Origin: a virus | IMG/VR virus record: IMGVR_UViG_3300028840_008153 | Span: 35,143-99,142 of that record | Length of the DNA: 64,000 bases | Strand: one strand, 5' to 3' | Made by a program: the position numbers and the translations under genes | Shown here: in pieces, positions 1 through 64,000 of the stretch | Layout: every line of letters begins with the position of its first letter | Numbering within the stretch: position 1 is the first letter of the stretch | The notes under the pieces: model-generated | Seen by the model: the letters and a program-made list of their open reading frames with translations, nothing else | The model's database searches: none | Told to the model about the DNA's origin: nothing

Positions 1-328
1 CGGGAATCTTCTTCTTCTCGCAGTACGCCTTGATGGCGCGCTCGCCCTCACGCGCGTACATGTCGTGGAGCACCTGGTATTTGCCGGTGGTGTCCATGTT
101 GTAGTAGCCGCTGCCTGGGTGGCCATAAAGGCGCTCCTGCATTTCGGCCGGTACGATTTCGAGGCGCTTGTCGCAGTCCGGGTTGGACCCTTCGGTGCCC
201 ACGTGAATGACGTGATGGCCTCTGCTCTTCATCATGCGGCAGAGGTTCCACACTTTCATCGTGTAGGCGCAGGTCGTGAACTCGGTCGTGGTTTTGGTGT
301 GGGGAATTCCCATAACGAAAATGTGCAT
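1..328 (-). CDS. Glycosyltransferase, N-terminal part (runs off the left edge)
   Basis: Open from an ATG at 326-328 to the window edge, so 109 codons of the N-terminus are visible. It begins MHIFVMGIPHTKTT and continues with KVWNLCRMMKSRGHHVIHVG. The hydrophobic strand followed by a helix and a GHxVIHVG strand is the usual first Rossmann half of GT-B glycosyltransferases, which phages use to modify DNA, host surfaces or virion proteins. A GGAG ribosome-binding site lies about 8 bases upstream, and a near-consensus sigma70 promoter lies at 353-381, so it can be expressed separately from the structural operon before it. Donor-binding residues would be in the missing C-terminal half. Acceptor unknown; the polyserine tracts of the neighbouring virion proteins are a speculative candidate. 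Confidence 0.7.
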   Translation of the reverse strand, partial: MHIFVMGIPHTKTTTEFTTCAYTMKVWNLCRMMKSRGHHVIHVGTEGSNPDCDKRLEIVPAEMQERLYGHPGSGYYNMDTTGKYQVLHDMYAREGERAIKAYCEKKKIP

Positions 329-352
329 GTGGTTTCTCCAGAGTTCTGCACA

Positions 353-381
353 ACTATATTAGTGGGATCGATGCGTGTCAA
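353..381 (-). promoter_or_regulatory. Sigma70-type promoter for the glycosyltransferase
   Basis: On the minus strand TTGACA (376-381), a 17-base spacer and TATAGT (353-358) lie in the 57-base gap between the 386-2089 gene and the glycosyltransferase start. The -35 is perfect, the -10 is 5/6 and the spacing is ideal. This is the best promoter match I found in the window. Confidence 0.75.
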
Positions 382-385
382 GAAA

Positions 386-2089
386 CTAGCGCGCAGAAGA
401 GCTACTTCCACCAACACGAGGATGTTCCTGATAAGGATCGCAGGAGGAGCTGGAGGAGCCGATCTCATCAAAATACAGCTTAAGACACGAACGCTCAAGT
501 CCGCTCGTTCTGAAGCTCGGTGAGACCGGGGAAAGGTCATAAGCCATGCCGTCCCATGCAACTTCGAACGTCCCGTCCCCCGAAAGCTCGCCATTAAGGC
601 CGTACCAAGCGGCATACCATTCAGCTTCAGACCAATCGTTGTAGCCTGCAGGCAGGGGCGAAACCCCCGCCGGCCACACGCCATTCCAATCGTTCTCGAC
701 AAGGAAACTGAGCATTACGTCTTCGCAGGACCAGAAATACTCAGGCCCGTCCAGTGTGACCTCAACGAAGGCGCGCGTTCCTTGCGGAATGACGCTCGTG
801 GAGAACTCCCCAATCTTTGTGCTGTTTTCCCTGCCTTCCTGCCACGATTTGGCCACGGCGTACAGCGGGTAATCCCCTACCGCATAGAAGGGCGGGAAGG
901 TTACCCGACGATCAGTTACCAGGTGCGCTGCGCGAACCGCGTACGCGGGATGCCGTGCTACGATAATGTTGCCAGAGGGCGTGCCGGTCGTATTTGCATC
1001 GCCGAAAAAGGCGTTTGCGCCCTCAATAAGGTATTTGTCGTGCGAGTAAAGAATCTTGGCTACGGCAGCCGATGGGATTCCCGGCAGACAAGGAAGCTGA
1101 AAACCGACCTGCGCTCTGTAGGCGGATGCTTCATAGTTGTTTGCCGCCACGCCGGGAGACGGCGAGAGCGTTCGTACCTTTTGCCCAATGTAGCGCCCAA
1201 AGCTCCCCGGTAAATGCATTCCTTCATTACCGCCAGGCCGCCATGGGTCTCTGAGAATCCAGGGCGGAGGAGGATGCGGCGCGGGGTAGGTTCCGGCCTG
1301 ATACACAGACTTCCCGTAATTGGCGCTGTTCCACCCGTACGAGATAGAGTCCTGCTGCCAGCAGTATAGGCGCACGTGGTCTGTTGCCAGCGCCTTGCGC
1401 ATCTCGAAGTATTCCTGCTCCAAGTTCAGGTCGTCCGCTGAGGTGCCCGTCAGCACCGGGTAAGTTGGTGCCGCCCCCCGAACAGGGCGCGTAAAAGCAA
1501 AATGGGGGCGGATTCCTTCCGTTGCCTCAATCTGCCAGATCTCCTCCTTCAAGGCGTTTATTAGGCTGGCAACCACCGCACGCGCGTCGGAGCGCTCCAG
1601 CCAGTTTCCGCCCTCTGTGGAGACTTTGTAAGCCAATCCGCCTATCGCTTCCCAATCCACATGTAGCGGAGAACCGCCCCCTGCCGGCCCCAAGCCACGA
1701 CGAAAGGTGCTGCCCCCTGAAGGCAGTATCCAGCGCTCGGGCGCATACGCGTGCGAAAGCGCCTCAATCCATTCTCCGTTTGTCCGGCGTTGTTGGGGGT
1801 CATCGCCCAAAGATCCAATGGATACCCAAATCTGCAAGCGTCTGTTGATCTCAGAGATGATCTGATTAAGGCCCCAATTGTTGTTTACATCGATGACGCA
1901 GGGCCGGATAGCGGGCGGGTCGATGCCGTCAGCCGAAACGCCTTGTCTTAGGTCCTCTCCGGCCAATAGGGGGTAGCGCGGGTTCCAGCGATACCGATCA
2001 TCGCCCGCGTCCCCCACACGCGGGTTCCACGTGATGATTTCAACGCCATAAGGCCCCGAACTCGAACTTGAACTTGAACTCGAACTCAT
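386..2089 (-). CDS. Polyserine-capped virion surface protein (probable tail-fibre or baseplate-associated)
   Basis: 567 aa. I chose the ATG at 2087-2089 rather than the longer open frame because AGGAG sits 6 bases before it. The protein then starts with Met followed directly by ten serines. Two more serine runs (five and four) lie in the last 25 residues, around a Cys-containing CDPYQEHPRVGG segment. The body is rich in Trp, Tyr, Gly and Pro, with no motif I can assign. It is the last gene of the long structural operon, after the repeat-fibre gene. The serine runs use mixed AGY/TCN codons. Function inferred only from position among tail-tip genes; catalytic function not excluded. Confidence 0.6.
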   Translation of the reverse strand: MSSSSSSSSSSGPYGVEIITWNPRVGDAGDDRYRWNPRYPLLAGEDLRQGVSADGIDPPAIRPCVIDVNNNWGLNQIISEINRRLQIWVSIGSLGDDPQQRRTNGEWIEALSHAYAPERWILPSGGSTFRRGLGPAGGGSPLHVDWEAIGGLAYKVSTEGGNWLERSDARAVVASLINALKEEIWQIEATEGIRPHFAFTRPVRGAAPTYPVLTGTSADDLNLEQEYFEMRKALATDHVRLYCWQQDSISYGWNSANYGKSVYQAGTYPAPHPPPPWILRDPWRPGGNEGMHLPGSFGRYIGQKVRTLSPSPGVAANNYEASAYRAQVGFQLPCLPGIPSAAVAKILYSHDKYLIEGANAFFGDANTTGTPSGNIIVARHPAYAVRAAHLVTDRRVTFPPFYAVGDYPLYAVAKSWQEGRENSTKIGEFSTSVIPQGTRAFVEVTLDGPEYFWSCEDVMLSFLVENDWNGVWPAGVSPLPAGYNDWSEAEWYAAWYGLNGELSGDGTFEVAWDGMAYDLSPVSPSFRTSGLERSCLKLYFDEIGSSSSSCDPYQEHPRVGGSSSSAR

Positions 2090-2097
2090 TTTGGCTC

Positions 2098-3921
2098 CTA
2101 CAGAACGAAGGTACCCATGCCGTTCCAAGTGGTCAGGTCGCTCTCGACCATCCAGAACGTGCGCCCGTTTATGGTTCCGTTCAGGACGGCAGCAAGGATT
2201 TGGGCGCCCGCCGGAGCGAGCTTCGTCCAGGCTCCCGGCTTCACCTCATAGATGCCATTCTCGCTGGCCGTCGACTGTTCCTTGACCAAAACGATGTCCC
2301 CGTTGGTGCAGCTGATGCCGTCGAGCGTGCGCGCGCCAGACAAGGTCGTGTTGGTCGTGGAGGCGGCCTTTACCGTATAAAACGCCTGCGCTCCCGTGAT
2401 CTGCACGAAGGTGAGATTCGTCGAGCCCACCGTGATGGGCTCGGAAGTCGTGAGAACCCAGACCGTTCCCGACAATGTCCCGCCTGAGCGCACGGAAACC
2501 AACATGCCCTCCACGATCCCCCATTCGGCCTCAGCTCTCTCCCAGCTACCAGAGCGCATGACGTAGATGCCGTTCTCGGAGGCCGATGATTGCCCGGTCA
2601 ACAAGATCCTGTCGCCGTCAGAGCCCGCAACACCGTCGATCGTTTGCAGCCCGCTAAGAGTGACATTGGACCCGCTGGACAGTCTGACCGTGGCGTTTCC
2701 AGGCGCTCTGAGCTTCTCGAACGACAGGTTCGTTGTGTCCACAACGATTGGGTCATTTGTCTTGAGCACCCACGTCGTCAGTTCGTTTGCCTGGCCCTCC
2801 CGAACGGACACGGTCATGCCTGACGCGATTTCACAGGTTCGCTCCCACGCCCCGCTCTTGACGAAGTAAGGCCCATTCTCGGAGGCCGTGGCCTGATTCT
2901 TGACCAGACAGATCTCATCGGCCGACAGCGAGATGCCGTCGATCGTTTGTGTGCCGCTGAGCGTAATGTCGTCCGTCGTAGCCGCGCGCGCGTAGCAGCA
3001 GCACGCCGCCCCGCTGATCAGCTCGAAATCCAGAGGCGTGGTGTTGACGATGATCGGGTCGTTGGTGGTCAGCATCCACGCCGTTGCGCCGTTCTCGTCG
3101 CCTTCCCGCACCGTGACGATGATCCCGCCTCGCATCTCACAGGTCCGCTCCCAGAAGCCCGAACGCATGATGTAGGCCCCATTGGTGCGCGGTACGGTCT
3201 GATCCTTGAGCAGAACAACATCGCCATCAGCGCCTGCCACGCCGTCGATGGTTTGAATGCCGTTGCGCGCGAGGTTTCCCGTTGACGCCATTCGGGCCTG
3301 ACAGACGTCGTCCTCGCCAAACTCGGGCAACCGCAGATCCAGCGTGAAGTCCGTAACACAAACGCCCGAACCGGTGGAACTTGTTACATTCCATTCAGGA
3401 TCGACGAGTGACGGAACGATGGAGACCAGCGCACTCACGTTGACCGTGTTGCAGGGCAGCCGGAACTCAAAGTCAAAGATCGAGGCACACGGTGAATTGG
3501 GGTCCCGTCCGCCGGAGACAGACATCTCGGGCGTCGAGATGTTCTGGCTCATCGACACCTGGCCGCCCAGTGAGATGGCCGCACAGGGCGGGATGTTCAC
3601 CTTGAAATCGAAGACCGGCTGGCAGACGCCCGTCTCTGAGGAGCTTGGGTAGCGAATGAAGGCTTCGAAGTATGGGTCGATCGAACTGGACGAGATCGGG
3701 CTGCCGCTGGAGTCCGCGTTCAGGCTCGTCTGCGCCGAGATGCCATAGCACCCAAACGTCGAAGCCGGCGGGTTGGGCATGGGTAATTCAAACGCCGGGA
3801 ATTGGTAGGCGGGCGGCGGCGGATCGCTGACCTCCTGCGAAATGTTGACCAGCTCCCCCTCGATCGCAGAGATATCGGGGATATCCGGGCACTCTGGTCT
3901 TGGCGGAAACGCCCTTGCCAC
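2098..3921 (-). CDS. Tail-fibre protein with four tandem about 95-residue repeats
   Basis: 607 aa. The C-terminal two thirds (about 2100-3290) contains four imperfect repeats built on xTIDGVxxxDGDxVLLK, xNGxYxMRSGxWER, VSVREG and TTNDPIxVxTTxLxFE. This pattern is common in phage tail fibres and tail-associated proteins (GDRVLLkdQ..NGiY..GaWtR type). The N-terminal third has a second, shorter repeat ending in C-x-FDFxxxLPC. Short serine runs are present. The fourth repeat is degenerate at its end and closes the protein. It sits between the W-N-YP paralogues and the polyserine-capped protein. Role: structural, probably a trimeric fibre or adaptor at the tail tip; receptor unknown. Confidence 0.75.
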   Translation of the reverse strand: MARAFPPRPECPDIPDISAIEGELVNISQEVSDPPPPAYQFPAFELPMPNPPASTFGCYGISAQTSLNADSSGSPISSSSIDPYFEAFIRYPSSSETGVCQPVFDFKVNIPPCAAISLGGQVSMSQNISTPEMSVSGGRDPNSPCASIFDFEFRLPCNTVNVSALVSIVPSLVDPEWNVTSSTGSGVCVTDFTLDLRLPEFGEDDVCQARMASTGNLARNGIQTIDGVAGADGDVVLLKDQTVPRTNGAYIMRSGFWERTCEMRGGIIVTVREGDENGATAWMLTTNDPIIVNTTPLDFELISGAACCCYARAATTDDITLSGTQTIDGISLSADEICLVKNQATASENGPYFVKSGAWERTCEIASGMTVSVREGQANELTTWVLKTNDPIVVDTTNLSFEKLRAPGNATVRLSSGSNVTLSGLQTIDGVAGSDGDRILLTGQSSASENGIYVMRSGSWERAEAEWGIVEGMLVSVRSGGTLSGTVWVLTTSEPITVGSTNLTFVQITGAQAFYTVKAASTTNTTLSGARTLDGISCTNGDIVLVKEQSTASENGIYEVKPGAWTKLAPAGAQILAAVLNGTINGRTFWMVESDLTTWNGMGTFVL

Positions 3922-3929
3922 AGTTCACC

Positions 3930-4838
3930 TCATGCTGATGAAGACGACGACGAAGCCTGCTCCAGACAGTGGCGGTTCGTTTCCAAGGTCACCGTGACCC
4001 GGTTGTTGGCCGGGTCGTTTTCCACGGTTACGCCCGGGCCACCCACCACGAGCAGCTTGCCGTCTGCGATCTCCCGTCCGTTGACCGACCGTATGTAGTC
4101 ATCACAGGGCGTACACTCCTCGTCGATGTGCATGCCACCCTCGTCAATGATGATGTCCTCACAGGTCCGGCCGGCTCCAGCGCCAAGTACGGCCCCCATC
4201 TCGATGGTGTCGCCGTCGACCAGTATACGCGTGTTGTACCCCTCTTTGAATTCCAAGATGCCCGAAAGGTTCTGGATCACGGCGAATGTGGTTGGCGCCG
4301 AGGGGGACGGCGGGTCCTCGTCGCAAATGGGCGGACAGCGCCGCGCCTGATTGGCAACGTTGAAGGAGCGCGTGAAGGTGTTCACCAGCGACTGCAGAAG
4401 GGCGGGCTCGACAGCCGGCGGGTCGGAAAGCTGGTGTACGCCGCCGCCGAGAGCCACCAATTCGGACAGATCCCCGATAACCAGAAAGCCACTACCGCGC
4501 CCGCTGTCTGCGCTTCCCGACGGCACCGGCGTGGCGTCCACCTCAATAATGCAGCCACTCTCGGCGCTTATGGGCGTCTCGAAGAGCCACCGATACCCTG
4601 ATAGCCCCGGCGCGTCGGATCGAAAGTCGAAGAACAGGGTGGACCCGGAGCGTGTCACGGAGTACAGCGTCACGTTATGGGTTGCTGGTACAAACTGGCT
4701 GTCCAGGCCCAACATGAAGCCGGCATCCACCATCCCACGCTTGGGCAGCACGCCGCCGCCCGACAGGGACAGATCCCCATCCGTCACCAGCGGATAGGCA
4801 ATGTTGTCATTATGGTCGTAGAAGCCGTACTCAGGCAT
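3930..4838 (-). CDS. Tail-tip paralogue 5 of the W-N-YP family, polyserine C-terminus
   Basis: 302 aa. It is the last and most divergent of five consecutive related proteins. Its N-terminus reads YDHNDNIAYPLVTDG and is followed by GMVDAGFMLG, matching the N-x-x-YP...VDA pattern of the four genes upstream. It ends with six serines and Ala (LEQASSSSSSA). A CDEDPPSPSAP linker divides the protein near residue 170, followed by a beta-rich part with ICEDIIIDEGG-like character. Its start overlaps the end of 4831-5607 by 8 bases, so translation is probably coupled. Likely a tail-tip or fibre-attachment protein; exact role unknown. Confidence 0.6.
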   Translation of the reverse strand: MPEYGFYDHNDNIAYPLVTDGDLSLSGGGVLPKRGMVDAGFMLGLDSQFVPATHNVTLYSVTRSGSTLFFDFRSDAPGLSGYRWLFETPISAESGCIIEVDATPVPSGSADSGRGSGFLVIGDLSELVALGGGVHQLSDPPAVEPALLQSLVNTFTRSFNVANQARRCPPICDEDPPSPSAPTTFAVIQNLSGILEFKEGYNTRILVDGDTIEMGAVLGAGAGRTCEDIIIDEGGMHIDEECTPCDDYIRSVNGREIADGKLLVVGGPGVTVENDPANNRVTVTLETNRHCLEQASSSSSSA

Positions 4839-5607
4839 CCTGGTCTATACCGCCTTTCATCCCGACCATCTCAACGCGGACCCCGTTCGTAATCGGAACA
4901 ACCCGCACCACGGGGTCCTCTGCAAGGTTGCCGCCCGTTCTGAGCGTGAAATCACCTATGTCGTTCGGTGTGATCTGGTTGATGCTCTTCAGGCCGCAGA
5001 ACTGCGGCAGGGGCGATCCTTCCTCTTCGCAATCCTTTTCCTGTACGTATGGGTCGCCAATCACGTCCATCCGTATGGCGCCATCCTCCATGCGAAGCAC
5101 CACGCCGTCCTCGCCGACCAACCAGATGTCGCCACTAACAATGTTGCCGTCATCCAGCAGCAGGCCACGCACGCCCGGATCAGGCAGCGGTATGGCCACG
5201 GAGGCAACAAACTCCGTCTGCTCCTGCTCGAACTCCACACTGCCTTCACCGTAAATCCCGTTGAGCGCGCCAAGACGGTTGGCGTCGCTGACAAGGATTC
5301 CCGCCGGGCGGCTGTACGCGTCGTAGAGCGCCACCTCCGAAGGCGGCGAGCCAAAGTCGAAGGCTCCGGTGGCCACCTCCCCGAGCGACGGGTCGTAGAT
5401 GTGAAAGGTCAGCTCCGTCCCCTCCACGCTGATCTTTCCCAAATAGAGGCCGCCCGTCCCCCCGATCGGGTAGATGCGCGCGTCGTCAAACAGGTCTTGG
5501 TCCACGGCGGCACCACTGCTGTTGACCAACGTGGCGTAATCAGCGAAGGGGTAATTGACCCTTTCGTTGTTGTTGCGCCATTCGGTGTTAAGCAGCGGAC
5601 CAGACAT
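4831..5607 (-). CDS. Tail-tip paralogue 4 of the W-N-YP family
   Basis: 258 aa. N-terminus LLNTEWRNNNERVNYPFADYATL carries the family signature W-x-N-x-N-x-x-x-x-YP, followed by a DLFDDARIYP strand pair equivalent to the DLIVDAxIxxP of its siblings. Later QFCGLKSINQITPNDIGDFTLR echoes the KTIGGIGPDSNGDFEL segment of 8630-9562. The start codon is preceded by tandem stops and by palindrome C (5606-5627), which lies where a ribosome-binding site would be. Only a weak TAGGAA is visible further back. Probable structural protein of the tail tip. Confidence 0.6.
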   Translation of the reverse strand: MSGPLLNTEWRNNNERVNYPFADYATLVNSSGAAVDQDLFDDARIYPIGGTGGLYLGKISVEGTELTFHIYDPSLGEVATGAFDFGSPPSEVALYDAYSRPAGILVSDANRLGALNGIYGEGSVEFEQEQTEFVASVAIPLPDPGVRGLLLDDGNIVSGDIWLVGEDGVVLRMEDGAIRMDVIGDPYVQEKDCEEEGSPLPQFCGLKSINQITPNDIGDFTLRTGGNLAEDPVVRVVPITNGVRVEMVGMKGGIDQDA

Positions 5608-5627
5608 TTCGGAATCGATTCCTATTA
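5606..5627. repeat. Dispersed palindrome, copy C (junction of 5625-7226 and 4831-5607)
   Basis: The core GGAATCGATTCC (5611-5622) is a perfect 12-base inverted repeat inside an imperfect 22-base palindrome. It overlaps the ATG of the downstream gene. It belongs to the same family as the copies at 44054 and 62102. Confidence 0.6.
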
Positions 5628-7226
5628 TGGGCCCGAAGACGAAGACGAAGACGAGCTGGACGGGAACAACGGACAGTTGATCCCGAAGTCGTCGAACTCC
5701 GTCTCTGATCCTACAACTCCAAGTCCTGCAAAGCCATCTGGTATGGTCGTAGCGTGTACGAAAACGTCACTGACCGATCCGCCGTCCCACTCAACCAGAA
5801 GCTCAGTGAAGTAAAATCCGCCAACCTTGAAAGGGCGGACCGTGAACTCGTAATCCGTGATTTCAAGGGCGACGCCCGGATCGTAGCTGATGTCAAAGAC
5901 GTAGCCCAGCCCCAGGCCGCTTGGCCACGCCCCGCCTCCCGCAGTCTTTCTCCCGATGAAGATCCTCCCGTTCGGGTACGCCGACGAGGGGCGCAGCGTC
6001 ACGCCTGCGAAGTAAAAGGCGTCCTCGTTCTGGAAGCCGTAAATCACGTGCCCCTCGCCCAACGAGGCCGAAAGAGGCCGTACTATGAGATTGAATGTGG
6101 GCGCATCGTCCACGAGCAGGCTTCGGAAGCGGTCAATCGAGAACTGGTCGAACAGGTCTCCGGCGTTGCTCAGATACCGCTTGGTTCTGTCTGTGTCCTC
6201 AATGGAGAAGGCTCCCTTCTCCACGGTCAGCTCCTCAGCCTGCCCATCCTCAAAGTCCTCACAGTAATAATCCGGCAGGCCAGAAGCCGACGAGGTGGAC
6301 GACGAGGAGAGCGACGACGAAGAGCTGGGTGTGGGCGAGGCGCTCGACGAGGACTCCGGGCCGAAGATGTCTCTGGGGACGTGAGGGAAATTGAGCGTGT
6401 CGCACACCTCGGAGAGCGAAGTGTTGTGATCAACAACCATTCCATCACCAATGTCGCCGACCACGGCGTTCTCGATGACCAGCTCGATGTCGCCGTCAGA
6501 GTCAGGGAACACGTCGTTGACCTGCGTGATCACGCGTTTCTTGCAGGTGCCCACATGCGGGCGCCCACCACAAGCGCCGGCAAAAGACTGGAGTTGCTCA
6601 ACGCCTTGTGTGGCCCGGTCAAGCGCAATGACGGCTACTTCCCTTTCCACCCCGTCGATGGTGCGCGTAGCCTTGTACGTCTTGGTCACTCCGGCCAGTC
6701 CCCGTAAAACTATCAGGCCCGTCACTCCGGGCATGCCCTCCTTGCTCAACGAGTCCACACCCGCGTCCTCGTACGCGCGCACGGAGCGCGGGCCCAGCTG
6801 AGAGGCTTCGGGACCGTCGAAGCGTTGAAAGAGTTCATCCGTTTCAAGCGCTCCACCACCCAAAGCAACCCATCCGCCCACGCCGGGATAGAGCGCCTCG
6901 ATGGCGTAGTTCTTGAAACGGGTGATCGGCCGCGTGATGTTCAGCACTGCCAGCGGCGTGAAGCTCGCTCCCGATGAAGACGAAGGATTCGGGCAGAACG
7001 GCGAGAACTCGGAAGCCAGCAGCGTCAGTGAAAACAGTCCCGCAGTCCGGCCCACAGAGGAGACATAGACATAGCGCCCCGCCGAACGCGGCACCCAGAT
7101 ACTGGCATCCACGATCAGATCGTTGGGCAACAAGCTCCCGTCCTTGGCCTGGCGAGAGGCTGAATCATGGACGGGGTAGCTGCGTGACTCGTTTCCATTG
7201 AGCCACTCGGTAAAAACGATCGCCAT
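5625..7226 (-). CDS. Tail-tip paralogue 3 of the W-N-YP family, with several polyserine tracts
   Basis: 533 aa. The N-terminus (FTEWLNGNESRSYPVHDSAS, then LLPNDLIVDASIWVP) is a clear copy of the family domain. The C-terminal half is a separate jelly-roll-like domain (YYCEDFEDGQ...LSVDRFRS...), reached through a long linker rich in Ser, Ala, Pro and Thr near 6265-6360. The protein ends in nine serines followed by GP. Another run, PSSSSG, lies near residue 85. Adjacent genes 4831 and 7227 are its closest relatives. Possibly a fibre with a carbohydrate-binding-like C-terminal domain; that is inference from architecture only. Confidence 0.6.
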   Translation of the reverse strand: MAIVFTEWLNGNESRSYPVHDSASRQAKDGSLLPNDLIVDASIWVPRSAGRYVYVSSVGRTAGLFSLTLLASEFSPFCPNPSSSSGASFTPLAVLNITRPITRFKNYAIEALYPGVGGWVALGGGALETDELFQRFDGPEASQLGPRSVRAYEDAGVDSLSKEGMPGVTGLIVLRGLAGVTKTYKATRTIDGVEREVAVIALDRATQGVEQLQSFAGACGGRPHVGTCKKRVITQVNDVFPDSDGDIELVIENAVVGDIGDGMVVDHNTSLSEVCDTLNFPHVPRDIFGPESSSSASPTPSSSSSLSSSSTSSASGLPDYYCEDFEDGQAEELTVEKGAFSIEDTDRTKRYLSNAGDLFDQFSIDRFRSLLVDDAPTFNLIVRPLSASLGEGHVIYGFQNEDAFYFAGVTLRPSSAYPNGRIFIGRKTAGGGAWPSGLGLGYVFDISYDPGVALEITDYEFTVRPFKVGGFYFTELLVEWDGGSVSDVFVHATTIPDGFAGLGVVGSETEFDDFGINCPLFPSSSSSSSSSGP

Positions 7227-8633
7227 CTATGCCTTTCTCAGTGGGGGCACCAGGCCCGAAGACTGCACATCCGTGTCCGTGAGTGCTCCTGCCGTCATCG
7301 TTCCTTCCAGCCGGATCACCTTGTTGCGGCGATTTGGCACGCTGGCGCCGAAGCGAACCATGAATATGGCCGTGGCGTACTGGGCCCGCTTCAACGGGAA
7401 GAACGTGTACGAATACTTGTTGCCGTCAATAGAAGGGTCCAACTGCTGCATGCGAAGGGTTTCCATGTCGATGTGGCCGGACTTCTCCACGTAAACCCCG
7501 CCGTCCTCCGAAAATTCGACCTCCACGTCGATCGGGTCGGTCATGTCCTCGCCGGTGTTGTTGTAAACCAGGACCATGACGCTGATGCTGAAATCGGCTC
7601 CAGCCAGCGGACGCAGCTTCAAGTGGATGCCGTCCTCTTTGGCGTCCCGAATGAGATTCCACAGCTGAACCAGCGCGTTGTACTCGTTCCGCAGCCTCTC
7701 GATTGTACTAGCGAGAGCGACGGCCTGCTCCCAGAGACGCTTCAACTCGTTGTACACCCGCCCGTAGTCAGCGCAGGCGCAGCATTCCGTACAGTTGCCG
7801 TGGACCTGCATCAGGTTGTCGATGACCGTTGTCAGGTAGTCCGTGTTCGGGTGGATGGGCGGCTGCGTCGCTCCCGGCGTCAGACGCCGCTCGGTCCACG
7901 TGCAATCCTCCCCGTCAAAGGAGAAATCACCGTTGTCGTCCACGCCCACGCCGGCAATCCGCCGAATGGCGGATTCAAGTGAGCCGCAGGTCTGAAAGGC
8001 CCCGGTGCCCTCCCCGCCAACGGCGTCGAAGACGATGCGTTTGGGCGCGCGAACCTCTGTCCCCTCATCCAGCGAGAAGCCGATGTCCGTGTCCTCAGAA
8101 AGCGTCATGGCGATGTTGTTGCCCGCTTCGAGCACGATGGCCTTGTCGGTGATCCCGCCGCCCGTGCAGCACGGCAGCCCCGGAAGGGCCGTGGCGAAGC
8201 GTCGCACCCTGCTGACACGGGGATTCACCAGAGAGGACAGCAGGTAGGAGGTAGTGGAGAGATGTGGAAAGCTGAACTGCGCCAACTTCTCGGTGTGTAC
8301 GGTGAGACGAAAGATGATATCCTCACCCGTGAATCCCGCCCCGATTGTAGTCGACCTTCTCCATTCGTATATGGTGTAACTTCCAAAAACGGACGAAGAA
8401 AAGTTGTCTGCACCTGTGAGTGAGGCCAAAAGGGTATCATCGTCGAAGCGAAGCTCGGCAGTGCCAGCCGGATCGAACGAAGCCAGCCGCACGCGCGCGT
8501 CCTTGTCCCTGTCCTTGGTGTGAATGAGGTAGGCGTCGACAAACAGCTCATGCAGGCCATCCGACTGCCGCTCGCTGAACGGGTAGTCGATATGGGTGTT
8601 CGAAGTCAGCCATTCAAAAACGGCTCCGCTCAT
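7227..8633 (-). CDS. Tail-tip paralogue 2 of the W-N-YP family, coiled-coil containing
   Basis: 468 aa. The open frame extends further upstream, but the ATG at 8631-8633 overlaps the TGA of the previous gene and gives the family N-terminus (VFEWLTSNTHIDYPFSER, then ELFVDAYLI). The earlier residues only shadow the neighbour. A Cys-rich stretch (NCTECCACADYGRVYNELKRLWEQA) starts a coiled coil of about 45 residues near residue 300. The C-terminal domain (IDVEVEFSEDGGVYVEKSGHID) is beta-rich. Structural tail-tip protein; trimeric assembly is plausible from the coiled coil. Confidence 0.6.
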   Translation of the reverse strand: MSGAVFEWLTSNTHIDYPFSERQSDGLHELFVDAYLIHTKDRDKDARVRLASFDPAGTAELRFDDDTLLASLTGADNFSSSVFGSYTIYEWRRSTTIGAGFTGEDIIFRLTVHTEKLAQFSFPHLSTTSYLLSSLVNPRVSRVRRFATALPGLPCCTGGGITDKAIVLEAGNNIAMTLSEDTDIGFSLDEGTEVRAPKRIVFDAVGGEGTGAFQTCGSLESAIRRIAGVGVDDNGDFSFDGEDCTWTERRLTPGATQPPIHPNTDYLTTVIDNLMQVHGNCTECCACADYGRVYNELKRLWEQAVALASTIERLRNEYNALVQLWNLIRDAKEDGIHLKLRPLAGADFSISVMVLVYNNTGEDMTDPIDVEVEFSEDGGVYVEKSGHIDMETLRMQQLDPSIDGNKYSYTFFPLKRAQYATAIFMVRFGASVPNRRNKVIRLEGTMTAGALTDTDVQSSGLVPPLRKA

Positions 8634-9562
8634 GGCAGTGTCGTACCCATTTTGGAGGCGTTGATCTGCGTTTCCAGCGCGTTCACCTTGGCGTCGATCC
8701 GACCCGCCAGGGTCCTCAGCGAATTGATCTGGTCCTGAACCATGGCCGTCGTGTCCAAAATCACCTGAAGCTCGTCGCAGCCGCAGCAGGGCTTGGAGCA
8801 CTCGTCCCGAACCTGAAGGCCGTTGGCGATGGCGTCCAGTTTGATGCAATCGTCCTCAAGCAGCTCGAAGTCGCCGTTGGAGTCCGGGCCGATCCCCCCG
8901 ATGGTCTTGATACACGGGCGCGACGCCGCTTCTCCGCACTCGCAGTCCTCGTTGAGCCCCGCGCCCTCAATGGCGCTGAGCACGATCCGGTCCGGCTCGT
9001 CGACGGCCCCTGCCACGAAGTTGATCAGGAAGTTCCGGCCGGCCTGCAGGACCACGTCGCCCTGGACGGCCTCGGAGGTCTCGTCGCCGTTGCGCACGTA
9101 AATGGCATTGACGCCCCGAAGATCCGGTTTGATGGTGGTCGGCTCCAGACGGGCATTCGCCACATCGAACTGGAACGAACCCGCCGAGTTGAGGATCGTA
9201 TCGAGTTTCCCGATGACGATCTTGCCGACCGTATCGTAGAACTGGCCCGTTCCGATGATCTGATAAGCCGAGTTGGTCGTGAAGGACGCGGCGTCAATGG
9301 AGACGGAACCGATGGTGTCGCCGTTGTAGCCGAGCGCGATGGTCACGCCCGCGCCGAAGATGCCAATGGCCTTGATGTGGAACAGCGACTGATCGACCGT
9401 GTCGTCAATGTGGACCGGCCAGATCAGATCCACGATCAGATCATTGGGGATCTCGAAGGAGCCGGTTTCGTCCTTTAGGCCGGCCTCCTCGAAGATGGGG
9501 TATTTCCGTTGGCTGTTGGCATTCAGCCAATCGATGTTCCAAAGCGGGCCTGCGGGAGGCAT
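8630..9562 (-). CDS. Tail-tip paralogue 1 of the W-N-YP family
   Basis: 310 aa. The N-terminus (LWNIDWLNANSQRKYPIFEEAGL, then FEIPNDLIVDLIWP) is the clearest version of the family signature. The middle is beta-rich. A Cys-rich segment follows (NEDCECGEAASRPCIKTIGGIGPDSNGDFEL, quoted in part; cysteines near 200-215), then DECSKPCCGCDELQ and a short C-terminal coiled coil. The CxC/CCxC pattern recurs in its sibling at 7227-8633 and could be disulfide or metal sites. It is first in the paralogue array, 9 bases after the 627-aa protein. Confidence 0.6.
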   Translation of the reverse strand: MPPAGPLWNIDWLNANSQRKYPIFEEAGLKDETGSFEIPNDLIVDLIWPVHIDDTVDQSLFHIKAIGIFGAGVTIALGYNGDTIGSVSIDAASFTTNSAYQIIGTGQFYDTVGKIVIGKLDTILNSAGSFQFDVANARLEPTTIKPDLRGVNAIYVRNGDETSEAVQGDVVLQAGRNFLINFVAGAVDEPDRIVLSAIEGAGLNEDCECGEAASRPCIKTIGGIGPDSNGDFELLEDDCIKLDAIANGLQVRDECSKPCCGCDELQVILDTTAMVQDQINSLRTLAGRIDAKVNALETQINASKMGTTLP

Positions 9563-9571
9563 GCTCCCTCC

Positions 9572-11455
9572 TTACGATGTTGGTGCGAAGATCCGATAGC
9601 CCATTCGCAGGATTCCGACCGAACCGGCAAAGGAGTCGGTCGACAGCCGACCGATCGAGAACCAAACGGACTCGCCGTCGGCAACGACGAAGGAGTCCGA
9701 CACGACCTCCACGTACTGCCCGGCGTCCAGGCTTCCGCACGCGCCCGGATCGAGGTCCGTCAGACTCGTATCGGTATCAGGCAAGTCTTCCTCGGCACAC
9801 CCGTTGGGCGGTGACAGGCGGCGGTACGAAAGGGGAAGCGCCGGTAGTACCCCGCTGGCCCTGGCCAAGACCCAGAAGCGCAGCTCCATTTGGGGATTTT
9901 CGATGAGTCCGGCGCTTGGAAGCTCAATGCGCGCGCGAAGATTCGAGTTCCGTCCCGTGGGGAACGCCAGAAAGAACGTGTCGTCCACCTGCTCCTCGCG
10001 CGCGTTGTTCAACGCCACGAGGGTGATGCGCCCTTCTTCCTGCTCTGAACCCGGCAATATGGCATTGACAGTTGCTTCGCCCCGCACCGTACCGTCCGCT
10101 TCCACGGACGACATGCCCGTGACAGGGGTCAGCGTGATGTTGGAGCCGGCCTTCAGGCCGCTGATGACCGGACCTCTCTTGAAGTTCAGACCCTCCACGT
10201 CCTTGAAGACCTGGTAGCCCGCCTGACCCTCTTCGGTGGTCAGCGAGAGGTCGATCCCGATTTGGAGCGCGCCCGTCTCGGCGGGCGTCACGCCGTCACA
10301 TCCCACGATCGTGATGGGGCTGCCCTCAGCAGGAGTCAGCCGGGTCACGACACTGGTGTCCGTCTTGATCACCATCTTGGTGAAGTAAAGCCGCATGGCC
10401 TTGGCGAACGGGTCGTTGCGCACGAAGCCCATCTGTTCGAGCGTAGGGCCGGACTCGCAGGCATGGGAAGAGCCGGGAAACTCTGGCGTACCCGACACGC
10501 CCGAACTGGAAGAAGACGATGAAGAGCTGGAAGAGGACACGTCACCATCGCACGGGCGGGGCTCCGTAGGCCACGGGGCACGATTATAACAGCCGTCAAA
10601 CCACCACAAACCGTGTTGGTCTATCTGGAAGCGGGACGAGGGCACGCCCACCCCGTCGGCTTCGAGGTATGCCGCTTCGATGGGCAGCGGCGGCCACAGG
10701 CGCTGCAACTCCTCATGCTGCGAGAGGTTGTATCCATACACAGCGCCGGAAGGGGCCATACTGTTGAAGATGGGGTCGTCAGCCGGAAGCCATCCGGGCT
10801 GATCGCTATCCGTACTGGTGAAAACATACTGGGTGTATTGCTGCGGACACTGGACCAGCCCGGCGGGTTGCGCGTAGAGGTCGAAGGCGTAGTGGATGTG
10901 CTCATCCAGCATCTCACGTGGCGAGGGCTGGATGTGTGCCGATCCGTCGCCACGCAGGAACATCAGGTAAATGCCTACGGGCGGCTGTTGCTTCGTGGCC
11001 ATCCCGGGGATCGAGGCAGAAAGGTAGTACGCGCCCGCGTCGTCCAGCGAGCTGCCCGTGGCTCCGATCGTGTTGGTGAAGTCGAAGTCCCGCAGGAAGC
11101 CGAACTGGAGCAAATCACCCATCGTGGCCGAAGACTTGGAGATCACAATGCCCGTGGCAAAGGACGATTCCTTGACCAGATACCCGCCCAGCGTGGTGTC
11201 GAATTCAACGGCTGCCAGCGCCGACTTGTAAGCGAGCGTGGTCGAGTCGAAGTAGACGTAGTGGCCCACCTTCACGGACGAGTCCATCGGAACGCCGCGC
11301 AGATAGAGCGCCTCGCTGTCCTGCAGTGCGTCCAGGCGGTCCTTGAGGTGCTGGGTCCGATCGACGTTCTGGCCGGGCATCCGATTGGCTATGGCCGCAC
11401 GGACTTCCTCACCATTCTGGATGGGGCGCGTCTGCTGAATCCAAGGGGTAACCAT
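9572..11455 (-). CDS. Large tail/baseplate surface protein with a 12-serine tract
   Basis: 627 aa. The N-terminal third has a helical segment (VDRTQHLKDRLDALQDSEALYLRGVP) then a beta-rich body. A 12-serine run (10500-10540, mixed codons) separates it from a C-terminal half of beta-rich repeats that ends with FSIGRLSTDSFAGSVGILRMGYRI. I cannot assign a family. Position between tail connector genes and the W-N-YP array suggests a fibre or baseplate decoration protein. The serine tract looks like a flexible linker between two folded halves. Confidence 0.55.
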   Translation of the reverse strand: MVTPWIQQTRPIQNGEEVRAAIANRMPGQNVDRTQHLKDRLDALQDSEALYLRGVPMDSSVKVGHYVYFDSTTLAYKSALAAVEFDTTLGGYLVKESSFATGIVISKSSATMGDLLQFGFLRDFDFTNTIGATGSSLDDAGAYYLSASIPGMATKQQPPVGIYLMFLRGDGSAHIQPSPREMLDEHIHYAFDLYAQPAGLVQCPQQYTQYVFTSTDSDQPGWLPADDPIFNSMAPSGAVYGYNLSQHEELQRLWPPLPIEAAYLEADGVGVPSSRFQIDQHGLWWFDGCYNRAPWPTEPRPCDGDVSSSSSSSSSSSSGVSGTPEFPGSSHACESGPTLEQMGFVRNDPFAKAMRLYFTKMVIKTDTSVVTRLTPAEGSPITIVGCDGVTPAETGALQIGIDLSLTTEEGQAGYQVFKDVEGLNFKRGPVISGLKAGSNITLTPVTGMSSVEADGTVRGEATVNAILPGSEQEEGRITLVALNNAREEQVDDTFFLAFPTGRNSNLRARIELPSAGLIENPQMELRFWVLARASGVLPALPLSYRRLSPPNGCAEEDLPDTDTSLTDLDPGACGSLDAGQYVEVVSDSFVVADGESVWFSIGRLSTDSFAGSVGILRMGYRIFAPTS

Positions 11456-11480
11456 AATTTGTCCTCTTATGACTCGCTGG

Positions 11481-11828
11481 TTATTTAGCCAGACGCGGAG
11501 GAGTTCCTAAGTTCATCCCCGTTCGCAGAAACTCCCTTGCGGCGCGGATGGTCGGGTCAATCGCTGCGTCTTCTCGATGAAGCCGCATGATGTCTATCGC
11601 CGTGCGCCGCGCGTCTCGTTTGAGCAATTGTTGCAGTCCGCCGGCGCCGGCGCCAAGCCCCGCGCCTGCTCCTGCTCCAATCAGGGCTCTCAACAAAGCG
11701 TTATCGTCATCATCGGCAGACATGTAACCTCCTACCGCTCCGGGAACCGCCCCAATCAAACTGCCCCGCAGCGCCGCCGACGGCACGGAGATCAGTGCTT
11801 CTTTGATCAAAAAGACGTGTGGGCTCAT
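11481..11828 (-). CDS. Small glycine-zipper protein with N-terminal FLIKEA tag
   Basis: 115 aa. It begins MSPHVFLIKEALISV, the shared tag. This is followed by hydrophobic, small-residue segments including GAGAGAGLGAGAGG, able to form packed transmembrane helices. The C-terminus is basic and helical. AGGAG lies 7 bases before the ATG. It interrupts the tail-fibre genes but has no fibre character itself. Inference: packaged, possibly membrane-active virion protein. Function unknown. Confidence 0.6.
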   Translation of the reverse strand: MSPHVFLIKEALISVPSAALRGSLIGAVPGAVGGYMSADDDDNALLRALIGAGAGAGLGAGAGGLQQLLKRDARRTAIDIMRLHREDAAIDPTIRAAREFLRTGMNLGTPPRLAK

Positions 11829-11838
11829 CAGCTGACTC

Positions 11839-12438
11839 CTAGTTGAACCGAATCGTCCAGGTAATCCCGATCTGGTGCCCGGCCACCTTGAGCACCTTAT
11901 CTATCCCTGAGTATATCCGAGAAAAGACCATGTCCTGACTTTGATCGGTCAAGTCGGGCGCGGCCACAAGAGCAGCCCCAAACACGGCGCTGTTGGCCGT
12001 ATCAAGAAACGACTTGCCGTGGAAGCCGACGGTCCCCTCGCTGACGCCGAAGAAGACGACCTGATTGCCCGCGTAGACGGCGTCCGAGCTTTCGATTGTG
12101 GGATTGACCGTCAGCGGGATGCGCAGGAAGTCCGTGTCCGGGCTGGACGAAAGGCCGTTGTAATAGCTGATCCCACCTTCCCTATCAAAGGCTGGCGGCG
12201 TGATGGAGTCGGCAGGATCAGCCAGGTTCTTGAACTCCATGTACATCGCGTTGACCGGCGTGTTCTGGCCGGCCAGAAGGCTGGCCAGGACATCCGCGCC
12301 GCTGTAGAGAATCAGGTTTCTCTTCTCCAACAGGCGGTACACAATCCCCGTCTTGGGATCGAAGGAGAAGATCTTCACGTCGCCGCGCGCCTGACGGGCG
12401 AGATCGAAGACCCCACGAGCGTGTCGCTGTATGATCAT
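11839..12438 (-). CDS. Phage tail-associated beta-rich protein
   Basis: 199 aa from the ATG at 12436-12438, which overlaps the stop of the previous gene; GGAG lies just upstream. It begins MIIQRHARGVFDLAR, then KTGIVYRLLEKRNLILYSGADVLASLLAG and NAMYMEFKN. The NLILYSGADxLAxLLAG...MYxEFxN pattern is one I associate with conserved phage tail/baseplate proteins. The rest is beta-rich and ends in ITWTIRFN. Probably attaches fibres or completes the baseplate; no enzyme motif seen. Confidence 0.55.
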   Translation of the reverse strand: MIIQRHARGVFDLARQARGDVKIFSFDPKTGIVYRLLEKRNLILYSGADVLASLLAGQNTPVNAMYMEFKNLADPADSITPPAFDREGGISYYNGLSSSPDTDFLRIPLTVNPTIESSDAVYAGNQVVFFGVSEGTVGFHGKSFLDTANSAVFGAALVAAPDLTDQSQDMVFSRIYSGIDKVLKVAGHQIGITWTIRFN

Positions 12439-14060
12439 CACTGGCACTCCATCGATACCTGACGCGCCGTGACGGAGGCATCCCCGTAACTGGCCACCGA
12501 TGCAGGCGGGGCGTCTGATGTCTCGAAAAGCTCCTCGAACACTGGATTTGCGGCGTCGAACACTTCGACGTCGTCATCCTCTGCCCCGGGTTCATCTTCT
12601 CCGCCCGGGACACTTAAGTCAACGGTCTCCGTCGGTACAACCTGTTCAACGAAGACGATGTATGTGGTGTGTGGCGGGATGATGTCCCGCAGGTACTTGA
12701 ACATCCCGAGCCCGGGAGCGTCCTCGTCGAAGGACCCCACACGTGCCCTGATCACGAAGAGATTGTTCCTCAGAAGGTTTTCCATGACGAACTGGAGTGG
12801 GTTGATTGTCGCCGGCAAGTTCGACGGAACCGGCTCAGTCTGGGGATCTTCTCGCAGATCCAGCAGATTGGCGAGCGTCTGTCCGTCTGCCACTCCTCGT
12901 GCGTGGACCTGCTCCCAGAACAGTTCCACGTCTGCCGGGAAGCCTCCCACCTCGAAACGGACCACTGCCTTGTTGTTTTCGTCCAGACCGAGGTACTCCA
13001 AGGCAACATTATGGTTGCGAAAGGACAGCTCCGCAAAATAGCCGCCAGAAAGGAAGTTGTCCGACATCGCCATCGCCGGAACCAGGCTGTAATCCGGGTC
13101 ATTGGTTGCCAGCTCCACGATCTCAAAAGCATCGGTCAAGGAGTCGCCCAGGAAGACGGTGTCGCCCACAGCGACAGTCGCCGTCGCCCCCAAGGGCGCT
13201 CGATACACGTTAAGGTCGGTCACGATCAGCTGGGAGGTTTCCTCCGTGCGGACGACCTCCACGGTTTCCTGCGGGCTCAGGCACACGGGCGCGCCCGAGA
13301 GGGCCGCCAGGAAGCTGGTCAGCGTCGCCTCCGTGAGACCGCCGATGACGCGCGAATCCCAGATTGCGTTGATCAGTCCCCTGTAGAATTCACTGGATTG
13401 GAGATGAAGCCCCAGCACGTATCCGAAATGTATCCACAGGTAATCCAGGTCCATGTTGCCCTTATAGACCCAAAGGCCAATCTCGGTGTCGACGACCGTG
13501 CCGTTGGAATCGACGACATCGGCCTTGGCCACGAGCGGGTCTTCAAAGGGGTCCTCCCGAAATCGGATCAGATTCCTATTTTTGTCGATGTCGTAGTCGG
13601 CGCCGGCCACCCAGGTCTTGCTGGGGTGGACCACTAGGTTTTGGAGTACGAAGGGGCAGTCCACGAGCGAATCGGGGAGCCGGATCTGCCGCAGGTTGGG
13701 ATTGTCCGTGCCGCCGTAGGTCTGCACGAAGCCCGCCTCGCGCCCGGGCACGGAGCCCGTCTGGTTGCCGTAGACCAGATCCCCGGCCTGATAGATCGAC
13801 GGGATGCTGTCCGACTCACTGCGCTTGGCGACCAGCAGATACCAGTCCTCCGTGTGAAAGACCGGGACACTGAAGCGGGAAAGGGACGCGATTGTCTCCA
13901 GATAGTTCAGGTAGGTCTGGGACGCCTCATAGCCCGACGAACGGTAGTGGACCTGGAGCTTGTGCCACTCCTCGAAGATGTTGAACCAGAACGATCCCAA
14001 CTGGGCCAGCAGCTGCGAGCCCTGATTGAAATCGTCGGCTGGATACGTTGGCAGTGTCAT
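12438..14060 (-). CDS. Baseplate/tail connector protein
   Basis: 540 aa. The N-terminus (LGSFWFNIFEEWHKLQVHYRSS) is helical and aromatic. The middle contains DYLWIHFGYVLGLHLQSSEFYRGLINAIWDSRVIGG and a run of beta strands. The C-terminus is acidic and Pro/Glu-rich (about 500-530). It lies directly after the tagged 95-aa gene and before the 199-aa tail protein. No recognised family. The position downstream of the J-like wedge protein suggests a baseplate periphery role, comparable in place (not shown in sequence) to gpI-type proteins. Confidence 0.55.
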   Translation of the reverse strand: MTLPTYPADDFNQGSQLLAQLGSFWFNIFEEWHKLQVHYRSSGYEASQTYLNYLETIASLSRFSVPVFHTEDWYLLVAKRSESDSIPSIYQAGDLVYGNQTGSVPGREAGFVQTYGGTDNPNLRQIRLPDSLVDCPFVLQNLVVHPSKTWVAGADYDIDKNRNLIRFREDPFEDPLVAKADVVDSNGTVVDTEIGLWVYKGNMDLDYLWIHFGYVLGLHLQSSEFYRGLINAIWDSRVIGGLTEATLTSFLAALSGAPVCLSPQETVEVVRTEETSQLIVTDLNVYRAPLGATATVAVGDTVFLGDSLTDAFEIVELATNDPDYSLVPAMAMSDNFLSGGYFAELSFRNHNVALEYLGLDENNKAVVRFEVGGFPADVELFWEQVHARGVADGQTLANLLDLREDPQTEPVPSNLPATINPLQFVMENLLRNNLFVIRARVGSFDEDAPGLGMFKYLRDIIPPHTTYIVFVEQVVPTETVDLSVPGGEDEPGAEDDDVEVFDAANPVFEELFETSDAPPASVASYGDASVTARQVSMECQ

Positions 14061-14344
14061 GCCGTTCCCTTAATGAACTTGTGGTAGCGGCTTATCGCAC
14101 CCTTCAGCGTGGGCCGAACATTGTAAGCCCTGTGCGTGTGCGTCTCGTACCACGTCTTCCCGTCAACGACCGCCTTGCCCACTGCCGGCGTTGCCTCGCC
14201 GTTGGGCCCATGGTGCCAGACAGCCTTGGCATCCATGACCTGCTTGCGCTCTTCGGGCGTGAGCTTGACCTTGTTCTTTTTGAGGGTCTCCCACTTAGGA
14301 CCCTTCGTAGCCTCTTTGATCAGAAACAGGTGACAATCCATCAT
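14057..14344 (-). CDS. Small conserved phage protein with FLIKEA tag
   Basis: 95 aa. It starts MMDCHLFLIKEATKGP, the shared tag. The rest, KLTPEERKQVMDAKAVWHHG, then GKTWYETHTHRAYNVRPTLKGAISRYHKFIKGTA, is a compact basic domain. I recall similar small proteins in other large phages (WYxTxTHRAY...LKGxISRYHxFIKGTA), without a function. Two adjacent ATGs overlap the stop of the gene before; either could be used. If the tag directs packaging, this is a small basic cargo protein. Confidence 0.6.
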   Translation of the reverse strand: MMDCHLFLIKEATKGPKWETLKKNKVKLTPEERKQVMDAKAVWHHGPNGEATPAVGKAVVDGKTWYETHTHRAYNVRPTLKGAISRYHKFIKGTA

Positions 14345-15603
14345 CCCACCAATCCTGTCGGTTTCATCAGCAACAGATTTTTCAGCTGCCTGACGGCGCG
14401 CACGGGCAGGTGTATGACCCGCCTGTTGGGCAGCACCAGGTCCTCGGGCATGTCCTCATTGGCCAGGAACTGCTTGTCCGGGTACTTCGTGCGCCACTCG
14501 GCCAGCTCTTCCTTTGGCACGACATAGATGGCGCTCTTCATGCCCGTGTTCCGAGGCGAGACAACCTCCCCGGGCACCAAATTGAAGTAGGCCGAAGGCG
14601 TCTTGGACCGGGAGTATCGGATCAGGCCGTATTGTCCGTAGTCCTTACCTGCAGGCATGATGCCGCCTTCGGTGCCAAACAGCTCCTTGCGCAGCTGCTT
14701 GTGCTTCTCGGGATCGAACTTCGCCCGGCCCCGGAAGCCCTTGGTTTCCTCGACGGATTTGAGCAGCCCCTTGCGCGCAGCCTGCTCGGCCGTCAGTTGC
14801 TGGCCGGATTCGAGCAGCGGCGCCAGGTTGGTCGTTCGGTGTGCGAAACCCGATTGGCGGGAGAGCATTTCCCGAACGCGCTTTTGAAGGCGCGCCGTCT
14901 CCTCGCCGTTGGGCATCTCCGGCTTCTCCGGCGCCTCGGTCTCTGCCGGAGCAAGCGCGGCCTTGTCCAAAGGCTCACTGGTCACGCGCGCCTGCGCGAT
15001 GCCCAACTCCTCGTCCAGCTTCCGCTTGTACTTGCGGTAGCGGCTCTGGCGCAGGAACCAAGCCTTTTGAAGCGCCTCCTTCTCCTTGCGGATCTGCTCC
15101 TGCCGCTCGGGCGTCAGCTTCGCCCTCGCAGCCCGAACGGCGGCCTTGTACTTCTGCGCCTTGTCGCCGTACATCAATGCGACATCAATGGGCAGCTTGC
15201 CCTTCCGGTGCCACGTGAAGATCTGGTAGTCCCCGGACTCGGGGTGATAGGGCGACGCCTTGAACTCTTCATGCCGCCGCAAGCGCTCGGCCATCGTCAG
15301 CATCTTGGCTTTGGACTTCAGCGGGACCGTGTAGTCCAGATCCACGGAGCCGGGCACGTGTGTGCCCATGGCCATCGAGCCCGTCAGGAAAGGCGTCACG
15401 TTCAGCCGTCTGGCCAGAGCCTTGCGCCCTTCTTCAATCGCCAACTGCTCCTCTTCTGGAGAGAGTGGCGGCCCTTCAGGATCGGGCGTTCCGATCGTGA
15501 CCAGATCGCTTTTGCCTTCTGGCCCCCACGGGTTGGGAATGCTCAGGATGACCTTTGCATCCTTCTGCATGGCACAGTCCATGAGGTATTTGGCGTGATC
15601 CAT
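14341..15603 (-). CDS. Nucleotidyltransferase-fold protein with possible C-terminal ADP-ribosyltransferase-like domain
   Basis: 420 aa from ATG 15601-15603 (GAGG 6 bases upstream). The N-terminus MDHAKYLMDCAMQKDA is a looser form of the shared tag. Residues 72-92 read FLTGSMAMGTHVPGSVDLDY: a GS followed by DLD, the metal-binding signature of the pol-beta nucleotidyltransferase superfamily. D140 in LPIDVALM fits the third carboxylate. After a coiled coil (160-205), residues 254-270 (AHRTTNLAPLLESGQQL) resemble the NAD-binding first motif of DarT-like ADP-ribosyltransferases. The first assignment is fairly good, the second tentative. Substrate unknown; candidates are tRNA, nucleotides or a host protein. 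It sits in the baseplate region, so it may be packaged and injected. Confidence 0.6.
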   Translation of the reverse strand: MDHAKYLMDCAMQKDAKVILSIPNPWGPEGKSDLVTIGTPDPEGPPLSPEEEQLAIEEGRKALARRLNVTPFLTGSMAMGTHVPGSVDLDYTVPLKSKAKMLTMAERLRRHEEFKASPYHPESGDYQIFTWHRKGKLPIDVALMYGDKAQKYKAAVRAARAKLTPERQEQIRKEKEALQKAWFLRQSRYRKYKRKLDEELGIAQARVTSEPLDKAALAPAETEAPEKPEMPNGEETARLQKRVREMLSRQSGFAHRTTNLAPLLESGQQLTAEQAARKGLLKSVEETKGFRGRAKFDPEKHKQLRKELFGTEGGIMPAGKDYGQYGLIRYSRSKTPSAYFNLVPGEVVSPRNTGMKSAIYVVPKEELAEWRTKYPDKQFLANEDMPEDLVLPNRRVIHLPVRAVRQLKNLLLMKPTGLVG

Positions 15604-15611
15604 CACTCACC

Positions 15612-17267
15612 TCACACGGGCAAGGCCGGGACGGGCTCAAGGGCAACGTCGATGTCTTCCACTTCCAAAAAGAAAATCGTGGTCCGGTTCGTGACGCCAA
15701 GCTCGGGCTCGTCGGGCACCGTGATGCCGTCAGGGTCGCGCAGCGTGACCACCGTGCCGTCCGGGCGTCGGATCTGGCAGAAGAAGTCCAGCGGCGAGAC
15801 GGCAATGATATTCGCGCCAGCGGCGTTGTGTGCGGCGTCATGAACGATCGAGGCCGGAAGCCGGCCCGTATCAAACCCCCTTCCGTTGACGCGGTCGGCG
15901 ATGGCCTGCTTGATGGCCGAGGCGTCGGGCGCTTCGCCGGAGGACTGGTACTGCACCTTCAAGCTGAGCGCCACGAACGCGGGCACGGGCGCGCGCACGA
16001 GGTAGTCGGCCTGCGGGTTGCGCGTGTCCCGGTCCACGGCCCTCTCCTGCAAGGTCTTGATGTCAGGCAGGTAAAGCACGTTGACGTTGAATGTTTCCTT
16101 GGAGACGTTCTCGGTCATGCCGGTGACGTCCACGTCGGGAGCCTTGAACTGCACGATCGAGGTCTGGTAGCGGGAGTAGGCGCCCTCGATGATGTTGGCC
16201 ACCGTGGGCACGAACTCGTTGGAGTCCTGGCTGAGATCCAGCGACCGCGTCTCGGCCGTGATCTCAAGGGAGCCGTAATCCTCGGGCGCGTCCGTGGGGA
16301 AGACGCCCTCCACGAGGTAGAAGCCCGGGGCCACGTCCCGCCCGATGCTGAACTGGAAAACCTTCAGGTCGGCGTCGACCAGCGTGGCTTCGACCTCAAT
16401 TGAGATCGATTCGGGAAGGGTCCGGGTCTTCGCCCATACGTCTGCCTTGCCGCCGTAAGCGATCTCGAAGAGGTTGTGTCGGTCCCGCAGCATCTCCGCG
16501 TCACCGAAGCCGGTTGTGGAGACGGCTATGGTCTCGGTGACCGTGTCCTTGATGAGCGCTTCGATCTGGGCCCGGCCGGAGAAGACCGAAGGCGTCACGC
16601 CGTCGGCCAGCTTGGCAACCAGCTCCTGGTTGGTCTCGGTGTCGATGCCCTCGGTGAAGTCCTCGGCAGCCACGGCGTCAATCAGATTGCCCGGCGCGGG
16701 CGACATGGTGAAGCGCGTGTTGCGCCGGGCCTGGTAGGCGCTGCCGGTCTCCTCGGCCTCCACCGGAATCGTGAAGGCGTAGGTCCCGTCGGAGCGAAGC
16801 TCAATCAGCCGCTGCTGGTCGGAGACGACGGCCTCCTGCTCCGTCACGCCGATGTAGGTCTGCGTGTTCGTGTAGTTGAGCCCGTTGGCCGTGAAGAGCG
16901 TACCCTGCTGAATGGAGGTGGTCAGGTTCGCGCTGATGATGATCGTGATCTGGCCCGTGGACTTCGTGCCCGTCGAGCGCGTGATCAGGAAGTTCGACAG
17001 CACCTCGTCGACGATGTCGTCGTCAGCGAGCGTGGGGTCCGCGTTGATGGCCTGAAGCGAGTGTGAGCGCCGCTCCAGATCCAGGTTGGCGTTGTTGAGC
17101 GTATGGAAGATCCCGGCCACCCGGATCACCAGATCACGGAAGACCCGGCCCTCCGTGAGATCCATCGACGGGTACTCTTCGGCCAGGAAGGTCTTCAGGA
17201 ATTCTTCGGCCTGCGCAATCGCGTCCGAATCCAAATCATTTATGGATGTGATCGAGGGTGCGGCCAT
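15612..17267 (-). CDS. Baseplate wedge protein, gpJ/gp6-like
   Basis: 551 aa, a usual length for baseplate J-type proteins. It has the family layout: an N-terminal helical part (AEEFLKTFLAEEYPSMDLTEGRVFRDLVIRVAG), then STGTKSTGQITIII with GTLFTANGLNYTNTQTY, EAEETGSAYQARRNT, and ENxxGxxTETNQELVAK-like DFTEGIDTETNQELVAKL. J-like wedges form the ring that triggers sheath contraction. Order (gp25-like protein upstream at 17690, connector genes downstream) agrees. Good confidence in the role; exact T4 equivalence not tested. Confidence 0.8.
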   Translation of the reverse strand: MAAPSITSINDLDSDAIAQAEEFLKTFLAEEYPSMDLTEGRVFRDLVIRVAGIFHTLNNANLDLERRSHSLQAINADPTLADDDIVDEVLSNFLITRSTGTKSTGQITIIISANLTTSIQQGTLFTANGLNYTNTQTYIGVTEQEAVVSDQQRLIELRSDGTYAFTIPVEAEETGSAYQARRNTRFTMSPAPGNLIDAVAAEDFTEGIDTETNQELVAKLADGVTPSVFSGRAQIEALIKDTVTETIAVSTTGFGDAEMLRDRHNLFEIAYGGKADVWAKTRTLPESISIEVEATLVDADLKVFQFSIGRDVAPGFYLVEGVFPTDAPEDYGSLEITAETRSLDLSQDSNEFVPTVANIIEGAYSRYQTSIVQFKAPDVDVTGMTENVSKETFNVNVLYLPDIKTLQERAVDRDTRNPQADYLVRAPVPAFVALSLKVQYQSSGEAPDASAIKQAIADRVNGRGFDTGRLPASIVHDAAHNAAGANIIAVSPLDFFCQIRRPDGTVVTLRDPDGITVPDEPELGVTNRTTIFFLEVEDIDVALEPVPALPV

Positions 17268-17288
17268 CGCAAGCTCCTGATAGCTAAG

Positions 17289-17316
17289 AAGAAGCGCCAG
17301 TCCTGCGGCGCCTCTT
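17289..17316 (-). terminator. Probable intrinsic terminator between 17336-17626 and 15612-17267
   Basis: On the minus strand AAGAGGCGCC, an 8-base loop and GGCGCTTCTT form a 10-bp stem with one G-U pair, followed by a pyrimidine-rich CTTAGC. The T-tract is weak, so termination may be partial. Confidence 0.45.
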
Positions 17317-17335
17317 CACATTGTACAGCCTTGGC

Positions 17336-17626
17336 TCACGGCACGCTATATGCCTGTTTGCCGTCAATCAGCCGTACACGTTCCTCCAGATGCTCGATCT
17401 TCTTCAACAGGTAATCGTCCCGTTGCAGCAACAACTCCGGGCTTACCTGCGACTTCGACTGCGCCTGCGCCTGCGCCGGAGGCCGCATCATGTGAGGCGG
17501 CAGTTCCGGTTTGCTGCGCGGCCAGAAAAACACGACCGCAAATGCAATCGCCGCCAGGGCGATGTAGTGGTTGCGCCGTTTGATCTCGGGGCGCTCCCAC
17601 TTGGGTATTTCTTCGTTGTTACTCAT
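17336..17626 (-). CDS. Small single-span membrane protein with coiled coil
   Basis: 96 aa. It has a cytoplasmic-looking basic start (EIPKWERPEIKRRNHY), one hydrophobic span (YIALAAIAFAVVFFW, about residues 20-35), a Pro/Gln/Ala linker and a C-terminal coiled coil (LLLQRDDYLLKKIEHLEERVRLI). AGGAGG precedes the ATG. It is flanked by two hairpins that could act as terminators, so its transcript level may differ from its neighbours. A lysis role (spanin- or holin-like) or a virion membrane protein are both possible; no lipobox and no partner gene seen. Confidence 0.5.
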   Translation of the reverse strand: MSNNEEIPKWERPEIKRRNHYIALAAIAFAVVFFWPRSKPELPPHMMRPPAQAQAQSKSQVSPELLLQRDDYLLKKIEHLEERVRLIDGKQAYSVP

Positions 17627-17652
17627 GCCTTCCTCCTGTAGGAGCCGTAAAA

Positions 17653-17691
17653 GAGTGCTTCACCACTTCATGGTAACACTTTGTAGCACTC
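17653..17691 (-). terminator. Possible terminator after the gp25-like gene
   Basis: Minus-strand GAGTGCT and AGCACTC pair across a 25-base loop that can itself fold (ACCA/TGGT); TTTTA follows. It overlaps the TGA of 17690-18160. The long loop lowers confidence. Confidence 0.35.
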
Positions 17692-18160
17692 ATTTTATGG
17701 CCAGAGAAACCGGCATGATCACCTCTCGTGACTCTCCCGCAGCCGAAGTCAACCGCACGATCAGCGTGATTTTCGACGCGCCCTGATCCATGTTGAAACT
17801 GCTGAGTTCGGCCGACGCGAAGATCTCATCGTCCGGCGGAGGGTTCGCCGCGTCTATGCCCAGCGCCAATTGCTGCCGCACGCTTTCGACGGCCAGCGCG
17901 AATTCGTTCTTGAGGTCCGATTCGTCCTGAAGCCGGCCCTGCCGCATGGCTTCCACAAACGTCGTCCCCACCGTGGGATCATGGTGAATCGAACCCACGT
18001 CCGTCAGAAAGATCGACGTGAAGCTCTGCGCGAGCTTCTGGATGCCCGTCACGACCTCGCCCGCGTCACCGATGGCGAGCGTGACCTGTGCCTCCCCGGC
18101 GGGCTGCAGCCCCTGGAAGATCAGTAGGTCCACTGAGCGTCCCGTGTAGTCGGTGCTCAT
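17690..18160 (-). CDS. Baseplate wedge protein, gp25/gpW-like
   Basis: 156 aa, typical size for the gp25-like family. The core VVTGIQKLAQSFTSIFLTDVGSIHHDPTVGT matches the family's helix plus loop that packs under the sheath (compare ...I..iL.T..GE...P.fG). It is followed by a helix with ALAVESVRQQLAL and a terminal beta strand SKITLIVRLTS. These proteins anchor the sheath to the baseplate. The neighbouring J-like protein is its normal partner. The usual EPR-like motif is not clear, so the protein is divergent. Confidence 0.7.
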   Translation of the reverse strand: MSTDYTGRSVDLLIFQGLQPAGEAQVTLAIGDAGEVVTGIQKLAQSFTSIFLTDVGSIHHDPTVGTTFVEAMRQGRLQDESDLKNEFALAVESVRQQLALGIDAANPPPDDEIFASAELSSFNMDQGASKITLIVRLTSAAGESREVIMPVSLAIK

Positions 18161-18594
18161 GAAGCAGGCTCCTTCTGCTTCTTGTCCTCGCCCAGCACGC
18201 GCGTCACGTAACCGATCGAGTTGCGCTTGAGCGGCCCGTTGGGCAGCCCGTGCCCTGCGTTACGCGAGGCCCCGTGCACGAACATCCGCACGCGCGTGCG
18301 CGTGCGCATGCGATGGTCCCTCTCAAAAGCCGCCAGGATGTCCGCGCAGTGCTTGAGTGCCTGAACCTCCTTGGCCAGCCCGTCGTTAACAAAAAGCGCT
18401 TCGTAGCGGGCGTTGGCTGCCTCACGGCTGAACACCTGAGCCATGCCTTCGAAATTGAACCGGTCAACGTCGAAGACCTCAAAGAAGTCCTGCCACGGAC
18501 GGGGGCCTCCGGCGGCCATGGCCTCCCCAACGAGCTTCTGGTTCTGAACCAGATACTCGATCACCTTCTGGGTTTGTTCGTCCAGTTCGGCCAT
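18157..18594 (-). CDS. Unassigned baseplate-cluster protein
   Basis: 145 aa. The N-terminus is helical (DEQTQKVIEYLVQNQKLVGEAMAAGGPRPWQDFFEVFD). The centre is mixed, and a basic stretch (DHRMRTRTRVRMFVHGASRNAG) lies near residue 95. It overlaps both neighbours by a few bases (ATGA type), so it is translated with the baseplate genes. No family recognised. Might be a small structural or chaperone protein. Confidence 0.5.
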   Translation of the reverse strand: MAELDEQTQKVIEYLVQNQKLVGEAMAAGGPRPWQDFFEVFDVDRFNFEGMAQVFSREAANARYEALFVNDGLAKEVQALKHCADILAAFERDHRMRTRTRVRMFVHGASRNAGHGLPNGPLKRNSIGYVTRVLGEDKKQKEPAS

Positions 18595-18980
18595 TACTCT
18601 TCCTTCTTTTCAGGCTCTTTCTTCTCGGGCTCTTTGGGCTTCTCCTCCGAGGGCTTTTCCTGCGCGCGCTCTTCGGGCGTCTTCTTCCGCCCGCGCTTAA
18701 GCTCCCAGTTGGCCAGCTGCTTCTCCTTCATGCGCCGCATTTCAGGCGACATCGGCTGCTTGTACGACGCAGAGATGTAAGGGCCTGACAGCCCGAGCCC
18801 CGGAGCCACACGCCAACCCGGCTCGTCGGGGTTGCGTCTAAGATCGTAATCGACCCCAATCAGATGTGGAAATCCGAGGCTCATCCCCAGGCGCCTGTGG
18901 GGAATGACTGTCTGCAAAGCCTCCGGGCGCACGCCCACGCCAATGACAGCCTGCTTCAAAAGGTATAGATGCGGGTTCAT
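18594..18980 (-). CDS. Small protein with N-terminal YLLKQA tag and charged tail
   Basis: 128 aa. It starts MNPHLYLLKQAVIGVG, a strong form of the shared tag. The middle is Gly/Pro-rich (GLGLSGPYISASYKQPMSPEMRR). The last 40 residues are almost only Lys, Glu and Pro (EKPSEEKPKEPEKKEPEKKEE). It sits directly after the sigma-factor gene. No enzyme motif. The tag suggests the same packaging fate as the other tagged proteins; otherwise unknown. Confidence 0.55.
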   Translation of the reverse strand: MNPHLYLLKQAVIGVGVRPEALQTVIPHRRLGMSLGFPHLIGVDYDLRRNPDEPGWRVAPGLGLSGPYISASYKQPMSPEMRRMKEKQLANWELKRGRKKTPEERAQEKPSEEKPKEPEKKEPEKKEE

Positions 18981-18989
18981 GATGCCCTC

Positions 18990-19757
18990 CTATCTGACCG
19001 CTTCCATCCCGGCGGCCAACCGCTTGGAAATCTTCGCCGCGCGCTGGGAGACGGCACCTGCCGACAGCCCCAGCTTCTTGGCGATCTCATTGTTGGACAG
19101 TTTGGGTTTTCCGTAAAGACCGGTTCGCCACTCAAGGATCTTCTGATCGATCGGATCGAGATCGTGATGGATGAACTCGATGTAGATCTGCTCCGAGTCC
19201 ATCTCTTCCATCCCGGGCAGAAACTGCTCCTCGCCCTCATCGCCCAGCTGGGTTAGCGCCGACTCAGGCAACCCCGTGTTGCGGAAGGTCCGTACGTGGG
19301 CGATCCGCTTTATGGACAGTCCCGTCAGATCGGCCAGTTCCTTCTCGGAAGGCTCCCGGCCGTGCTCGTCGAAAAAGCGCTGGTGGCCCTCCTCAACCTG
19401 ATAGAGGTCCGCCTGCGCGCGCTCGGGGATGTGAACGGGCTGGGAATACTGGCGGGCGCTGCGAATCAGCGGTTGCATCTGATTCATCATGTGGGTGCGC
19501 AGCTTCGTTCCCTTCTGGGGATCGTAATTCTGAATGGCCTTGGCCGCCAGAATGCGTGCGCGTCCCTTCAACGCCTGGTTGCCCTTGCCGTAGGAACGAA
19601 GCGCCGAGTTGATGACGGGGCTGGCCGCAGTGAGCGCAAGCCCCATGTTCTGCGGGCTGGGATCGGTCTTCCACGAGTCGTAGGCCGTATCCAGACTGGA
19701 AGACGGCTCGGGCTCCGTCTGCTTGGGCTTGACGCCCGTCTTGTGGTTCCAGGGCAT
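18990..19757 (-). CDS. Phage-encoded RNA polymerase sigma factor (sigma70 family)
   Basis: 255 aa. Residues 65-110 fit sigma region 2: ARILAAKAIQNYDPQKGTKL, a version of A...A...YDPxKGxKFxTY, then MNQMQPLIRSARQY. Residues 106-155 fit region 3 (PVHIPERAQADL, then FFDEHGREPSEKELADLTGL). Residues 196-250 fit region 4, with a helix-turn-helix in LSNNEIAKKLGLSAGAVSQR. Region 1 is absent and replaced by a short Ser/Pro/Glu start. It lies inside the baseplate genes, 10 bases from its neighbour, and overlaps the hub gene by one base. It could programme the phage polymerase (54573-60029 and 48948-50786), the host polymerase, or both. That it is a sigma factor is fairly secure; its partner is inference. 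Confidence 0.82.
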   Translation of the reverse strand: MPWNHKTGVKPKQTEPEPSSSLDTAYDSWKTDPSPQNMGLALTAASPVINSALRSYGKGNQALKGRARILAAKAIQNYDPQKGTKLRTHMMNQMQPLIRSARQYSQPVHIPERAQADLYQVEEGHQRFFDEHGREPSEKELADLTGLSIKRIAHVRTFRNTGLPESALTQLGDEGEEQFLPGMEEMDSEQIYIEFIHHDLDPIDQKILEWRTGLYGKPKLSNNEIAKKLGLSAGAVSQRAAKISKRLAAGMEAVR

Positions 19758-21346
19758 TACACAAGCCTCCCGCCTCGCCAGGCTTCCAGATAAAGCGGAT
19801 GATACGCGGTCGTCACGGTCTCATGTTCTTTCTCCGACCGTATGCCAACAACGCTCAACGTCGTTCCGGCCGCTCCTCCGGCGCCGTCCCCCGCCGTCAC
19901 TTGAATGGTAACGGCGCTGACCATTCCATAGAATACGTCCTTCTTGCCCGAAAAACGCTCCCCGGGCGAGTTTATCTTTATAAGGCTTCCCGGGGCAATG
20001 TCCATGCGGAGCCTCCCCGAGATCGGCATGCTCCCCCGATGGGCAAACAGCTTCTCGTGGAGGTCCGTAGCTGCCACGTTATTGCCCAGCGAGGATTCCA
20101 GAAATCTGTTCATCGCATCGCCGTAGGCCACTTGCTGGGCCTCGACGTCCGGGTTGGAGGCGTCCGGCACGGGGCCACCCAGCCCCACGGAGTGGCGCGC
20201 CTGAGCGCCCGGCGGGATGAGCCAGGGAGGCGCCTGGATGAGCTGTATCCTCCCGCCCTGCCCCGACAGCCTCTCCGCAATCGATGCCACGCCCAGTTTT
20301 GTTGCCACGGCGCTCGTGGGGTCCCACTGCGGCGTGCGAAACGTACGTGCATAGATTCCCACGGTGGCCCGGTACGCATAGTCGCGCGCGGAGAAAAGCG
20401 GGGCCGCGCCGCTCTGGTTGTATTCGTTGGGATCGATCGTGCGCCACGGCTCCCCTCCCAAATTGGGCGTCAGGGGCGCCAACACGTCCTCGTTGACGGC
20501 CGGCACGAAGTGAAACAGGAACAGGTTCTTCATGACCATGAGCGCGTCCCACATGTCGCCCTGGCCGTTGGCCGAAGCCCACGCGTCGTAGAAGTGGTTG
20601 CCCATGGCTCTGGCAATCGCCCCGCGCAAAAGCTCCAGGGGAGCGCCATACCCGGACAGCTTCAACGGGATGACCTGAAGCAGCTCACCCTTGTTGATCC
20701 GGTCGAGCGCGGCCTGCGCCTTGTCGTTGGCAAGTGTCTCGGTCCACGACGGAAGAGAGGCGAGCGCGTCCACCATGAGGGGCCGGATGCCGATCTCCCA
20801 AAGGTCGTCCTCGATTGGCTGCTGAGCCAGTGCAGCAAAAACGTCTCTGGCCACGGTCGCGCCGCCGCCCAGCTTGATCGAGATCTGGCTGTTGGAGCTG
20901 GCCAGTTCGGCAAAAGTCACGTTGTTGACCAACATGGTCGACCCGGCCAATCCGGCTGATATGCCAAACAGCGAGATCTCAAGCGAAGCGGTCTTTACGC
21001 CGCGTATGACCTTGGGCGAGGCCACGAACCCGTCAAAAACGAGTGTTTCCTCGTCGGGGAAGCCTGGATCTTTGTTGGGGGGCGCCGCCCTGCCGTCGGC
21101 TGGAACCGCCGAAGCGTATATGCGACAGCGTGTTCGGGCTTCAATGTTCGTGACCGCTCCCAGCGCCGTGGAGACCGTTCCCGTGACCGGGTCACGGCCG
21201 AGCGGAACGCGAATGACGGCGGTGGGGATCTCGTCCAGCCGGTAGTTCAGCCGGAAGGAAAGGATGGGCATCTCGATGGCCGGCTCGTCGAACTCGGCAC
21301 GGGCCCTGATGTCCAGACGGTAATAGTCGGCAACCGGATCAGCCAT
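19757..21346 (-). CDS. Baseplate hub protein (gpD/gp27-like)
   Basis: 529 aa. The first 150 residues alternate short beta strands (FRLNYRLDEIPTAVIRVPLG, then TLVFDGFVASP and KTASLEISLFG) in the manner of contractile-tail hub proteins that begin with two beta-barrel domains. The late segment MPISGRLRMDIAPGSLIKIN, then KDVFYGMVSAVTIQV resembles the third hub barrel that meets the spike. Location between the tube-like/spike genes and the sigma and gp25-like genes fits. Called from layout and local patterns; no sequence identity established. Confidence 0.6.
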   Translation of the reverse strand: MADPVADYYRLDIRARAEFDEPAIEMPILSFRLNYRLDEIPTAVIRVPLGRDPVTGTVSTALGAVTNIEARTRCRIYASAVPADGRAAPPNKDPGFPDEETLVFDGFVASPKVIRGVKTASLEISLFGISAGLAGSTMLVNNVTFAELASSNSQISIKLGGGATVARDVFAALAQQPIEDDLWEIGIRPLMVDALASLPSWTETLANDKAQAALDRINKGELLQVIPLKLSGYGAPLELLRGAIARAMGNHFYDAWASANGQGDMWDALMVMKNLFLFHFVPAVNEDVLAPLTPNLGGEPWRTIDPNEYNQSGAAPLFSARDYAYRATVGIYARTFRTPQWDPTSAVATKLGVASIAERLSGQGGRIQLIQAPPWLIPPGAQARHSVGLGGPVPDASNPDVEAQQVAYGDAMNRFLESSLGNNVAATDLHEKLFAHRGSMPISGRLRMDIAPGSLIKINSPGERFSGKKDVFYGMVSAVTIQVTAGDGAGGAAGTTLSVVGIRSEKEHETVTTAYHPLYLEAWRGGRLV

Positions 21347-22130
21347 CGCCCGCTCTCACTTCCTCCGCCCTGTAGGCAAAAGCCAGCAGAACCCCGCTCA
21401 AGCGGTAACTCAGAAGTGCGTGCTTGTTCCATAACTCGCCGAAGGTCTTGTAGGGATCAGAAGTTCCGAAGAGCCGTTCCACGGAGGCTTCGGCCGCTTC
21501 CAGGTCCGCAATGAGCTGCGTCAGATCCGCGTCAGGGAACGTCAACCGCGTGATCCGCCACTTCGCGCCCACCGGGAGGCTCAGTGTGGCAGCAATGCGC
21601 ACGCCGTAGTTGGCCTGCCCGGCCATGGGAATGATGTTGGTCAGCCCGTCCGTGATCACGACCGTGGTGTCCTGTTGCCGCCCGGACTGTTCGTTGGTGG
21701 ACCTTACATACAGGGCCGCCAACACTTCGAGCTGCCATGAGGGCAACATCTGGGGAACAGTGGCGTCGGCCTCCACGTCGCCAATTTCAAACAAGTTGCC
21801 TACGGCCAGCGCGTTGAGCGGCTCGATCAGCGCCGACTGGGAAGAGTCAATCACGCTGCGGTCATTGAGATATGTGAACCGCGCGTCCAGGTCCGTGACA
21901 TACTGCGCGAACTCGGTGGAGTGGAGCACGCGCATGAACTGCCACGCCCGGAAGTTCCGAAAGGCATTGTCGGGCTCTCGACCAAACAGGAGGCCATGAA
22001 GGTCCTGCATGTAGGCTGGCAACTCCAACGCCACGAAATCGGGCGGGATGTACTCTTCAAGGAAGAACGTGGCGGCCGGCCGTGCGGCGCCGTTAACGTT
22101 CATCAGGAGCGTTCGTGCGTGATTGATCAC
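21339..22130 (-). CDS. Baseplate-cluster structural protein
   Basis: 263 aa. Mostly helical N-terminal half (FRNFRAWQFMRVLHSTEFAQYVTDLDARF), then a beta-rich middle with WQLEVLAALYVRST and QANYGVRIAATLSLPVG, and a helical end (LIADLEAAEASVERLFG). It overlaps the hub gene start by 8 bases. Not recognised; by position a hub-to-wedge or tube-to-hub connector is likely. Confidence 0.5.
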   Translation of the reverse strand: MINHARTLLMNVNGAARPAATFFLEEYIPPDFVALELPAYMQDLHGLLFGREPDNAFRNFRAWQFMRVLHSTEFAQYVTDLDARFTYLNDRSVIDSSQSALIEPLNALAVGNLFEIGDVEADATVPQMLPSWQLEVLAALYVRSTNEQSGRQQDTTVVITDGLTNIIPMAGQANYGVRIAATLSLPVGAKWRITRLTFPDADLTQLIADLEAAEASVERLFGTSDPYKTFGELWNKHALLSYRLSGVLLAFAYRAEEVRAGDG

Positions 22131-22151
22131 CTTTGGTTAGCTCCCTGAAAC

Positions 22152-22169
22152 CTGTGAAACTTTTCACAG
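22152..22169. other. Short inverted repeat in the 22131-22197 gap
   Basis: CTGTGAAA and TTTCACAG flank a 2-base centre. No T-tract follows on the minus strand, so it is not a clear terminator. The 67-base gap also has GGCC repeats but no promoter I can support. An operator is possible. Confidence 0.3.
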
Positions 22170-22197
22170 CTTTCTTGGCCTAGTGTGGGGCCTTTAC

Positions 22198-22656
22198 TCA
22201 ATCTGTCTTCGGCAGCGTGTTGATGATCATGCTGTACCGCTGGATCAACGCGATCGGGTCCGAGGCGGCACCCACGCCTGCGATCCCAAGCCCTGTAAGA
22301 AAGCCTGAGATCACCTCATCGCCAATGCTAACTTCAACCAGTGCCTGGCTTTTTGAGGCCCTATTCTGGGCATAGAAATCCAGCACTTCCTTCATCCCGG
22401 TCGATTGACCCGTGCACAGGATCGGCAGAATCATGCCCTTGACGGCCACATCGCCCATCTCGTCGCCAAAGACGTAGATGTAAACCGACCCGTCCAGCGC
22501 GTACTGGAACTGCTGATTGGTGCGCTGGTTGTAGTTGACACTCTCGATCAGCGCGGCCGTGGGATCGAAACCGCTGATCTTGACACGGCCCGGAATGACG
22601 GCCTGTCCGGGCACCACGGCCACGTATCCGGTTCGAGAATTGAAGACATCAGCCAT
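22198..22656 (-). CDS. Tail-tube-like or tube-initiator protein
   Basis: 152 aa, close in size to the tube protein at 28209-28658. It has the same flavour: ALDGSVYIYVFGDEMGDVAVKGMILPIL, then SQALVEVSIGDEVISGFLTGL, and ends with QRYSMIINTLP. In contractile tails a tube paralogue often starts the tube on the baseplate, and this gene lies next to the hub genes. Role inferred from fold-like pattern, size and order. A generic baseplate protein is the alternative. Confidence 0.55.
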   Translation of the reverse strand: MADVFNSRTGYVAVVPGQAVIPGRVKISGFDPTAALIESVNYNQRTNQQFQYALDGSVYIYVFGDEMGDVAVKGMILPILCTGQSTGMKEVLDFYAQNRASKSQALVEVSIGDEVISGFLTGLGIAGVGAASDPIALIQRYSMIINTLPKTD

Positions 22657-24110
22657 CAGCTCATGATCTCGCCATCTTCGAGTTCTACGATTCCCAGTAC
22701 CTGGTTGTTATGGCCACGAAGTTTGAAGGTGCCTGTAACCTTCTGTTCTCGCTGAACTTCCCTGTTTTTGTCCTCATTAGCCCCGACCGCCTGCGCGCGC
22801 GGCTGGGGTTTGGGTGCGTCGATGAAGGATGCGATGGGTGAGCGCGTGGCACTGGCGCCTATTGGCGAATACGACGCCCCATGCTGTCTGGGGGAAAATT
22901 CGGACTTGGGCGGCGCCTCACCGCTGGTCTGCAAGCCATTCTGCAACCTTTCACGCTCATGCATGGCCACCTCGTTGAGATGAGGCGCCTCGTTGACCGT
23001 GATCATTTCCTGTAAGTTGGTCTCCACCCCCGACCCAGTGGGTGGGTTGGGATGCGCCACAGTGGAACCGGGCCCCATGTGTGACGCGGCACTGACAAGG
23101 GCCGGGGATGGAGGCGTGAACTTAGGCGCACGAGGGTCCTGCCCGGCGCGCACACGGCCCGCAAGCATGTGCGTTGATGCGCCAGCGGAGCCTACTCGTG
23201 CGCGCTGAGGATCGAGGACGCGAAGGTCCCTTTGCAGCGATTCTAAGGCGATCTGGTGGCGCGTAATAAGCCGATGTGTGATCGGATCATTTAGCAGCTG
23301 TTTGGCCCGTGTAGGCCCTCCCAGCGCGGAGGAGAGGGCATTCTGAACGACTTCCGGGTTCAGGTCCGCCACTTCGCGCCGCCGGCCCTCACGAATTGCC
23401 TGCGCAAGTGCGAAGACCGTCCCGTTGGGCTGGGCTTCGCCGGATCTGATCAGGGACTCGGTTCGGAGGATCTGCGCCAGCCGGGCTGCCGACGGCATAT
23501 GGTGCACCGACCCGGTGTATTCGCCGTCGAGTACCTGTTGCTGGGCCTCCCGATCGGCTCCAAGTGTCCTGGTGTGGTACTGCTGTCGGGCGAGCGGGCG
23601 CTGGTATGCGCGCACTCCGCTAGGCATCTGCGGAGAGGGAGTGCGGGGAGGGGACTTAAGCCTTGCTGGGATCGGCGCTTCCCGCATCGGGCCTGGCGTG
23701 GGGGTGAATCGAACGAGGGGTTTTCCCCTGGTTATTGTTGGAAGCGTGACACCTTTGCCCCTTAATATCGGAATCCGTTCCGAAGAATTCGGAGTCCTTT
23801 CTGACAAATTTGAAACTTTTTTTAACGAAGTTGTGAAAGGCGCCATTAAAGATGACATAGGACTAGTAGAGGGCTGCAGCTTCGAGAGCCCCTTCAGCGC
23901 CGACACCCCATTCTGAAAATCCTGAAGCAGTTTGCGGAACATGGCCAGCGGACGCTCGCCACTGCGGACCTGACGCGTCTGACCGGGTTTGGGCAGCCGT
24001 TTGGGCATCCTGCCCTTTGAGACGGGAAGATCGGGCCGCTTGCGCAGCGGCGCCTTCGCCCGCGCGGGGGCTCTTCGCTCCGAAGGTCTGTTCTTTGCAA
24101 AGTCAGGCAT
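22656..24110 (-). CDS. Basic, proline/arginine-rich protein in the tape-measure position
   Basis: 484 aa. I chose the ATG at 24108-24110 because it overlaps the previous stop and follows GAGGAGG; the longer frame lacks this. The first 170 residues are very rich in Arg, Lys and Pro. A helical core (about 190-330; LARQQYHTRTLGADREAQQQVLDGEY, then VVQNALSSALGGPTRAKQLL) follows, and the C-terminus ends in strands (GTFKLRGHNNQVLGIVELEDGEIMS). It comes right after the tail-chaperone genes, where a tape measure is expected, but it is short and not a long coiled coil. The true tape measure may be elsewhere. Confidence 0.5.
   Translation of the reverse strand: MPDFAKNRPSERRAPARAKAPLRKRPDLPVSKGRMPKRLPKPGQTRQVRSGERPLAMFRKLLQDFQNGVSALKGLSKLQPSTSPMSSLMAPFTTSLKKVSNLSERTPNSSERIPILRGKGVTLPTITRGKPLVRFTPTPGPMREAPIPARLKSPPRTPSPQMPSGVRAYQRPLARQQYHTRTLGADREAQQQVLDGEYTGSVHHMPSAARLAQILRTESLIRSGEAQPNGTVFALAQAIREGRRREVADLNPEVVQNALSSALGGPTRAKQLLNDPITHRLITRHQIALESLQRDLRVLDPQRARVGSAGASTHMLAGRVRAGQDPRAPKFTPPSPALVSAASHMGPGSTVAHPNPPTGSGVETNLQEMITVNEAPHLNEVAMHERERLQNGLQTSGEAPPKSEFSPRQHGASYSPIGASATRSPIASFIDAPKPQPRAQAVGANEDKNREVQREQKVTGTFKLRGHNNQVLGIVELEDGEIMS
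23765..23788. repeat. Dispersed palindrome, copy E (inside 22656-24110)
   Basis: TCGGAATCCGTTCCGA is an imperfect match to the junction palindromes, but it lies within coding sequence (residues SSERIPI). It may be chance or a decayed site. Confidence 0.3.
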
Positions 24111-24351
24111 TCGGCGCCTCCTCTGCGTACCCGGTCCCGTCCTGACCGACGTACTCACCTTCTGCAGGGATCATCAGTTCAGTGATGGTTGTGGCCGGAC
24201 ACTGCGGGGACTGCATGGAGTGATCAATCAAAAGCGGCCCCTTCAACGAGTCCACCCATGCCACGACGTCTCGTTCCGGGTCGCGCGGATTCACTTCGAG
24301 TTCGCGCTTGTTGATGCCGCACAGCGCACAGGAGTATTTGATCTTAACCAT
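24103..24351 (-). CDS. Small Cys-containing tail-cluster protein
   Basis: 82 aa. It starts MVKIKYSCALCGINKRELEV, with CxxC at residues 8-11, then GPLLIDHSMQSPQCPA, providing a His and a third Cys that could complete a metal site. It ends with ITELMIPAEG. I recall similar small phage proteins with CxxC...DH...SPxC, function unknown. It overlaps the neighbours on both sides, between the chaperone extension and the basic 484-aa protein. Confidence 0.55.
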   Translation of the reverse strand: MVKIKYSCALCGINKRELEVNPRDPERDVVAWVDSLKGPLLIDHSMQSPQCPATTITELMIPAEGEYVGQDGTGYAEEAPNA

Positions 24352-24866
24352 TAACGCCGCCTCCCACGCGCCTGTGCTTTCCGCCTCCGCCGGTGAAGTT
24401 CAGAATATGCCGCGCGCGCGTGTTCTGCTGCCGCAGCCTCGGCATCGGCGCTGTCGCTCTTCTGGCGAAGCTCGGAGCGAATCTTGTCGAGCTTGGCCTT
24501 GTACACCGGGTCCTTCTCACGCTCCTTGAACTCTTTCCACAGCTGCGCGATCGGCTTTTCCGACCCGGTTTCCCATTGCTTATACCATGGGAGAAGGCTT
24601 TTTCCCACGGCGTTGAATGTCTTGCGGGCCTCCCTGCGATGGAACTCGAAGCGTTCCTCATGTTCATCCCACTCCACGAGCTGGGCTGCCGCGCAGTGCC
24701 AGTCGTGGGCCATGACGTTGAGACGGCTGACGAAATCCTCTTCGATGTCGCCAAGCACCCAATTGCGTTTGATCCTCCAGTAGGCGTCCTTGCGATTCGC
24801 CTTACTGAAGTCGAGACTGCCGATGGTGTGAGCGTGAACACACAGCCTTACCCATCGGCCGCCCAA
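24351..24866 (-). CDS. Tail chaperone extension, probably made by -1 frameshift from 24848-25486
   Basis: About 171 aa open in the -1 frame relative to 24848-25486, overlapping its last codons. No ATG or GTG with a ribosome-binding site exists at its beginning; the frame simply continues backwards into the upstream gene. Its body (IGSLDFSKANRKDAYWRIKR, then DIEEDFVSRLNVMAHDW) is clearly protein-like and ends in a basic RRRRKAQARGRRR tail. Overlapping -1 pairs next to tube genes are the hallmark of tail assembly chaperones (lambda G/GT type). The frame passes TTTTT at 24865-24869, a possible but non-canonical slip site. A TTG start there is the alternative. Confidence 0.5.
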   Translation of the reverse strand: MGGRWVRLCVHAHTIGSLDFSKANRKDAYWRIKRNWVLGDIEEDFVSRLNVMAHDWHCAAAQLVEWDEHEERFEFHRREARKTFNAVGKSLLPWYKQWETGSEKPIAQLWKEFKEREKDPVYKAKLDKIRSELRQKSDSADAEAAAAEHARAAYSELHRRRRKAQARGRRR

Positions 24867-25486
24867 AAATCCGGATCGTCGGCCTTTCCGACCAGGAAGT
24901 TGACCTCCTCTTCGAACTTGCGCGACGCCGCCATGAGCGCGCGGTACACGGGCGTGGGAAGCGTCATCAGGCGTGTCAACCGCTCCTGAAACGAGCCGCC
25001 CATGTCGAAGGCGCCCTTGGAGCCGGCAAGCACGAAGGACTGCAATCCGGCAGCCATCTGGTAGCGCTCCAGAGCAACCTGCCACTGCTCGTCGGACTTG
25101 ATCGCGCCCTTCTCGTAGTCCTCGTCGAGCTGCTTGTAGACCGCCTCCGAGTCCTCGACCGTGCGGTCCTGAAAGGTCGCGTCGACCTTGTCGCCGAAGA
25201 GCTTGTAGCTTTTGGCGTAGGGCTTCTCACCCAGAATGGACTCCACGAAAGCCAACTTGTCCTCAGGGCTGATCTCAGGCTCGGTGGGCTTGGGGGTCAG
25301 CGGATCGACAGGCTTCGGCTGGGTGTCATCGTGCGTCGGCGCGACCGGATCGCCGGCTTCAGCCTCCTTGGCAGCCTCGAAAAGGTCCTTGTACTCATCC
25401 TTCTTGTCCGACGGTGCCTGATCAAGCGGCACGACCGGAGGAATGTTGGGCTTGCGCCCCAGTTGGGGCTGACTGAGTTCAGGCAT
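24848..25486 (-). CDS. Tail assembly chaperone
   Basis: 212 aa. The first 75 residues are Pro/Asp-rich and likely disordered. The rest follows the chaperone pattern: FVESILGEKPYAKSYKLFGD, then KVDATFQDRTVEDSEAVYKQL, a helical W...LERYQMAAGLQSF, and a C-terminal FEEEVNFLVGKADDPDFW. The LFGDKVxxTFxxxTxxE segment and terminal DPDFW are typical for phage tail chaperones that coat the tape measure before tube assembly. The start abuts the spike gene. A -1 frameshift near its end would fuse it to the 24351 frame. Confidence 0.6.
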   Translation of the reverse strand: MPELSQPQLGRKPNIPPVVPLDQAPSDKKDEYKDLFEAAKEAEAGDPVAPTHDDTQPKPVDPLTPKPTEPEISPEDKLAFVESILGEKPYAKSYKLFGDKVDATFQDRTVEDSEAVYKQLDEDYEKGAIKSDEQWQVALERYQMAAGLQSFVLAGSKGAFDMGGSFQERLTRLMTLPTPVYRALMAASRKFEEEVNFLVGKADDPDFWAADG

Positions 25487-25487
25487 G

Positions 25488-28157
25488 TTAGCCTCCCGCT
25501 GCTGATGGAACGGTTACCTTGTAACCCTTCTCCAATGTAGCCTTGTCGGGCGGATTGCCTTCCTTGCCGCCCTCAGCTATCGTCGCTCGATTCTTTGAGC
25601 GACCCTCTGACATGTCGAAGTTCTTCAGTTCGACGGTTGCGTATGCCTCATCGGTGGCCCAGCCCTTCTGCCCCGGATGCGGGCGCGTGGGCTGGCCGTT
25701 GGGGCTTTCCACTTCAGGCTCCAACCAGGGATTGCCGACGCCACTCACGCGAAACAGCTGCTGCCAGCGGCTCTCATAGATTACGAAGCTGGAGTCGAGA
25801 AACAGGTCCTGCTCGGTGTCCCGGAACGAAAAGCCGATCTTCCCCGGGAAGTTGAAATTGCCCGGCCGGCCGTCCGCCGTAACGACTTCCAAGGTCCGTG
25901 ACAGCGCGGAGAGCAGATCCGATTCGGACTTCTTGAGGTTCTCCTCCATCTTGTCGGCGGAGGGGTCGAACTCCAGGTCCTCTTCCAGCTCGCCCACGAA
26001 GTTGCCGCCAATGCGCTGGGCCAGCGATCCGTTGGTAACCACGGACTCCTTGAAGCGCCCGGTGCCGTGAACCACGAGCGAGCCGCCCACGAACAGGAAC
26101 CCGGCCGCCAGATCGCCCGGCGCGATTTCCAGGTACTCACCCACAACCAGCGGGCCGGAGAGCATGCTGCCGTTGGTTGTCAGCGCAAAGGACTGTGCGT
26201 CAGGCGCCGTGTCGGACGGCTTGATGGTGGTTGAGGCCACCGCCCGGGCGCGCTGCCGAATACCGGCTCCAAGCAGGACCATCTCGCCCAGCCCGGCGTC
26301 GAACGTCATGCGGCCTACAATCCCCGGCGCCATGCCGAGATGCGTTTCCCTGGCAAAGCTGTGAACCGAAGAACCAAGCGCCTTGAACGTGATGCCGTGC
26401 CCCTGCACGCGCGCGCCGTCGTTGGTGTAGTCTGCCGTGCGTGAGAGCCCCTCAGCCTTGCACTCGAACAGCATGCCGCCCGTGCCCGAGTTGCCGCAGA
26501 GCACCTGCATGTTCCGGTCGGCCTTGAGGCGGACATCACCCGCCGCCGCGCTGATGTCGGCGCAGTTGCCGGCCCGCAAGATGGCGTCGAAAGGCGCCCA
26601 GCACACGAACGAACGGCCGGGCTGCGCCCACACGTCACCGGGCGCCGTCACGAACACGGAACTGTTCAGATGGATCTGGGAACCATAACCACTCTCGATC
26701 GTGACCGAACCGTCGTCATGCATCTTGAACATGGAGCGGGAGCGGTAGTACCGGACCGTGTGTTCCTTGCGGGTATCAATGGTGAGATTGCCCACAGCGG
26801 GGAAGTCGGCAATGAATTTGTGGCCGATATTGATGACGGCAGGATCGATGATTCCCCGCTTCATGAAGTCGCTGAGTGTGCCAAGATCTTCCTCATTCGG
26901 GAGATACCAGTCCTTCTCGTGGGCATTGAGCCCTTCGATGATGTACTTGTTGAAGAGCCATGAGTGGGCGTCGAAAATCTGTGCGGGGTAGATGCCTGCG
27001 TTCTCGGGCGGTGCCTCTTCCCCGCCCTCACCCGCCTCACCGCCAAAGACGAACTCCGGCATCGAGTAGTCGTCGATCCCGGCGGGAATGTATCCGCTGA
27101 CCTGTCCTTCCTCGTCCCGGGCCGTGCGGTCCCCCTGCGTGTCGTCCGGGCGGCGCATCAGCTTCGGGACCGGGATCAGGATGGTCTTCTCGAACAGCAC
27201 CTCTTTGGCGCTACGCAGGGCGTAGGAACCGTTCAAGTCCTTGTGGATGTCCAGCACGCCCATGTGAACGGTCGCGTTTTCCTGGCGCTCTCGCCCGTTG
27301 GGCAGCTTGGGATTGGGCACCGAGAGAATCTCCCGGTCCACGTCGCCGAGGTAGCCGCGCAGCCGTGTGACGCGCGGGATGATGTCCTGGTCCCGATCCC
27401 ACGGCTCGTGGCGGGCAATGACGGATTTGGCCTTCAGCTCGCCGCCTACGAGTTCACCCCAGGCGCTTTGCGGGACGGCAATGCCCATGGCTTCCCAGGT
27501 AAACGGGGAATAGCGTTCGACATCCACGTACTCGCCGCCGTCGCTGAACTGGAAGCGGTCGGAGCCAGAGGTGAAGGTTTCGAGGTTGTAGCCCACCAGC
27601 CGCAGCAGGTCGTCGCCCCAGAAGGCTTCAATCTTCGCCGCGTCACTGGCACGCAAGCACGCCATGGCCTTGGAGATCCAAACGGCCACGCCCAACTCAT
27701 TCATCCAGCCGCTGTCGCCGGGCAGCGTGTCGGAAGGACGACCGGCCGAGAAGTTCCCTGCCACGGTCTTGCCGCCCGAGAGCGCCGAATAGTGAAGCGC
27801 GTCTTCGAATTGGCCCACGCAGCTTCGCATGACCATCGAGTCGGGAAGAATGAGTGACGAATCGGAGAGGGACTGAGGCACCGTGCCGAGCACGTAAGCG
27901 TGTTCGTCCTCGGGCCAATACATGATCAGCACATCGCTTTTGGGCTGGTATCCGCCAAGGGGGCGGGCGCCAAGCGGCGTGCCTGGGAGCAGATTGAAGA
28001 CGTCGCGCGCGGGCCGGGGAGCACTGCCGGGAGGACGGACCAGATAGGCCCCCGTGTGCGCATAGGCGTCCAGAAGCTGGACGACAGCGAAGGTGGGCGC
28101 GCCCTTGGGCTGAAACGGGCTTTCCTGGTCGCGCCCGTTTCCATTACCGTTGGACAC
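25488..28157 (-). CDS. Central spike/needle baseplate protein with N-terminal OB-like domain
   Basis: 889 aa. Residues 20-120 (FAVVQLLDAYAHTGAYLVRP, then LLPGTPLGARPLGGYQPKSDVLIMY, then YVLGTVPQSL) follow the OB-fold layout of gpV/gp5-type spike proteins (start of barrel, ...G.Y.pGD.Vlv, ...G.I.G..P). The region around 480-560 (MHDDGSVTIESGYGSQIHLNS, quoted up to 20 residues; then ISAAAGDVRLKADRNMQVLC) has the short strand repeats of a beta-helix. The C-terminal third is acidic and mixed. No lysozyme domain recognised. Position between tube and chaperone genes supports a baseplate spike; large size and details are open. Confidence 0.55.
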   Translation of the reverse strand: MSNGNGNGRDQESPFQPKGAPTFAVVQLLDAYAHTGAYLVRPPGSAPRPARDVFNLLPGTPLGARPLGGYQPKSDVLIMYWPEDEHAYVLGTVPQSLSDSSLILPDSMVMRSCVGQFEDALHYSALSGGKTVAGNFSAGRPSDTLPGDSGWMNELGVAVWISKAMACLRASDAAKIEAFWGDDLLRLVGYNLETFTSGSDRFQFSDGGEYVDVERYSPFTWEAMGIAVPQSAWGELVGGELKAKSVIARHEPWDRDQDIIPRVTRLRGYLGDVDREILSVPNPKLPNGRERQENATVHMGVLDIHKDLNGSYALRSAKEVLFEKTILIPVPKLMRRPDDTQGDRTARDEEGQVSGYIPAGIDDYSMPEFVFGGEAGEGGEEAPPENAGIYPAQIFDAHSWLFNKYIIEGLNAHEKDWYLPNEEDLGTLSDFMKRGIIDPAVINIGHKFIADFPAVGNLTIDTRKEHTVRYYRSRSMFKMHDDGSVTIESGYGSQIHLNSSVFVTAPGDVWAQPGRSFVCWAPFDAILRAGNCADISAAAGDVRLKADRNMQVLCGNSGTGGMLFECKAEGLSRTADYTNDGARVQGHGITFKALGSSVHSFARETHLGMAPGIVGRMTFDAGLGEMVLLGAGIRQRARAVASTTIKPSDTAPDAQSFALTTNGSMLSGPLVVGEYLEIAPGDLAAGFLFVGGSLVVHGTGRFKESVVTNGSLAQRIGGNFVGELEEDLEFDPSADKMEENLKKSESDLLSALSRTLEVVTADGRPGNFNFPGKIGFSFRDTEQDLFLDSSFVIYESRWQQLFRVSGVGNPWLEPEVESPNGQPTRPHPGQKGWATDEAYATVELKNFDMSEGRSKNRATIAEGGKEGNPPDKATLEKGYKVTVPSAAGG

Positions 28158-28208
28158 GGGGCTACCTCATCTGCTGCTCAATGACGACTTACGCCGCCGA
28201 ATGCCCGC

Positions 28209-28658
28209 TTAGAGTTCCAAGCGGGCGAAAAGGGCCGTCAGCTGCTCATTGACGATCATGTCGCTGGCTGCCACCGAGTAGGCAATCGATTCGATGACCA
28301 CGCCGGAGGCGGTGATCTTCCCAACCTGCGACCCGTCTTCGCAGCCTGCCTCGAAGGTGAAGGCCAAAATGTTGTTGGCCATGTTACAGACATCGCCGTA
28401 CTTCTGGATGAACTCCGTCGAGACACCACGGCCGCCCACAACGCGAGCGATCGTGATCGAGCCGCGCGTGCGGCCCGCAATGAAGATGGTCTTGGAAGAG
28501 CCGACTTCCCAGAGCCGGTTGATGTTCTGTGCATAGGTCAACTGCACGTTCTGGACCAACAGGTCCTCGTTCGAGACGCCGGAAAACAGCAGACGAGTGG
28601 CGTCCGCCGCAAGGGGCTGACCCAAATCAACTTCTCGATTGAAAACGTCACGAGCCAT
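28209..28658 (-). CDS. Tail tube protein
   Basis: 149 aa, right size for contractile-tail tube subunits. It begins MARDVFNREVDLGQPL and has the tube-like strand order VQNVQLTYAQNINRLWEVGSS, then TIFIAGRTRGSITIARVVGG, a helix FIQKYGDVCNMANNILAF, and IESIAYSVAASDMIVNEQL. It comes two small genes after the sheath, as expected for a sheath/tube pair. Polymerises into the inner tube through which DNA, and any injected protein, passes. Confidence 0.65.
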   Translation of the reverse strand: MARDVFNREVDLGQPLAADATRLLFSGVSNEDLLVQNVQLTYAQNINRLWEVGSSKTIFIAGRTRGSITIARVVGGRGVSTEFIQKYGDVCNMANNILAFTFEAGCEDGSQVGKITASGVVIESIAYSVAASDMIVNEQLTALFARLEL

Positions 28659-28672
28659 CGCTCATCTCCTGT

Positions 28673-29161
28673 CTACCGTGTCAAACGACGAACCAGCTTT
28701 CGAACACGTGGTGACGCGGGCCACTCTTCTTCCAGAGCTTCCTCCTCGCCAAAAAGCGATTCTGGCCGAGGCGTTTCTGGAGCAACCATGATGGGCGCCC
28801 CCGCAGCAACTTCTTCAAGGTACTGGCGATGCGAGGCCGGCGCCGTTGCTGTCAATGCGCCCAAACCGAGACCGCCCAGTACGCCTCCAGCGAGTGCGGG
28901 CCATCTGCCCTTCGTGCCGGCGAGACGAGCAAGTCCCAGCCCCGCGCCCGCGCCAACTCCAGCACCAACGCCGCCACCAACGAGTCCCCGCAAAAGAGGG
29001 TCGCCCTGACTGGTCTCGTAGGAGGACAAGATGTCCTCCAACTGTTGGGCCTCGATCTCGGCCCGACGCTGCCGCTCCAAAGCCTTGCGGCGCATGGCCT
29101 CCATCTGGATGTCAGCCGTGGCAATGGCCTGTTTGATCAGGAAGGCTCCCGCTTTGTCCAT
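28673..29161 (-). CDS. Glycine-zipper protein with FLIKQA tag
   Basis: 162 aa. Starts MDKAGAFLIKQAIATADIQ, the most typical form of the shared tag. A short coiled coil follows (RKALERQRRAEIEAQQLEDIL), then two Gly/Ala-rich membrane-like spans (GGVGAGVGAGAGLGLARLAG and LAGGVLGGLGLGALTATAPA). The C-terminus is acidic then basic. It is inserted between tube and sheath genes without tail-protein features. Inference: packaged protein that may insert into a membrane at injection. Confidence 0.6.
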   Translation of the reverse strand: MDKAGAFLIKQAIATADIQMEAMRRKALERQRRAEIEAQQLEDILSSYETSQGDPLLRGLVGGGVGAGVGAGAGLGLARLAGTKGRWPALAGGVLGGLGLGALTATAPASHRQYLEEVAAGAPIMVAPETPRPESLFGEEEALEEEWPASPRVRKLVRRLTR

Positions 29162-29700
29162 TACTGCATCCCCATGGTTGTCCGGTATCCCTTCAGCTGA
29201 GCCTCCAGTTTGCGCTTCTGCTGCTCCAGCTTCATCAGTTCCAGGCTGGGTCCTTGCGCCTGGAGCGTCTGAATCTGAGCCTGAACATCCGCCAGCTGTT
29301 TCTGTGGCGACGCCGCTGTTGCTGCCGTTGCCGCCGGTGCTCTCGTTGACACTGCCGGCGCTGGCGCCGCTTGTGCTGTCGGCTGTGCCGTCCCAAGGTT
29401 GGACGTCACAGAGGGCCTTTTGGCTATGGACTTGGGCCCCAGCCCGAAGAAGCTCTTCATCGCGCGGCCCAGGCCCGTGACGCCTGCAACAAGACCTCGA
29501 ACATCCCCGGAACGACGACCAGCCGCCTGCTTGTAACCGACGGCGAAGCCCAGCTCAAAAGCGCCCTTCTTCTCGCGCTTCTTCTTGCCCACGCGCTTCG
29601 GCAGCTTCTTGCCTTTGGGCGTGTGCTTCTGCCAACGCTTGGCAATCTCGGGATGCCGAGCGTACATGTACTTGCGCTGGGACTCGCTCTTAAAAGGCAT
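29161..29700 (-). CDS. Phage protein with PFKSExQRKYMYARHPEIAKRW motif
   Basis: 179 aa. The N-terminus MPFKSESQRKYMYARHPEIA matches a short motif widely seen at the start of small phage proteins, function unknown. Then a very basic stretch, FELGFAVGYKQAAGRR (an internal relative of the tag), an Ala/Pro-rich linker and a C-terminal coiled coil (QLADVQAQIQTLQAQGPSLEL, in part). It overlaps the tagged protein downstream by one base. Possibly DNA-binding, or cargo. Confidence 0.55.
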   Translation of the reverse strand: MPFKSESQRKYMYARHPEIAKRWQKHTPKGKKLPKRVGKKKREKKGAFELGFAVGYKQAAGRRSGDVRGLVAGVTGLGRAMKSFFGLGPKSIAKRPSVTSNLGTAQPTAQAAPAPAVSTRAPAATAATAASPQKQLADVQAQIQTLQAQGPSLELMKLEQQKRKLEAQLKGYRTTMGMQ

Positions 29701-29711
29701 TTCTGCCTCCG

Positions 29712-32528
29712 TTAGACGATCAGGTGCAGCTCCAGGTTGTTGAACGGCTCCGGCACGTCCAGACTGATGCGAGCCACGATGCGGTCGGCCAGCGTCGGGT
29801 GAACCGAGATCTCAAGGATCTCGGCGCCAATCAGCTGTGGTCCCAGCCGGTCCACCACGATGGTGTTCTTGTACTCCTCGATCTTACCCACAATCTCACC
29901 CCGAAGGATGTTGAGCATGGTGGGCGTCACGTTGCCCCGCCCGATGAAGGGCTTCAGGGTCAGCAGGAACCCACGGCTCATGCTGTCCACGTTCGTGGTG
30001 ATGTTCTGTTCCTTCTCGTTGATGTTGCTCTGGTCGCCCGTCGAGAGCTGATGGCGGGTGAAGACCGTCCCGTCGTTGGGGTCCTGGGTCACGATCCAGT
30101 AACCGGACGCCGCCATGGTGTCCAGCTGGCTGGAACTCATGTACTCCGTGGTCCGGGACAGGTCGTCGAAGCCGAGCAGCTCGACGTTGGTCAGCCCCTG
30201 ATGGGGCAGCACGCTCGACCGCAGTCCCGCAAGACCCGCGCACAGGTAGTACCCGGCAAAGGTTTCACCGGCGTTCCCCACCTCGTCCGGCCAGACCAGA
30301 TAGATGCGCCGGCTGGAGAAGATCCCGGGGTTGGTGGCCAGATCCTGCGCCAACTCGGTGCGAGTCAGCGTTCTGTGGATCTCGATCTTGCTAGGGACCG
30401 TGACGGCCGCGCTCGGACCGGAGGCCAAACGAAGGGTTTCCTCGTTGATCACCGCGTCGATCACGAACTCGGTGTAGGTCTCGTTCCCGAACCCGTCACC
30501 CGTGTAAAGCGCCCGGCAGGTGTCGCCCGCGCGCACGCCCCCGGTCACAAACTGCTCGCCGATGGCCTCGACCAGCGTGTACTGCGTGCCGCTGGTGTCG
30601 GGATCATCCTCGATGGTGGCCAGAACCGGGGTGCCCGGAAGGGCTCCCGAAGCCTGCGAGGTGGTGTAGATCGCCGCAACGGGCTCGGCGGCCATGTTGA
30701 ACCAGCCAATCCGCCAGCGCCCCACGTCCGCCGCCGACTGGGCCTCGATGTGGGTCTGGCACGCCTGAAGCACTTCCTGGTCCTGCGTCATCGGAACGAG
30801 CGAGTAAACGTCCTCGCGCCCGCCCAGGATCTCCAGTGCCTCCAGCCAATCTTCCAGCGTCAGCGGGGAACTGGAACAGACGCCCAGGTAGTAGACATCG
30901 CTGCCGCTGGCATTCTGCAACGCCTTGTAGACGCCGAAAGCCAACGGGTTGTCCGGGTCAATGGTGCCCAGCGTATCGGCCACGTCGCCCACGTCGGAGA
31001 TCGAGCCGACCGCCGAGCAGTTGTCCGTAAGCCTGTCCCTGTGCTGCACGTAGATGATGCCGTCCTCGACGGGCAGCGCCACCATCGTGCCGCCGGACTG
31101 CCACTCGGCGTCGTAAGCCACGATTCCGGGTTTGATGCAGATTTCCGTCTCGGACTGCTCCCAGTTGACCAGCGGGGCAAAGCCCGTGCGGTTCTCCTCG
31201 ACCTCGATGTCCTTCTTGATGTACAGCGTGACTTCGAGATCCGGCCCCACAGCCGCGCTGGAGCTGGAGCTTGAGGAGCTTCCGCTGCAGATGCCTCGAA
31301 GGCCCTCGGGCAGGTTGTTGGCCAACACCAGCGTGCGGACCGGGCCTGCCGTCGAAGCCGTCACCTCGATGAAGTAGCGGTCGTCCTTGCACAGCCCCGC
31401 GCCCGTGAAGGAGACGGTCACGCCCTGCGTGCCAACCACGACCGCCGTGCCGCTGGCGTTCACGTCCGTGGGACCGGAAAGGTCCACGCCCGTGGTCGTG
31501 CTGACCGTGATCTGGGGCTTGGTGGAGCTGGTGAACTTGCCGCCGCGCGAGACGGTGACCACGTAGGTCGTGTCCGACGCGCCGCCGTAGGTGCCGCCGC
31601 TTGCGGGCACCGGCGGGGTGAAATCCTGCTGAACCGTGACGACCCAGCGCTGCCCCGGAATGAAGTCATCGGGGTCAACGGGCGTGCCGCCCGAGCTGGA
31701 CGAACCGGTCGTGTTGATGAAGGTTGCAGTGAGCCCGCGCGAGCCGATGGGCGTCGCCACGCCAAAGGCCGAAGGCGTCACCTCGCCGACGTCGTCGTTG
31801 CCCGACGCGCTGGTCACGCGCAGCAGCGCCGTGGTGGCGTCGCCGCCCACGGAGCCGTTGATGACGTCGATCGTGTACGTCTCTGAGGGGTTCCCGTCGT
31901 CCAGACCGTCGTAGGTGCTGCCATCTTCGGAACTGATTCCGACATCATTGACGGAGCCGGCCGTCTGGGAGCTGGAGGTTCCAGCCACCAGCGCCGCCTG
32001 GTTGGCGGCCTCGGCGGTTGCCGCGTCAACGACGGCTGCGAGCGTGTCGGCGATGAGGCCGACGATCGTGCTCCACAGCGTGATGGGGGAACCGCAGGCG
32101 GAACTGCGGATGCGGATGGCGTCGCCGATCTTCACATCCCGCAAGAGTTCCGTGGAGCGGGAGAAGCCGTTGGCCGTCTGGAAGATCTTGCTCTCCGCGC
32201 GAATCCGGTTGCGAGCCGGGGGCACGTGCCGAATGATGCTGGCGTCGCCCGCCGGGTCGTTGAAGTAGCGCAGCAGCGCGTCTTCGAAGTAGACCTTGGT
32301 GTAGGTCTGATCGACGACAGCGCCGGGCTGGCGGTTGGGCCAGAGGAAGCATTCCTCTGACAGCGGGTCGTAACTGTCGGAGACCCGGATGTTTGCTTTC
32401 TCATCAGGATAGCGCAGCAGATCGAACTGCTCGCCCACGATGACCGCGCTCTGCGGCTCAGCGATGGCCGCCGGCTGCTGCGTGAATTCCTGGTAAACAA
32501 GAACTTGGGGAAGCACGTAAGACGGCAT
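29712..32528 (-). CDS. Contractile tail sheath protein
   Basis: 938 aa, at the large end for sheaths. The N-terminus (YVLPQVLVYQEFTQQPAAIAEPQSAVIVGE) is the usual sheath opening. The C-terminal 130 residues give the conserved sheath core: TRHQLSTGDQSNINEKEQNI then FIGRGNVTPTMLNILRGEIV, and a final strand set VHPTLADRIVARISLDVPEPFNNLELHLIV (quoted in parts). The extra length is a Ser/Thr/Gly-rich outer insertion (about residues 190-430) that includes an eight-serine tract near 31265. Such insertions project from the tail surface. Pairs with the tube at 28209. Confidence 0.85.
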   Translation of the reverse strand: MPSYVLPQVLVYQEFTQQPAAIAEPQSAVIVGEQFDLLRYPDEKANIRVSDSYDPLSEECFLWPNRQPGAVVDQTYTKVYFEDALLRYFNDPAGDASIIRHVPPARNRIRAESKIFQTANGFSRSTELLRDVKIGDAIRIRSSACGSPITLWSTIVGLIADTLAAVVDAATAEAANQAALVAGTSSSQTAGSVNDVGISSEDGSTYDGLDDGNPSETYTIDVINGSVGGDATTALLRVTSASGNDDVGEVTPSAFGVATPIGSRGLTATFINTTGSSSSGGTPVDPDDFIPGQRWVVTVQQDFTPPVPASGGTYGGASDTTYVVTVSRGGKFTSSTKPQITVSTTTGVDLSGPTDVNASGTAVVVGTQGVTVSFTGAGLCKDDRYFIEVTASTAGPVRTLVLANNLPEGLRGICSGSSSSSSSSAAVGPDLEVTLYIKKDIEVEENRTGFAPLVNWEQSETEICIKPGIVAYDAEWQSGGTMVALPVEDGIIYVQHRDRLTDNCSAVGSISDVGDVADTLGTIDPDNPLAFGVYKALQNASGSDVYYLGVCSSSPLTLEDWLEALEILGGREDVYSLVPMTQDQEVLQACQTHIEAQSAADVGRWRIGWFNMAAEPVAAIYTTSQASGALPGTPVLATIEDDPDTSGTQYTLVEAIGEQFVTGGVRAGDTCRALYTGDGFGNETYTEFVIDAVINEETLRLASGPSAAVTVPSKIEIHRTLTRTELAQDLATNPGIFSSRRIYLVWPDEVGNAGETFAGYYLCAGLAGLRSSVLPHQGLTNVELLGFDDLSRTTEYMSSSQLDTMAASGYWIVTQDPNDGTVFTRHQLSTGDQSNINEKEQNITTNVDSMSRGFLLTLKPFIGRGNVTPTMLNILRGEIVGKIEEYKNTIVVDRLGPQLIGAEILEISVHPTLADRIVARISLDVPEPFNNLELHLIV

Positions 32529-32540
32529 CGGGCTTTCTCC

Positions 32541-33378
32541 TTAACGATTGTCTGCGCGCAGATCCAGCTCCAGCGTCTTGAGTACCGGAGCCACGACGTC
32601 GATTCGCCAGGTCTGCATGACGATGTATCCTGCCACCACGGGCACCACGAACCGACTGTCCGATTCCTCGAAGTGTGAAACCTCTCCCACCTCGGTCACT
32701 TCGAAACGGTGCAGCTTCAAGTCCTGCCGCATCGTCGGTCCGAACATGCTGAGATGGTTGGACACCTCAGATCCCAGCAACTCTGCTTCTGCACCGGAGC
32801 CGCCAACACAAAAAACCGTAAGGCTCCCCAAGATGGCCTTGCTGTGATAGTCACCCGGGACCTTGATGACCTCTCCCGTGCGACGATCCCTGCGAGGCCC
32901 GGACGTCAACCCGTCATTGATGCCCAGGCGTTGGAACGTGTAGCGGTTGCGCTTCACGTAGAGCGCCGGGCGCTTCTGCGGGTCTTTCGCATTATAAGCC
33001 CAGGACGGCATTATTTGAATAGGGGATTCGACGGAGCCATCCCCATTCTCATCCGGTATCCACTGGTATGCTGACAGCTGGATACGCCCTGGTGCGTTCT
33101 GCCCTCCAAACTCAAGGTTGTTGATGTCGCTGAAATGCTCCTGCAGGACCCTTAAAATCATGCCGGTCAAGACGGTCGACGGATGTCCGGTCGAACACAG
33201 GCTGCTGACGGTGTCCAGCCCCACGAACGTCCTGGGCGGCCCTTCCGCCGGACTGCTGCTGCTCGACGAAACTGGAGGACAGGCCATCAATCACATCCTC
33301 AATGTCGGGCTCCCAGTCCATGCCGATGCGCGGGAGGAACGTGCGCTCCTGCGTCCGGTCTGGAATCTTCGCACCCAT
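32541..33378 (-). CDS. Candidate tail terminator/completion protein, frameshifted inside a polyserine tract
   Basis: Two frames together make one plausible protein of about 279 aa. Frame one starts at ATG 33378 with GGAGG 5 bases upstream (MGAKIPDRTQERTFLPRIGM, then DIEDVIDGLSSS). Frame two, open from 33290 to 32541, reads SSSSSSPAEGPPRTFVGLD and on to the end. Removing one T at 33269-33271 joins them in a single nine-serine run. The end (LLGSEVSNHLSMFG, then FEESDSRFVVPVVAGYIVMQTW) looks like a tail terminator, and the gene immediately precedes the sheath. The break may be a base error, a real lesion, or +1 recoding. Alternatively translation restarts at ATG 33287, where GAGG lies 9 bases upstream. 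Confidence 0.55.
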
Positions 33379-33389
33379 GACGCCCTCCG

Positions 33390-34115
33390 TTATTCGGAGA
33401 GCTGCTCAGCCTGCGCGCCCAGGAAAGCCGCCGTCCGAACGGCCAGCTCTTCCTCCGGCACATCACAAGCCTTGGCCAGCGCCTCCTTGGAGATGCCGTT
33501 GGCCTCACAGAAGACCTCCATGCCGAGGTCGAAGGCCATAAGCCGCTCGGCATCCGTTTCGGCGGCCTTCTCGCTCTCGTTGCCTTCCTTGAGCGCCTTC
33601 TTGATGAACTCGGCGTTCTTCTGCGCGCCCTCCAGCCCCTTGGGCCACTGAGTGGCAATCTCTGCGGACATCAGAGTATTCTCCTTGTCTTTGTTCTCGT
33701 GGGAAGCCTGAACCTGCATTCCCTCGGGCCAACCGGGAGGCGACGCCTCTGCTCGTTCCCGGTCTTCCTCCATCTCCCTTCGCAGGCGCTGCCGTTTTGC
33801 CTCTTCCCGCTCTTCACGCAGTTCCTCGGCCCGAAGTGGGCTGAGCTTGCGCCGCGCGGCCCAACCGACCGGAACAGCGGCAAGCGCGCTGGCTGCGAGA
33901 GGAAGCTCACGGAGAGCGCTGACACCAAGCCCCGCACCTCCGCCCAAAAGCGCGCCCTGCAGAATACCACGCGGAGTCGCACCCTCTTCAGAGAAAAGGC
34001 CGCCCGCCGCGCCGCCTGTCAAAGCGCCCAGCGTCGTACCCGTGGCTTTGGGATGAACAGAAGGAGCCTTCTGCAGGAAGTCAAGCAGCTTTTTGGCAAC
34101 GGAAACGTCAGGCAT
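33390..34115 (-). CDS. Glycine-rich membrane-like protein with charged helical middle
   Basis: 241 aa. N-terminus MPDVSVAKKLLDFLQKAPSV is a loose version of the tag. Gly-rich hydrophobic segments follow (LGALTGGAAGGLF, LQGALLGGGAGLGVSAL, LAASALAAVPVGW). Then a long charged helix (REEREEAKRQRLRREMEEDR) and a C-terminal helical domain with NAEFIKKALKEG and MEVFCEANGISKEALAKACD. The last part resembles the LAFDHGVDLFCKQAGFDEED segment of 50788-52668, suggesting a shared small domain. Function unknown; a packaged or membrane-active virion protein is inferred. Confidence 0.55.
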   Translation of the reverse strand: MPDVSVAKKLLDFLQKAPSVHPKATGTTLGALTGGAAGGLFSEEGATPRGILQGALLGGGAGLGVSALRELPLAASALAAVPVGWAARRKLSPLRAEELREEREEAKRQRLRREMEEDRERAEASPPGWPEGMQVQASHENKDKENTLMSAEIATQWPKGLEGAQKNAEFIKKALKEGNESEKAAETDAERLMAFDLGMEVFCEANGISKEALAKACDVPEEELAVRTAAFLGAQAEQLSE

Positions 34116-34127
34116 GACAATCGCTCC

Positions 34128-35093
34128 CTACCAGGCGAACTCCTCGTTGAGCCCCGCCGCGTAGTTACACGGGGCAGGAGAAGAACTGGAACTGTCTGAT
34201 TCCCCAGAACCGTTGCCCCCACCGCCAGACAGCGGTATTTCATAAATCATATCCGTGACAGGAGCAAGACGCAATTCCAGCATATATATCAAAGGAATGC
34301 CGCCCACCTCGACGAGCGTTTTGACGTTTTGGACAACGTAGCGCTCTCCGTTGTCCCTTCTCACGAAAACGTCTCTCGTTTCGATGTGCGGGTAGGCAAC
34401 ACCTCGCCCGGCCCGAACGATGTTGTACTGGGTGCCGGCCTTGTCGTTGAACTTTCGGACGCGGTCCCACGGGGCGTCCATGGTGACACGGTAATCAACG
34501 GCCGGCCGATATCCCCGGAGAATGCCGGTTCCGTAGCATTCCAGGCATCGGCTGGCCTCGACTTCACCCGTGTCCCAGGTGGAACAACGTGTGCATTTCT
34601 CACCGAATTTCCGCCGCTTCAGGATTTGCCCCTGCGCCGTGATATTGGTGCGTTTGTTCTGCTGGAGATATTCCTTTCGGACGATCTCTCGCGCCGTCAG
34701 CCAGTCCCGCTTGGACCATAACCCGTTGGCCTGATGGGGCTGCGAGGCATAAACCTTGCAATCCTCATTGGGCAGCACGAGCCGCACCCGATAGTAGAAA
34801 TCGGCGAGCGTGTCGAAATAGCGCTGTTCGGGGTCTAGAAACGTGCATTCGTCCACGATCGGGTCGCAGTTCAGCGTCTCCCAATCGCCGTCCACGGTGC
34901 CCGCCCTGCCAAAGTCCACGTAGAAGTGAAAGGGTTCCTTGGCCGTGAAGCCGGGCTTCAAACCCCAAGAGATCAGCGTGCCCCCGCGCGGCTGCGTGAC
35001 GATCTGCAGCCGATCAAAAGCCGTGCAGTCGAGCGTCGTCTGATCGCTCGGATCATAGATGGGAATCGTGGTTTTGGGCAGCTGAACGCTCAA
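34128..35093 (-). CDS. Neck/connector-type protein with zinc-ribbon-like CxxC pair
   Basis: 321 aa. Beta-rich N-terminus. Residues about 160-195 contain CTRCSTWDTGEVEASRCLEC, two CxxC knuckles spaced like a zinc ribbon, followed by YGTGILRGYRPAVDYRV. C-terminal strands, then a Gly/Ser linker with five serines and a short tail ending NEEFAW. It sits between the capsid and tail modules. Such CxxC proteins occur among phage head-tail joining proteins I have seen, but the role here is inferred from position. Confidence 0.55.
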   Translation of the reverse strand: MSVQLPKTTIPIYDPSDQTTLDCTAFDRLQIVTQPRGGTLISWGLKPGFTAKEPFHFYVDFGRAGTVDGDWETLNCDPIVDECTFLDPEQRYFDTLADFYYRVRLVLPNEDCKVYASQPHQANGLWSKRDWLTAREIVRKEYLQQNKRTNITAQGQILKRRKFGEKCTRCSTWDTGEVEASRCLECYGTGILRGYRPAVDYRVTMDAPWDRVRKFNDKAGTQYNIVRAGRGVAYPHIETRDVFVRRDNGERYVVQNVKTLVEVGGIPLIYMLELRLAPVTDMIYEIPLSGGGGNGSGESDSSSSSPAPCNYAAGLNEEFAW

Positions 35094-35713
35094 CTGTATC
35101 CCACCCTGTTTCTGCGAGTCTTCATGATGCCGGTCAAACTCTTTTCATCCCGGTCCACCTTGTTTTCGAGGCCGGGGCGCTGTTTTCGGCGTTGGCCCGC
35201 GCGGGCCTTCGCATTTCGGAGATGCTGCCGCATCCGGTCCAAATTCTGCTCCACGCGCGCGGGCGGCGCGGGCAGAGGCTCCGGCGGGGGCGGATGCTGT
35301 TGTTTGAAACCGGCCAGCGGGGGCGGAGGCATCGGAGGTCCGCCCGCGCCCGGGGTTCCGCCGGGCATCCCGCCCGGAGGCATCGGCCCCTGCGCGGTCT
35401 TCTTCAGCTTCGTGCCGATGGCCTGTTCGGCCTCCCGCATGAATGGCGAGTCCATGGCGAAGTCTGGGCGCACGCCGTACATCTCGCTGAGGCGGCGCTG
35501 CATGTGAAGGCGCTTGATGTACTCCTCCTTGAACTTGCGCTTCTTACGCAGGTGATGTCCAAGGAAAGGCGCCGCAACGAGCCCGGCGGATACCGGATAC
35601 ATCCACTTGGGGACATCGCCCCAAATGAAACTGCGCGCGGGCTGCGTGGCCTTCCACGCCCCTTTGAGGCCCTGCCAAGCCCTGCCAATGATGGCCTTCT
35701 TTTCCATGTCCAT
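35090..35713 (-). CDS. Membrane-anchored, proline-rich small virion protein
   Basis: 207 aa. An N-terminal amphipathic start (MDMEKKAIIGRAWQGLKGAW) precedes one hydrophobic span (MYPVSAGLVAAPFLGHHL, about residues 40-57). A basic coiled-coil-like helix follows, then a Pro/Gly/Met-rich linker (PMPPGGMPGGTPGAGGPPMP) and a very basic C-terminus. It overlaps the preceding and following genes. Composition resembles the other glycine- or proline-rich suspected internal proteins of this cluster. No family known to me. Confidence 0.5.
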   Translation of the reverse strand: MDMEKKAIIGRAWQGLKGAWKATQPARSFIWGDVPKWMYPVSAGLVAAPFLGHHLRKKRKFKEEYIKRLHMQRRLSEMYGVRPDFAMDSPFMREAEQAIGTKLKKTAQGPMPPGGMPGGTPGAGGPPMPPPPLAGFKQQHPPPPEPLPAPPARVEQNLDRMRQHLRNAKARAGQRRKQRPGLENKVDRDEKSLTGIMKTRRNRVGYS

Positions 35714-36598
35714 TTAGCGCACCGGGTTGTGTCGCCAGCCTCCAATCCTCTGGAAGCCGCCCTCGATGTTGATCTCGATCTTCTTCTGCCGCACGAATTC
35801 CTTGTACTCGTTGAGCCGGTCCATGCCCATCTTCATGTAGTCGGGCCACTTCTTCGTGTCAGCCACCGTCAGCCCGGCCGCCGAGTAGTCGAGGTCGTTG
35901 CGGCGCATCCACGTGGCCACCATGCGCATGACCTCGCCAACGACCGCCTCCATCCAGTGATACCGGAACGGGAAGTCCTCCATCGAGTAGATGCGCACGG
36001 GCGGAGGAACCTCGTTCCAGTATTCGATGGGCCGGCGGATCGCCCACATCAGCTCGATGTCGTCGTACTCCTTGGCATCGAGCAGGAAGTTCATCTCCGG
36101 GCACGTGTCCCGCAGGGCCAACCGGATCTCGGGCAGCGTGATCGTGCCACCCGGGTTGATGACCTCCAGGTTGGGAATGACCTCGTAGTAAAATGGGAAT
36201 AGCTTCCGAATTACGCCGTTCTGCCAGATCACGGCCATCGCCGTCCAAATGCCAACCCGCTGTGACTCGGTGGCCGTCACGGCCAGCGTCACCTTTCCGA
36301 TTTGTGCGTCGGCGGTGGAAGGCGTCTCGCACATCTTCTGAAACCAGTAGTTGACGTCCTCGGGTCGGGCCTTGGTCGTGATCTGTACGCCGTGAGTGGG
36401 GCTGTCGGAAGACGAGGACGAAGAGCTTGAGGACGAATCCTCCCCAATTCCATACTGGGTCAGATCGATGACCTCGCCCGTGCGGGGGTCCTTCAACTCC
36501 AACGTCACGTCCCCTTCGGCGCACTGGCCGATGGACGTGAAGGGGATCTTGTTCGGACAGACCCCTACGGATTCCAGACAGTCATTGGCAAAAGGCAT
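35714..36598 (-). CDS. Head-tail connector-region protein with ten-serine tract
   Basis: 294 aa. The N-terminal third is beta-rich (CAEGDVTLELKDPRTGEVID) and ends in a run of ten serines (about 36410-36440). The next domain has strands (GKVTLAVTATESQRVGIWTA), and the C-terminal part is helical and aromatic (FPFRYHWMEAVVGEVMRMVA, then YMKMGMDRLNEYKEFVRQKK). First gene after the terminator at 36614-36643. The family is unknown to me; the location between capsid genes and tail genes favours a neck protein. Confidence 0.5.
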   Translation of the reverse strand: MPFANDCLESVGVCPNKIPFTSIGQCAEGDVTLELKDPRTGEVIDLTQYGIGEDSSSSSSSSSSDSPTHGVQITTKARPEDVNYWFQKMCETPSTADAQIGKVTLAVTATESQRVGIWTAMAVIWQNGVIRKLFPFYYEVIPNLEVINPGGTITLPEIRLALRDTCPEMNFLLDAKEYDDIELMWAIRRPIEYWNEVPPPVRIYSMEDFPFRYHWMEAVVGEVMRMVATWMRRNDLDYSAAGLTVADTKKWPDYMKMGMDRLNEYKEFVRQKKIEINIEGGFQRIGGWRHNPVR

Positions 36599-36613
36599 CG
36601 GTTCTTCCTAAGA

Positions 36614-36643
36614 AAACGCCCGGCCAGAAGCGGCCGGGCGTTT
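36614..36643 (-). terminator. Strong intrinsic terminator between capsid and neck genes
   Basis: A perfect 12-bp inverted repeat (AAACGCCCGGCC and GGCCGGGCGTTT) with a 6-base loop. On the minus strand it ends in TTTTC. It lies after the 82-aa gene and before the ATG at 36598. The stem is palindromic at its A/T ends, so it could also act on the plus strand. Confidence 0.75.
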
Positions 36644-36692
36644 GCCTGCGTCTCGTTCGGCCAAATCACCTGGCCTAACCTGATTGTCTCGC

Positions 36693-36941
36693 CTAGCTGG
36701 AGCTGGAGGACGCGGCCGGTTCCGGCAGTTCCTCCACGGTGATGTCACCGTTCTCCTGCATTTCGGAGAAGGCCGACATTTCCGTCGGTCGACCATAGCG
36801 ACCACGGCCTCCTGCCAGAATCGTGCGCAGGTCGCCGTTCATGGTGTACGACGCCCCATCAGCGATCTCGACGCCATGTGGCGGAATGAAGCCGAACATC
36901 CGGCTCGCGCCCATGTTGTTGGTGATTTTCGTTCGGGCCAT
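36693..36941 (-). CDS. Small capsid-cluster protein ending in five serines
   Basis: 82 aa from the ATG at 36939-36941 (GGAGAG upstream); the longer frame overlaps the previous gene and is rejected. Sequence MARTKITNNMGASRMFGFIP, then GVEIADGASYTMNGDLRTIL, is a compact beta-type protein, as in small capsid decoration or linker subunits. It ends PEPAASSSSS and stop. A strong terminator follows, so it closes the capsid transcription unit. Confidence 0.55.
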   Translation of the reverse strand: MARTKITNNMGASRMFGFIPPHGVEIADGASYTMNGDLRTILAGGRGRYGRPTEMSAFSEMQENGDITVEELPEPAASSSSS

Positions 36942-36952
36942 CGTAGCCTCTC

Positions 36953-37435
36953 CTATGAAGCGTGCTGTTCTCTCAATTGGATGTGACCGCTTCCTGTCAC
37001 CGCCGAGATCGTGAACTTGTACTGCCCCGGCGGGATGTCCTTGACGATCCACAATTCGGAACCGGTCACGGTTTTCTCGTCTACCTTCACCCACTCTCCG
37101 GTTGCGGGCAGTGTGGCCGCCGCAGAGGAACTGGATGAAGACGAGCCCTCGTACGTCACTCCCTCCGTCGTGATGTTGGCCTTCATCCAGGCTTCCACCG
37201 TGACGGAAGAGAATCCTTCCACGATGATGGCCATGTCAATCTGGGCGTTACGCCCGTACTGATTGACGTCGGCCTGGCCAAGCCCCACATCCACGATCTG
37301 TTTCGGAGGACTCTCCGTGTTCAGCTCGGGAATGTCGGCGTCCTGCGGGCCGGAGTCGACTGCCGACAGCTCCGAGCGATACACCGCTCGGCGCGTGACG
37401 TAGTCAGCGTTGTCCTGAACGCGTTTGCCGGGCAT
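36953..37435 (-). CDS. Capsid-cluster beta-rich protein with polyserine insertion
   Basis: 160 aa. N-terminus basic (MPGKRVQDNADYVTRRAVYR). The middle, NAQIDMAIIVEGFSSVTVEAW, and the end, PPGQYKFTISAVTGSGHIQL, are strands of a beta sandwich, split by a seven-serine run followed by AAA near residue 100. Looks like an outer capsid fibre or decoration protein with an Ig-like fold; inference from pattern and position behind the major capsid gene. Confidence 0.5.
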   Translation of the reverse strand: MPGKRVQDNADYVTRRAVYRSELSAVDSGPQDADIPELNTESPPKQIVDVGLGQADVNQYGRNAQIDMAIIVEGFSSVTVEAWMKANITTEGVTYEGSSSSSSSAAATLPATGEWVKVDEKTVTGSELWIVKDIPPGQYKFTISAVTGSGHIQLREQHAS

Positions 37436-37460
37436 GGGTCTCCCCAGTTGCTAGGGTCGG

Positions 37461-37790
37461 TTACTGCGAGACGCCCTTCAGCGCCTCTCGGATTTCCTGG
37501 ACCCGGCCCAGGTGCGCCGCTGCTTCCTTGACGCGCTCGTCGTTGTTCTCGACGGCTTCCTGCTCTTGGACGCCCAGCGCCTGCTTCAAGGTCAGGTTCG
37601 CCTGCTTGATTCGGTTGGTCCCCTGCTTCTGCAGGGTCTGCTTGACCAGAGAAGTGGTCTCAAGCGCATCGTTGAGAGTCTCGGGGTCGCTGATCTCGAC
37701 GCCCAATTCCCCGCACTTTTCCACAAAGGCGGGAATGTAGACCTCCCGGTAAAGCAGCGCCTGCTCACCGGTCATCTGTTCCTTGCTCAT
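37461..37790 (-). CDS. Small helical capsid-cluster protein
   Basis: 109 aa, almost entirely helical and charged (MSKEQMTGEQALLYREVYIP, then SLVKQTLQKQGTNRIKQANL, then ERVKEAAAHLGRVQEIREAL). It lies directly after the major capsid gene and its trailing hairpins. Might be a scaffold-like or head-completion helper. No family recognised. Confidence 0.5.
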   Translation of the reverse strand: MSKEQMTGEQALLYREVYIPAFVEKCGELGVEISDPETLNDALETTSLVKQTLQKQGTNRIKQANLTLKQALGVQEQEAVENNDERVKEAAAHLGRVQEIREALKGVSQ

Positions 37791-37828
37791 GGGAATCTCC
37801 CTGTCGCGCCGTAAGGTTCGTTACTGCT

Positions 37829-37867
37829 GGCAGGCGGCTGATAGCTAAAAGAAATCAGCCGCCCGCC
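37829..37867 (-). other. Strong hairpin downstream of the major capsid gene
   Basis: A 14-bp stem with one G-U pair; the ATCAGCCGCC arm pairs perfectly with GGCGGCTGAT across an 11-base loop. No T-tract follows on the minus strand, so it is more likely an mRNA-stabilising or processing structure, or a factor-dependent terminator. Confidence 0.5.
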
Positions 37868-37878
37868 AAAGTCCACGA

Positions 37879-37894
37879 CCAGCCAGGAGGCTGG
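37879..37894 (-). other. Second hairpin just after the capsid stop codon
   Basis: CCAGCC and GGCTGG flank a 4-base loop. It sits immediately after the TAA at 37896-37898, in tandem with the larger hairpin at 37829-37867. Confidence 0.4.
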
Positions 37895-37895
37895 C

Positions 37896-38843
37896 TTAGG
37901 GCTCGAAGTCCACGCGGCCCACGGCGGCCACGTTTGCAATGGCGCTGCCGATGGACTCGTACGCGAAGAACTCAAGCATGTAAGCCTCGCGCTTGACAAA
38001 CATTGTGGTATCTTCGAGCACGAAAAATTTGCCCATGAACTTGGGCTCGGCGAACAGGAAGATGGTGCTGTCTTCCACCAGGTTCCGCTTGATCGTGATG
38101 ATCCAGCGGACGCCCATCAGCTCGCGCTCGGCGAAGCCGGTGCGGAACAGCTCTTCCGAGAGGTCGCCGCCCATCTCGTCCCGACCGAACTTCACAATGT
38201 CCCAGATGGTGACATTGTTGATCAGGATCGTCGCAGGGTTCAGGTGCGACGGGGTTCGAGGCAGAACCTTCATCGCCTCGGCGAGGGTGTCACGGGTGAC
38301 CCCGCCCGGAATGCCGACCCACTGGGCAACGCCCGTGGACGACAGGACCGAGTTCTTCGCCACCAAGAGCGTGTTGACGACGGCGATGGCCTTGCCATCT
38401 TCCTCAGCCAGCATGTCCTTGATGGAGTTGTCCGACAGGATCTGCCGGATGTCCATGTCGTACGTGCGAAGCTCGTCGACGTCCTTGGTGAAGCGCGGGG
38501 TGAGAATCCGATCGAACATCACGCGGTAGCGAGGACCACGGATGTACCGGTTCATTGGCAGGGTGGCGAAAGGAACGCTGATCGCCTCAGGCGAGTTGGG
38601 TTCCTTGTCGATCACCTTGACGGGCTTGTCCGTGTCCACCTGGCGGTCAAGCTCATCGTTGGTCATCTGAACCGGAGGAAGAATCCGGCGCCAGAACCCA
38701 TCTTCGCGCATCCTTACGCGCGTATAGTCATTGATGGCGTCCTGCGCCTCCTTGATGTGCTGCGTGTCCCCGGAACCCAGCTTTTCAAGAAAAGCCTCGT
38801 TCACCATCCGGGGGGAGGGGTCTTGGATGGCTGTTCCGCTCAC
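37896..38843 (-). CDS. Major capsid protein (HK97-fold candidate)
   Basis: 315 aa. GTG start at 38841-38843 with AAGGAG 7 bases upstream. N-terminal arm (VNEAFLEKLGSGDTQHIKEA), then DGFWRRILPPVQMTNDELDR, a beta stretch PNSPEAISVPFATLPMNRYI, and a long spine-like helix segment (KDVDELRTYDMDIRQILSDN). A late DLSEELFRTGFAERELMGVR and FVLEDTTMFVKREAYMLEFF fit P-domain strands. It follows protease, scaffold and accessory genes in the classical order, has its own promoter and is flanked by hairpins, as expected for the most abundant protein. Identity inferred from order and pattern. Confidence 0.7.
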   Translation of the reverse strand: MSGTAIQDPSPRMVNEAFLEKLGSGDTQHIKEAQDAINDYTRVRMREDGFWRRILPPVQMTNDELDRQVDTDKPVKVIDKEPNSPEAISVPFATLPMNRYIRGPRYRVMFDRILTPRFTKDVDELRTYDMDIRQILSDNSIKDMLAEEDGKAIAVVNTLLVAKNSVLSSTGVAQWVGIPGGVTRDTLAEAMKVLPRTPSHLNPATILINNVTIWDIVKFGRDEMGGDLSEELFRTGFAERELMGVRWIITIKRNLVEDSTIFLFAEPKFMGKFFVLEDTTMFVKREAYMLEFFAYESIGSAIANVAAVGRVDFEP

Positions 38844-38879
38844 GGTAGTTCTCCTTGATCCGTCAAGCCTTTCGAAGAT

Positions 38880-38909
38880 GCGGGTGGCGCTCTGGTGGCG
38901 CCAACCCGC
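38880..38909 (-). other. Stable hairpin in the major capsid mRNA leader
   Basis: GCGGGTTGGCGC and GCGCCACCCGC form an 11-bp stem with one bulged base. It lies between the promoter at 38927-38955 and the GTG at 38843. No T-tract follows. A 5' stem could protect the capsid transcript from decay. Confidence 0.45.
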
Positions 38910-38926
38910 TCGTTACTCGCAACAGA

Positions 38927-38955
38927 AATGTACGGCCTCACACCGCTCGCGTCAA
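38927..38955 (-). promoter_or_regulatory. Sigma70-type promoter upstream of the major capsid gene
   Basis: Minus-strand TTGACG (38950-38955), 17-base spacer, TACATT (38927-38932). The -35 is 5/6 and the -10 is 4/6. It lies in the 114-base gap directly before the capsid gene, so an extra start for the most needed protein makes sense. Confidence 0.5.
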
Positions 38956-38957
38956 TA

Positions 38958-39470
38958 CTACGCTCGCTGCGGCATGTACACAGGCCAGAAACGAACGACG
39001 GTCTTGCCGTGGTCGTTCGTGATCGGCCCTGAATCGCTGACCACGCCCACGATCATGTCCGTCGCGTGATCGATGGTGGTCACCTTCAGCTTGCCTTGAG
39101 TGTCGCCGGCCGCGTTCTCGGCGGTCAGCACGGCATTGGGCGTGAAAGAAACGCCCGAGAACTCGGTGGATTCAAGCTCGTAGGCGCCGGTCGCAACCAG
39201 TGCCATGAGCACGCCACCACTGAGGTTTCCGACGTCGGAGTTGACGTCGAAGTCGTTCTGCGACTGGAACGCGAACAGCGGCATCGCGCCATTGGCGCAA
39301 CCGCGCTGATACTTCCCGTCCGCATCCAGCGAAACGCACATCCCTGCGATGATGCCCGTGACACCATCGGCGATTTCAGCGTGTTTGTCCAGAGCCGTGA
39401 TCGACGGCCAACCCTTCACGGGGTTAAGCTCGTGATCGAACATCTGGGCGGGAGTCAGAGTGCCCGGCAT
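38958..39470 (-). CDS. Capsid accessory (decoration-type) protein
   Basis: 170 aa from the ATG at 39468-39470 (GGAGGA 7 bases upstream; the upstream ATG is rejected). MPGTLTPAQMFDHELNPVKG leads to small beta-rich modules (TGIIAGMCVSLDADGKYQRG, then MPLFAFQSQNDFDVNSDVGN, then LMALVATGAYELESTEFSGV) that resemble capsid head-fibre or decoration proteins with repeated short strands. It sits between the scaffold region and the major capsid gene, the usual place for decoration proteins. Confidence 0.6.
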   Translation of the reverse strand: MPGTLTPAQMFDHELNPVKGWPSITALDKHAEIADGVTGIIAGMCVSLDADGKYQRGCANGAMPLFAFQSQNDFDVNSDVGNLSGGVLMALVATGAYELESTEFSGVSFTPNAVLTAENAAGDTQGKLKVTTIDHATDMIVGVVSDSGPITNDHGKTVVRFWPVYMPQRA

Positions 39471-39530
39471 TGCTGTATCCTCCATCCATTGGGTAAAAGC
39501 CTAACCAGCGAAGGTGCGCAGCTTCGGAGA

Positions 39531-39926
39531 TCAGAAGCCCATGGCCGCAAGGAACTTGCGGTCGGCCTCCTCCATCCTCGTGTTGCGCGCGAAAGAAGGC
39601 GTCAGGCTTGCCTGCTTTTCCCCGTCCTGGCCTTCACCAGCGGGACCGCCCATCTTTGGGGGCTCCTCGCCGTCCGCCACCTTTTGAGGGGTGGATCTCT
39701 CTGCGGTTTTCTTCAACGCCGCCAGGACCTTGCCATGGTCCAGTGCAGCCTCGATCGCCTGTTCCCGGCGATTCTCGGCTACGTAGCCGCGCTTGATGAG
39801 GAAGTCCACAACCTGCGGGGCTTCCTCTTTGACCGTGGACGCTACCTCTGCCTGCTTCTCGATAAGGGGAAGCGTTGTCTCCAGGTAGTCGACCATGGCG
39901 CCAGCGATCTCTGGAGTGAGTTCCAT
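39531..39926 (-). CDS. Small capsid-cluster protein
   Basis: 131 aa. Helical N-terminus (MELTPEIAGAMVDYLETTLP, then LIEKQAEVAST, which recalls the shared tag), an aminoterminal domain with VVDFLIKRGYVAENRREQAI like a small helix-turn-helix, and a Gly/Pro linker with a charged end (FARNTRMEEADRKFLAAMGF). It lies between scaffold and decoration genes. Possibly a capsid core or scaffold-associated protein. Confidence 0.5.
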   Translation of the reverse strand: MELTPEIAGAMVDYLETTLPLIEKQAEVASTVKEEAPQVVDFLIKRGYVAENRREQAIEAALDHGKVLAALKKTAERSTPQKVADGEEPPKMGGPAGEGQDGEKQASLTPSFARNTRMEEADRKFLAAMGF

Positions 39927-39981
39927 GATTTCTTCGCTCCTAATTCACCTGGTCCGTACTGCCGTTTCTTCCCTGTCGTCC

Positions 39982-41247
39982 TTACCGGGAGAGCAGGGCC
40001 ATTAGTCTCTGTTTGGCCTTGAGCTTCGTACTGGCCTCTTTGGGCACTTCCTCTTCCGCGCCGGTTTCCTCAGCGACGGCTTCCGCGCCCTCTTCGGTGG
40101 GCATCTCTTCGCCCATTCCGCCTTCGCCTTCGGCGAGTGCGGCCAGCTCTTCAGGACCGACACCGGCCTCCTCAAGAGCGTCAGCCAGGAGTTCAAGGGC
40201 GACAGCCTCATCACCACCCCCTTCGCCCAAGGCAGCCTCTTCGTCCATCAGCGCCTCGGCGGGAACGCCCTCGCCCATTCCCTCTTCGGGAGCCGGACCC
40301 AAATCCATGGGCGGCTGAGCGAGCTTGGCGAGAGCCGCCTGCTTCTCGGCGGCGGCCTTCTCCTGGCCTTTGTTTATGCCACCGAGGAAGTCAGCCAGCA
40401 GAACAGCATCCTGCTGAGCGGTTTTGATGATGCCTTCCAACCGCGCGTTGACGGCCGTGGTTTCCTCTTCGGCCTGCTTTCCGAAGCCCATCTGCTCGGC
40501 GAGGAGCCCAGCGGCCATGTAACCGGCCTCTGCGTCCTCTCGATATTTCTCGGCGGCTTCCTTCTTGAGTTCCTCAGCGGTCTTCTCAACCTCGGCGGTC
40601 TTTTCGCCTTCGGTCTTGTCGGCCGCTTCCTTCTCCTTGTCTTTGGACGTCGGGACCTTTTCCTTGTCACCGGCGTCCGACGCTGGAGAAGGGACCTCTT
40701 CGCCCTCCTTCTTCTGGGCGTTTTCGGAAGCGCCTTCATCCGTGTCGGTGTTCTCAGCGGCCGTCTTGCCCATGGCTTCGGCAAGCAGACCCAGCAGCTT
40801 GTTGCCGCTGTCGATGGCGGCGCCGTACTTGGCGTCTTCACCGCTGAAGGTTTGGTTGGAGGGATGTCCGGCGGAAGCGTCACCCGCACCGCTCTCGGCA
40901 GGGCCGTCCTTGTCGGGCTTGGGCTTTGCGACGTTGCCCTTCACCTCGTCGGCGGCCTGCGATTGGGTGCCGATGCTGTCGGCCTGGTTTTCACTGCTGG
41001 CCGCGTTCGCATCTTCCTGGCCGGTGTTTCCAAGAACGCCGTAGTCCTTCTCGACGTCCGATTCGTTCTCTGCGGAGCGCGATCCTTCTCGCGCGGGCTG
41101 GGTCCCGTCGTCCGCGTTCATAACCGGATGCGCGGTCGGTTCGGACCCGTCAGTGGCTTTCTTCTGGGCGGCGCGTTTCTCAGCGCGGATCTTCTCCAGA
41201 AGATTGTCCATCAGGCCAAAAACCTGACCCGTTGTTTCCTTGCTCAT
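39982..41247 (-). CDS. Capsid scaffolding protein
   Basis: 421 aa. Start at ATG 41245-41247 with GAGGAGG upstream; 14 in-frame residues before it are rejected. Extremely acidic and Ala/Glu/Lys-rich, mostly predicted helix, no Cys, with a basic C-terminal helix (STKLKAKQRLMALLSR) such as binds capsid subunits. It follows the protease gene and precedes the capsid gene, as scaffolds do. Likely digested by the protease after assembly. Confidence 0.75.
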   Translation of the reverse strand: MSKETTGQVFGLMDNLLEKIRAEKRAAQKKATDGSEPTAHPVMNADDGTQPAREGSRSAENESDVEKDYGVLGNTGQEDANAASSENQADSIGTQSQAADEVKGNVAKPKPDKDGPAESGAGDASAGHPSNQTFSGEDAKYGAAIDSGNKLLGLLAEAMGKTAAENTDTDEGASENAQKKEGEEVPSPASDAGDKEKVPTSKDKEKEAADKTEGEKTAEVEKTAEELKKEAAEKYREDAEAGYMAAGLLAEQMGFGKQAEEETTAVNARLEGIIKTAQQDAVLLADFLGGINKGQEKAAAEKQAALAKLAQPPMDLGPAPEEGMGEGVPAEALMDEEAALGEGGGDEAVALELLADALEEAGVGPEELAALAEGEGGMGEEMPTEEGAEAVAEETGAEEEVPKEASTKLKAKQRLMALLSR

Positions 41248-41294
41248 GTATCGGCCTCCTCGCTGAGTGGACGTGCCCTTTATCCGCAATCTGA

Positions 41295-42755
41295 TCAGAC
41301 TTTAAGGTAATTACGCACGACTGTCAACCCGGCGGACAGGGGGTTTGTCCCCACAGACTCCAAAAAGGATAACTGGTACTTGGCATACTCCTTGGCCAGC
41401 TTTTGGATTTCAGGCGATACAGCGGCAGAAAGCTGGGAAGCCGTCTTGGGAAGACCCGGGGAAACACCCTTGATGATGGTCACATGCACTCGTCCCCGAG
41501 TAGGTCCCTCAGCCAGTGAGTGGCCGCCCACCAGCCCGCCAACGACGTCCCTGATCTGCCGTGGTATCGCAGTGCTTGCCGGATCGTATGCGGAATCCGC
41601 AGCACATTCTTCAATGCCTCCGTTTTGGAGAAGCCGATTGTACAGCCCGGGCAACGCTTCCTCGACCATGTCAGCGCCGTCCGAAGCGGGGGCATCCCCC
41701 GCCACCAGCCGCAGAAAATCCCGCACCGAGAGGCAAATCTGTGCCGAGGCGAGTCCTTGTAAAGCCGTTCCCAGCTGAGTGCTACGCAGCTTCTCCATCT
41801 CGTCAGCAGGGATCTGCTCTTGTGGACAGGCGCTCATCAAATTGGCGATTTGCGCGTTGTCCTCGCCTCGTGCCACACCTTCGATCAGCTTCTCAATGGC
41901 CGCCAGTTTCCTGGCTGACGCCACCTTCTGTGCGGCGGCTGGGCCGCCCTGATACAGGACGGCATCAGGAGCCGAGACACCCAACATCTCGGCCAGCCTT
42001 GCTCCGCCGACGGGCTCCTTCAGCCCGCCCATCGCCGCTACCTTCTGCAGCGAGTAGGCAATGCGATCCGCCGGCTTTATGACCTTACTGATGTCAAAGA
42101 AATTGGGTACGTCATTGATGGCCGTGGACTGATGGCCGGACTTCATCATCTCGGTCATGTGGTTGGCCAAATGACCGCAGTATTCACCACGATTCGAAGC
42201 CTTGTTTCCACAGATCGCGCAGATGTCGTAGGCCACCTTGCAGGCCATCGAAAAGGGAATGTCCTTGCCGCTTGCGAGCTTCTGAAGATCGTTCTCCCAC
42301 TCTCTGTTGTGGGGCACACGAATGATCAGTTCCACCCGATTCATGTCCGGGTTGAACGCGGCTTCCTTCACGTCTCCGATGCGGCCCTTGGGGTCCTTGT
42401 TTTTATGGTGTTTGAAGACGTGTCCGTTGAGGAAGGTCCGGTAGTGTCCGAGCAGCCCGTCGGCCAACTTGATGACGGGGTTCACGCCCTTCTTGGGTTC
42501 GGGCAGATGAAACTCACACGCCTGCTTGTTGAAGCTGTCACCGTTGCGATTGGTGCCGTAGGACTCCATGGCACCAAGAGCGATCAGGTGCAAGTAGGAG
42601 TGCCCGGGCTCGGGCCGGATGCGGCCGATCTCGTTGGTGAGCACGGCCGCCCGCTTCTGCATCCACGAACGGTCCACGCCACGGGAATGCACGTCCATCA
42701 GACGCGCGACCGGGGCGTCAAAGTCGAAGTCGCTCGGGCGGATGACCTTGATCAT
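41295..42755 (-). CDS. Prohead maturation protease with embedded zinc knuckle
   Basis: 486 aa, long for the family. Residues 105-172 show the protease pattern: HVFKHHKNKDPKGRIGDVKE (candidate catalytic His116 or His117), then MNRVELIIRVPHN strands, then GKDIPFSMACKV with candidate nucleophile Ser169 where HK97-type proteases have SIGF. Directly after comes CAICGNKASNRGEYCGH, a CxxC...CxH knuckle (179-195). An N-terminal TNRNGDSF motif is also present. The C-terminal half (about 230-486) is helical and may be an assembly domain removed by self-cleavage. Next genes: scaffold and capsid. This would also process tagged cargo if the tag is a cleavage signal. Confidence 0.72.
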   Translation of the reverse strand: MIKVIRPSDFDFDAPVARLMDVHSRGVDRSWMQKRAAVLTNEIGRIRPEPGHSYLHLIALGAMESYGTNRNGDSFNKQACEFHLPEPKKGVNPVIKLADGLLGHYRTFLNGHVFKHHKNKDPKGRIGDVKEAAFNPDMNRVELIIRVPHNREWENDLQKLASGKDIPFSMACKVAYDICAICGNKASNRGEYCGHLANHMTEMMKSGHQSTAINDVPNFFDISKVIKPADRIAYSLQKVAAMGGLKEPVGGARLAEMLGVSAPDAVLYQGGPAAAQKVASARKLAAIEKLIEGVARGEDNAQIANLMSACPQEQIPADEMEKLRSTQLGTALQGLASAQICLSVRDFLRLVAGDAPASDGADMVEEALPGLYNRLLQNGGIEECAADSAYDPASTAIPRQIRDVVGGLVGGHSLAEGPTRGRVHVTIIKGVSPGLPKTASQLSAAVSPEIQKLAKEYAKYQLSFLESVGTNPLSAGLTVVRNYLKV

Positions 42756-44041
42756 TTCTCGGACGCGGCCTCCAGGGCTTCAAGAAGTTCCTCACGTTGC
42801 TGTCCCTTGTGCGTGGCCTGCTCCAAAAGGCGGCGGGCCTCGGACTTCGCGCGCATCGCACGTTCGCCGCCCTTGTGCTTGGCCCACAACGCATAGGCCG
42901 TGAAAGGCAACGCCGAAAGAAGAAGGCCCGCGCCACCGCCAAGAACCTTGCCCGCCCGCCCCCAACGAGCAACGCCCGTGGGAAGGTCGGACTCCGCAAG
43001 CGTCTGTCGGATCAGACGTCGCACGGCCGGAATATTCTCCTCGCCAAACTCGGCGACGAGACGTTGACGCAGTGCGTGCACGTCGCCGCCTTCCATTCCG
43101 GGAACGTGCTTTGCGACGCTCTCACCCAAGTGCTTGCCAATCGCCGCGCGCGCCTCGCCCGCGCGGGGAACATCCGCAAGGGGATCGCTGGCCAGCGCCT
43201 TGGAGACGACTTCCGGGTCCATCTCCGCCAGGTCACGAAACAAACGCTTGAAGCGCAAATCGCGCTCGCCGGTCATTCCGCCAAGTTCCTTCGTGACTTC
43301 ACGAACCAACCGTTTTGGTTCAGCCCCGGCCTCCGAGGCAGCTCGCGCCGCTTCAGCCTTTGCCGGGTCCATCTCAAAGAAGGGCTCAAGTTCGCGCAGG
43401 GAAAGAGAGGGGCGCTGCTTCGGGTAGCCCACAGCCTCACCTTTGTACGTGCCGGGCTGAATCGCTGAATGCACTGGAAGGTTGCCCTTCGGCTTGCCCG
43501 GGCCTTTCTCCGGACCGCCATATTCAGCCTTGGCCCACGCCTCGACCGTTTCAGGCGGAATGCCCGGATACGCCTGCTCAAACAAGAGCGCCCGCCGGGC
43601 GGCAAGCTGCGGCGCCAAGTGTCGTCTGCTGATGGGTTCCAGTCGCTGCTGAACGGCCGGAATCTTTCCCTTGTCGCCTGTCGGAGGAGTGAAGAGCGCG
43701 GCGACGTCTTCCGGCCGCAAGCGCGCGAAACGTTCACCCAGCTCCCGACCGAGAACGCCGCCGCCATAGACACCGGCACCCGTGGCCGCGCCACGAAGCG
43801 CAAGCTCGCCAAGTCCTCTGGGAAGGCCGAGCGTCCGGCCAATGGCCGTGGAAGCGTAACCGCCAAGCCCGCCTTCTTCACGAGCCGCCCGGCGCGATGC
43901 GATGTTCTCCCACCGCTTGGCGTGCTCGCGCAGACCCTCTTCCTCGCGCGCAAGCGCTTCGAACTGCTCACGCACCTCCTGCGGATCAGCCGCGTGTTTG
44001 ACCAACACGCAGGTGGTTGCAAGTTCTTTGGAGAGTTCCAC
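42752..44041 (-). CDS. Large glycine-zipper virion protein with tag-like N-terminus
   Basis: 429 aa, GTG start at 44039-44041 (TTGGAG upstream). N-terminus MELSKELATTCVLVKHAADP contains a loose version of the tag (VLVKHA). Then a coiled coil (QFEALAREEEGLREHAKRWE), Gly-rich membrane-like segments (ATGAGVYGGGVLGREL, then GAGLLLSALPFTAYALW near the end) and a long helical middle. The stop overlaps the protease start (ATGA). Inference: internal protein ejected with the genome. The palindrome at 44054 lies just upstream. Confidence 0.55.
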   Translation of the reverse strand: MELSKELATTCVLVKHAADPQEVREQFEALAREEEGLREHAKRWENIASRRAAREEGGLGGYASTAIGRTLGLPRGLGELALRGAATGAGVYGGGVLGRELGERFARLRPEDVAALFTPPTGDKGKIPAVQQRLEPISRRHLAPQLAARRALLFEQAYPGIPPETVEAWAKAEYGGPEKGPGKPKGNLPVHSAIQPGTYKGEAVGYPKQRPSLSLRELEPFFEMDPAKAEAARAASEAGAEPKRLVREVTKELGGMTGERDLRFKRLFRDLAEMDPEVVSKALASDPLADVPRAGEARAAIGKHLGESVAKHVPGMEGGDVHALRQRLVAEFGEENIPAVRRLIRQTLAESDLPTGVARWGRAGKVLGGGAGLLLSALPFTAYALWAKHKGGERAMRAKSEARRLLEQATHKGQQREELLEALEAASEK

Positions 44042-44053
44042 GCTGAAGCTCCA

Positions 44054-44075
44054 ATTTCGGAATCGATTCCCAAAT
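44054..44075. repeat. Dispersed palindrome, copy B (junction of 44075-45388 and 42752-44041)
   Basis: A 22-base imperfect palindrome around GGAATCGATTCC; it begins with the T of the upstream TGA on the minus strand. Same family as 5606 and 62102. Confidence 0.6.
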
Positions 44076-45388
44076 CAGGCGAAGGGATCGCCGGTCAGCC
44101 CTCTGAGCTGCTGCTCAACATCAGTGAACTGTTTGATCTCGTGAGGTTCAATGACCTCTTCCTGCGTCAGCATGCGCCGCAGCAAACCGCGCAGAACGGC
44201 CGGCTGCTGCGAGACTTGCGGCATGGACGAGGCAATCTGGTTGTACGTATGCAGCACGCGCTCCTTCGGATGCCCTGCGATCACCGGGTCGTTGGACAGA
44301 AGGTCGTTGAGCATCGCCTTGGTCTTGATCGCACGAAGCTCCTCCTCGTGCGCCGGATCGTAGACCTCGGTGATGGCCTCTTCCCGAAGTCCTTCCGGGT
44401 CGGGCTCGGACATGCTGAGCGCGCGCATCCCGCCCGAGAGCAGAGTGCTTGGGGAGACGAGCGCGCTTTTTTCAAAAGGGACGAGGGCGTTGTCCTCATA
44501 GGGAAGAGGGCTCAGAAACTCGTCCAGCACCCCGGGGCTGGGGTCCGCCTTCTTCCTGAAGCCGTGTTCGACCTCGAACTCCTCCAGCTTGAATTCGGCG
44601 TCAACCACATCGGCAGCCAGCTTTTCCAGTTCCCAGGCCACCCCAATGGCGCTCTTGATGAACGTGTAGGGCTGCACGGACGCGTCATACGCAGTCGCGC
44701 TGGCCTGCTTGATCGCGTTGCGCTCTTCCTTGATGCGAGCGTGCTGGAACACCAGGTCCATCGCCGCCTTGCCGATGACGCCATGGTCACCCACGACGTT
44801 GCGCTCAACCTCGCTGAAGGGCGTGTGTGGGATCTGTCGGAAGTAGTGTGCCGCCTCCTTGGCGTGCGCATCCAACCGCCCCCACGCCGAGCGGTAACCC
44901 GTCTCGGCTTGGGCGTGTGCGCGCTTGAGCGTCGTCCGCTGGTGCATGATCCTTCGCGCCGCCGCGTTCGGATCACGCGGGAAAGCGGGCGCCTTCTCAA
45001 CCTTGGGTAGCGCTTGCGCCACCTTCGGCAGGAGGTCCATGAAATTGACGTCGCGCTTTTCCAGGTACTCAACGGGCACGTATTTAGAGGCGGCCTTCTC
45101 GCGCGGGGAGGCAACCTTCTCGGGATACATGCCTTCGAGAATAGGAGCGGCGTCGGCAATCGGGAAGGTGTCGGCCTTCTTCGGCCCCTCGGCATGCTTC
45201 ATGTGGCTGAGGGTCTTGGAGACGTTGAACGCCTCCACCATGCGCTGAATGACCTGCGGCCCGAACTTCTGCTGTTCGGCGACCTTCTGGAGCGCCTCGT
45301 TGGGAGGCACGCCCTTGTTGGTCATCTGGACCGCATCCTCCAGCGCACGGAGAATTCGGGCCTCGTCTTCCTTGCTCATCTTCTCCAT
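44075..45388 (-). CDS. Large helical virion-cluster protein
   Basis: 437 aa, mainly helical, with Lys/Glu-rich linkers. N-terminus MEKMSKEDEARILRALEDAV. The C-terminal region has NDPVIAGHPKERVLHTYNQI followed by QQPAVLRGLLRRMLTQEEVI. I have the impression that DPVIxxxxPxxVxxxYNxI occurs in other large-phage virion proteins, without a known role. It sits upstream of the capsid protease. A portal-associated or internal core protein are both possible. ATG 45388 follows AAGGGG; ATG 45379 is an alternative. Confidence 0.5.
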   Translation of the reverse strand: MEKMSKEDEARILRALEDAVQMTNKGVPPNEALQKVAEQQKFGPQVIQRMVEAFNVSKTLSHMKHAEGPKKADTFPIADAAPILEGMYPEKVASPREKAASKYVPVEYLEKRDVNFMDLLPKVAQALPKVEKAPAFPRDPNAAARRIMHQRTTLKRAHAQAETGYRSAWGRLDAHAKEAAHYFRQIPHTPFSEVERNVVGDHGVIGKAAMDLVFQHARIKEERNAIKQASATAYDASVQPYTFIKSAIGVAWELEKLAADVVDAEFKLEEFEVEHGFRKKADPSPGVLDEFLSPLPYEDNALVPFEKSALVSPSTLLSGGMRALSMSEPDPEGLREEAITEVYDPAHEEELRAIKTKAMLNDLLSNDPVIAGHPKERVLHTYNQIASSMPQVSQQPAVLRGLLRRMLTQEEVIEPHEIKQFTDVEQQLRGLTGDPFA

Positions 45389-45390
45389 GA

Positions 45391-46233
45391 TTACCCCTTC
45401 TCGACCGGGATCTTGTCGCCGAACGTTAGCGCCTTCTGGCCTTCCACAAGCTCTTCAGCTCTGGGCTCATCCGCATCGAACGTTTCTTCCGAATGGATGA
45501 TATTCAATTTGCACTCGCCTAGCAAGCCTTTGACCAGCTGTTCGGCGGCCGTGTGTGCGTGCTCCGGCCCTTCTTCGCGTTCCAGCCTTGCCAGATCCAG
45601 GCACTTGTCGATGACTTCGATGGCGTTGTACTGATTGACCTCCAGGCGATTGACGGCCTGGAAGCCGAGCTTCCACATGCGCTGGCGCATGGCGACCTTC
45701 AGCCAGTCCTCGGTCTTGCTGCTCATGTGCCTGACTTCGATCATCTCCGTGAAGGTTTCCCAGCCCGCCGCGTAGGCCACGAGCTTGTACATGAAGTCGA
45801 AGTCACGGCCGTTGAGCCCGCCGTGAATGGACGGGTAAAGAACCTGGTTGATCACGTAACCGGGCGCGCTCAGCTTGTCTGCGATATCGAAGAAGTTGAA
45901 TTCGAAGCACTTGACCACGCTCACGGGCAGCGCCACGTAGGCAGCGATCGTCTCGTGCGGCACGCGCGCGAGCAGGCCCGCCTCGACAATCCACTTCTCA
46001 GACGTGGTGTTGACGAACTGCAAATGGGCGCTGAAGAGACTCGGGTAATCCCGTTTGAGGGACGGCAGGTCAGCGTATTCCGCGCGTGCCCACCTGCGCA
46101 GGAACTGGTAGCCCTGCCGAATCCATGCATCCTCCTTGCGGCGGCTCGGAGCGCGGCCGGCCTCCACCATGGCGCTGATCAGATCCCAGCGCCATGAAGG
46201 GGCGTTATCGGAGAATGTGCTCTTCTCGTCCAC
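45391..46233 (-). CDS. Helical protein with helix-turn-helix-like segment
   Basis: 280 aa. Residues about 85-125 read EAGLLARVPHETIAAYVALP, then VVKCFEFNFFDIADKL: an LLA..P.e.IA.y...p..v...yE..FFDv.d.L pattern as in DNA-binding helix-turn-helix proteins. The second half is helical (YKLVAYAAGWETFTEMIEVR). I cannot decide between a small-terminase-like packaging protein and a regulator. It overlaps the end of the 749-aa gene region closely (3-base gap). Confidence 0.5.
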   Translation of the reverse strand: MDEKSTFSDNAPSWRWDLISAMVEAGRAPSRRKEDAWIRQGYQFLRRWARAEYADLPSLKRDYPSLFSAHLQFVNTTSEKWIVEAGLLARVPHETIAAYVALPVSVVKCFEFNFFDIADKLSAPGYVINQVLYPSIHGGLNGRDFDFMYKLVAYAAGWETFTEMIEVRHMSSKTEDWLKVAMRQRMWKLGFQAVNRLEVNQYNAIEVIDKCLDLARLEREEGPEHAHTAAEQLVKGLLGECKLNIIHSEETFDADEPRAEELVEGQKALTFGDKIPVEKG

Positions 46234-46235
46234 GG

Positions 46236-48485
46236 TTATCCCAGAACGTCGGTCAGTTCGGCTTCAGGCTCCTCGGCCATCTCCGGCTCGATCGTCTTCT
46301 GCTTCAGGAACAGGGCCAGCTCGCCCAGATTCTTGAAGACGTTGCGCAGGTTGTCCTCAAGCTCGGTCATGTCCTGCTGGCCGTAGCGCTCCTTGAACTG
46401 GTCATAGTGCCAGTAGTACATGAACAGGATGCGGCCCACGCGGTCCAGTCCCAGCAGCAGGTCGCTGATGTACTTGTCGACGGCGTCGTCGACGTCCATC
46501 GTGTTGACCAGTCCCGAGATCACGGCCGTATCGAGCACTTCCTTCTGGCCGGTCTGCGCGGCGTCCTGCGCGTATTGCTTGACGGCCGCATCCATCTCCC
46601 GGTCGTCCCGATAGTGCTCACGGTTGTGACCCATGGAGTCGTTGAGGTTCTGCAGCTCCACGTGGGGATACTGGATCGGCGCCGGAATGCCGTACTCGTA
46701 CCCCTGAGGCGGCTCGGGGAAGTACCCGCTGATGGGCTGGTTCTGCGCCTGCTTCACGTAGAACGTCTCGGCCTTGCGCGGGCGCGCCTGCTTGATCAGG
46801 AACTCCGCGTCCTCCTGGCCGAAGTTCTGCTGCACGATCAGGTGCTTCAGACAGGCCAGCTTGGACATGGGTTTGCAGATGTGACCGTTGATCACGGGCA
46901 CGTAGTTGATGCCGTCGGTGCGAAGCTGAAGGCGGTAAACGCCTGATTTGCCCTCCTGCGCGGTCTTGTAGAGCTGCAGCACGCACTCGGACAGGGAGCC
47001 CAGATCATTGGTGCCGTTCATGCCGCCCTTCCACGTGTTGGGCAGCTGAATGCCTTTCCACGTGTTGGGAATGAACAGCGTGCTGCCGATCTGCGTGGCC
47101 CGTTCGCCGTCCTTGCCCGTGAGCACGATGGACTTCACGTGCGCGTCGCCCCCGTCATCCTCAGCGAGAACGGGCACCGGCCGGGAGCGCTTGTTGCGCC
47201 ACGAGCTGCTGCCGGAACTCTCGGAGATGCAGGTCTGACCATAAACGGCCATTTCGGTCTGGCCTTCGCCGTTGGTCCGCTTCTTCGTGACCTCGAAGAC
47301 CATCGTGCCATTGCTGCCGTCGGGCGAGACCAGCATCGCATACTGATCGACCTTGAGCTGCTTCGGGTTGATGAAATCCCGTTTGAAGCACTCCTGCCAC
47401 TCGCCGTTGTCCAGCCGCTTGCAGATGAACACGTCGTTGGAGAAGTAGTTGCCGAAGCGCTTGCCCTTGGGCGAGACCACCACGGCCGTGCCGGGCCTCG
47501 GATCATAGCCCACCTTGTCGGGCGCGGTCAGCACCAACACCTGCTCGGCGTTGCCGTTGGCCGTCAGGATCTCATAGAAACCGTTCTCACTGGGATTCTG
47601 CAGCTGCCGTGAGATCTGCGACTTGTACATCCTGGCCTTGCTGTCGTCGGAGCGCTCGTCCTTGACCACGTACTGATCGCGCATGAGCTTCTTCTTGTCG
47701 GCTTCGGAGAGGCCGTGCGCGTCGGCAGTGTTGTCGTCGCCGCGCGTGACCACGACCACGTCGGGCGCCGTGTCCTCGATCTTCTTGTCGCCCGTGTCCG
47801 CGCGCTTCTGGTAGTTGACGTTGACCAGGTCCTTGATGTCGTAGTAACGGAGCACCGCATTGGCGAACTTGACGTCATCACGCATCGACTTGATGAGCGT
47901 GTAGACGCTGTCGCGCCCCGCCGTCTTCAGGAAGTTGGGCAGGTGGCAACGGTCCGTCACCTCCGCGTACTTCTCTGCGTTGGGCCAGTTCTGCGGGAGG
48001 AAGACGTCCATGAACGGCTTGTAGTCGTCGTCCAGCCCCTTGTAGATGCTCTGGAGGGTCCGGCGCTCGGCGGCGTACTTCGAGCCCATGTGCGGCGTGC
48101 GGGCAAAGATGTCGAAGTCCGGCTGGTTGAGCGCAAGGTCCTTCTTGGGCGTCGGTTCCGGCGAACCCAGCACCGGCGGGCGCCGGTTGAGAAGGTAGTT
48201 GACCCAGGACTCGATCAACGGAACGAAGGCGTCCTGGGACTTGATGTACATCAGCTCATGTCCCTTCAGCTCCCCGTTGATGAAGAACACTGGGGCGTAC
48301 ACCCACTCGCTGGCCACCTTGAAGCCGAAGACACCGACGGCGTGCGTCTCGTCGTCGTTCTTGTCTATCAGCTGGAAGCCGATGAGATCGTCGAGCAGGC
48401 TGGGCGCCTTATCACGCAATCTGGCATACGCCAAATCGGCGAACGTGCGCTCAAAGTTGGCATCCGTAGAGGTTGGCCCCGGCAT
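46236..48485 (-). CDS. 749-aa virion-cluster protein with internal FLIKQA/FYVKQA motifs
   Basis: No family recognised. N-terminal 130 residues are strand/helix mixed (LIGFQLIDKNDDETHAVGVF, then YAPVFFINGELKGHELMYIK). The middle is beta-rich (FYEILTANGNAEQVLVLTAP). Near residues 562-580 it carries FLIKQA and FYVKQA, two copies of the motif that elsewhere sits at protein N-termini, separated by seven residues. The rest is helical (DKYISDLLLGLDRVGRILFM) and acidic at the end. If the motif is a cleavage or sorting signal, this protein may be cut into about 62-kDa and 20-kDa parts. A portal role was considered but not supported. Confidence 0.5.
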   Translation of the reverse strand: MPGPTSTDANFERTFADLAYARLRDKAPSLLDDLIGFQLIDKNDDETHAVGVFGFKVASEWVYAPVFFINGELKGHELMYIKSQDAFVPLIESWVNYLLNRRPPVLGSPEPTPKKDLALNQPDFDIFARTPHMGSKYAAERRTLQSIYKGLDDDYKPFMDVFLPQNWPNAEKYAEVTDRCHLPNFLKTAGRDSVYTLIKSMRDDVKFANAVLRYYDIKDLVNVNYQKRADTGDKKIEDTAPDVVVVTRGDDNTADAHGLSEADKKKLMRDQYVVKDERSDDSKARMYKSQISRQLQNPSENGFYEILTANGNAEQVLVLTAPDKVGYDPRPGTAVVVSPKGKRFGNYFSNDVFICKRLDNGEWQECFKRDFINPKQLKVDQYAMLVSPDGSNGTMVFEVTKKRTNGEGQTEMAVYGQTCISESSGSSSWRNKRSRPVPVLAEDDGGDAHVKSIVLTGKDGERATQIGSTLFIPNTWKGIQLPNTWKGGMNGTNDLGSLSECVLQLYKTAQEGKSGVYRLQLRTDGINYVPVINGHICKPMSKLACLKHLIVQQNFGQEDAEFLIKQARPRKAETFYVKQAQNQPISGYFPEPPQGYEYGIPAPIQYPHVELQNLNDSMGHNREHYRDDREMDAAVKQYAQDAAQTGQKEVLDTAVISGLVNTMDVDDAVDKYISDLLLGLDRVGRILFMYYWHYDQFKERYGQQDMTELEDNLRNVFKNLGELALFLKQKTIEPEMAEEPEAELTDVLG

Positions 48486-48522
48486 TTGCCACTCTCCTTC
48501 TCGAAAGGGAACGCTTCACGTC

Positions 48523-48936
48523 TTAGTACATCGGGCCCGGCCGGAACATCCGGTCGATCATCCGACTCTGCGCACCAAGCGCCCGCATCTGGGCTCCGTA
48601 GCCCATGACGTCAGACATCGCTCTGGGGTCCAGACCCCCAATGTTTGACATGTTGGGAAGGCCCCGGCCATACGGCCCGAAGCGCTGATCATAGGGCGAC
48701 GAAAGAAGGCGTCGACCAAAGCGAAGGGCCTCGGGAGCAGCCACGAGCCCGCCCGCCAAAAGGGCGAGCGGCCACCCGGCCGTTTTCTCCATGGCCTTCT
48801 TGTTGAAGACCGCAGCCAGCAGGCCCGGGTCCAGTTTCAACTTTGCGGCCATCTTCTTGAAGAACTGCGGCTGGGGCGTAACGTCCTTGAGGTAGCCGTA
48901 ATCGGAGCCGAGTTCAAAAGCGGCGGACTTCTTCAT
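48523..48936 (-). CDS. Small membrane-like virion protein
   Basis: 137 aa. The N-terminus MKKSAAFELGSDYGYLKDVT, a helical middle (FFKKMAAKLKLDPGLLAAVF) and a hydrophobic stretch (WPLALLAGGLVAAPEAL, about residues 55-71). The C-terminus is Gly/Met/Arg-rich. It follows the beta' C-terminal gene by 11 bases. Composition is like the other suspected internal proteins. Function unknown. Confidence 0.5.
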   Translation of the reverse strand: MKKSAAFELGSDYGYLKDVTPQPQFFKKMAAKLKLDPGLLAAVFNKKAMEKTAGWPLALLAGGLVAAPEALRFGRRLLSSPYDQRFGPYGRGLPNMSNIGGLDPRAMSDVMGYGAQMRALGAQSRMIDRMFRPGPMY

Positions 48937-48947
48937 GTTTCTTCTCC

Positions 48948-50786
48948 CTAGTACCCCTTGCCCTTGGGAACCCTTCCAAACTCCACGCCCTTGGCCAGTG
49001 ATGGAATGTAGGAGGTGCCGTGCTCATCAGAGGACTGGGTGCGGTGAACCGCCTTGGTCAGTCCCGATCTGAGGTGGAATCCTCCCATCCGAACCATCCA
49101 ATCCGAACTGTGTGAAAGCGTCTCCATCGCGCGCGTCATCTCGGGCGTGAAGGAGGGCGCGTCTGCGTGTGCCTTAACAGCCTTTACGCCGTATTCCCCC
49201 AACTCCTTGGCGACCCTCGGCGTAATCTTCGTCCCGATCGAATAATGCAATGCCGGGGATTCAAGGTATAACCCAATGCCCCGCTTCGGCGCAACCGTTT
49301 TGAATCCAAACCGTGGCCGATAACCACGCGTCATCGAGTCAAATTCTACCACGTCATCGGGCACCGTATCCTCGGGGCCGTCCAGGTCGGAGATGCGCAC
49401 GTGATTGATGAGTCCCCGTGAAAGCAGCTCCACGTTGCGACGGTTGGCGGAGAAGTTACTGTCGTTCATGGCCTTCAGGAACTGCTGCGTGTAGTAACGC
49501 CGCCCCTCCCCAACACCCTTGTACTTCACGATCTCTGCGGGGTTGGGAAGCCCGCTCGACAGTACATCGCCGGCTTCCACACGATCGCCCTTCTTGGCTT
49601 TCAACTCCTGGTGCGGAGGAACCCAAGTGCGTGTTCCGGCAATAGTTACGTACTGCCCGCCCTGTGGGGCTTCCTCTATTGCATCCACTCTGCCATCGAG
49701 CGTCGCCAGTGCCGCGCCGCCCTGAAACGTCTTGGGCACCGAGACCAACTGCTCGATCAGATCCATGCCGGTCTTCTGCGAACTGGCATCGGCCTGCCCG
49801 CCCGTATGCTTGGCGGAAAGCTGCCCCTGGCCGATGGGTTCGGCGATGGCTTGCGCCGCAGCAATGCCGATATTGTCTCCCAAAGGCGGGAAACCGCCAC
49901 GCTCACGCACGCCCGCGCAGTGCTGACAAACGCCGTCCTGGGCCTGACAAGTAATGGGCGAACGCACAATGATTTTCTTGTCGCCCAGCTTGCGAAGATC
50001 CTTCGGATGGAGCACCGATCCGGCCGACATGCCGCCTGCTTTTTGGGCCAGAACCGTGCCCTCGTTGTCGGGATCGGAGGCGTCCACAGGAACCCCGTTG
50101 GCCGTGCCGCAGTCCTTCTCCGTGACGATCAGGCGATGCGCGGCCATTGCCAATTGCTTGGCCAGGAAGCCGGAACGGGGCGTGGCGAACTTGACGCTCA
50201 CGTAGCCTTTTCGCGCCCCGTAAGCCCCCGCCCAATACTGCACGGGATCGAGCCCCTCGGAGTAGGAATTGAGCAGTGGAATCGGTATGGGCCTGTCCTT
50301 GTGATCGACTACGAGCATGTCGCCCGCGTTGAGCGCCCTGAGCTGCCCGGCGTTCCCGCGTGCGCCCGACACAACCTGCAACGCCAAGGGGTTGTTGCTC
50401 TTCTTGGCCTCCGCAAAGGTCTGGTCGGTTGTCTCGTCAAGACGATCGGCGATCAGCTTGATGATCTTCCTGTTCTTGGTTTCCTCGTCAGCGCCGGACT
50501 GCGCGACGGCGTTGATGCTGCGCGCCAGGTTGCGGCGGGAGACCTCCACGCTCTTGGGCGTGCGCAACGACTCCAGCGAGAGGCTGGTCACGCCGCCGTA
50601 CGTGGTAGCCGCGTCCTGGGCCAAATTGTGCAGCTTGTGATTGAAGTCGGCATACTTGTCGGGGTAGCGATCGGCCATCTCCTGAAAGAGCGTCTTGAGC
50701 GTCTTCTTGTCAATGACGCGCTTGTAGTCCCGAAGGTCTTCGGGAAGGTTCTCATTCAGAAGAAGTTGTCCGACCGTCGTCTGCAT
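48948..50786 (-). CDS. rpoC2-like: RNA polymerase beta' subunit, C-terminal half
   Basis: 612 aa. Carries the second half of bacterial beta'. SGARGNAGQLRAL (140-152) matches the SGARGxxxQxRQL motif before the trigger loop. Residues 165-225 (FxEGLxxxxYxxxxxGARKG type: SEGLDPVQYWAGAYGARKGY, then SGFLAKQLAMAAHRLIVTEK) are the trigger loop region. Zinc-site cysteines are at C226, C280, C287 and C290 (DCGT and CQAQDGVCQHC), as in E. coli beta'. IGIAAAQAIAEPIGQGQLSA then KHTGG (307-330) corresponds to VGxxAAQSIGEPGTQLTMRxFHTGG. It completes the enzyme with the fused subunit at 54573-60029, from which it is separated by four structural-type genes. Similarity to bacterial enzymes is much closer than I would expect for phiKZ-type phage polymerases. 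Confidence 0.93.
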   Translation of the reverse strand: MQTTVGQLLLNENLPEDLRDYKRVIDKKTLKTLFQEMADRYPDKYADFNHKLHNLAQDAATTYGGVTSLSLESLRTPKSVEVSRRNLARSINAVAQSGADEETKNRKIIKLIADRLDETTDQTFAEAKKSNNPLALQVVSGARGNAGQLRALNAGDMLVVDHKDRPIPIPLLNSYSEGLDPVQYWAGAYGARKGYVSVKFATPRSGFLAKQLAMAAHRLIVTEKDCGTANGVPVDASDPDNEGTVLAQKAGGMSAGSVLHPKDLRKLGDKKIIVRSPITCQAQDGVCQHCAGVRERGGFPPLGDNIGIAAAQAIAEPIGQGQLSAKHTGGQADASSQKTGMDLIEQLVSVPKTFQGGAALATLDGRVDAIEEAPQGGQYVTIAGTRTWVPPHQELKAKKGDRVEAGDVLSSGLPNPAEIVKYKGVGEGRRYYTQQFLKAMNDSNFSANRRNVELLSRGLINHVRISDLDGPEDTVPDDVVEFDSMTRGYRPRFGFKTVAPKRGIGLYLESPALHYSIGTKITPRVAKELGEYGVKAVKAHADAPSFTPEMTRAMETLSHSSDWMVRMGGFHLRSGLTKAVHRTQSSDEHGTSYIPSLAKGVEFGRVPKGKGY

Positions 50787-50787
50787 A

Positions 50788-52668
50788 TCAGGTGCCTATG
50801 GCCAATGGGCGTTCCTTGGGCTTGGGTTTGCTGGCAAGTGCCGGGTTTGGCTTTTCTGGCAGCGCCGGGAAAAGACTTGCCGTTCCCTTGCCATACCGGG
50901 CACGATCGACGGCTGCTGCCGTTCCGGGGGCCGGAAGATCAGAAGGTTCGGGTGTTTCGGGGAAGTTGGCCGGGTTTGGTTCCTGCCGTTTGGCCATGAA
51001 CTGCTCGAAGCTCCCCTGAAAAGATGGCGGCGTCTGCCCGCCCGTAAAGCCCGCGCGCTCGGCCAGTCCGACGGTGCTCGGCTGCGCGCCTGGAGCCTCG
51101 CCCCTGAGACGGAAGAAGGCGTTGGTGCCCATGCGTCGCTGAAGATCCCTGCGTGCCGTGTCGCTCGAAGGGATTCCGGCCGTGTCGGAACGAACGGCCC
51201 AGCCGCCCGGCACCTGCGTTGCTCCCTCGGGAGCCTGCGGAATGCCGGCCCCCTGAACGCCGGGGCTGGGAGCGCTGCGAGGCGCTCGCGTGCCGCCGGA
51301 AGGATCGTAGCGCGTGCCACCGGTCTGTGTGGCGCGCGGTCCGGCCGGCCCGCCGATCCCGTAATGCTTCTCCAGCGCGGAGCGAAGTCCGTAGTTGCCC
51401 CGCGCGGCGTAGCGGATGGCCCGTGCCTGATCTCGTGGGTCTGTCAGCCCTCTCATGTTGATCTGATTGATGGCTTCCTGCATCCGTCCCTTCGCGCCAA
51501 CCTGCCCCATCTCCTCGAACTTGGACGCCTGTCCTTGGCGCTTCGCCAGGGCCGCGCGCGTGGAGGCCAGCATCTCATCAACGCTCTTGGGCTGCTGCTG
51601 CCCTGCCGTGCCGCCCGGAGTAACCTTTCCGCTTTGCAGCTGGTTCCAATACGCGCGTCCTTGGTGGCCCCAACGCCCCGCGCCGGGCGTTGTTCCGCCC
51701 GTAAACGGATTTACACTCCCGCTTTGAAAGGCCGGTGACGCTCTGGGGGGCACGCCTCCAGCGGGCGCCGCCGGAGCCGCTGTCGGGGCCGCTGCCGGGG
51801 CTCCCTGCATTTGCTTGAACTCGTTCTTTGAAAGCGGCTGCTTGCCGCGCGGCAGATTGCGAAGGTACGTCTGGTACGACGCCTCCTCCTGCGCGCCAAA
51901 ACCACTGAGATCGATCCCCGTGCTGCTGTGAAGCTGCTTAAGCCCGCGCCCTGTTGCACGCGCCCATTCTTGGCTCCACGGGTTCAGCCAGTTCCAATTG
52001 GAGCGTCTTTGTGCGTCTGCCTGCGCCAAATCCGAAGCGTAGTCGCTGGTCTTGAGAAGCACGTGCATCGCTGCCTGGTCTTCCTCGTCGAAGCCCGCCT
52101 GCTTGCAAAACAGGTCCACGCCGTGATCGAAGGCAAGCTGCTGCTCCCCATCACGCTCGGCGCTGCCCCAATGCATGAATGGCTGTTGACTGTACATGGG
52201 TCGCGCTCCCATCCGATACCGAGGCGTCCTCGTGACGCTTTCCATTCCGTGGCTGCTGAAGGGGGTATATCCTTGCGCCCTCGGATAACCTTGGCTGCCC
52301 GGATACCCCTGCGCTCCCGGGTATCCACCCTCTCCAGGCATTCGGGGCTGTTGCTGCTGGCCTCCGCCAAGCAGCTCTCCGGCCATGGGGACGAACGAAC
52401 CCACCATGGCGAGACTGCCAAGACGGTTGAGCCATGTGTCGAAACCGCCGCCGGCTGCAGGCGCTGCCGCGCCAGTGGCCTTCGCTGCCGTACCTGCGGT
52501 TCGTGCCGTATTGGCCGCTGTACCTGCGGTTCGCGCCATGTTGGCGGCCGTACCGGCTGCACGCGCGCCGCGCGCGGCACGCCACGCGCCCCACGCACCA
52601 CGTAACGCGCCCCAGAAAGCCCGCTTCTGGAGCGCTTGTTTGATTAGGAAACTCTCAGCGTCTCGCAT
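50788..52668 (-). CDS. Large tagged low-complexity virion protein
   Basis: 626 aa. Starts MRDAESFLIKQALQKRAF, a strong copy of the shared tag. Then Ala/Arg/Gly repeats (TAANxARTAG repeated), a membrane-like span (LGSLAMVGSFVPMAGELLGG), Gln/Gly/Tyr/Pro repeats (GYPGxQ), and a small domain LAFDHGVDLFCKQAGFDEED that resembles the end of 33390-34115. The remainder is Gly/Pro/Arg-rich and likely disordered. It lies between the two polymerase genes and may travel with the polymerase. No enzyme motif. Confidence 0.55.
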   Translation of the reverse strand: MRDAESFLIKQALQKRAFWGALRGAWGAWRAARGARAAGTAANMARTAGTAANTARTAGTAAKATGAAAPAAGGGFDTWLNRLGSLAMVGSFVPMAGELLGGGQQQQPRMPGEGGYPGAQGYPGSQGYPRAQGYTPFSSHGMESVTRTPRYRMGARPMYSQQPFMHWGSAERDGEQQLAFDHGVDLFCKQAGFDEEDQAAMHVLLKTSDYASDLAQADAQRRSNWNWLNPWSQEWARATGRGLKQLHSSTGIDLSGFGAQEEASYQTYLRNLPRGKQPLSKNEFKQMQGAPAAAPTAAPAAPAGGVPPRASPAFQSGSVNPFTGGTTPGAGRWGHQGRAYWNQLQSGKVTPGGTAGQQQPKSVDEMLASTRAALAKRQGQASKFEEMGQVGAKGRMQEAINQINMRGLTDPRDQARAIRYAARGNYGLRSALEKHYGIGGPAGPRATQTGGTRYDPSGGTRAPRSAPSPGVQGAGIPQAPEGATQVPGGWAVRSDTAGIPSSDTARRDLQRRMGTNAFFRLRGEAPGAQPSTVGLAERAGFTGGQTPPSFQGSFEQFMAKRQEPNPANFPETPEPSDLPAPGTAAAVDRARYGKGTASLFPALPEKPNPALASKPKPKERPLAIGT

Positions 52669-52871
52669 TTTGCATTGAGCCCTATGCCAAGTGAATCCAA
52701 GAACCGCTTGAACTCGGCGCCCTCGTGAATGCCGGACGAGAGTATCTGCCCCGTCTCCAGCTTCTTGACTACGAGGATGGGATTGTCGAAGTCATCATAG
52801 ACGACGATCGATCGCACATCCTCCACTACCGTGGCCGCTTCGAGCCCTGCGGGTTGGGCCCTTACGCGCAT
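52644..52871 (-). CDS. Small conserved-looking protein in the polymerase cluster
   Basis: 75 aa. Strand-helix fold suggested by RSIVVYDDFDNPILVVKKLE, then GQILSSGIHEGAEFKRFLDS LGI. It overlaps the tagged protein downstream by 25 bases and abuts the 306-aa gene. Well-ordered composition amid low-complexity neighbours makes it a credible real gene. Function unknown. Confidence 0.5.
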   Translation of the reverse strand: MRVRAQPAGLEAATVVEDVRSIVVYDDFDNPILVVKKLETGQILSSGIHEGAEFKRFLDSLGIGLNAKCETLRVS

Positions 52872-52872
52872 G

Positions 52873-53793
52873 TCATTTCCCTCGGTTGAGGTTCTGAATC
52901 ATCCTGTGGATGCGGAGTGCATGCTGCTTGTCAGCAGCTTTCTTCGGCTCCGATTTCGGAACCGGTTCCGGTTTTGGTTGCGGAGCAGCCGCCTGCTTGG
53001 GCTGTGGTGCGGGGGTCGGCTCAGGCTCCGGTGTGGCGTCCTTGAGCGTCTCCTTCACACGACTCTCCACGCTCGCCTGCGCGACCATGCCACTCATGGG
53101 AGCGACCGGCCCGGGCGGGGCGCCTTCGGGAATCACGCCGCCTGGAACTTCAGGCGGTGGAAGGGGTTCGCCTGCCGGAATACCGGCCGGACCGCCCATG
53201 GGCATGGCTTCAGGGGGCATCGCGCCTCCGGCCCCGGGCGGAACCTCAGCGCCTGCGACAGCGCCGCCCAGAAGCTCAATGAGCTGATCGAGCTTACCGG
53301 ACAACTCGTCGATCGCATCAGCCGTGTTGCGCCCGCCTTCAGGCGCTTTCTCCTCGTTGGGAGCGGGCGCCTCTTCAACCGGGGGCTCTTCGCCGCCAGG
53401 CGCGCCTCCCTCCTGGATCATGGCGAACAGCTGCATGAGATCGTCCAGACTCACCATGACGGGCTGTCCGGGCGGAGGTGCGCCGCCGGCTGCGGGGTCC
53501 ATTGGAGGAGCCCCGCCGGCTGCGGGGTCCATCGGAGGTGGAGCACCGCCCATTGCCGGGTCCATTGGAGGTGGAGCGCCGCCCATTGCCGGGTCCATGG
53601 GCATGCCGCCCGCCGCAGGCGGCGGAGCGCCCGCAGCCATGGGGTCCATGGGCGGCGGTGCGGTCGCGCCCTGCGGGCCCATGGGCACGAACCCTTCCTT
53701 CTTGAGTTCGGCGGCCTCCCTCTTGGAGAGGGCTCTGGCCACGTTCTGCTTGGCCAGCTTCAACATCACCGAATTTACGCGGGGCAATTCCAT
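52873..53793 (-). CDS. Proline/glycine/methionine-rich repeat protein
   Basis: 306 aa. A helical, basic start (MELPRVNSVMLKLAKQNVAR) is followed by five imperfect repeats of GGAPPPMDPA (about 53475-53640). A helix follows (VSLDDLMQLFAMIQEG), then an acidic Pro-rich linker, a second helix (DAIDELSGKLDQLIELLGG) and a Lys/Pro tail. Most of it is probably disordered. It lies between the two polymerase genes. Could be a spacer, an internal core protein or a binding platform. Confidence 0.5.
   Translation of the reverse strand: MELPRVNSVMLKLAKQNVARALSKREAAELKKEGFVPMGPQGATAPPPMDPMAAGAPPPAAGGMPMDPAMGGAPPPMDPAMGGAPPPMDPAAGGAPPMDPAAGGAPPPGQPVMVSLDDLMQLFAMIQEGGAPGGEEPPVEEAPAPNEEKAPEGGRNTADAIDELSGKLDQLIELLGGAVAGAEVPPGAGGAMPPEAMPMGGPAGIPAGEPLPPPEVPGGVIPEGAPPGPVAPMSGMVAQASVESRVKETLKDATPEPEPTPAPQPKQAAAPQPKPEPVPKSEPKKAADKQHALRIHRMIQNLNRGK
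52953..52974. repeat. Dispersed palindrome, copy D (inside 52873-53793)
   Basis: GGAACCGGTTCC centre with TTTCGGAACCGGTTCCG; within coding sequence (KPEPVPKS). Similar to the junction copies but codon choice could create it. Confidence 0.35.
53475..53640 (-). repeat. Tandem 30-base-class coding repeats (GGAPPPMDPA)
   Basis: Five imperfect units encode GGAPPPMDPA-like decapeptides. DNA units are near-identical (for example two consecutive GGAGGTGGAGC-type starts on the plus strand), pointing to recent expansion by slippage or recombination. Confidence 0.6.
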
Positions 53794-53796
53794 GTC

Positions 53797-54516
53797 TTAA
53801 CCCTTTGCTTTGAGGACGCAGGCGACCTTTGCGAGCCGCGCGAACAGTCGGGCGGCTTTCTGTTTGTCTTCCGAGTTCTTGACCACTTCGCGCATCAGAC
53901 GCGGGTTGGCGAGCTTCTCTATCACTGAACTCTTCTTGAGGATCTTGGCCTTCACCTGCACGGGCTTCTTGCTCGTGACAGTCACCGAAGGCGACTTGCC
54001 CTTGGCGGCGAACCGGACCTTTTCCTGCTTCGTCAGCGGACAGCTTTTGCCCGCAGCCGCCTTTTCGCGCGCCTTCTTCAGAAGCGCCCTGCGGAACTTC
54101 GCCGCCTTGACCGTGGCGGTCACGCCCCTGAGCGTCTTTGCCGCATGCTTCTCGATCAGCTTTTCCACGAGCTGCACGGAGCAGTTCTTGGGCAAGTGCT
54201 CGGCGTGCTTGGCGATGATGCCGATGATCTCCTTGCGCCGTTCGGGGCTGAGCTGCGCGGTCTTGTGAGGCGTCAGCCCCTCAAGGCCGGTCTTTGCCGC
54301 GCCCGTGGACTGTGGGCTGGTCGTGGGCGTCGAAGCGCCCTGCGACGGGGCGGGCTGCCCGGCTGCCAAACCCGGATTCATGGCTGTGCCCGGAGCGGGC
54401 GCACCGGCCGCCGAAGCGGGAGCAGGCTGCGCCGTGTTCAGCTGCGAGGTGCGAACCTGCGGCGACACCACCTGCGGCGTGTTGACGGGGGCTTGATCGG
54501 GACTGAGCGTGGGCAT
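53797..54516 (-). CDS. Basic protein with disordered N-terminus, polymerase cluster
   Basis: 239 aa. The first 85 residues are Pro/Ala/Ser/Thr-rich and disordered. The rest is helical and strongly basic (LSPERRKEIIGIIAKHAEHL, then KFRRALLKKAREKAAAGKSC, then VQVKAKILKKSSVIEKLANP). It has its own near-consensus promoter (54540-54567) between it and the polymerase gene. A DNA- or RNA-binding internal virion protein is plausible. No family recognised. Confidence 0.55.
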   Translation of the reverse strand: MPTLSPDQAPVNTPQVVSPQVRTSQLNTAQPAPASAAGAPAPGTAMNPGLAAGQPAPSQGASTPTTSPQSTGAAKTGLEGLTPHKTAQLSPERRKEIIGIIAKHAEHLPKNCSVQLVEKLIEKHAAKTLRGVTATVKAAKFRRALLKKAREKAAAGKSCPLTKQEKVRFAAKGKSPSVTVTSKKPVQVKAKILKKSSVIEKLANPRLMREVVKNSEDKQKAARLFARLAKVACVLKAKG

Positions 54517-54539
54517 GGCAATCTCCTATCTTTCAAAGC

Positions 54540-54567
54540 ATTATAGTACACCGGGCGCTTTTGTCAC
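54540..54567 (-). promoter_or_regulatory. Sigma70-type promoter downstream of the fused polymerase gene
   Basis: Minus-strand GTGACA (54562-54567), 16-base spacer, TATAAT (54540-54545). The -10 is perfect and the -35 is 5/6. It sits in the 56-base gap before the 239-aa gene and could drive the beta' C-terminal gene and the genes after it separately from the fused subunit. Confidence 0.65.
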
Positions 54568-54572
54568 GATGG

Positions 54573-57500
54573 CTACTTGACGATCACCCGATCGCCCAGC
54601 GAAATGTCGCCCTTCTTGTACGCCTTGATCACATCCGCCTTGCTGGCGAACACGCGCGGGGGCGTGTCCTTCTTCGCCGTGCTGGCGAGGTAAAGACCCA
54701 TCAGGAACTCCTGCTTCGGCAGGTAGTGAACCTTGAAATTGGACGATGACTTGAGGTTCTTGGACGGCAGCATCTTCTCAACCGCATCGGTCACGGCCTC
54801 GTCGGTGACAGGCACGTGGTAGTTCATCGCGTCGCCATCGAAGTCGGCATTGAAGCCCGGTGTCACCACGGGAGAGATCTGCAACGTCTCGCCCTTCGTG
54901 AGCACGGGCCACGCGGCCATGAAGCCGTAACGGTGAAGCGTGGGCGCGCGGTTGATCAGCACCGGGCGCTTCTGTGTCTCGGACACCAGCGCCTTTCTGG
55001 CAATCGGCGTCTGGTTGGCCACGGCCTCGGCTGCGGCCATCGCAGGCATGCCCTCGCGCACGAGCCTGCGCATGATGAACGGGCGATAGATGGTCCACGC
55101 CTTGGGCTCGGGCAGACCCACCTGATCCATGTTCAGATCCGGGTTGGGCGTGATGGTGGCCCGTCCCACGATGTCCACCGGAGCGCCAAGAACCCTGCGC
55201 TGGAACATGCCCAGCTTCGGGCTGGTGCCGAAAACGTGCTTCAGCAACCCCTTGACCTTCTTCTCCTTGGTCTTGGCCTGAACCGGATCGCCCAGCCCGG
55301 TGACGGCCTTGAAGGCGTTGTAGACCTGCAGCCGCTCGTCTGCGGACGAGTCCACGTCCACGACTTCCCGAATCTCCTTGAGCGTGTCGTTGGAGTTGAT
55401 CAGATCCTGGTAGAGCAGGTTCGCGTCAGCCACCAGCGGCACGTCCCTGTACTTGCCGATGGGACGGAAGGACGGCGGGATGACAGGCACCTTCGTCATC
55501 ACCCAGTCCTCGGGTCTGAGCTTGTTCTTCTGCATGTTCTTGAGGTAGCCCAGAACCTTCACGGCCTTGTCACGCTTGGAGCGCGGGCCCTCACGAATGA
55601 GCTGCTCGTTGGTGGCGATTGCATCATCCAAGTTGATGTCTGACAGCGCCTTATGAATGGCCTCGCCGCCATACTTGCCCTTGTACGGGACCTTGCCGCC
55701 GATCCACTGCTCGTACTGGTTCTGCGTGAGGTTCAGCAGCCGTCGAATGGGCTCCTCCATGACCGGATTGGGAATGGGTTCGCTCAGTTCGATATGGGAC
55801 CAACGCGCTCCCCCGTGCCCTCCGGTCAGCCCACGATCGAAGAGGCCGCCGCCAATCTCGTCCAGCGAGTCGCCCGCCACGGTCTTGGGGCTGGTCAGCC
55901 CGCCCGACGAGAGCTTGGTCACGTCCTTGTCGGTCATGGCGAACAGCTGCATCCGCTCGCCGTCCTTCTTGACGTTGATGCCGGCGCCCTGCAGGTGCGT
56001 GAGGAACTTGTCGTAGACCATCGGCACCTTCGGCGAAGGCGGCGTCAGGCCCAGACGGAAAGCCCGCCAGAAATCATCGTTGCGTTGCCCACGAATAACC
56101 TGCGCATCCCTGAGCACCTCGGTCGCGCCGTGAGAAAGGAGCGCGTTGATCTCCATGTTGGAGATGCGCTTGGCGCCGAACTCCCCGCCCTTGGCCGGTA
56201 GCCCCTCGCTGGTGTACGCGCCCACGTCACGCCCCCGCCCCTTGGATTCGGCGGTGTGGTGCAGTTTGTAGATGAAACGCTCGCCCGTGAGAATGTTTTT
56301 GACCTTGCGGCCCGTGGTGGGATCGAAGACGTCGTCGGTGTCCTTCATCCCGGCGTCCTGCAGTTCCTTCTTCACGAAGTCGACCATCGACTCTTCGCTG
56401 AAGCCTGGAACCTTGTATGCCTTGCCGCGCTTGCGGGCGATCTTGCCCAGCAGCGCCTCGTGGACCTGGGAGGGGTTGCCGCGCGAGATGATGCCCAACG
56501 GGTTGAGCAGGATGTGGTACGGATTCCCGTCCTTGTCGTGGACCATCTGGTCGTCGGGAATGATCTTGGCGATCACGCCCTTGTCGCCGTAGCGGCCGGC
56601 CAGCTTGTCCCCCTCGCGCGCGGGCATGTACGCCTTGACGGTGACGTTGTAGCCGCCGCCCTTGGTCTTGTCGATGTCGGTGACGACGCCCTCGGCCTCA
56701 TGGTTCCACGTGACGGCATTGTCGGAGAACATCGTTTTGTGGCCACGGTGGACGGCCGTGGGCTTGGCCTTGTTGAGCGAGAGAATCAGCGGGTCGCCGT
56801 ACTTCACCACGGTGCCGGGCTTGACCACACCCTTGCTGTCGATCGTGCCCAGCTGCTCCTTGTTGAACTGGCTCGGGTAGATGGAGACGTATTCCTTCCT
56901 GCCGGTCAGGATCGTGGGATCGCCCTCGACCTCGTGCTGGTACATGTGCTCCGAGGACATCATCTTGGCCGCGCTCTCGGAGACCACCACCGCGTCCTCG
57001 TAGTTGAGCCCCTTGTACGGCATGTAGGCCACCCGCAGGTTGTTGCCCATGGCCACGGCGCCCTTGTCATCCGTGTAGTTACTCTTGGCCAAAAGCTGGT
57101 TGGGCTTGATCTGGTCGCCGATCTGGACCACGGGCGTGTTGTGCAGGAAGGTCTTCCGATTGAACGGGAAGTTCTGGTAAAGCTCGTGGTTCTCCTTGGT
57201 TCCGTCGGCGTAGCGGACCTGCACGTAGTCCTTGCCAACGTCGGTAACCACGCCCCGGTCGCGTGCGCGCACCGCACCCACGCGCGTGCCCAGACGCTCA
57301 TCGAAGGACTCATCGCCCTCATCACCCACGAGGTTCTGGACCAGCGGCGCCTCGGGGTTCTTCAGCGGCAGCGACTGGATCACGTACTTGGCGCCCATCA
57401 GCAGGCGCCCGCCCTTGATGCCGCTGACCATCGGCGTCATGTTCGAGCTTGCCGTGAACATCTGCGAGGTCTTGGGCAGCTCGAAGTCCACCTGATCCCG

Positions 57501-60029
57501 GTCCACGAACTGGACCTGGCGGGAGCGGACCATGGCCCTGACCTTGGGCGTGTCCTTCGCCATTTCTCCGGGGAAGGCCACCACGGAAGCGGCGGCCTGC
57601 GCGGCCGAAACCATCTCGGGCTGACCCGTCTTGGGGTTGCGCATGGACGTGTAGAAGTGCCCATCGCTTCCGCGCACCACGCCTTCGGCAACCCTGGAGT
57701 CAACTCCGATCTTGGAGGACTCGGGAGCCCGGATCGGGTCGATGAACCCGAACTGGCTGGGCTGCACGTTCCTGGCTTCATCGGGCACCGCGTCAAGGCT
57801 GGGAATGCCGCCTTCGCCAAGGCGCAGGATGCGCAGGTTCTGGTCGTACAGCTCCATCGGGTTGACTTCTTCGACCGGCATGCCCATGCCGCTTTTCAGC
57901 AGCACGCTGTAAAGCTGGGGCGTGAGGGCGCCAGTCGGAATATGCTGGACGTTCCCCCGCAAGGTGGAACGCCACAGCATCTTCCGTCCCAGTTGCCCGG
58001 CATCCTTGCGGATGCGTTCGGCGAAGAAGTCCTCTGGCGAATGCAGCGTCTGGAAGGCCAGCGAATCACGATCGTCGATCTCTTCCTTCTTGTTGAAGAT
58101 GTTGAGCAGCTTCTGCGACGTGCGAAGCAGTGCCGAAGGCCCGGCGTGACGGTGACGTTCGCCCAGCGTGATGTCCGTCGTGTCCTCGTCCAGTTCCATC
58201 TTGTTGAAGACGTTCAGCAGCCCCTCGCCCTGTTCGTTCGGAGCGCCCAACGTGAAGCCGCCGCCAACGCCGGCCGCCGCACGCTTGCAGCCGAAGATCT
58301 CCTCGGCGCGCTTGATGGGCGTGTTGGGCTTGTGCACGGCGAACGTGATGTGGAAGCGGTACTCGTGCCCGTTGTCCTCGCCCTTCGGCAGCGGGGTCAG
58401 CCCCAGGCTCTTGCGGTAGTTCTTCAGGTCCGGGCTGTCACACTCGATGAACCAGACCCGGTCGACATCCTTCCATCCCGCAGGCGACAGGCTCACAAGA
58501 CGCTTCAGAGCGAAACGCGCGGGCGTGCCGTCCCGGGCAAAGCCTTTCCACTTCATGGGGCCGTGCTTCTTGTAAATCTTCTTGGCCTCGTCCGCTCGCA
58601 CCAGTGTGATGTGGGGAGAATTGGGGGTGCGTTCACACTCAACGCCCTCTCCCTTGAGAGAGGACAGCGCCGCATCCACCAGTCCCTTGTGGACATCCAG
58701 GTAGACCCACGGCTCACCCTTCTTGCCGATCTCCGCGCGAATGGTGCCACGGAACCAGAGGCGCTGCCATTTGCGGTCCGACTCGCGTGCGCCGATCTTG
58801 GCTTCCTTCTGCCACGAAGCCTTCTTCAGCACCATCTTGCCGATGACCTGCTTCTGTATCTTGTCCCAGGACGGAAGCGCGCTGATGCCACGATCATCCA
58901 CGTAGACGTCGGCCGTGACCTTGCCCGAACTGTACGGAGGCTGATCCGGGTTCTCGTTGATGTAATCGTAGGGAAGATCGTGCTTATGCAGGTAGTCCCC
59001 GATCAGCTTCTTGTCGCCACGGACCGTGAAGATGATGATCCGGTAGCCAAGGCGCTGGAACTCCTTCAGAGCCTTCTGCACGCCCGGGCGGGGCTTCGGA
59101 ATGCTCTTGGCATCGAACTTCTTGTACATCGTGGCGATCGTGCCGTCGAGGTCAATGGCCACGGTCGGAGGGCGTGTTCTGTCGGCAGCCGCCTTGGACT
59201 GCTGTTGCTGCAGCTTTTCCTTGTCGAGCTGCAGTATCTCCCTGTTGGCCTTCTGCTCGGACTGCGCGTCCTCCTGCAGGTCACGGCGGTTGACCAGCGA
59301 CGTGAAGGCACGGCCGACGGCGCCAGGGTCATCGGCCTGCGCGTTGGCCTGCAGCAGTTCGTTGCCCCAGTATTGGCGGATGTCCCTGTCCTGCACGCCC
59401 ATGGCCTTCAGGATCGGGTAGAGCTTCAGCGTCGATTGGCCCACACGCAGGCGGAAAAGCCCGGTCTGCGGCTCCATGTAGACGCGAAAGGACGGCCCCG
59501 TGCCCGGCTTGACATTAACATGCGCTTCCAGGGTTCCGTTGTCCTTGACTCGCGTGTAAACGCCGGGCCGAAGCCGCATCTGGTTGGCCACCGTGTACTC
59601 GTTGCCACGGTAGATGAATGTCCCACGATCGGTGGCGTAGGGCACGTGCGCGATGGTGCCGGCCTTGCGGTCCATCAACTTGTTGGTGGCCTTGTCGAAC
59701 AGGTGCCACTCGCCCGTGATCTTCCGCTCCAGCGACTTGCCCTGCATGATGGCCTTCTTCTGGTCGGCCAGCGAGAAGCGGTCCTTCTTGTCGAGGGCGA
59801 CGTTGCGAAGCTCAAGCCTGTAGCGGCTGTTCTCAAGCGGGTAGGCGGTGGACAGCGTGTCCATGACGTTGTTGAAGATGCCGTCACGCATCGTCTTGTT
59901 GTCGCCGAACCCACGGTAGGAGACGGGTTCGACGGGACGCAGCGGCAGCGGCTCCGGCGGCTTCACGGCTGGAGCGACCGGGGGCGCTGCCTCCTTAACG
60001 ATGCACAGCACGTCATCAAGTATCGCCAT
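54573..60029 (-). CDS. rpoB-rpoC1-like: RNA polymerase beta / beta' N-terminal fusion with HAD and 2H domains inserted
   Basis: 1818 aa. Beta part: GTFIYRGNEYTVANQMRLRPG (135-155), NMTPMVSGIKGGRLLMGAKY (863-882), GNNLRVAYMPYKGLNYEDAV (995-1014), DKLAGRYGDKGVIAKI (1141-1156), NPLGIISRGNPSQVHEALLG (1176-1195). Beta' part begins near 1405: WSHIELSEP (1410), KVPVIPPSFRPIG (1513), GAPVDIVGRATIT (1615), RPVLINRAPTLHR (1688-1700), and the catalytic NADFDGDAM (1727-1735). The N-terminal zinc ribbon of beta' is missing. Residues about 287-398 are a HAD phosphatase-like domain (AIDLDGTIAT, FTVRG, DVYVDDRG). Residues about 415-570 are a 2H phosphoesterase-like domain (HIT at 473-475 and at 560-562). Both sit in the beta lobe just before DDRDSLAF, the counterpart of DDIDHLGN. 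N-terminus DDVLCIVKEAA resembles the tag. The rest of beta' is at 48948-50786. Alpha and omega not seen. Confidence 0.95.
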   Translation of the reverse strand: MAILDDVLCIVKEAAPPVAPAVKPPEPLPLRPVEPVSYRGFGDNKTMRDGIFNNVMDTLSTAYPLENSRYRLELRNVALDKKDRFSLADQKKAIMQGKSLERKITGEWHLFDKATNKLMDRKAGTIAHVPYATDRGTFIYRGNEYTVANQMRLRPGVYTRVKDNGTLEAHVNVKPGTGPSFRVYMEPQTGLFRLRVGQSTLKLYPILKAMGVQDRDIRQYWGNELLQANAQADDPGAVGRAFTSLVNRRDLQEDAQSEQKANREILQLDKEKLQQQQSKAAADRTRPPTVAIDLDGTIATMYKKFDAKSIPKPRPGVQKALKEFQRLGYRIIIFTVRGDKKLIGDYLHKHDLPYDYINENPDQPPYSSGKVTADVYVDDRGISALPSWDKIQKQVIGKMVLKKASWQKEAKIGARESDRKWQRLWFRGTIRAEIGKKGEPWVYLDVHKGLVDAALSSLKGEGVECERTPNSPHITLVRADEAKKIYKKHGPMKWKGFARDGTPARFALKRLVSLSPAGWKDVDRVWFIECDSPDLKNYRKSLGLTPLPKGEDNGHEYRFHITFAVHKPNTPIKRAEEIFGCKRAAAGVGGGFTLGAPNEQGEGLLNVFNKMELDEDTTDITLGERHRHAGPSALLRTSQKLLNIFNKKEEIDDRDSLAFQTLHSPEDFFAERIRKDAGQLGRKMLWRSTLRGNVQHIPTGALTPQLYSVLLKSGMGMPVEEVNPMELYDQNLRILRLGEGGIPSLDAVPDEARNVQPSQFGFIDPIRAPESSKIGVDSRVAEGVVRGSDGHFYTSMRNPKTGQPEMVSAAQAAASVVAFPGEMAKDTPKVRAMVRSRQVQFVDRDQVDFELPKTSQMFTASSNMTPMVSGIKGGRLLMGAKYVIQSLPLKNPEAPLVQNLVGDEGDESFDERLGTRVGAVRARDRGVVTDVGKDYVQVRYADGTKENHELYQNFPFNRKTFLHNTPVVQIGDQIKPNQLLAKSNYTDDKGAVAMGNNLRVAYMPYKGLNYEDAVVVSESAAKMMSSEHMYQHEVEGDPTILTGRKEYVSIYPSQFNKEQLGTIDSKGVVKPGTVVKYGDPLILSLNKAKPTAVHRGHKTMFSDNAVTWNHEAEGVVTDIDKTKGGGYNVTVKAYMPAREGDKLAGRYGDKGVIAKIIPDDQMVHDKDGNPYHILLNPLGIISRGNPSQVHEALLGKIARKRGKAYKVPGFSEESMVDFVKKELQDAGMKDTDDVFDPTTGRKVKNILTGERFIYKLHHTAESKGRGRDVGAYTSEGLPAKGGEFGAKRISNMEINALLSHGATEVLRDAQVIRGQRNDDFWRAFRLGLTPPSPKVPMVYDKFLTHLQGAGINVKKDGERMQLFAMTDKDVTKLSSGGLTSPKTVAGDSLDEIGGGLFDRGLTGGHGGARWSHIELSEPIPNPVMEEPIRRLLNLTQNQYEQWIGGKVPYKGKYGGEAIHKALSDINLDDAIATNEQLIREGPRSKRDKAVKVLGYLKNMQKNKLRPEDWVMTKVPVIPPSFRPIGKYRDVPLVADANLLYQDLINSNDTLKEIREVVDVDSSADERLQVYNAFKAVTGLGDPVQAKTKEKKVKGLLKHVFGTSPKLGMFQRRVLGAPVDIVGRATITPNPDLNMDQVGLPEPKAWTIYRPFIMRRLVREGMPAMAAAEAVANQTPIARKALVSETQKRPVLINRAPTLHRYGFMAAWPVLTKGETLQISPVVTPGFNADFDGDAMNYHVPVTDEAVTDAVEKMLPSKNLKSSSNFKVHYLPKQEFLMGLYLASTAKKDTPPRVFASKADVIKAYKKGDISLGDRVIVK
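58320..59171 (-). other. HAD plus 2H insertion within the polymerase gene
   Basis: Encodes residues about 287-570 of the fused polymerase. HAD: DLDGT nucleophile loop (293-297), TVRG (335-338), DVYVDDR (374-380). 2H: two HxT motifs (473-475 and 560-562), each in a strand (SPHITLV, RFHITFAV). 2H enzymes open cyclic phosphates and HAD domains can remove terminal phosphates, so together they could heal RNA ends. The near-repeats LLNVFNK (604-610) and LLNIFNK (641-647) lie downstream. Confidence 0.75.
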
Positions 60030-60031
60030 GT

Positions 60032-61228
60032 TCAGGTCCGAAGGTTGGCTTCAGTATCGACGGGCTCCGGCACCTCGACCAGGATCGGGGCCGGCTGCCG
60101 CATGCGCTTCTTGCGCAGCTCCTCCTTGACGGCTTTGTACTTCTGCTGGCGCGGATCACGTGACTTGACCCAGCTTTCCGAAGCCGTGTGCGCGCCGTAG
60201 CCCAGCAGGGACGCCAACGCCAGGTAGGCGCCCAGTGCCTGATTGATCTCGCCCTGCGCGCTTTTCACGTGCGCCTGGGCCAGCCCGTCGATCAGCTCCC
60301 CGGCCGTTTTTGCCGTCTTGCGCGCCGCGTACTCCGCAGCCAACGCCTTCTCATACTCCTTCTGAGCCTTGGCGATGGCCTTCTCCGTCTCTTCGGCCCG
60401 CAGGATGTCGGCGTCCTCGTCGGCCTGGGAAAAACCCTCATGGAAGGCTTTGGGCACCGTGGTGGCAAGTCTCGGGTAGTACGAGACCAGCGTGCTGGGA
60501 TCGTCCGTCACGCGGCGTGCCTCACGCGTCTTCTCGGAGATGGTGCGGGCAGCCTCGGCCAGAGCGCTCTCGGCGGCCATGCCCACGGGCGCGAACATCT
60601 CGCCCAGCACGCCGCCTTCCTTCTCGCGCAGCTCCTCAGCCTCTTCCCTCGTCTCCTCGGCCTCGCCTTCCATCGCATCCAGCCGATTGTAGTAATCGGG
60701 AATCTCTTCGAGATGATCCTTGGCGATCTCCTTGGAGCGTTCGGGATCGCTGGTGTGTTCCATCTCGACCCTTACGCCCCTTGAAAGCTCACGAAGGTCG
60801 TACCGGGTGTCAGGCTTCCTGTCGGCCAGACCGCCCGCCAGAAGATCAGCCTGCTTCGAGCGCAAACGGGGCTCATACCAGCCCTGCTTGATGGCCGGCA
60901 GGTCCACGACCACCTCGCGTCCCGGCATGCCTCTGCCCACGTCACGAAGAAGAGGCTCTTCCTCCTCGCGCTTGCGTGCGCGCATGCTGTAGCCCATGCT
61001 GCGAGCACGTTCCTGCAGGTCCTCGATGTTGGCCTGGGCTTTCTGCTCGGCTTCTTCCTCGCTGGGCAGAATGAACGGGCGCAGCCGTGCCTTCTGCTTC
61101 TCCAGATCGGTCTTCCACTCGGGCGTGTCTCCCCTTTGAGCCAGCAGGGAATTGAGCATCCCCTTCCAGTCGATACCGCCGCTTTCGGCCAGCATCATCT
61201 CATTGGCCCGCTTTGCGAATTCACCCAT
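60032..61228 (-). CDS. Helical, coiled-coil virion-cluster protein
   Basis: 398 aa from ATG 61226-61228, which overlaps the preceding TGA (the longer frame is rejected). Begins MGEFAKRANEMMLAESGGID. Rich in charged helices (EEEAEQKAQANIEDLQERAR, then EAEETREEAEELREKEGGVL) with an Ala-rich end containing a hydrophobic stretch (NQALGAYLALASLLGYG) and a basic tail. The stop is 2 bases before the polymerase gene start, so the two are translationally coupled. Might dock or carry the polymerase; that is inference from order only. Confidence 0.5.
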   Translation of the reverse strand: MGEFAKRANEMMLAESGGIDWKGMLNSLLAQRGDTPEWKTDLEKQKARLRPFILPSEEEAEQKAQANIEDLQERARSMGYSMRARKREEEEPLLRDVGRGMPGREVVVDLPAIKQGWYEPRLRSKQADLLAGGLADRKPDTRYDLRELSRGVRVEMEHTSDPERSKEIAKDHLEEIPDYYNRLDAMEGEAEETREEAEELREKEGGVLGEMFAPVGMAAESALAEAARTISEKTREARRVTDDPSTLVSYYPRLATTVPKAFHEGFSQADEDADILRAEETEKAIAKAQKEYEKALAAEYAARKTAKTAGELIDGLAQAHVKSAQGEINQALGAYLALASLLGYGAHTASESWVKSRDPRQQKYKAVKEELRKKRMRQPAPILVEVPEPVDTEANLRT

Positions 61229-61709
61229 CGGTCTTGGCCCCCGGCGTCTCAACCATGTAACCGTAATAGAGAATCCAGCGTATGAAGACACGCCAGCTCT
61301 TGATCGCGTTGTCGTACTTGCGTTCCTCGACGGAGATCTGCGCGAACCCGTTGCCCACCAGCTGGAGGATCTGCTGGTAATACCGCATGTCCTCTTCGTT
61401 GGAGAGATCCAGCACGTTTGCGAAGATCTGCTGCCCCACCTGCGGGCGGAACTTGTCGGGGTCGGCCTCCTTCAGATCCGGGATCGAATCGCCCCGGAAC
61501 GGCAGCCCTTCCAGTCCCGGCAACACCATCGGCTGCGTGAAAACCCCAGCCGGGTCAATGAGCTTGTCAGGCAGCTTGGCCCGCCCCCGCTTGTCCATCG
61601 AGATCTTCAGCGACGGGGCGGCCGGAGCGGCGGGAGCAGGTGTCCCCGCCGTCACCTCCTTGGCTTCCTTGGCTTCCTTGGCCTTGTCACCATTCTTGGG
61701 CAGGATCAC
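61221..61709 (-). CDS. Unassigned protein in the polymerase-cluster leader
   Basis: 162 aa, GTG start overlapping the previous TGA. N-terminal low-complexity (AKEAKEAKEVTAGTPAPAAP), then an ordered part (AGVFTQPMVLPGLEGLPFRG, then NEEDMRYYQQILQLVGNGFA, then WRVFIRWILYYGYMVETPGA). The aromatic C-terminus may bind another virion protein or membrane. No family recognised. Confidence 0.5.
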   Translation of the reverse strand: MILPKNGDKAKEAKEAKEVTAGTPAPAAPAAPSLKISMDKRGRAKLPDKLIDPAGVFTQPMVLPGLEGLPFRGDSIPDLKEADPDKFRPQVGQQIFANVLDLSNEEDMRYYQQILQLVGNGFAQISVEERKYDNAIKSWRVFIRWILYYGYMVETPGAKTDG

Positions 61710-62086
61710 TTGTACTGGCCTTTCTCATGAAGGGCCCGACGCAGCTTGACCTCTTTGGTCAGCCGCTTGATCAACTCCAGTTTTTCCTTTTGGTGGAGGG
61801 CTTCGATGTCTTCGGACGAAGGGGCGTCGGCCAGCCCGCTCATCGCGCCCGTGGCCGTGCCTACGGCCAGCGGGGCGAGAACTGCCCCTTCGAGCCCCAG
61901 CTTGCCGGCCTGGCCGGCAAGCGATGCACCCGAGCCCATGGCGCCCGTAGCCAGATTGGCCAGCGCCAACGCGGAAAGCCCGGCAGCCTCCTTGAAGAAC
62001 TCACCGGGCAGCACGCCCAACTCGGCCAGCTTCTTGAGAAAGCCGACCTTGTAGGCGTTTGCTCGTTCTCGATCGACAGCCGTCAT
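61706..62086 (-). CDS. Small glycine-zipper virion protein
   Basis: 126 aa from ATG 62084-62086 (AGGAGG 5 bases upstream). Contains a loose tag (YKVGFLKKLAELG) and membrane-like Ala/Gly segments (LALANLATGAMGSGASLAGQ, then APLAVGTATGAMSGLA), followed by a charged helix (DIEALHQKEKLELIKRLTKE). The palindrome at 62102 lies just upstream of its ribosome-binding site. Inference: ejected or membrane-active protein. Confidence 0.55.
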   Translation of the reverse strand: MTAVDRERANAYKVGFLKKLAELGVLPGEFFKEAAGLSALALANLATGAMGSGASLAGQAGKLGLEGAVLAPLAVGTATGAMSGLADAPSSEDIEALHQKEKLELIKRLTKEVKLRRALHEKGQYK

Positions 62087-62101
62087 GATCACCTCCTATG
62101 C

Positions 62102-62123
62102 ATTTCGGAACGGGTTCCGAAAT
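62102..62123. repeat. Dispersed palindrome, copy A (junction of 62123-63169 and 61706-62086)
   Basis: Perfect 10-base arms, ATTTCGGAAC and GTTCCGAAAT, with a GG centre. On the minus strand it starts with the last base (A) of the upstream TGA... region and ends before the AGGAGG of the next gene. Best copy of the family. Confidence 0.65.
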
Positions 62124-63169
62124 CAGGCCGTGACCAAGCGATCAATCAGCCCCTTGCATTCCTCGCCAACCGGGCCCTCAACCTGAGCGCCCTTCTCCAG
62201 CAGATCGGCGACCTGCTCGCCGTCGAGGTTGTTTTCCAGGCAATACTGGATGATGCCGTCGGTGAAGGGCGTGCCGAGATTGGCTTCCTTCTTCTCCGGC
62301 TCTTCCTTCTTCTCCGGCTCTTCCTTCTTGGCCGTGCTCTCTTCCTTCTGAGGGGCTTCCTTCTTGGGTGCCTGGGCAACAGGCTGTTCGCCCTCACCGC
62401 CGCCGCCTGAGAGTGCCTTGTAGCCGCCGTAGCCCGCGCCAAGCGTACCAAGAGCGCCGGCTCCGGCCGTCGCGCCGCCCAGGCCCGTAAGACGGCTTTC
62501 CAGACCCTTTTCGGCCACACCCTTCATGCGCCCGGGCATCTCCTGCACGCGGGTGCGCGCGATGGGCGTGCCAAAACGCTCCACCCCCTTGGTTCCCTGC
62601 CCGATCAGATCCAGCCCCCCTTCGATGGGCTTCGCCGCGCCATAACCCAAACGCAGCAGGAGTTCCCGTGCCCTGTCGAGCAGTGGTCCTGCCCGTTTCT
62701 CCGCTGAAGTCTTCACACCTTCCTCCTCTCCACCAATCAGGCTTCGGAGGCCACGATAGCCGCCGTAAAGACCAAGACCGCCCGTACCGATCGTTCCAAG
62801 ACCAAGCGCCTGCATGAGCTTGCGGTCACCGCGCAAAAGAGCGTCCACAGCCTCCGGTGCAAACTGGCGCTTTCCTCGCCCTTCCATGAAACCAAACAAC
62901 GTCTCTGCTTTCGCAGCTGTTGGGTCCGTAAAGCGTTCGGCGGCTCGCCCAACACGCCGGCCCGCTCCGGTTGCACCAACTCCTTTTAGCCCCTTGGAAA
63001 CCAACGGAGCCGCAGCAGCGCCAAGCTCGCCCACGCCCTGGGAAGCTAACGCAGCAAGCCCTCGGAGCCCAAGCGCTTGCTTGACGTAGGGAGCAAGCAC
63101 CTCGGCCTTCTTCATCTTCTTCTTGGCTTTCTTCTTGGACTTCGAGCCGTGAGTGGTTCCGCAGGGCAT
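62123..63169 (-). CDS. Large glycine-zipper protein with YVKQA tag
   Basis: 348 aa. A Lys-rich start (GSKSKKKAKKKMKKAEVLAP) leads into YVKQALGLRG, a version of the tag that may follow an internal Met19. Then repeated Gly-rich spans (LGTIGTGGLGLYGGYRGL, then ATAGAGALGTLGAGYGGYKA) separated by charged helices, a Pro/Lys/Glu linker (KKEEPEKKEEPEKKEAN) and a helical C-terminal domain (CLENNLDGEQVADLLEKGAQ). GGAGG precedes ATG 63169. Inference: membrane-inserting internal protein. Confidence 0.55.
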   Translation of the reverse strand: MPCGTTHGSKSKKKAKKKMKKAEVLAPYVKQALGLRGLAALASQGVGELGAAAAPLVSKGLKGVGATGAGRRVGRAAERFTDPTAAKAETLFGFMEGRGKRQFAPEAVDALLRGDRKLMQALGLGTIGTGGLGLYGGYRGLRSLIGGEEEGVKTSAEKRAGPLLDRARELLLRLGYGAAKPIEGGLDLIGQGTKGVERFGTPIARTRVQEMPGRMKGVAEKGLESRLTGLGGATAGAGALGTLGAGYGGYKALSGGGGEGEQPVAQAPKKEAPQKEESTAKKEEPEKKEEPEKKEANLGTPFTDGIIQYCLENNLDGEQVADLLEKGAQVEGPVGEECKGLIDRLVTA

Positions 63170-63171
63170 GG

Positions 63172-63876
63172 CTACCTCCCTAGATATTTGTCCAAATCCC
63201 GCTCGGCCTGCATCGACAGTTCCTCAGCCGACGGGCCATGCATGGACTTGTAGAGTTCCTTTGCCGTGAACGCCGTTCCCGTGAGCGGGTTGAACGCGTG
63301 CTGCAGCGCCTGAACAGGTATGCCCGCCGCACCGTAATGCTTCATCGTCTCTTCACCCGCACGGGCGAAACGCTCCGTACGGCCTTTCGCCGCTTCCGCC
63401 AGCGAGCCAAAGTACCCTCTTTCACCACGCTGGTAAAGAGGATCGCTGAGAGGAGCTATCGCTGTCAGGCCCGCCTCGAACACACCACTGAACGGAAGAG
63501 AGGCGGCGCCCATGCCAAGGTTCGCCGCGTGTCGCCACGTCATGGGCGATCCAAACAGCCTTCCCAGCCACTTCGTGGGTGCCGTGGTGAGCGCTGCGGA
63601 CGCCGCCGCGCCGGGGTACGTCTCGGGCGCGTGAACCCATGCGCCCTGCCTGAATGCCTGTCGTTCGAGGTGATCCTGGTGTGCCTTCTGATTCGCCCGA
63701 ATGCGATTGAAGTGCGCCATGGCTTCAGGGCGTGGAATGCGTCCGGCTTTGACTTCCGCAAGGAGCTGTTGGGCGACGTACTCGTCGAGCATCGGGCCGA
63801 TGCGGGCGGCGGGAAGCTGGCCCTGTTCGACGGCGTCATAAAACTCCTGGGGAATACGAGAAAAGTCAGCTGGCAT
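63172..63876 (-). CDS. Unassigned virion-cluster protein
   Basis: 234 aa. The N-terminal 75 residues form helices (RIPQEFYDAVEQGQLPAARI, then YVAQQLLAEVKAGRIPRPEA). The middle is hydrophobic and Ala/Gly-rich (AASAALTTAPTKWLGRLFGS, then LGMGAASLPFSGVFEAGLTA). The C-terminus is helical and charged. Only a weak GGGGGC ribosome-binding site is visible. Resembles the other suspected internal proteins in composition, without a clear tag. Confidence 0.45.
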   Translation of the reverse strand: MPADFSRIPQEFYDAVEQGQLPAARIGPMLDEYVAQQLLAEVKAGRIPRPEAMAHFNRIRANQKAHQDHLERQAFRQGAWVHAPETYPGAAASAALTTAPTKWLGRLFGSPMTWRHAANLGMGAASLPFSGVFEAGLTAIAPLSDPLYQRGERGYFGSLAEAAKGRTERFARAGEETMKHYGAAGIPVQALQHAFNPLTGTAFTAKELYKSMHGPSAEELSMQAERDLDKYLGR

Positions 63877-63906
63877 GAGCAGCCCCCGAGCACACGATCC
63901 CCCTTC

Positions 63907-63934
63907 ACTTTACTCGGACGACCGGGCAATTCAA
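63907..63934 (-). promoter_or_regulatory. Weak sigma70-like promoter candidate
   Basis: Minus-strand TTGAAT (63929-63934), 16-base spacer, TAAAGT (63907-63912), each 4/6. It lies in the 62-base gap upstream of 63172-63876. Confidence 0.25.
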
Positions 63935-63938
63935 GACG

Positions 63939-64000
63939 CTACTCCTGCCAGAAGTTGGTAGCCTTCCCGGCGTACTGTTTGGCCACCTCCTGGCCCAAAA
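63939..64000 (-). CDS. C-terminal end of a gene entering from the right edge
   Basis: Open frame from the edge to a TAG at 63939-63941: LGQEVAKQYAGKATNFWQE. It is followed by a normal intergenic gap. Too short to identify. Confidence 0.4.
   Translation of the reverse strand, partial: LGQEVAKQYAGKATNFWQE

What the first reader, a model, noticed from the sequence alone, without database searches (positions are those of the whole stretch)
58320..59171. HAD phosphatase-like and 2H phosphoesterase-like domains embedded in an RNA polymerase beta lobe
DLDGT/TVRG/DVYVDDR and two HxT motifs appear in order inside the beta part, in frame, with intact motifs, between conserved beta segments. 2H enzymes act on 2',3'-cyclic phosphates and some HAD enzymes remove terminal phosphates, so the pair could heal RNA ends made by host anticodon nucleases or by transcript cleavage. 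I do not know a described polymerase with this insertion, which lies near where E. coli has its beta lobe insert SI1.
Basis: partly seen in the sequence, partly recalled or inferred. Interest (0 to 1): 0.93.

Follow-up and report, generated by a model that had tools for sequence, protein, structure and literature searches.

The report
Phage RNA polymerase carrying end-repair enzymes
A large phage's own RNA polymerase has two intact-looking enzyme domains, of the kinds that trim damaged RNA ends, built into its beta lobe; related phages keep the same enzymes as a separate gene a few thousand bases upstream, so a repair module appears to have moved bodily into a transcription machine.

Summary
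Confirmed. One uninterrupted 1818-codon gene (window 54573-60029, minus strand) encodes a phage RNA polymerase beta fused to the N-terminal part of beta'. Residues about 255-600 are an in-frame insert in the beta lobe: a HAD phosphatase (DLDGT/T/K/DD) and a 2H phosphoesterase (HIT, HIT; Pfam 2H-SAK above cut-off), both folding confidently in AlphaFold2. It is not a chimera. About 75 related polymerases lack any insert, and independent contigs carry variants: SET+HAD+2H, SET+2H, Cys-rich+2H, unknown+2H, or a Zn-finger-like piece alone. The embedded 2H domains are monophyletic (100/100): one gain, about two losses. Every genome with a 2H hit has exactly one, either in the polymerase (6) or as a gene about 4-16 kb upstream (16). 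SET and close HAD relatives occur only fused to or near it. In one relative the upstream gene is 2H-kinase-LigD 3'-phosphoesterase-ligase; the window's genome has the phosphoesterase-ligase part fused to SNF2, about 10 kb upstream. So a nucleic-acid end-healing cassette moved into the polymerase. End healing is the best-supported role but untested; degrading defence signals and co-injection with a virion polymerase remain open. The insert lies just C-terminal to the E. coli SI1 site. I found no published description.

The parts
54573..60029 (-). gene for the fused phage RNA polymerase beta + N-terminal beta' (1818 aa)
   Evidence: single open frame; Pfam/NCBIfam polymerase hits; catalytic NADFDGD at residues 1727-1733
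59260..59930 (-). beta N-terminal part before the insert (residues about 34-257)
   Evidence: aligned with about 80 relatives
58215..59264 (-). whole lobe insert with linkers (residues about 256-605)
   Evidence: absent from about 75 relatives, which join these flanks directly
58818..59204 (-). HAD phosphatase domain (residues about 276-404)
   Evidence: PHROG 1238 E=1e-26, NCBIfam HAD_phos_BT0820, Foldseek 2obb E=1.5e-5
59139..59153 (-). HAD motif I DLDGT (residues 293-297)
   Evidence: conserved in A4
59013..59027 (-). HAD motif II TVRGD (residues 335-339)
   Evidence: T and RG invariant in A4
58890..58931 (-). HAD motifs III/IV K...DVYVDDR (residues 367-380)
58320..58802 (-). 2H phosphoesterase domain (residues about 410-570)
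   Evidence: Pfam 2H-SAK above cut-off; AF2 pLDDT above 90 over most of it; Foldseek drCPDase, Acb1, Usb1
58599..58616 (-). first HxT motif PHITLV (H473)
   Evidence: Hx[T/S] in all six embedded copies and the 12 standalone copies aligned
58338..58355 (-). second HxT motif FHITFA (H560)
48948..50786 (-). separate gene for the C-terminal part of beta' (612 aa)
   Evidence: Pfam Rpb1_5 E=2e-19

Best explanation
Shown: a 2H (+HAD) cassette that most members of this phage lineage keep as a separate gene about 4-16 kb upstream of the polymerase was relocated, apparently once, into a loop of the beta lobe, and diversified there (HAD+2H here). Inferred: both domains are active; the 2H opens 2',3'-cyclic phosphate RNA ends and the HAD removes the remaining terminal phosphate, restoring 3'-OH ends. 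Inferred: tethering puts this healing activity at the phage polymerase, on nascent or backtracked RNA cut by host ribonucleases or on other ends nearby, with the upstream SNF2-LigD-phosphoesterase-ligase protein as a possible sealing partner.
For: Insert real, in frame, recurrent on independent contigs. All catalytic residues kept in the embedded copies. Confident folds; nearest solved relatives include an RNA 2',3'-cyclic phosphodiesterase (5h7e), T4 Pnkp and Pnkp1/Rnl/Hen1; PNKP-type HADs also by profile. One 2H per genome, embedded or standalone, never both. All five close HAD relatives lie within about 2.5 kb of or fused to the 2H. Relative L118: 2H + P-loop kinase + LigD 3'-phosphoesterase + ATP-grasp ligase motifs in one protein. 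Relative L117: 2H gene next to Nudix-kinase-HAD. The window's genome has SNF2-LigD_PE-ligase about 10 kb upstream. Phage 2H and 'Swiss-army-knife' HADs were already proposed as RNA-end healers (PMC7824862).
Against: No activity data. The HAD is absent from four of six embedded variants, so the two-step pair is not universal. Iyer et al. 2017 (PMC5512222) did not see phage 2H domains with RNA ligases and favoured RNase or 2'-5' oligoadenylate roles. RtcB was not found in 21 related records, and RNA_ligase (PF09414) gave only one sub-cut-off match. The ligase resembles NHEJ DNA ligases as much as RNA ligases. Fold similarity to Acb1 equals that to CPDases.
Confidence: 0.5

Rival explanations
1. 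Anti-defence: the 2H domain degrades cyclic oligonucleotide or 2'-5' linked signals (CBASS, type III CRISPR) like Acb1, with HAD trimming products; the polymerase is only a carrier.
For: Foldseek hits to Acb1 7t26/9q2g; Acb1 9q2g weakly in the profile search; proposed for phage 2H domains by Iyer et al. 2017.
Against: No significant sequence match to Acb1; fusion with kinase, LigD 3'-phosphoesterase and ligase in a relative points to polynucleotide ends; a PADLOC scan of the insert was empty (a library of defence proteins, so weak).
Confidence: 0.2
2. Cargo bay: if this is a virion-packaged polymerase, the lobe slot is a way to inject early enzymes (2H, HAD, SET, others) with the genome; proximity to transcription is incidental. 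Compatible with either substrate.
For: The slot carries varied effector-like domains; the polymerase gene lies upstream of head maturation protease and major head genes and next to the portal gene in Salmonella phage Arash; phiKZ-type vRNAP is injected (PMC13282480); polyvalent phage proteins do this with 2H domains (PMC5512222).
Against: No evidence here that this polymerase is in the virion; genome order alone is weak.
Confidence: 0.3
3. Structural or regulatory insert (SI1-like): the domains bind factors or shape the downstream DNA channel and catalysis is secondary.
For: E. coli lobe-SI1 works this way with TraR (PMC6970531); slot tolerates very different or no contents.
Against: Both catalytic histidines of the 2H are kept in all six copies across deep divergence.
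Confidence: 0.1
4. Sugar or nucleotide phosphatase role: HAD resembles AfhF/heptose-phosphate enzymes used for DNA modification or surface sugars.
For: Foldseek 9iqw AfhF and GmhB; PHROG 1238 is labelled phosphoheptose isomerase.
Against: Close HADs travel with 2H, kinase and LigD-type genes, not sugar genes.
Confidence: 0.07
5. Assembly chimera or pseudogene fusion.
For: None found.
Against: Independent contigs, intact frames and motifs, composition close to the rest of the gene.
Confidence: 0.01

Closest known systems
'Swiss-army-knife' HAD and 2H phosphoesterases of large phages (Pfam 2H-SAK; PHROG 1238)
   Same: same domain families, same intact motifs, proposed RNA-end healing
   Different: described mainly as standalone or polyvalent-protein domains; here inside an RNA polymerase subunit
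T4 Pnkp / Pnkp1-Rnl-Hen1 and LigD phosphoesterase-ligase end-repair systems
   Same: healing phosphatase or phosphoesterase, kinase and ligase logic; relatives fuse these domains
   Different: no link to transcription; window HAD falls below the HAD_PNKP cut-off
E. coli beta SI1 (betai4) and other lineage-specific polymerase insertions
   Same: independently folded domain inserted in the beta lobe
   Different: adjacent, not identical, position; unrelated sequence; carries enzyme domains
phiKZ-group phage polymerases with an HD phosphohydrolase fused to a split beta subunit (PMC7824862)
   Same: phage multisubunit polymerase with a fused phosphohydrolase
   Different: different enzyme and polymerase lineage; fusion to a split subunit rather than a lobe insertion
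Acb1 anti-CBASS 2H nuclease
   Same: 2H fold
   Different: no significant sequence relation; different context

Membership tests
2H phosphoesterase superfamily (2H-SAK) | two Hx[T/S] motifs | tested here: met
   H473 and H560; conserved in all six embedded and 12 aligned standalone copies
2H phosphoesterase superfamily (2H-SAK) | Pfam 2H-SAK score above curated cut-off | tested here: met
   32.9 bits vs 27
2H phosphoesterase superfamily (2H-SAK) | two-lobed 2H fold | tested here: met
   AF2 pLDDT above 90 over most of the domain; Foldseek drCPDase, Usb1, Acb1 probability about 0.9-0.98, though E-values are only 4e-3 and up
2H phosphoesterase superfamily (2H-SAK) | phosphodiesterase activity on 2',3'-cyclic ends | not testable with these tools
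   needs an assay
HAD superfamily | DxDGT, T/S, K, DD motifs in order | tested here: met
   residues 293, 335, 370, 378-379
HAD superfamily | HAD fold | tested here: met
   2obb E=1.5e-5, T4 Pnkp
PNKP 3'-phosphatase family (PF25109) | score above curated cut-off | tested here: not met
   16.6 bits vs 27.6
Multisubunit RNA polymerase beta/beta' | beta domains and beta' NADFDGD motif | tested here: met
SI1 / betai4 insertion | position after E. coli beta 225 in the lobe and homologous sequence | tested here: not met
   profile alignment places it near RPGEPPT, E. coli 371-377; sequence is HAD/2H
Acb1 anti-CBASS | sequence homology to Acb1 | tested here: inconclusive
   only weak fold similarity and E=0.42 profile match
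Intein or homing insertion | splicing or homing domains in the insert | tested here: not met
   no intein domain in the insert, while inteins elsewhere in relatives are detected

The most novel reading that the evidence does not exclude
Transcription-coupled RNA end healing: a viral RNA polymerase that carries its own 2',3'-cyclic phosphodiesterase and 3'-phosphatase on the lobe, so that transcripts or nascent RNA cut by host defence ribonucleases are restored to extendable or ligatable 3'-OH ends at the polymerase itself.
Probability: 0.3. Interest if true: 0.93.

Novelty: new variant of a known kind. Interest (0 to 1): 0.82.

Why it matters
It would be, as far as I could find, the first polymerase with an embedded RNA-end-healing module, and it comes with a natural comparative series (no insert, separate upstream gene, HAD+2H, SET+2H, SET+HAD+2H, Zn-finger only) that lets one ask why enzymes are tethered to transcription. 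It also ties the enigmatic phage 2H-SAK family to a kinase, phosphoesterase and ligase, bearing on an open question in the literature: whether phage 2H domains repair ends or destroy defence signals.

Tried and rejected
Intein or homing element as the cause of the insert: no such domains, ends not intein-like. Chimera: rejected by independent contigs. Exact SI1 equivalence: rejected by profile alignment. RtcB in the same genomes: not found; RNA_ligase PF09414: one sub-cut-off match in G018 only. 2H in named phages: no match at E 0.1, so no cultured host for the embedded form. GenBank relatives (Salmonella phage Arash, Vibrio phage D69) cover the polymerase without room for the insert. Paper searches found no description of this architecture; most subscription journals are not held, so this is weak evidence of absence.

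Full report
The minus-strand gene 54573-60029 is open for 1818 codons and encodes beta fused to the N-terminal part of beta', with the rest of beta' in a separate gene at 48948-50786. On the insert alone, Pfam 2H-SAK scores above its curated cut-off and PHROG 1238, a small HAD family, gives E=1e-26. The record is a 163142-base viral contig.

It is a clean insertion. Among about 80 loci of the same polymerase family, nearly all join residue ~255 to residue ~605 directly, in one frame. In one relative (L004) the gene is split into two genes at this very place. The family profile matches bacterial beta chains at E=4.5e-42, and a 900-residue model matches bacterial beta structures. The insertion falls between E. 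coli beta ~224 and ~420; profile alignments to Bacillus and mycobacterial beta put it by the RPGEPPT turn (E. coli 371-377), C-terminal to SI1. It is therefore beside SI1 and not the same insertion. In E. coli the lobe-SI1 forms one wall of the downstream DNA channel and contacts the secondary-channel factor TraR (PMC6970531), so a domain here could reach material leaving the secondary channel; that is inference.

The slot is modular. Contents found: window HAD+2H; L012/L013 SET+HAD+2H; L106 SET+2H; L078 an unknown ~120-aa domain +2H; L008 and L126 a Cys-rich (HiPIP-like, weak) domain +2H; L129 only a ~100-aa Zn-finger-like piece; L128 none. The embedded 2H domains form one clade with 100/100 support. 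On the polymerase tree the six embedded forms plus L128 and L129 group together (88/72), consistent with one gain and two losses.

The cassette exists outside the polymerase. A 2H profile over 29 records of this phage group finds exactly one 2H in each of 22, never two: six inside the polymerase and sixteen in a separate gene. From the coordinates, that gene lies about 4-16 kb upstream of the polymerase on the same strand. Seven records have none. SET domains (six hits) and close HAD relatives (five hits at E<1e-40) occur only fused to, or within about 2.5 kb of, the 2H. So 2H plus HAD or SET is a linked module whether embedded or free. Many of these records are fragments, and kinship means the counts are not independent.

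What it does. The free forms give the best clue. L118 encodes 2H + P-loop kinase + LigD 3'-phosphoesterase (PF13298 E=7e-8; solved relative 3n9b E=2e-9) + ligase motifs KLDGAS/KGELYG/EGVVI. L117 has a 2H gene followed by Nudix-kinase-HAD. In the window's own genome a 1212-aa SNF2-LigD_PE-ligase gene lies about 10 kb upstream of the polymerase. LigD-type genes occur in four of five long embedded-2H records against one of thirteen standalone ones (Fisher p=0.008, not corrected for kinship). These links favour end healing, as proposed for phage SAK HAD and 2H domains in general (PMC7824862). They also run against the 2017 argument that phage 2H domains never associate with ligases (PMC5512222), with the caveat that this ligase looks DNA-ligase-like as much as RNA-ligase-like.

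Structure. The insert model has mean pLDDT 84.5, with most of both domains above 90 and an uncertain mutual orientation (pTM 0.49). HAD: 2obb, 1xpj, T4 Pnkp, Pnkp1/Rnl/Hen1, AfhF. 2H: drCPDase, Acb1, Usb1. Sequence profiles agree for HAD and are weak for 2H. Folds alone do not separate CPDase from Acb1-like activity.

Delivery. The polymerase gene sits upstream of head maturation protease and major head genes, and next to the portal gene in Arash. If this is a virion polymerase, the insert would be injected with it, as phiKZ-type vRNAPs are. I could not test this.

Verdict: architecture certain, relocation well supported, end-healing the leading function at about 0.5, transcription-coupled healing about 0.3.

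Noticed in passing
L100:6002-9640 (genome 105001-108639): 1212-aa protein joining an SNF2 helicase, LigD 3'-phosphoesterase and ATP-grasp ligase.
   Followed up: partly
L100:5100-6047 (genome 104099-105046): Caspase-domain (Peptidase_C14, E=3.5e-26) gene directly downstream of the SNF2-ligase gene in this phage.
   Followed up: no
L012:6824-8001; L106:6131-7164; L004:11120-12147; L078 after 6417: Inteins or intein-like insertions at two conserved sites (beta residues about 771 and 960) of related polymerases; LAGLIDADG or splicing domains confirmed in three (L078 gave no Pfam hit).
   Followed up: partly
L004:9841-10545 and 10542-14054: Beta gene split into two overlapping genes exactly at the lobe insertion site.
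   Followed up: no
L118:4854-7655: Single 934-aa protein with 2H, P-loop kinase, Zn ribbon, LigD 3'-phosphoesterase and ligase motifs: a complete end heal-and-seal candidate.
   Followed up: partly
L129:6649-6960: Closest polymerase relative has only a CxxC..H..C Zn-finger-like piece in the slot and no 2H anywhere in its record.
   Followed up: partly
L114:4743-7955: Standalone 2H fused to a SET (lysine methyltransferase-type) domain in a 1071-aa protein; SET lies beside or fused to 2H in all six hits.
   Followed up: partly
L002:6696-8399: Polyvalent-type InPase domain fused to the HAD near a standalone 2H gene.
   Followed up: no
window 50788-52668 and 52873-53793: Low-complexity Pro/Gly/Ala-rich proteins encoded between the beta-beta'N gene and the beta'C gene; no family match.
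   Followed up: no
window 60032-61291: Gene directly upstream of the polymerase carries DUF5661, a domain also following the 2H in L121.
   Followed up: no
L100:1400-4198: 932-aa protein with collagen repeats and a YadA-head repeat, probably a tail fibre.
   Followed up: no
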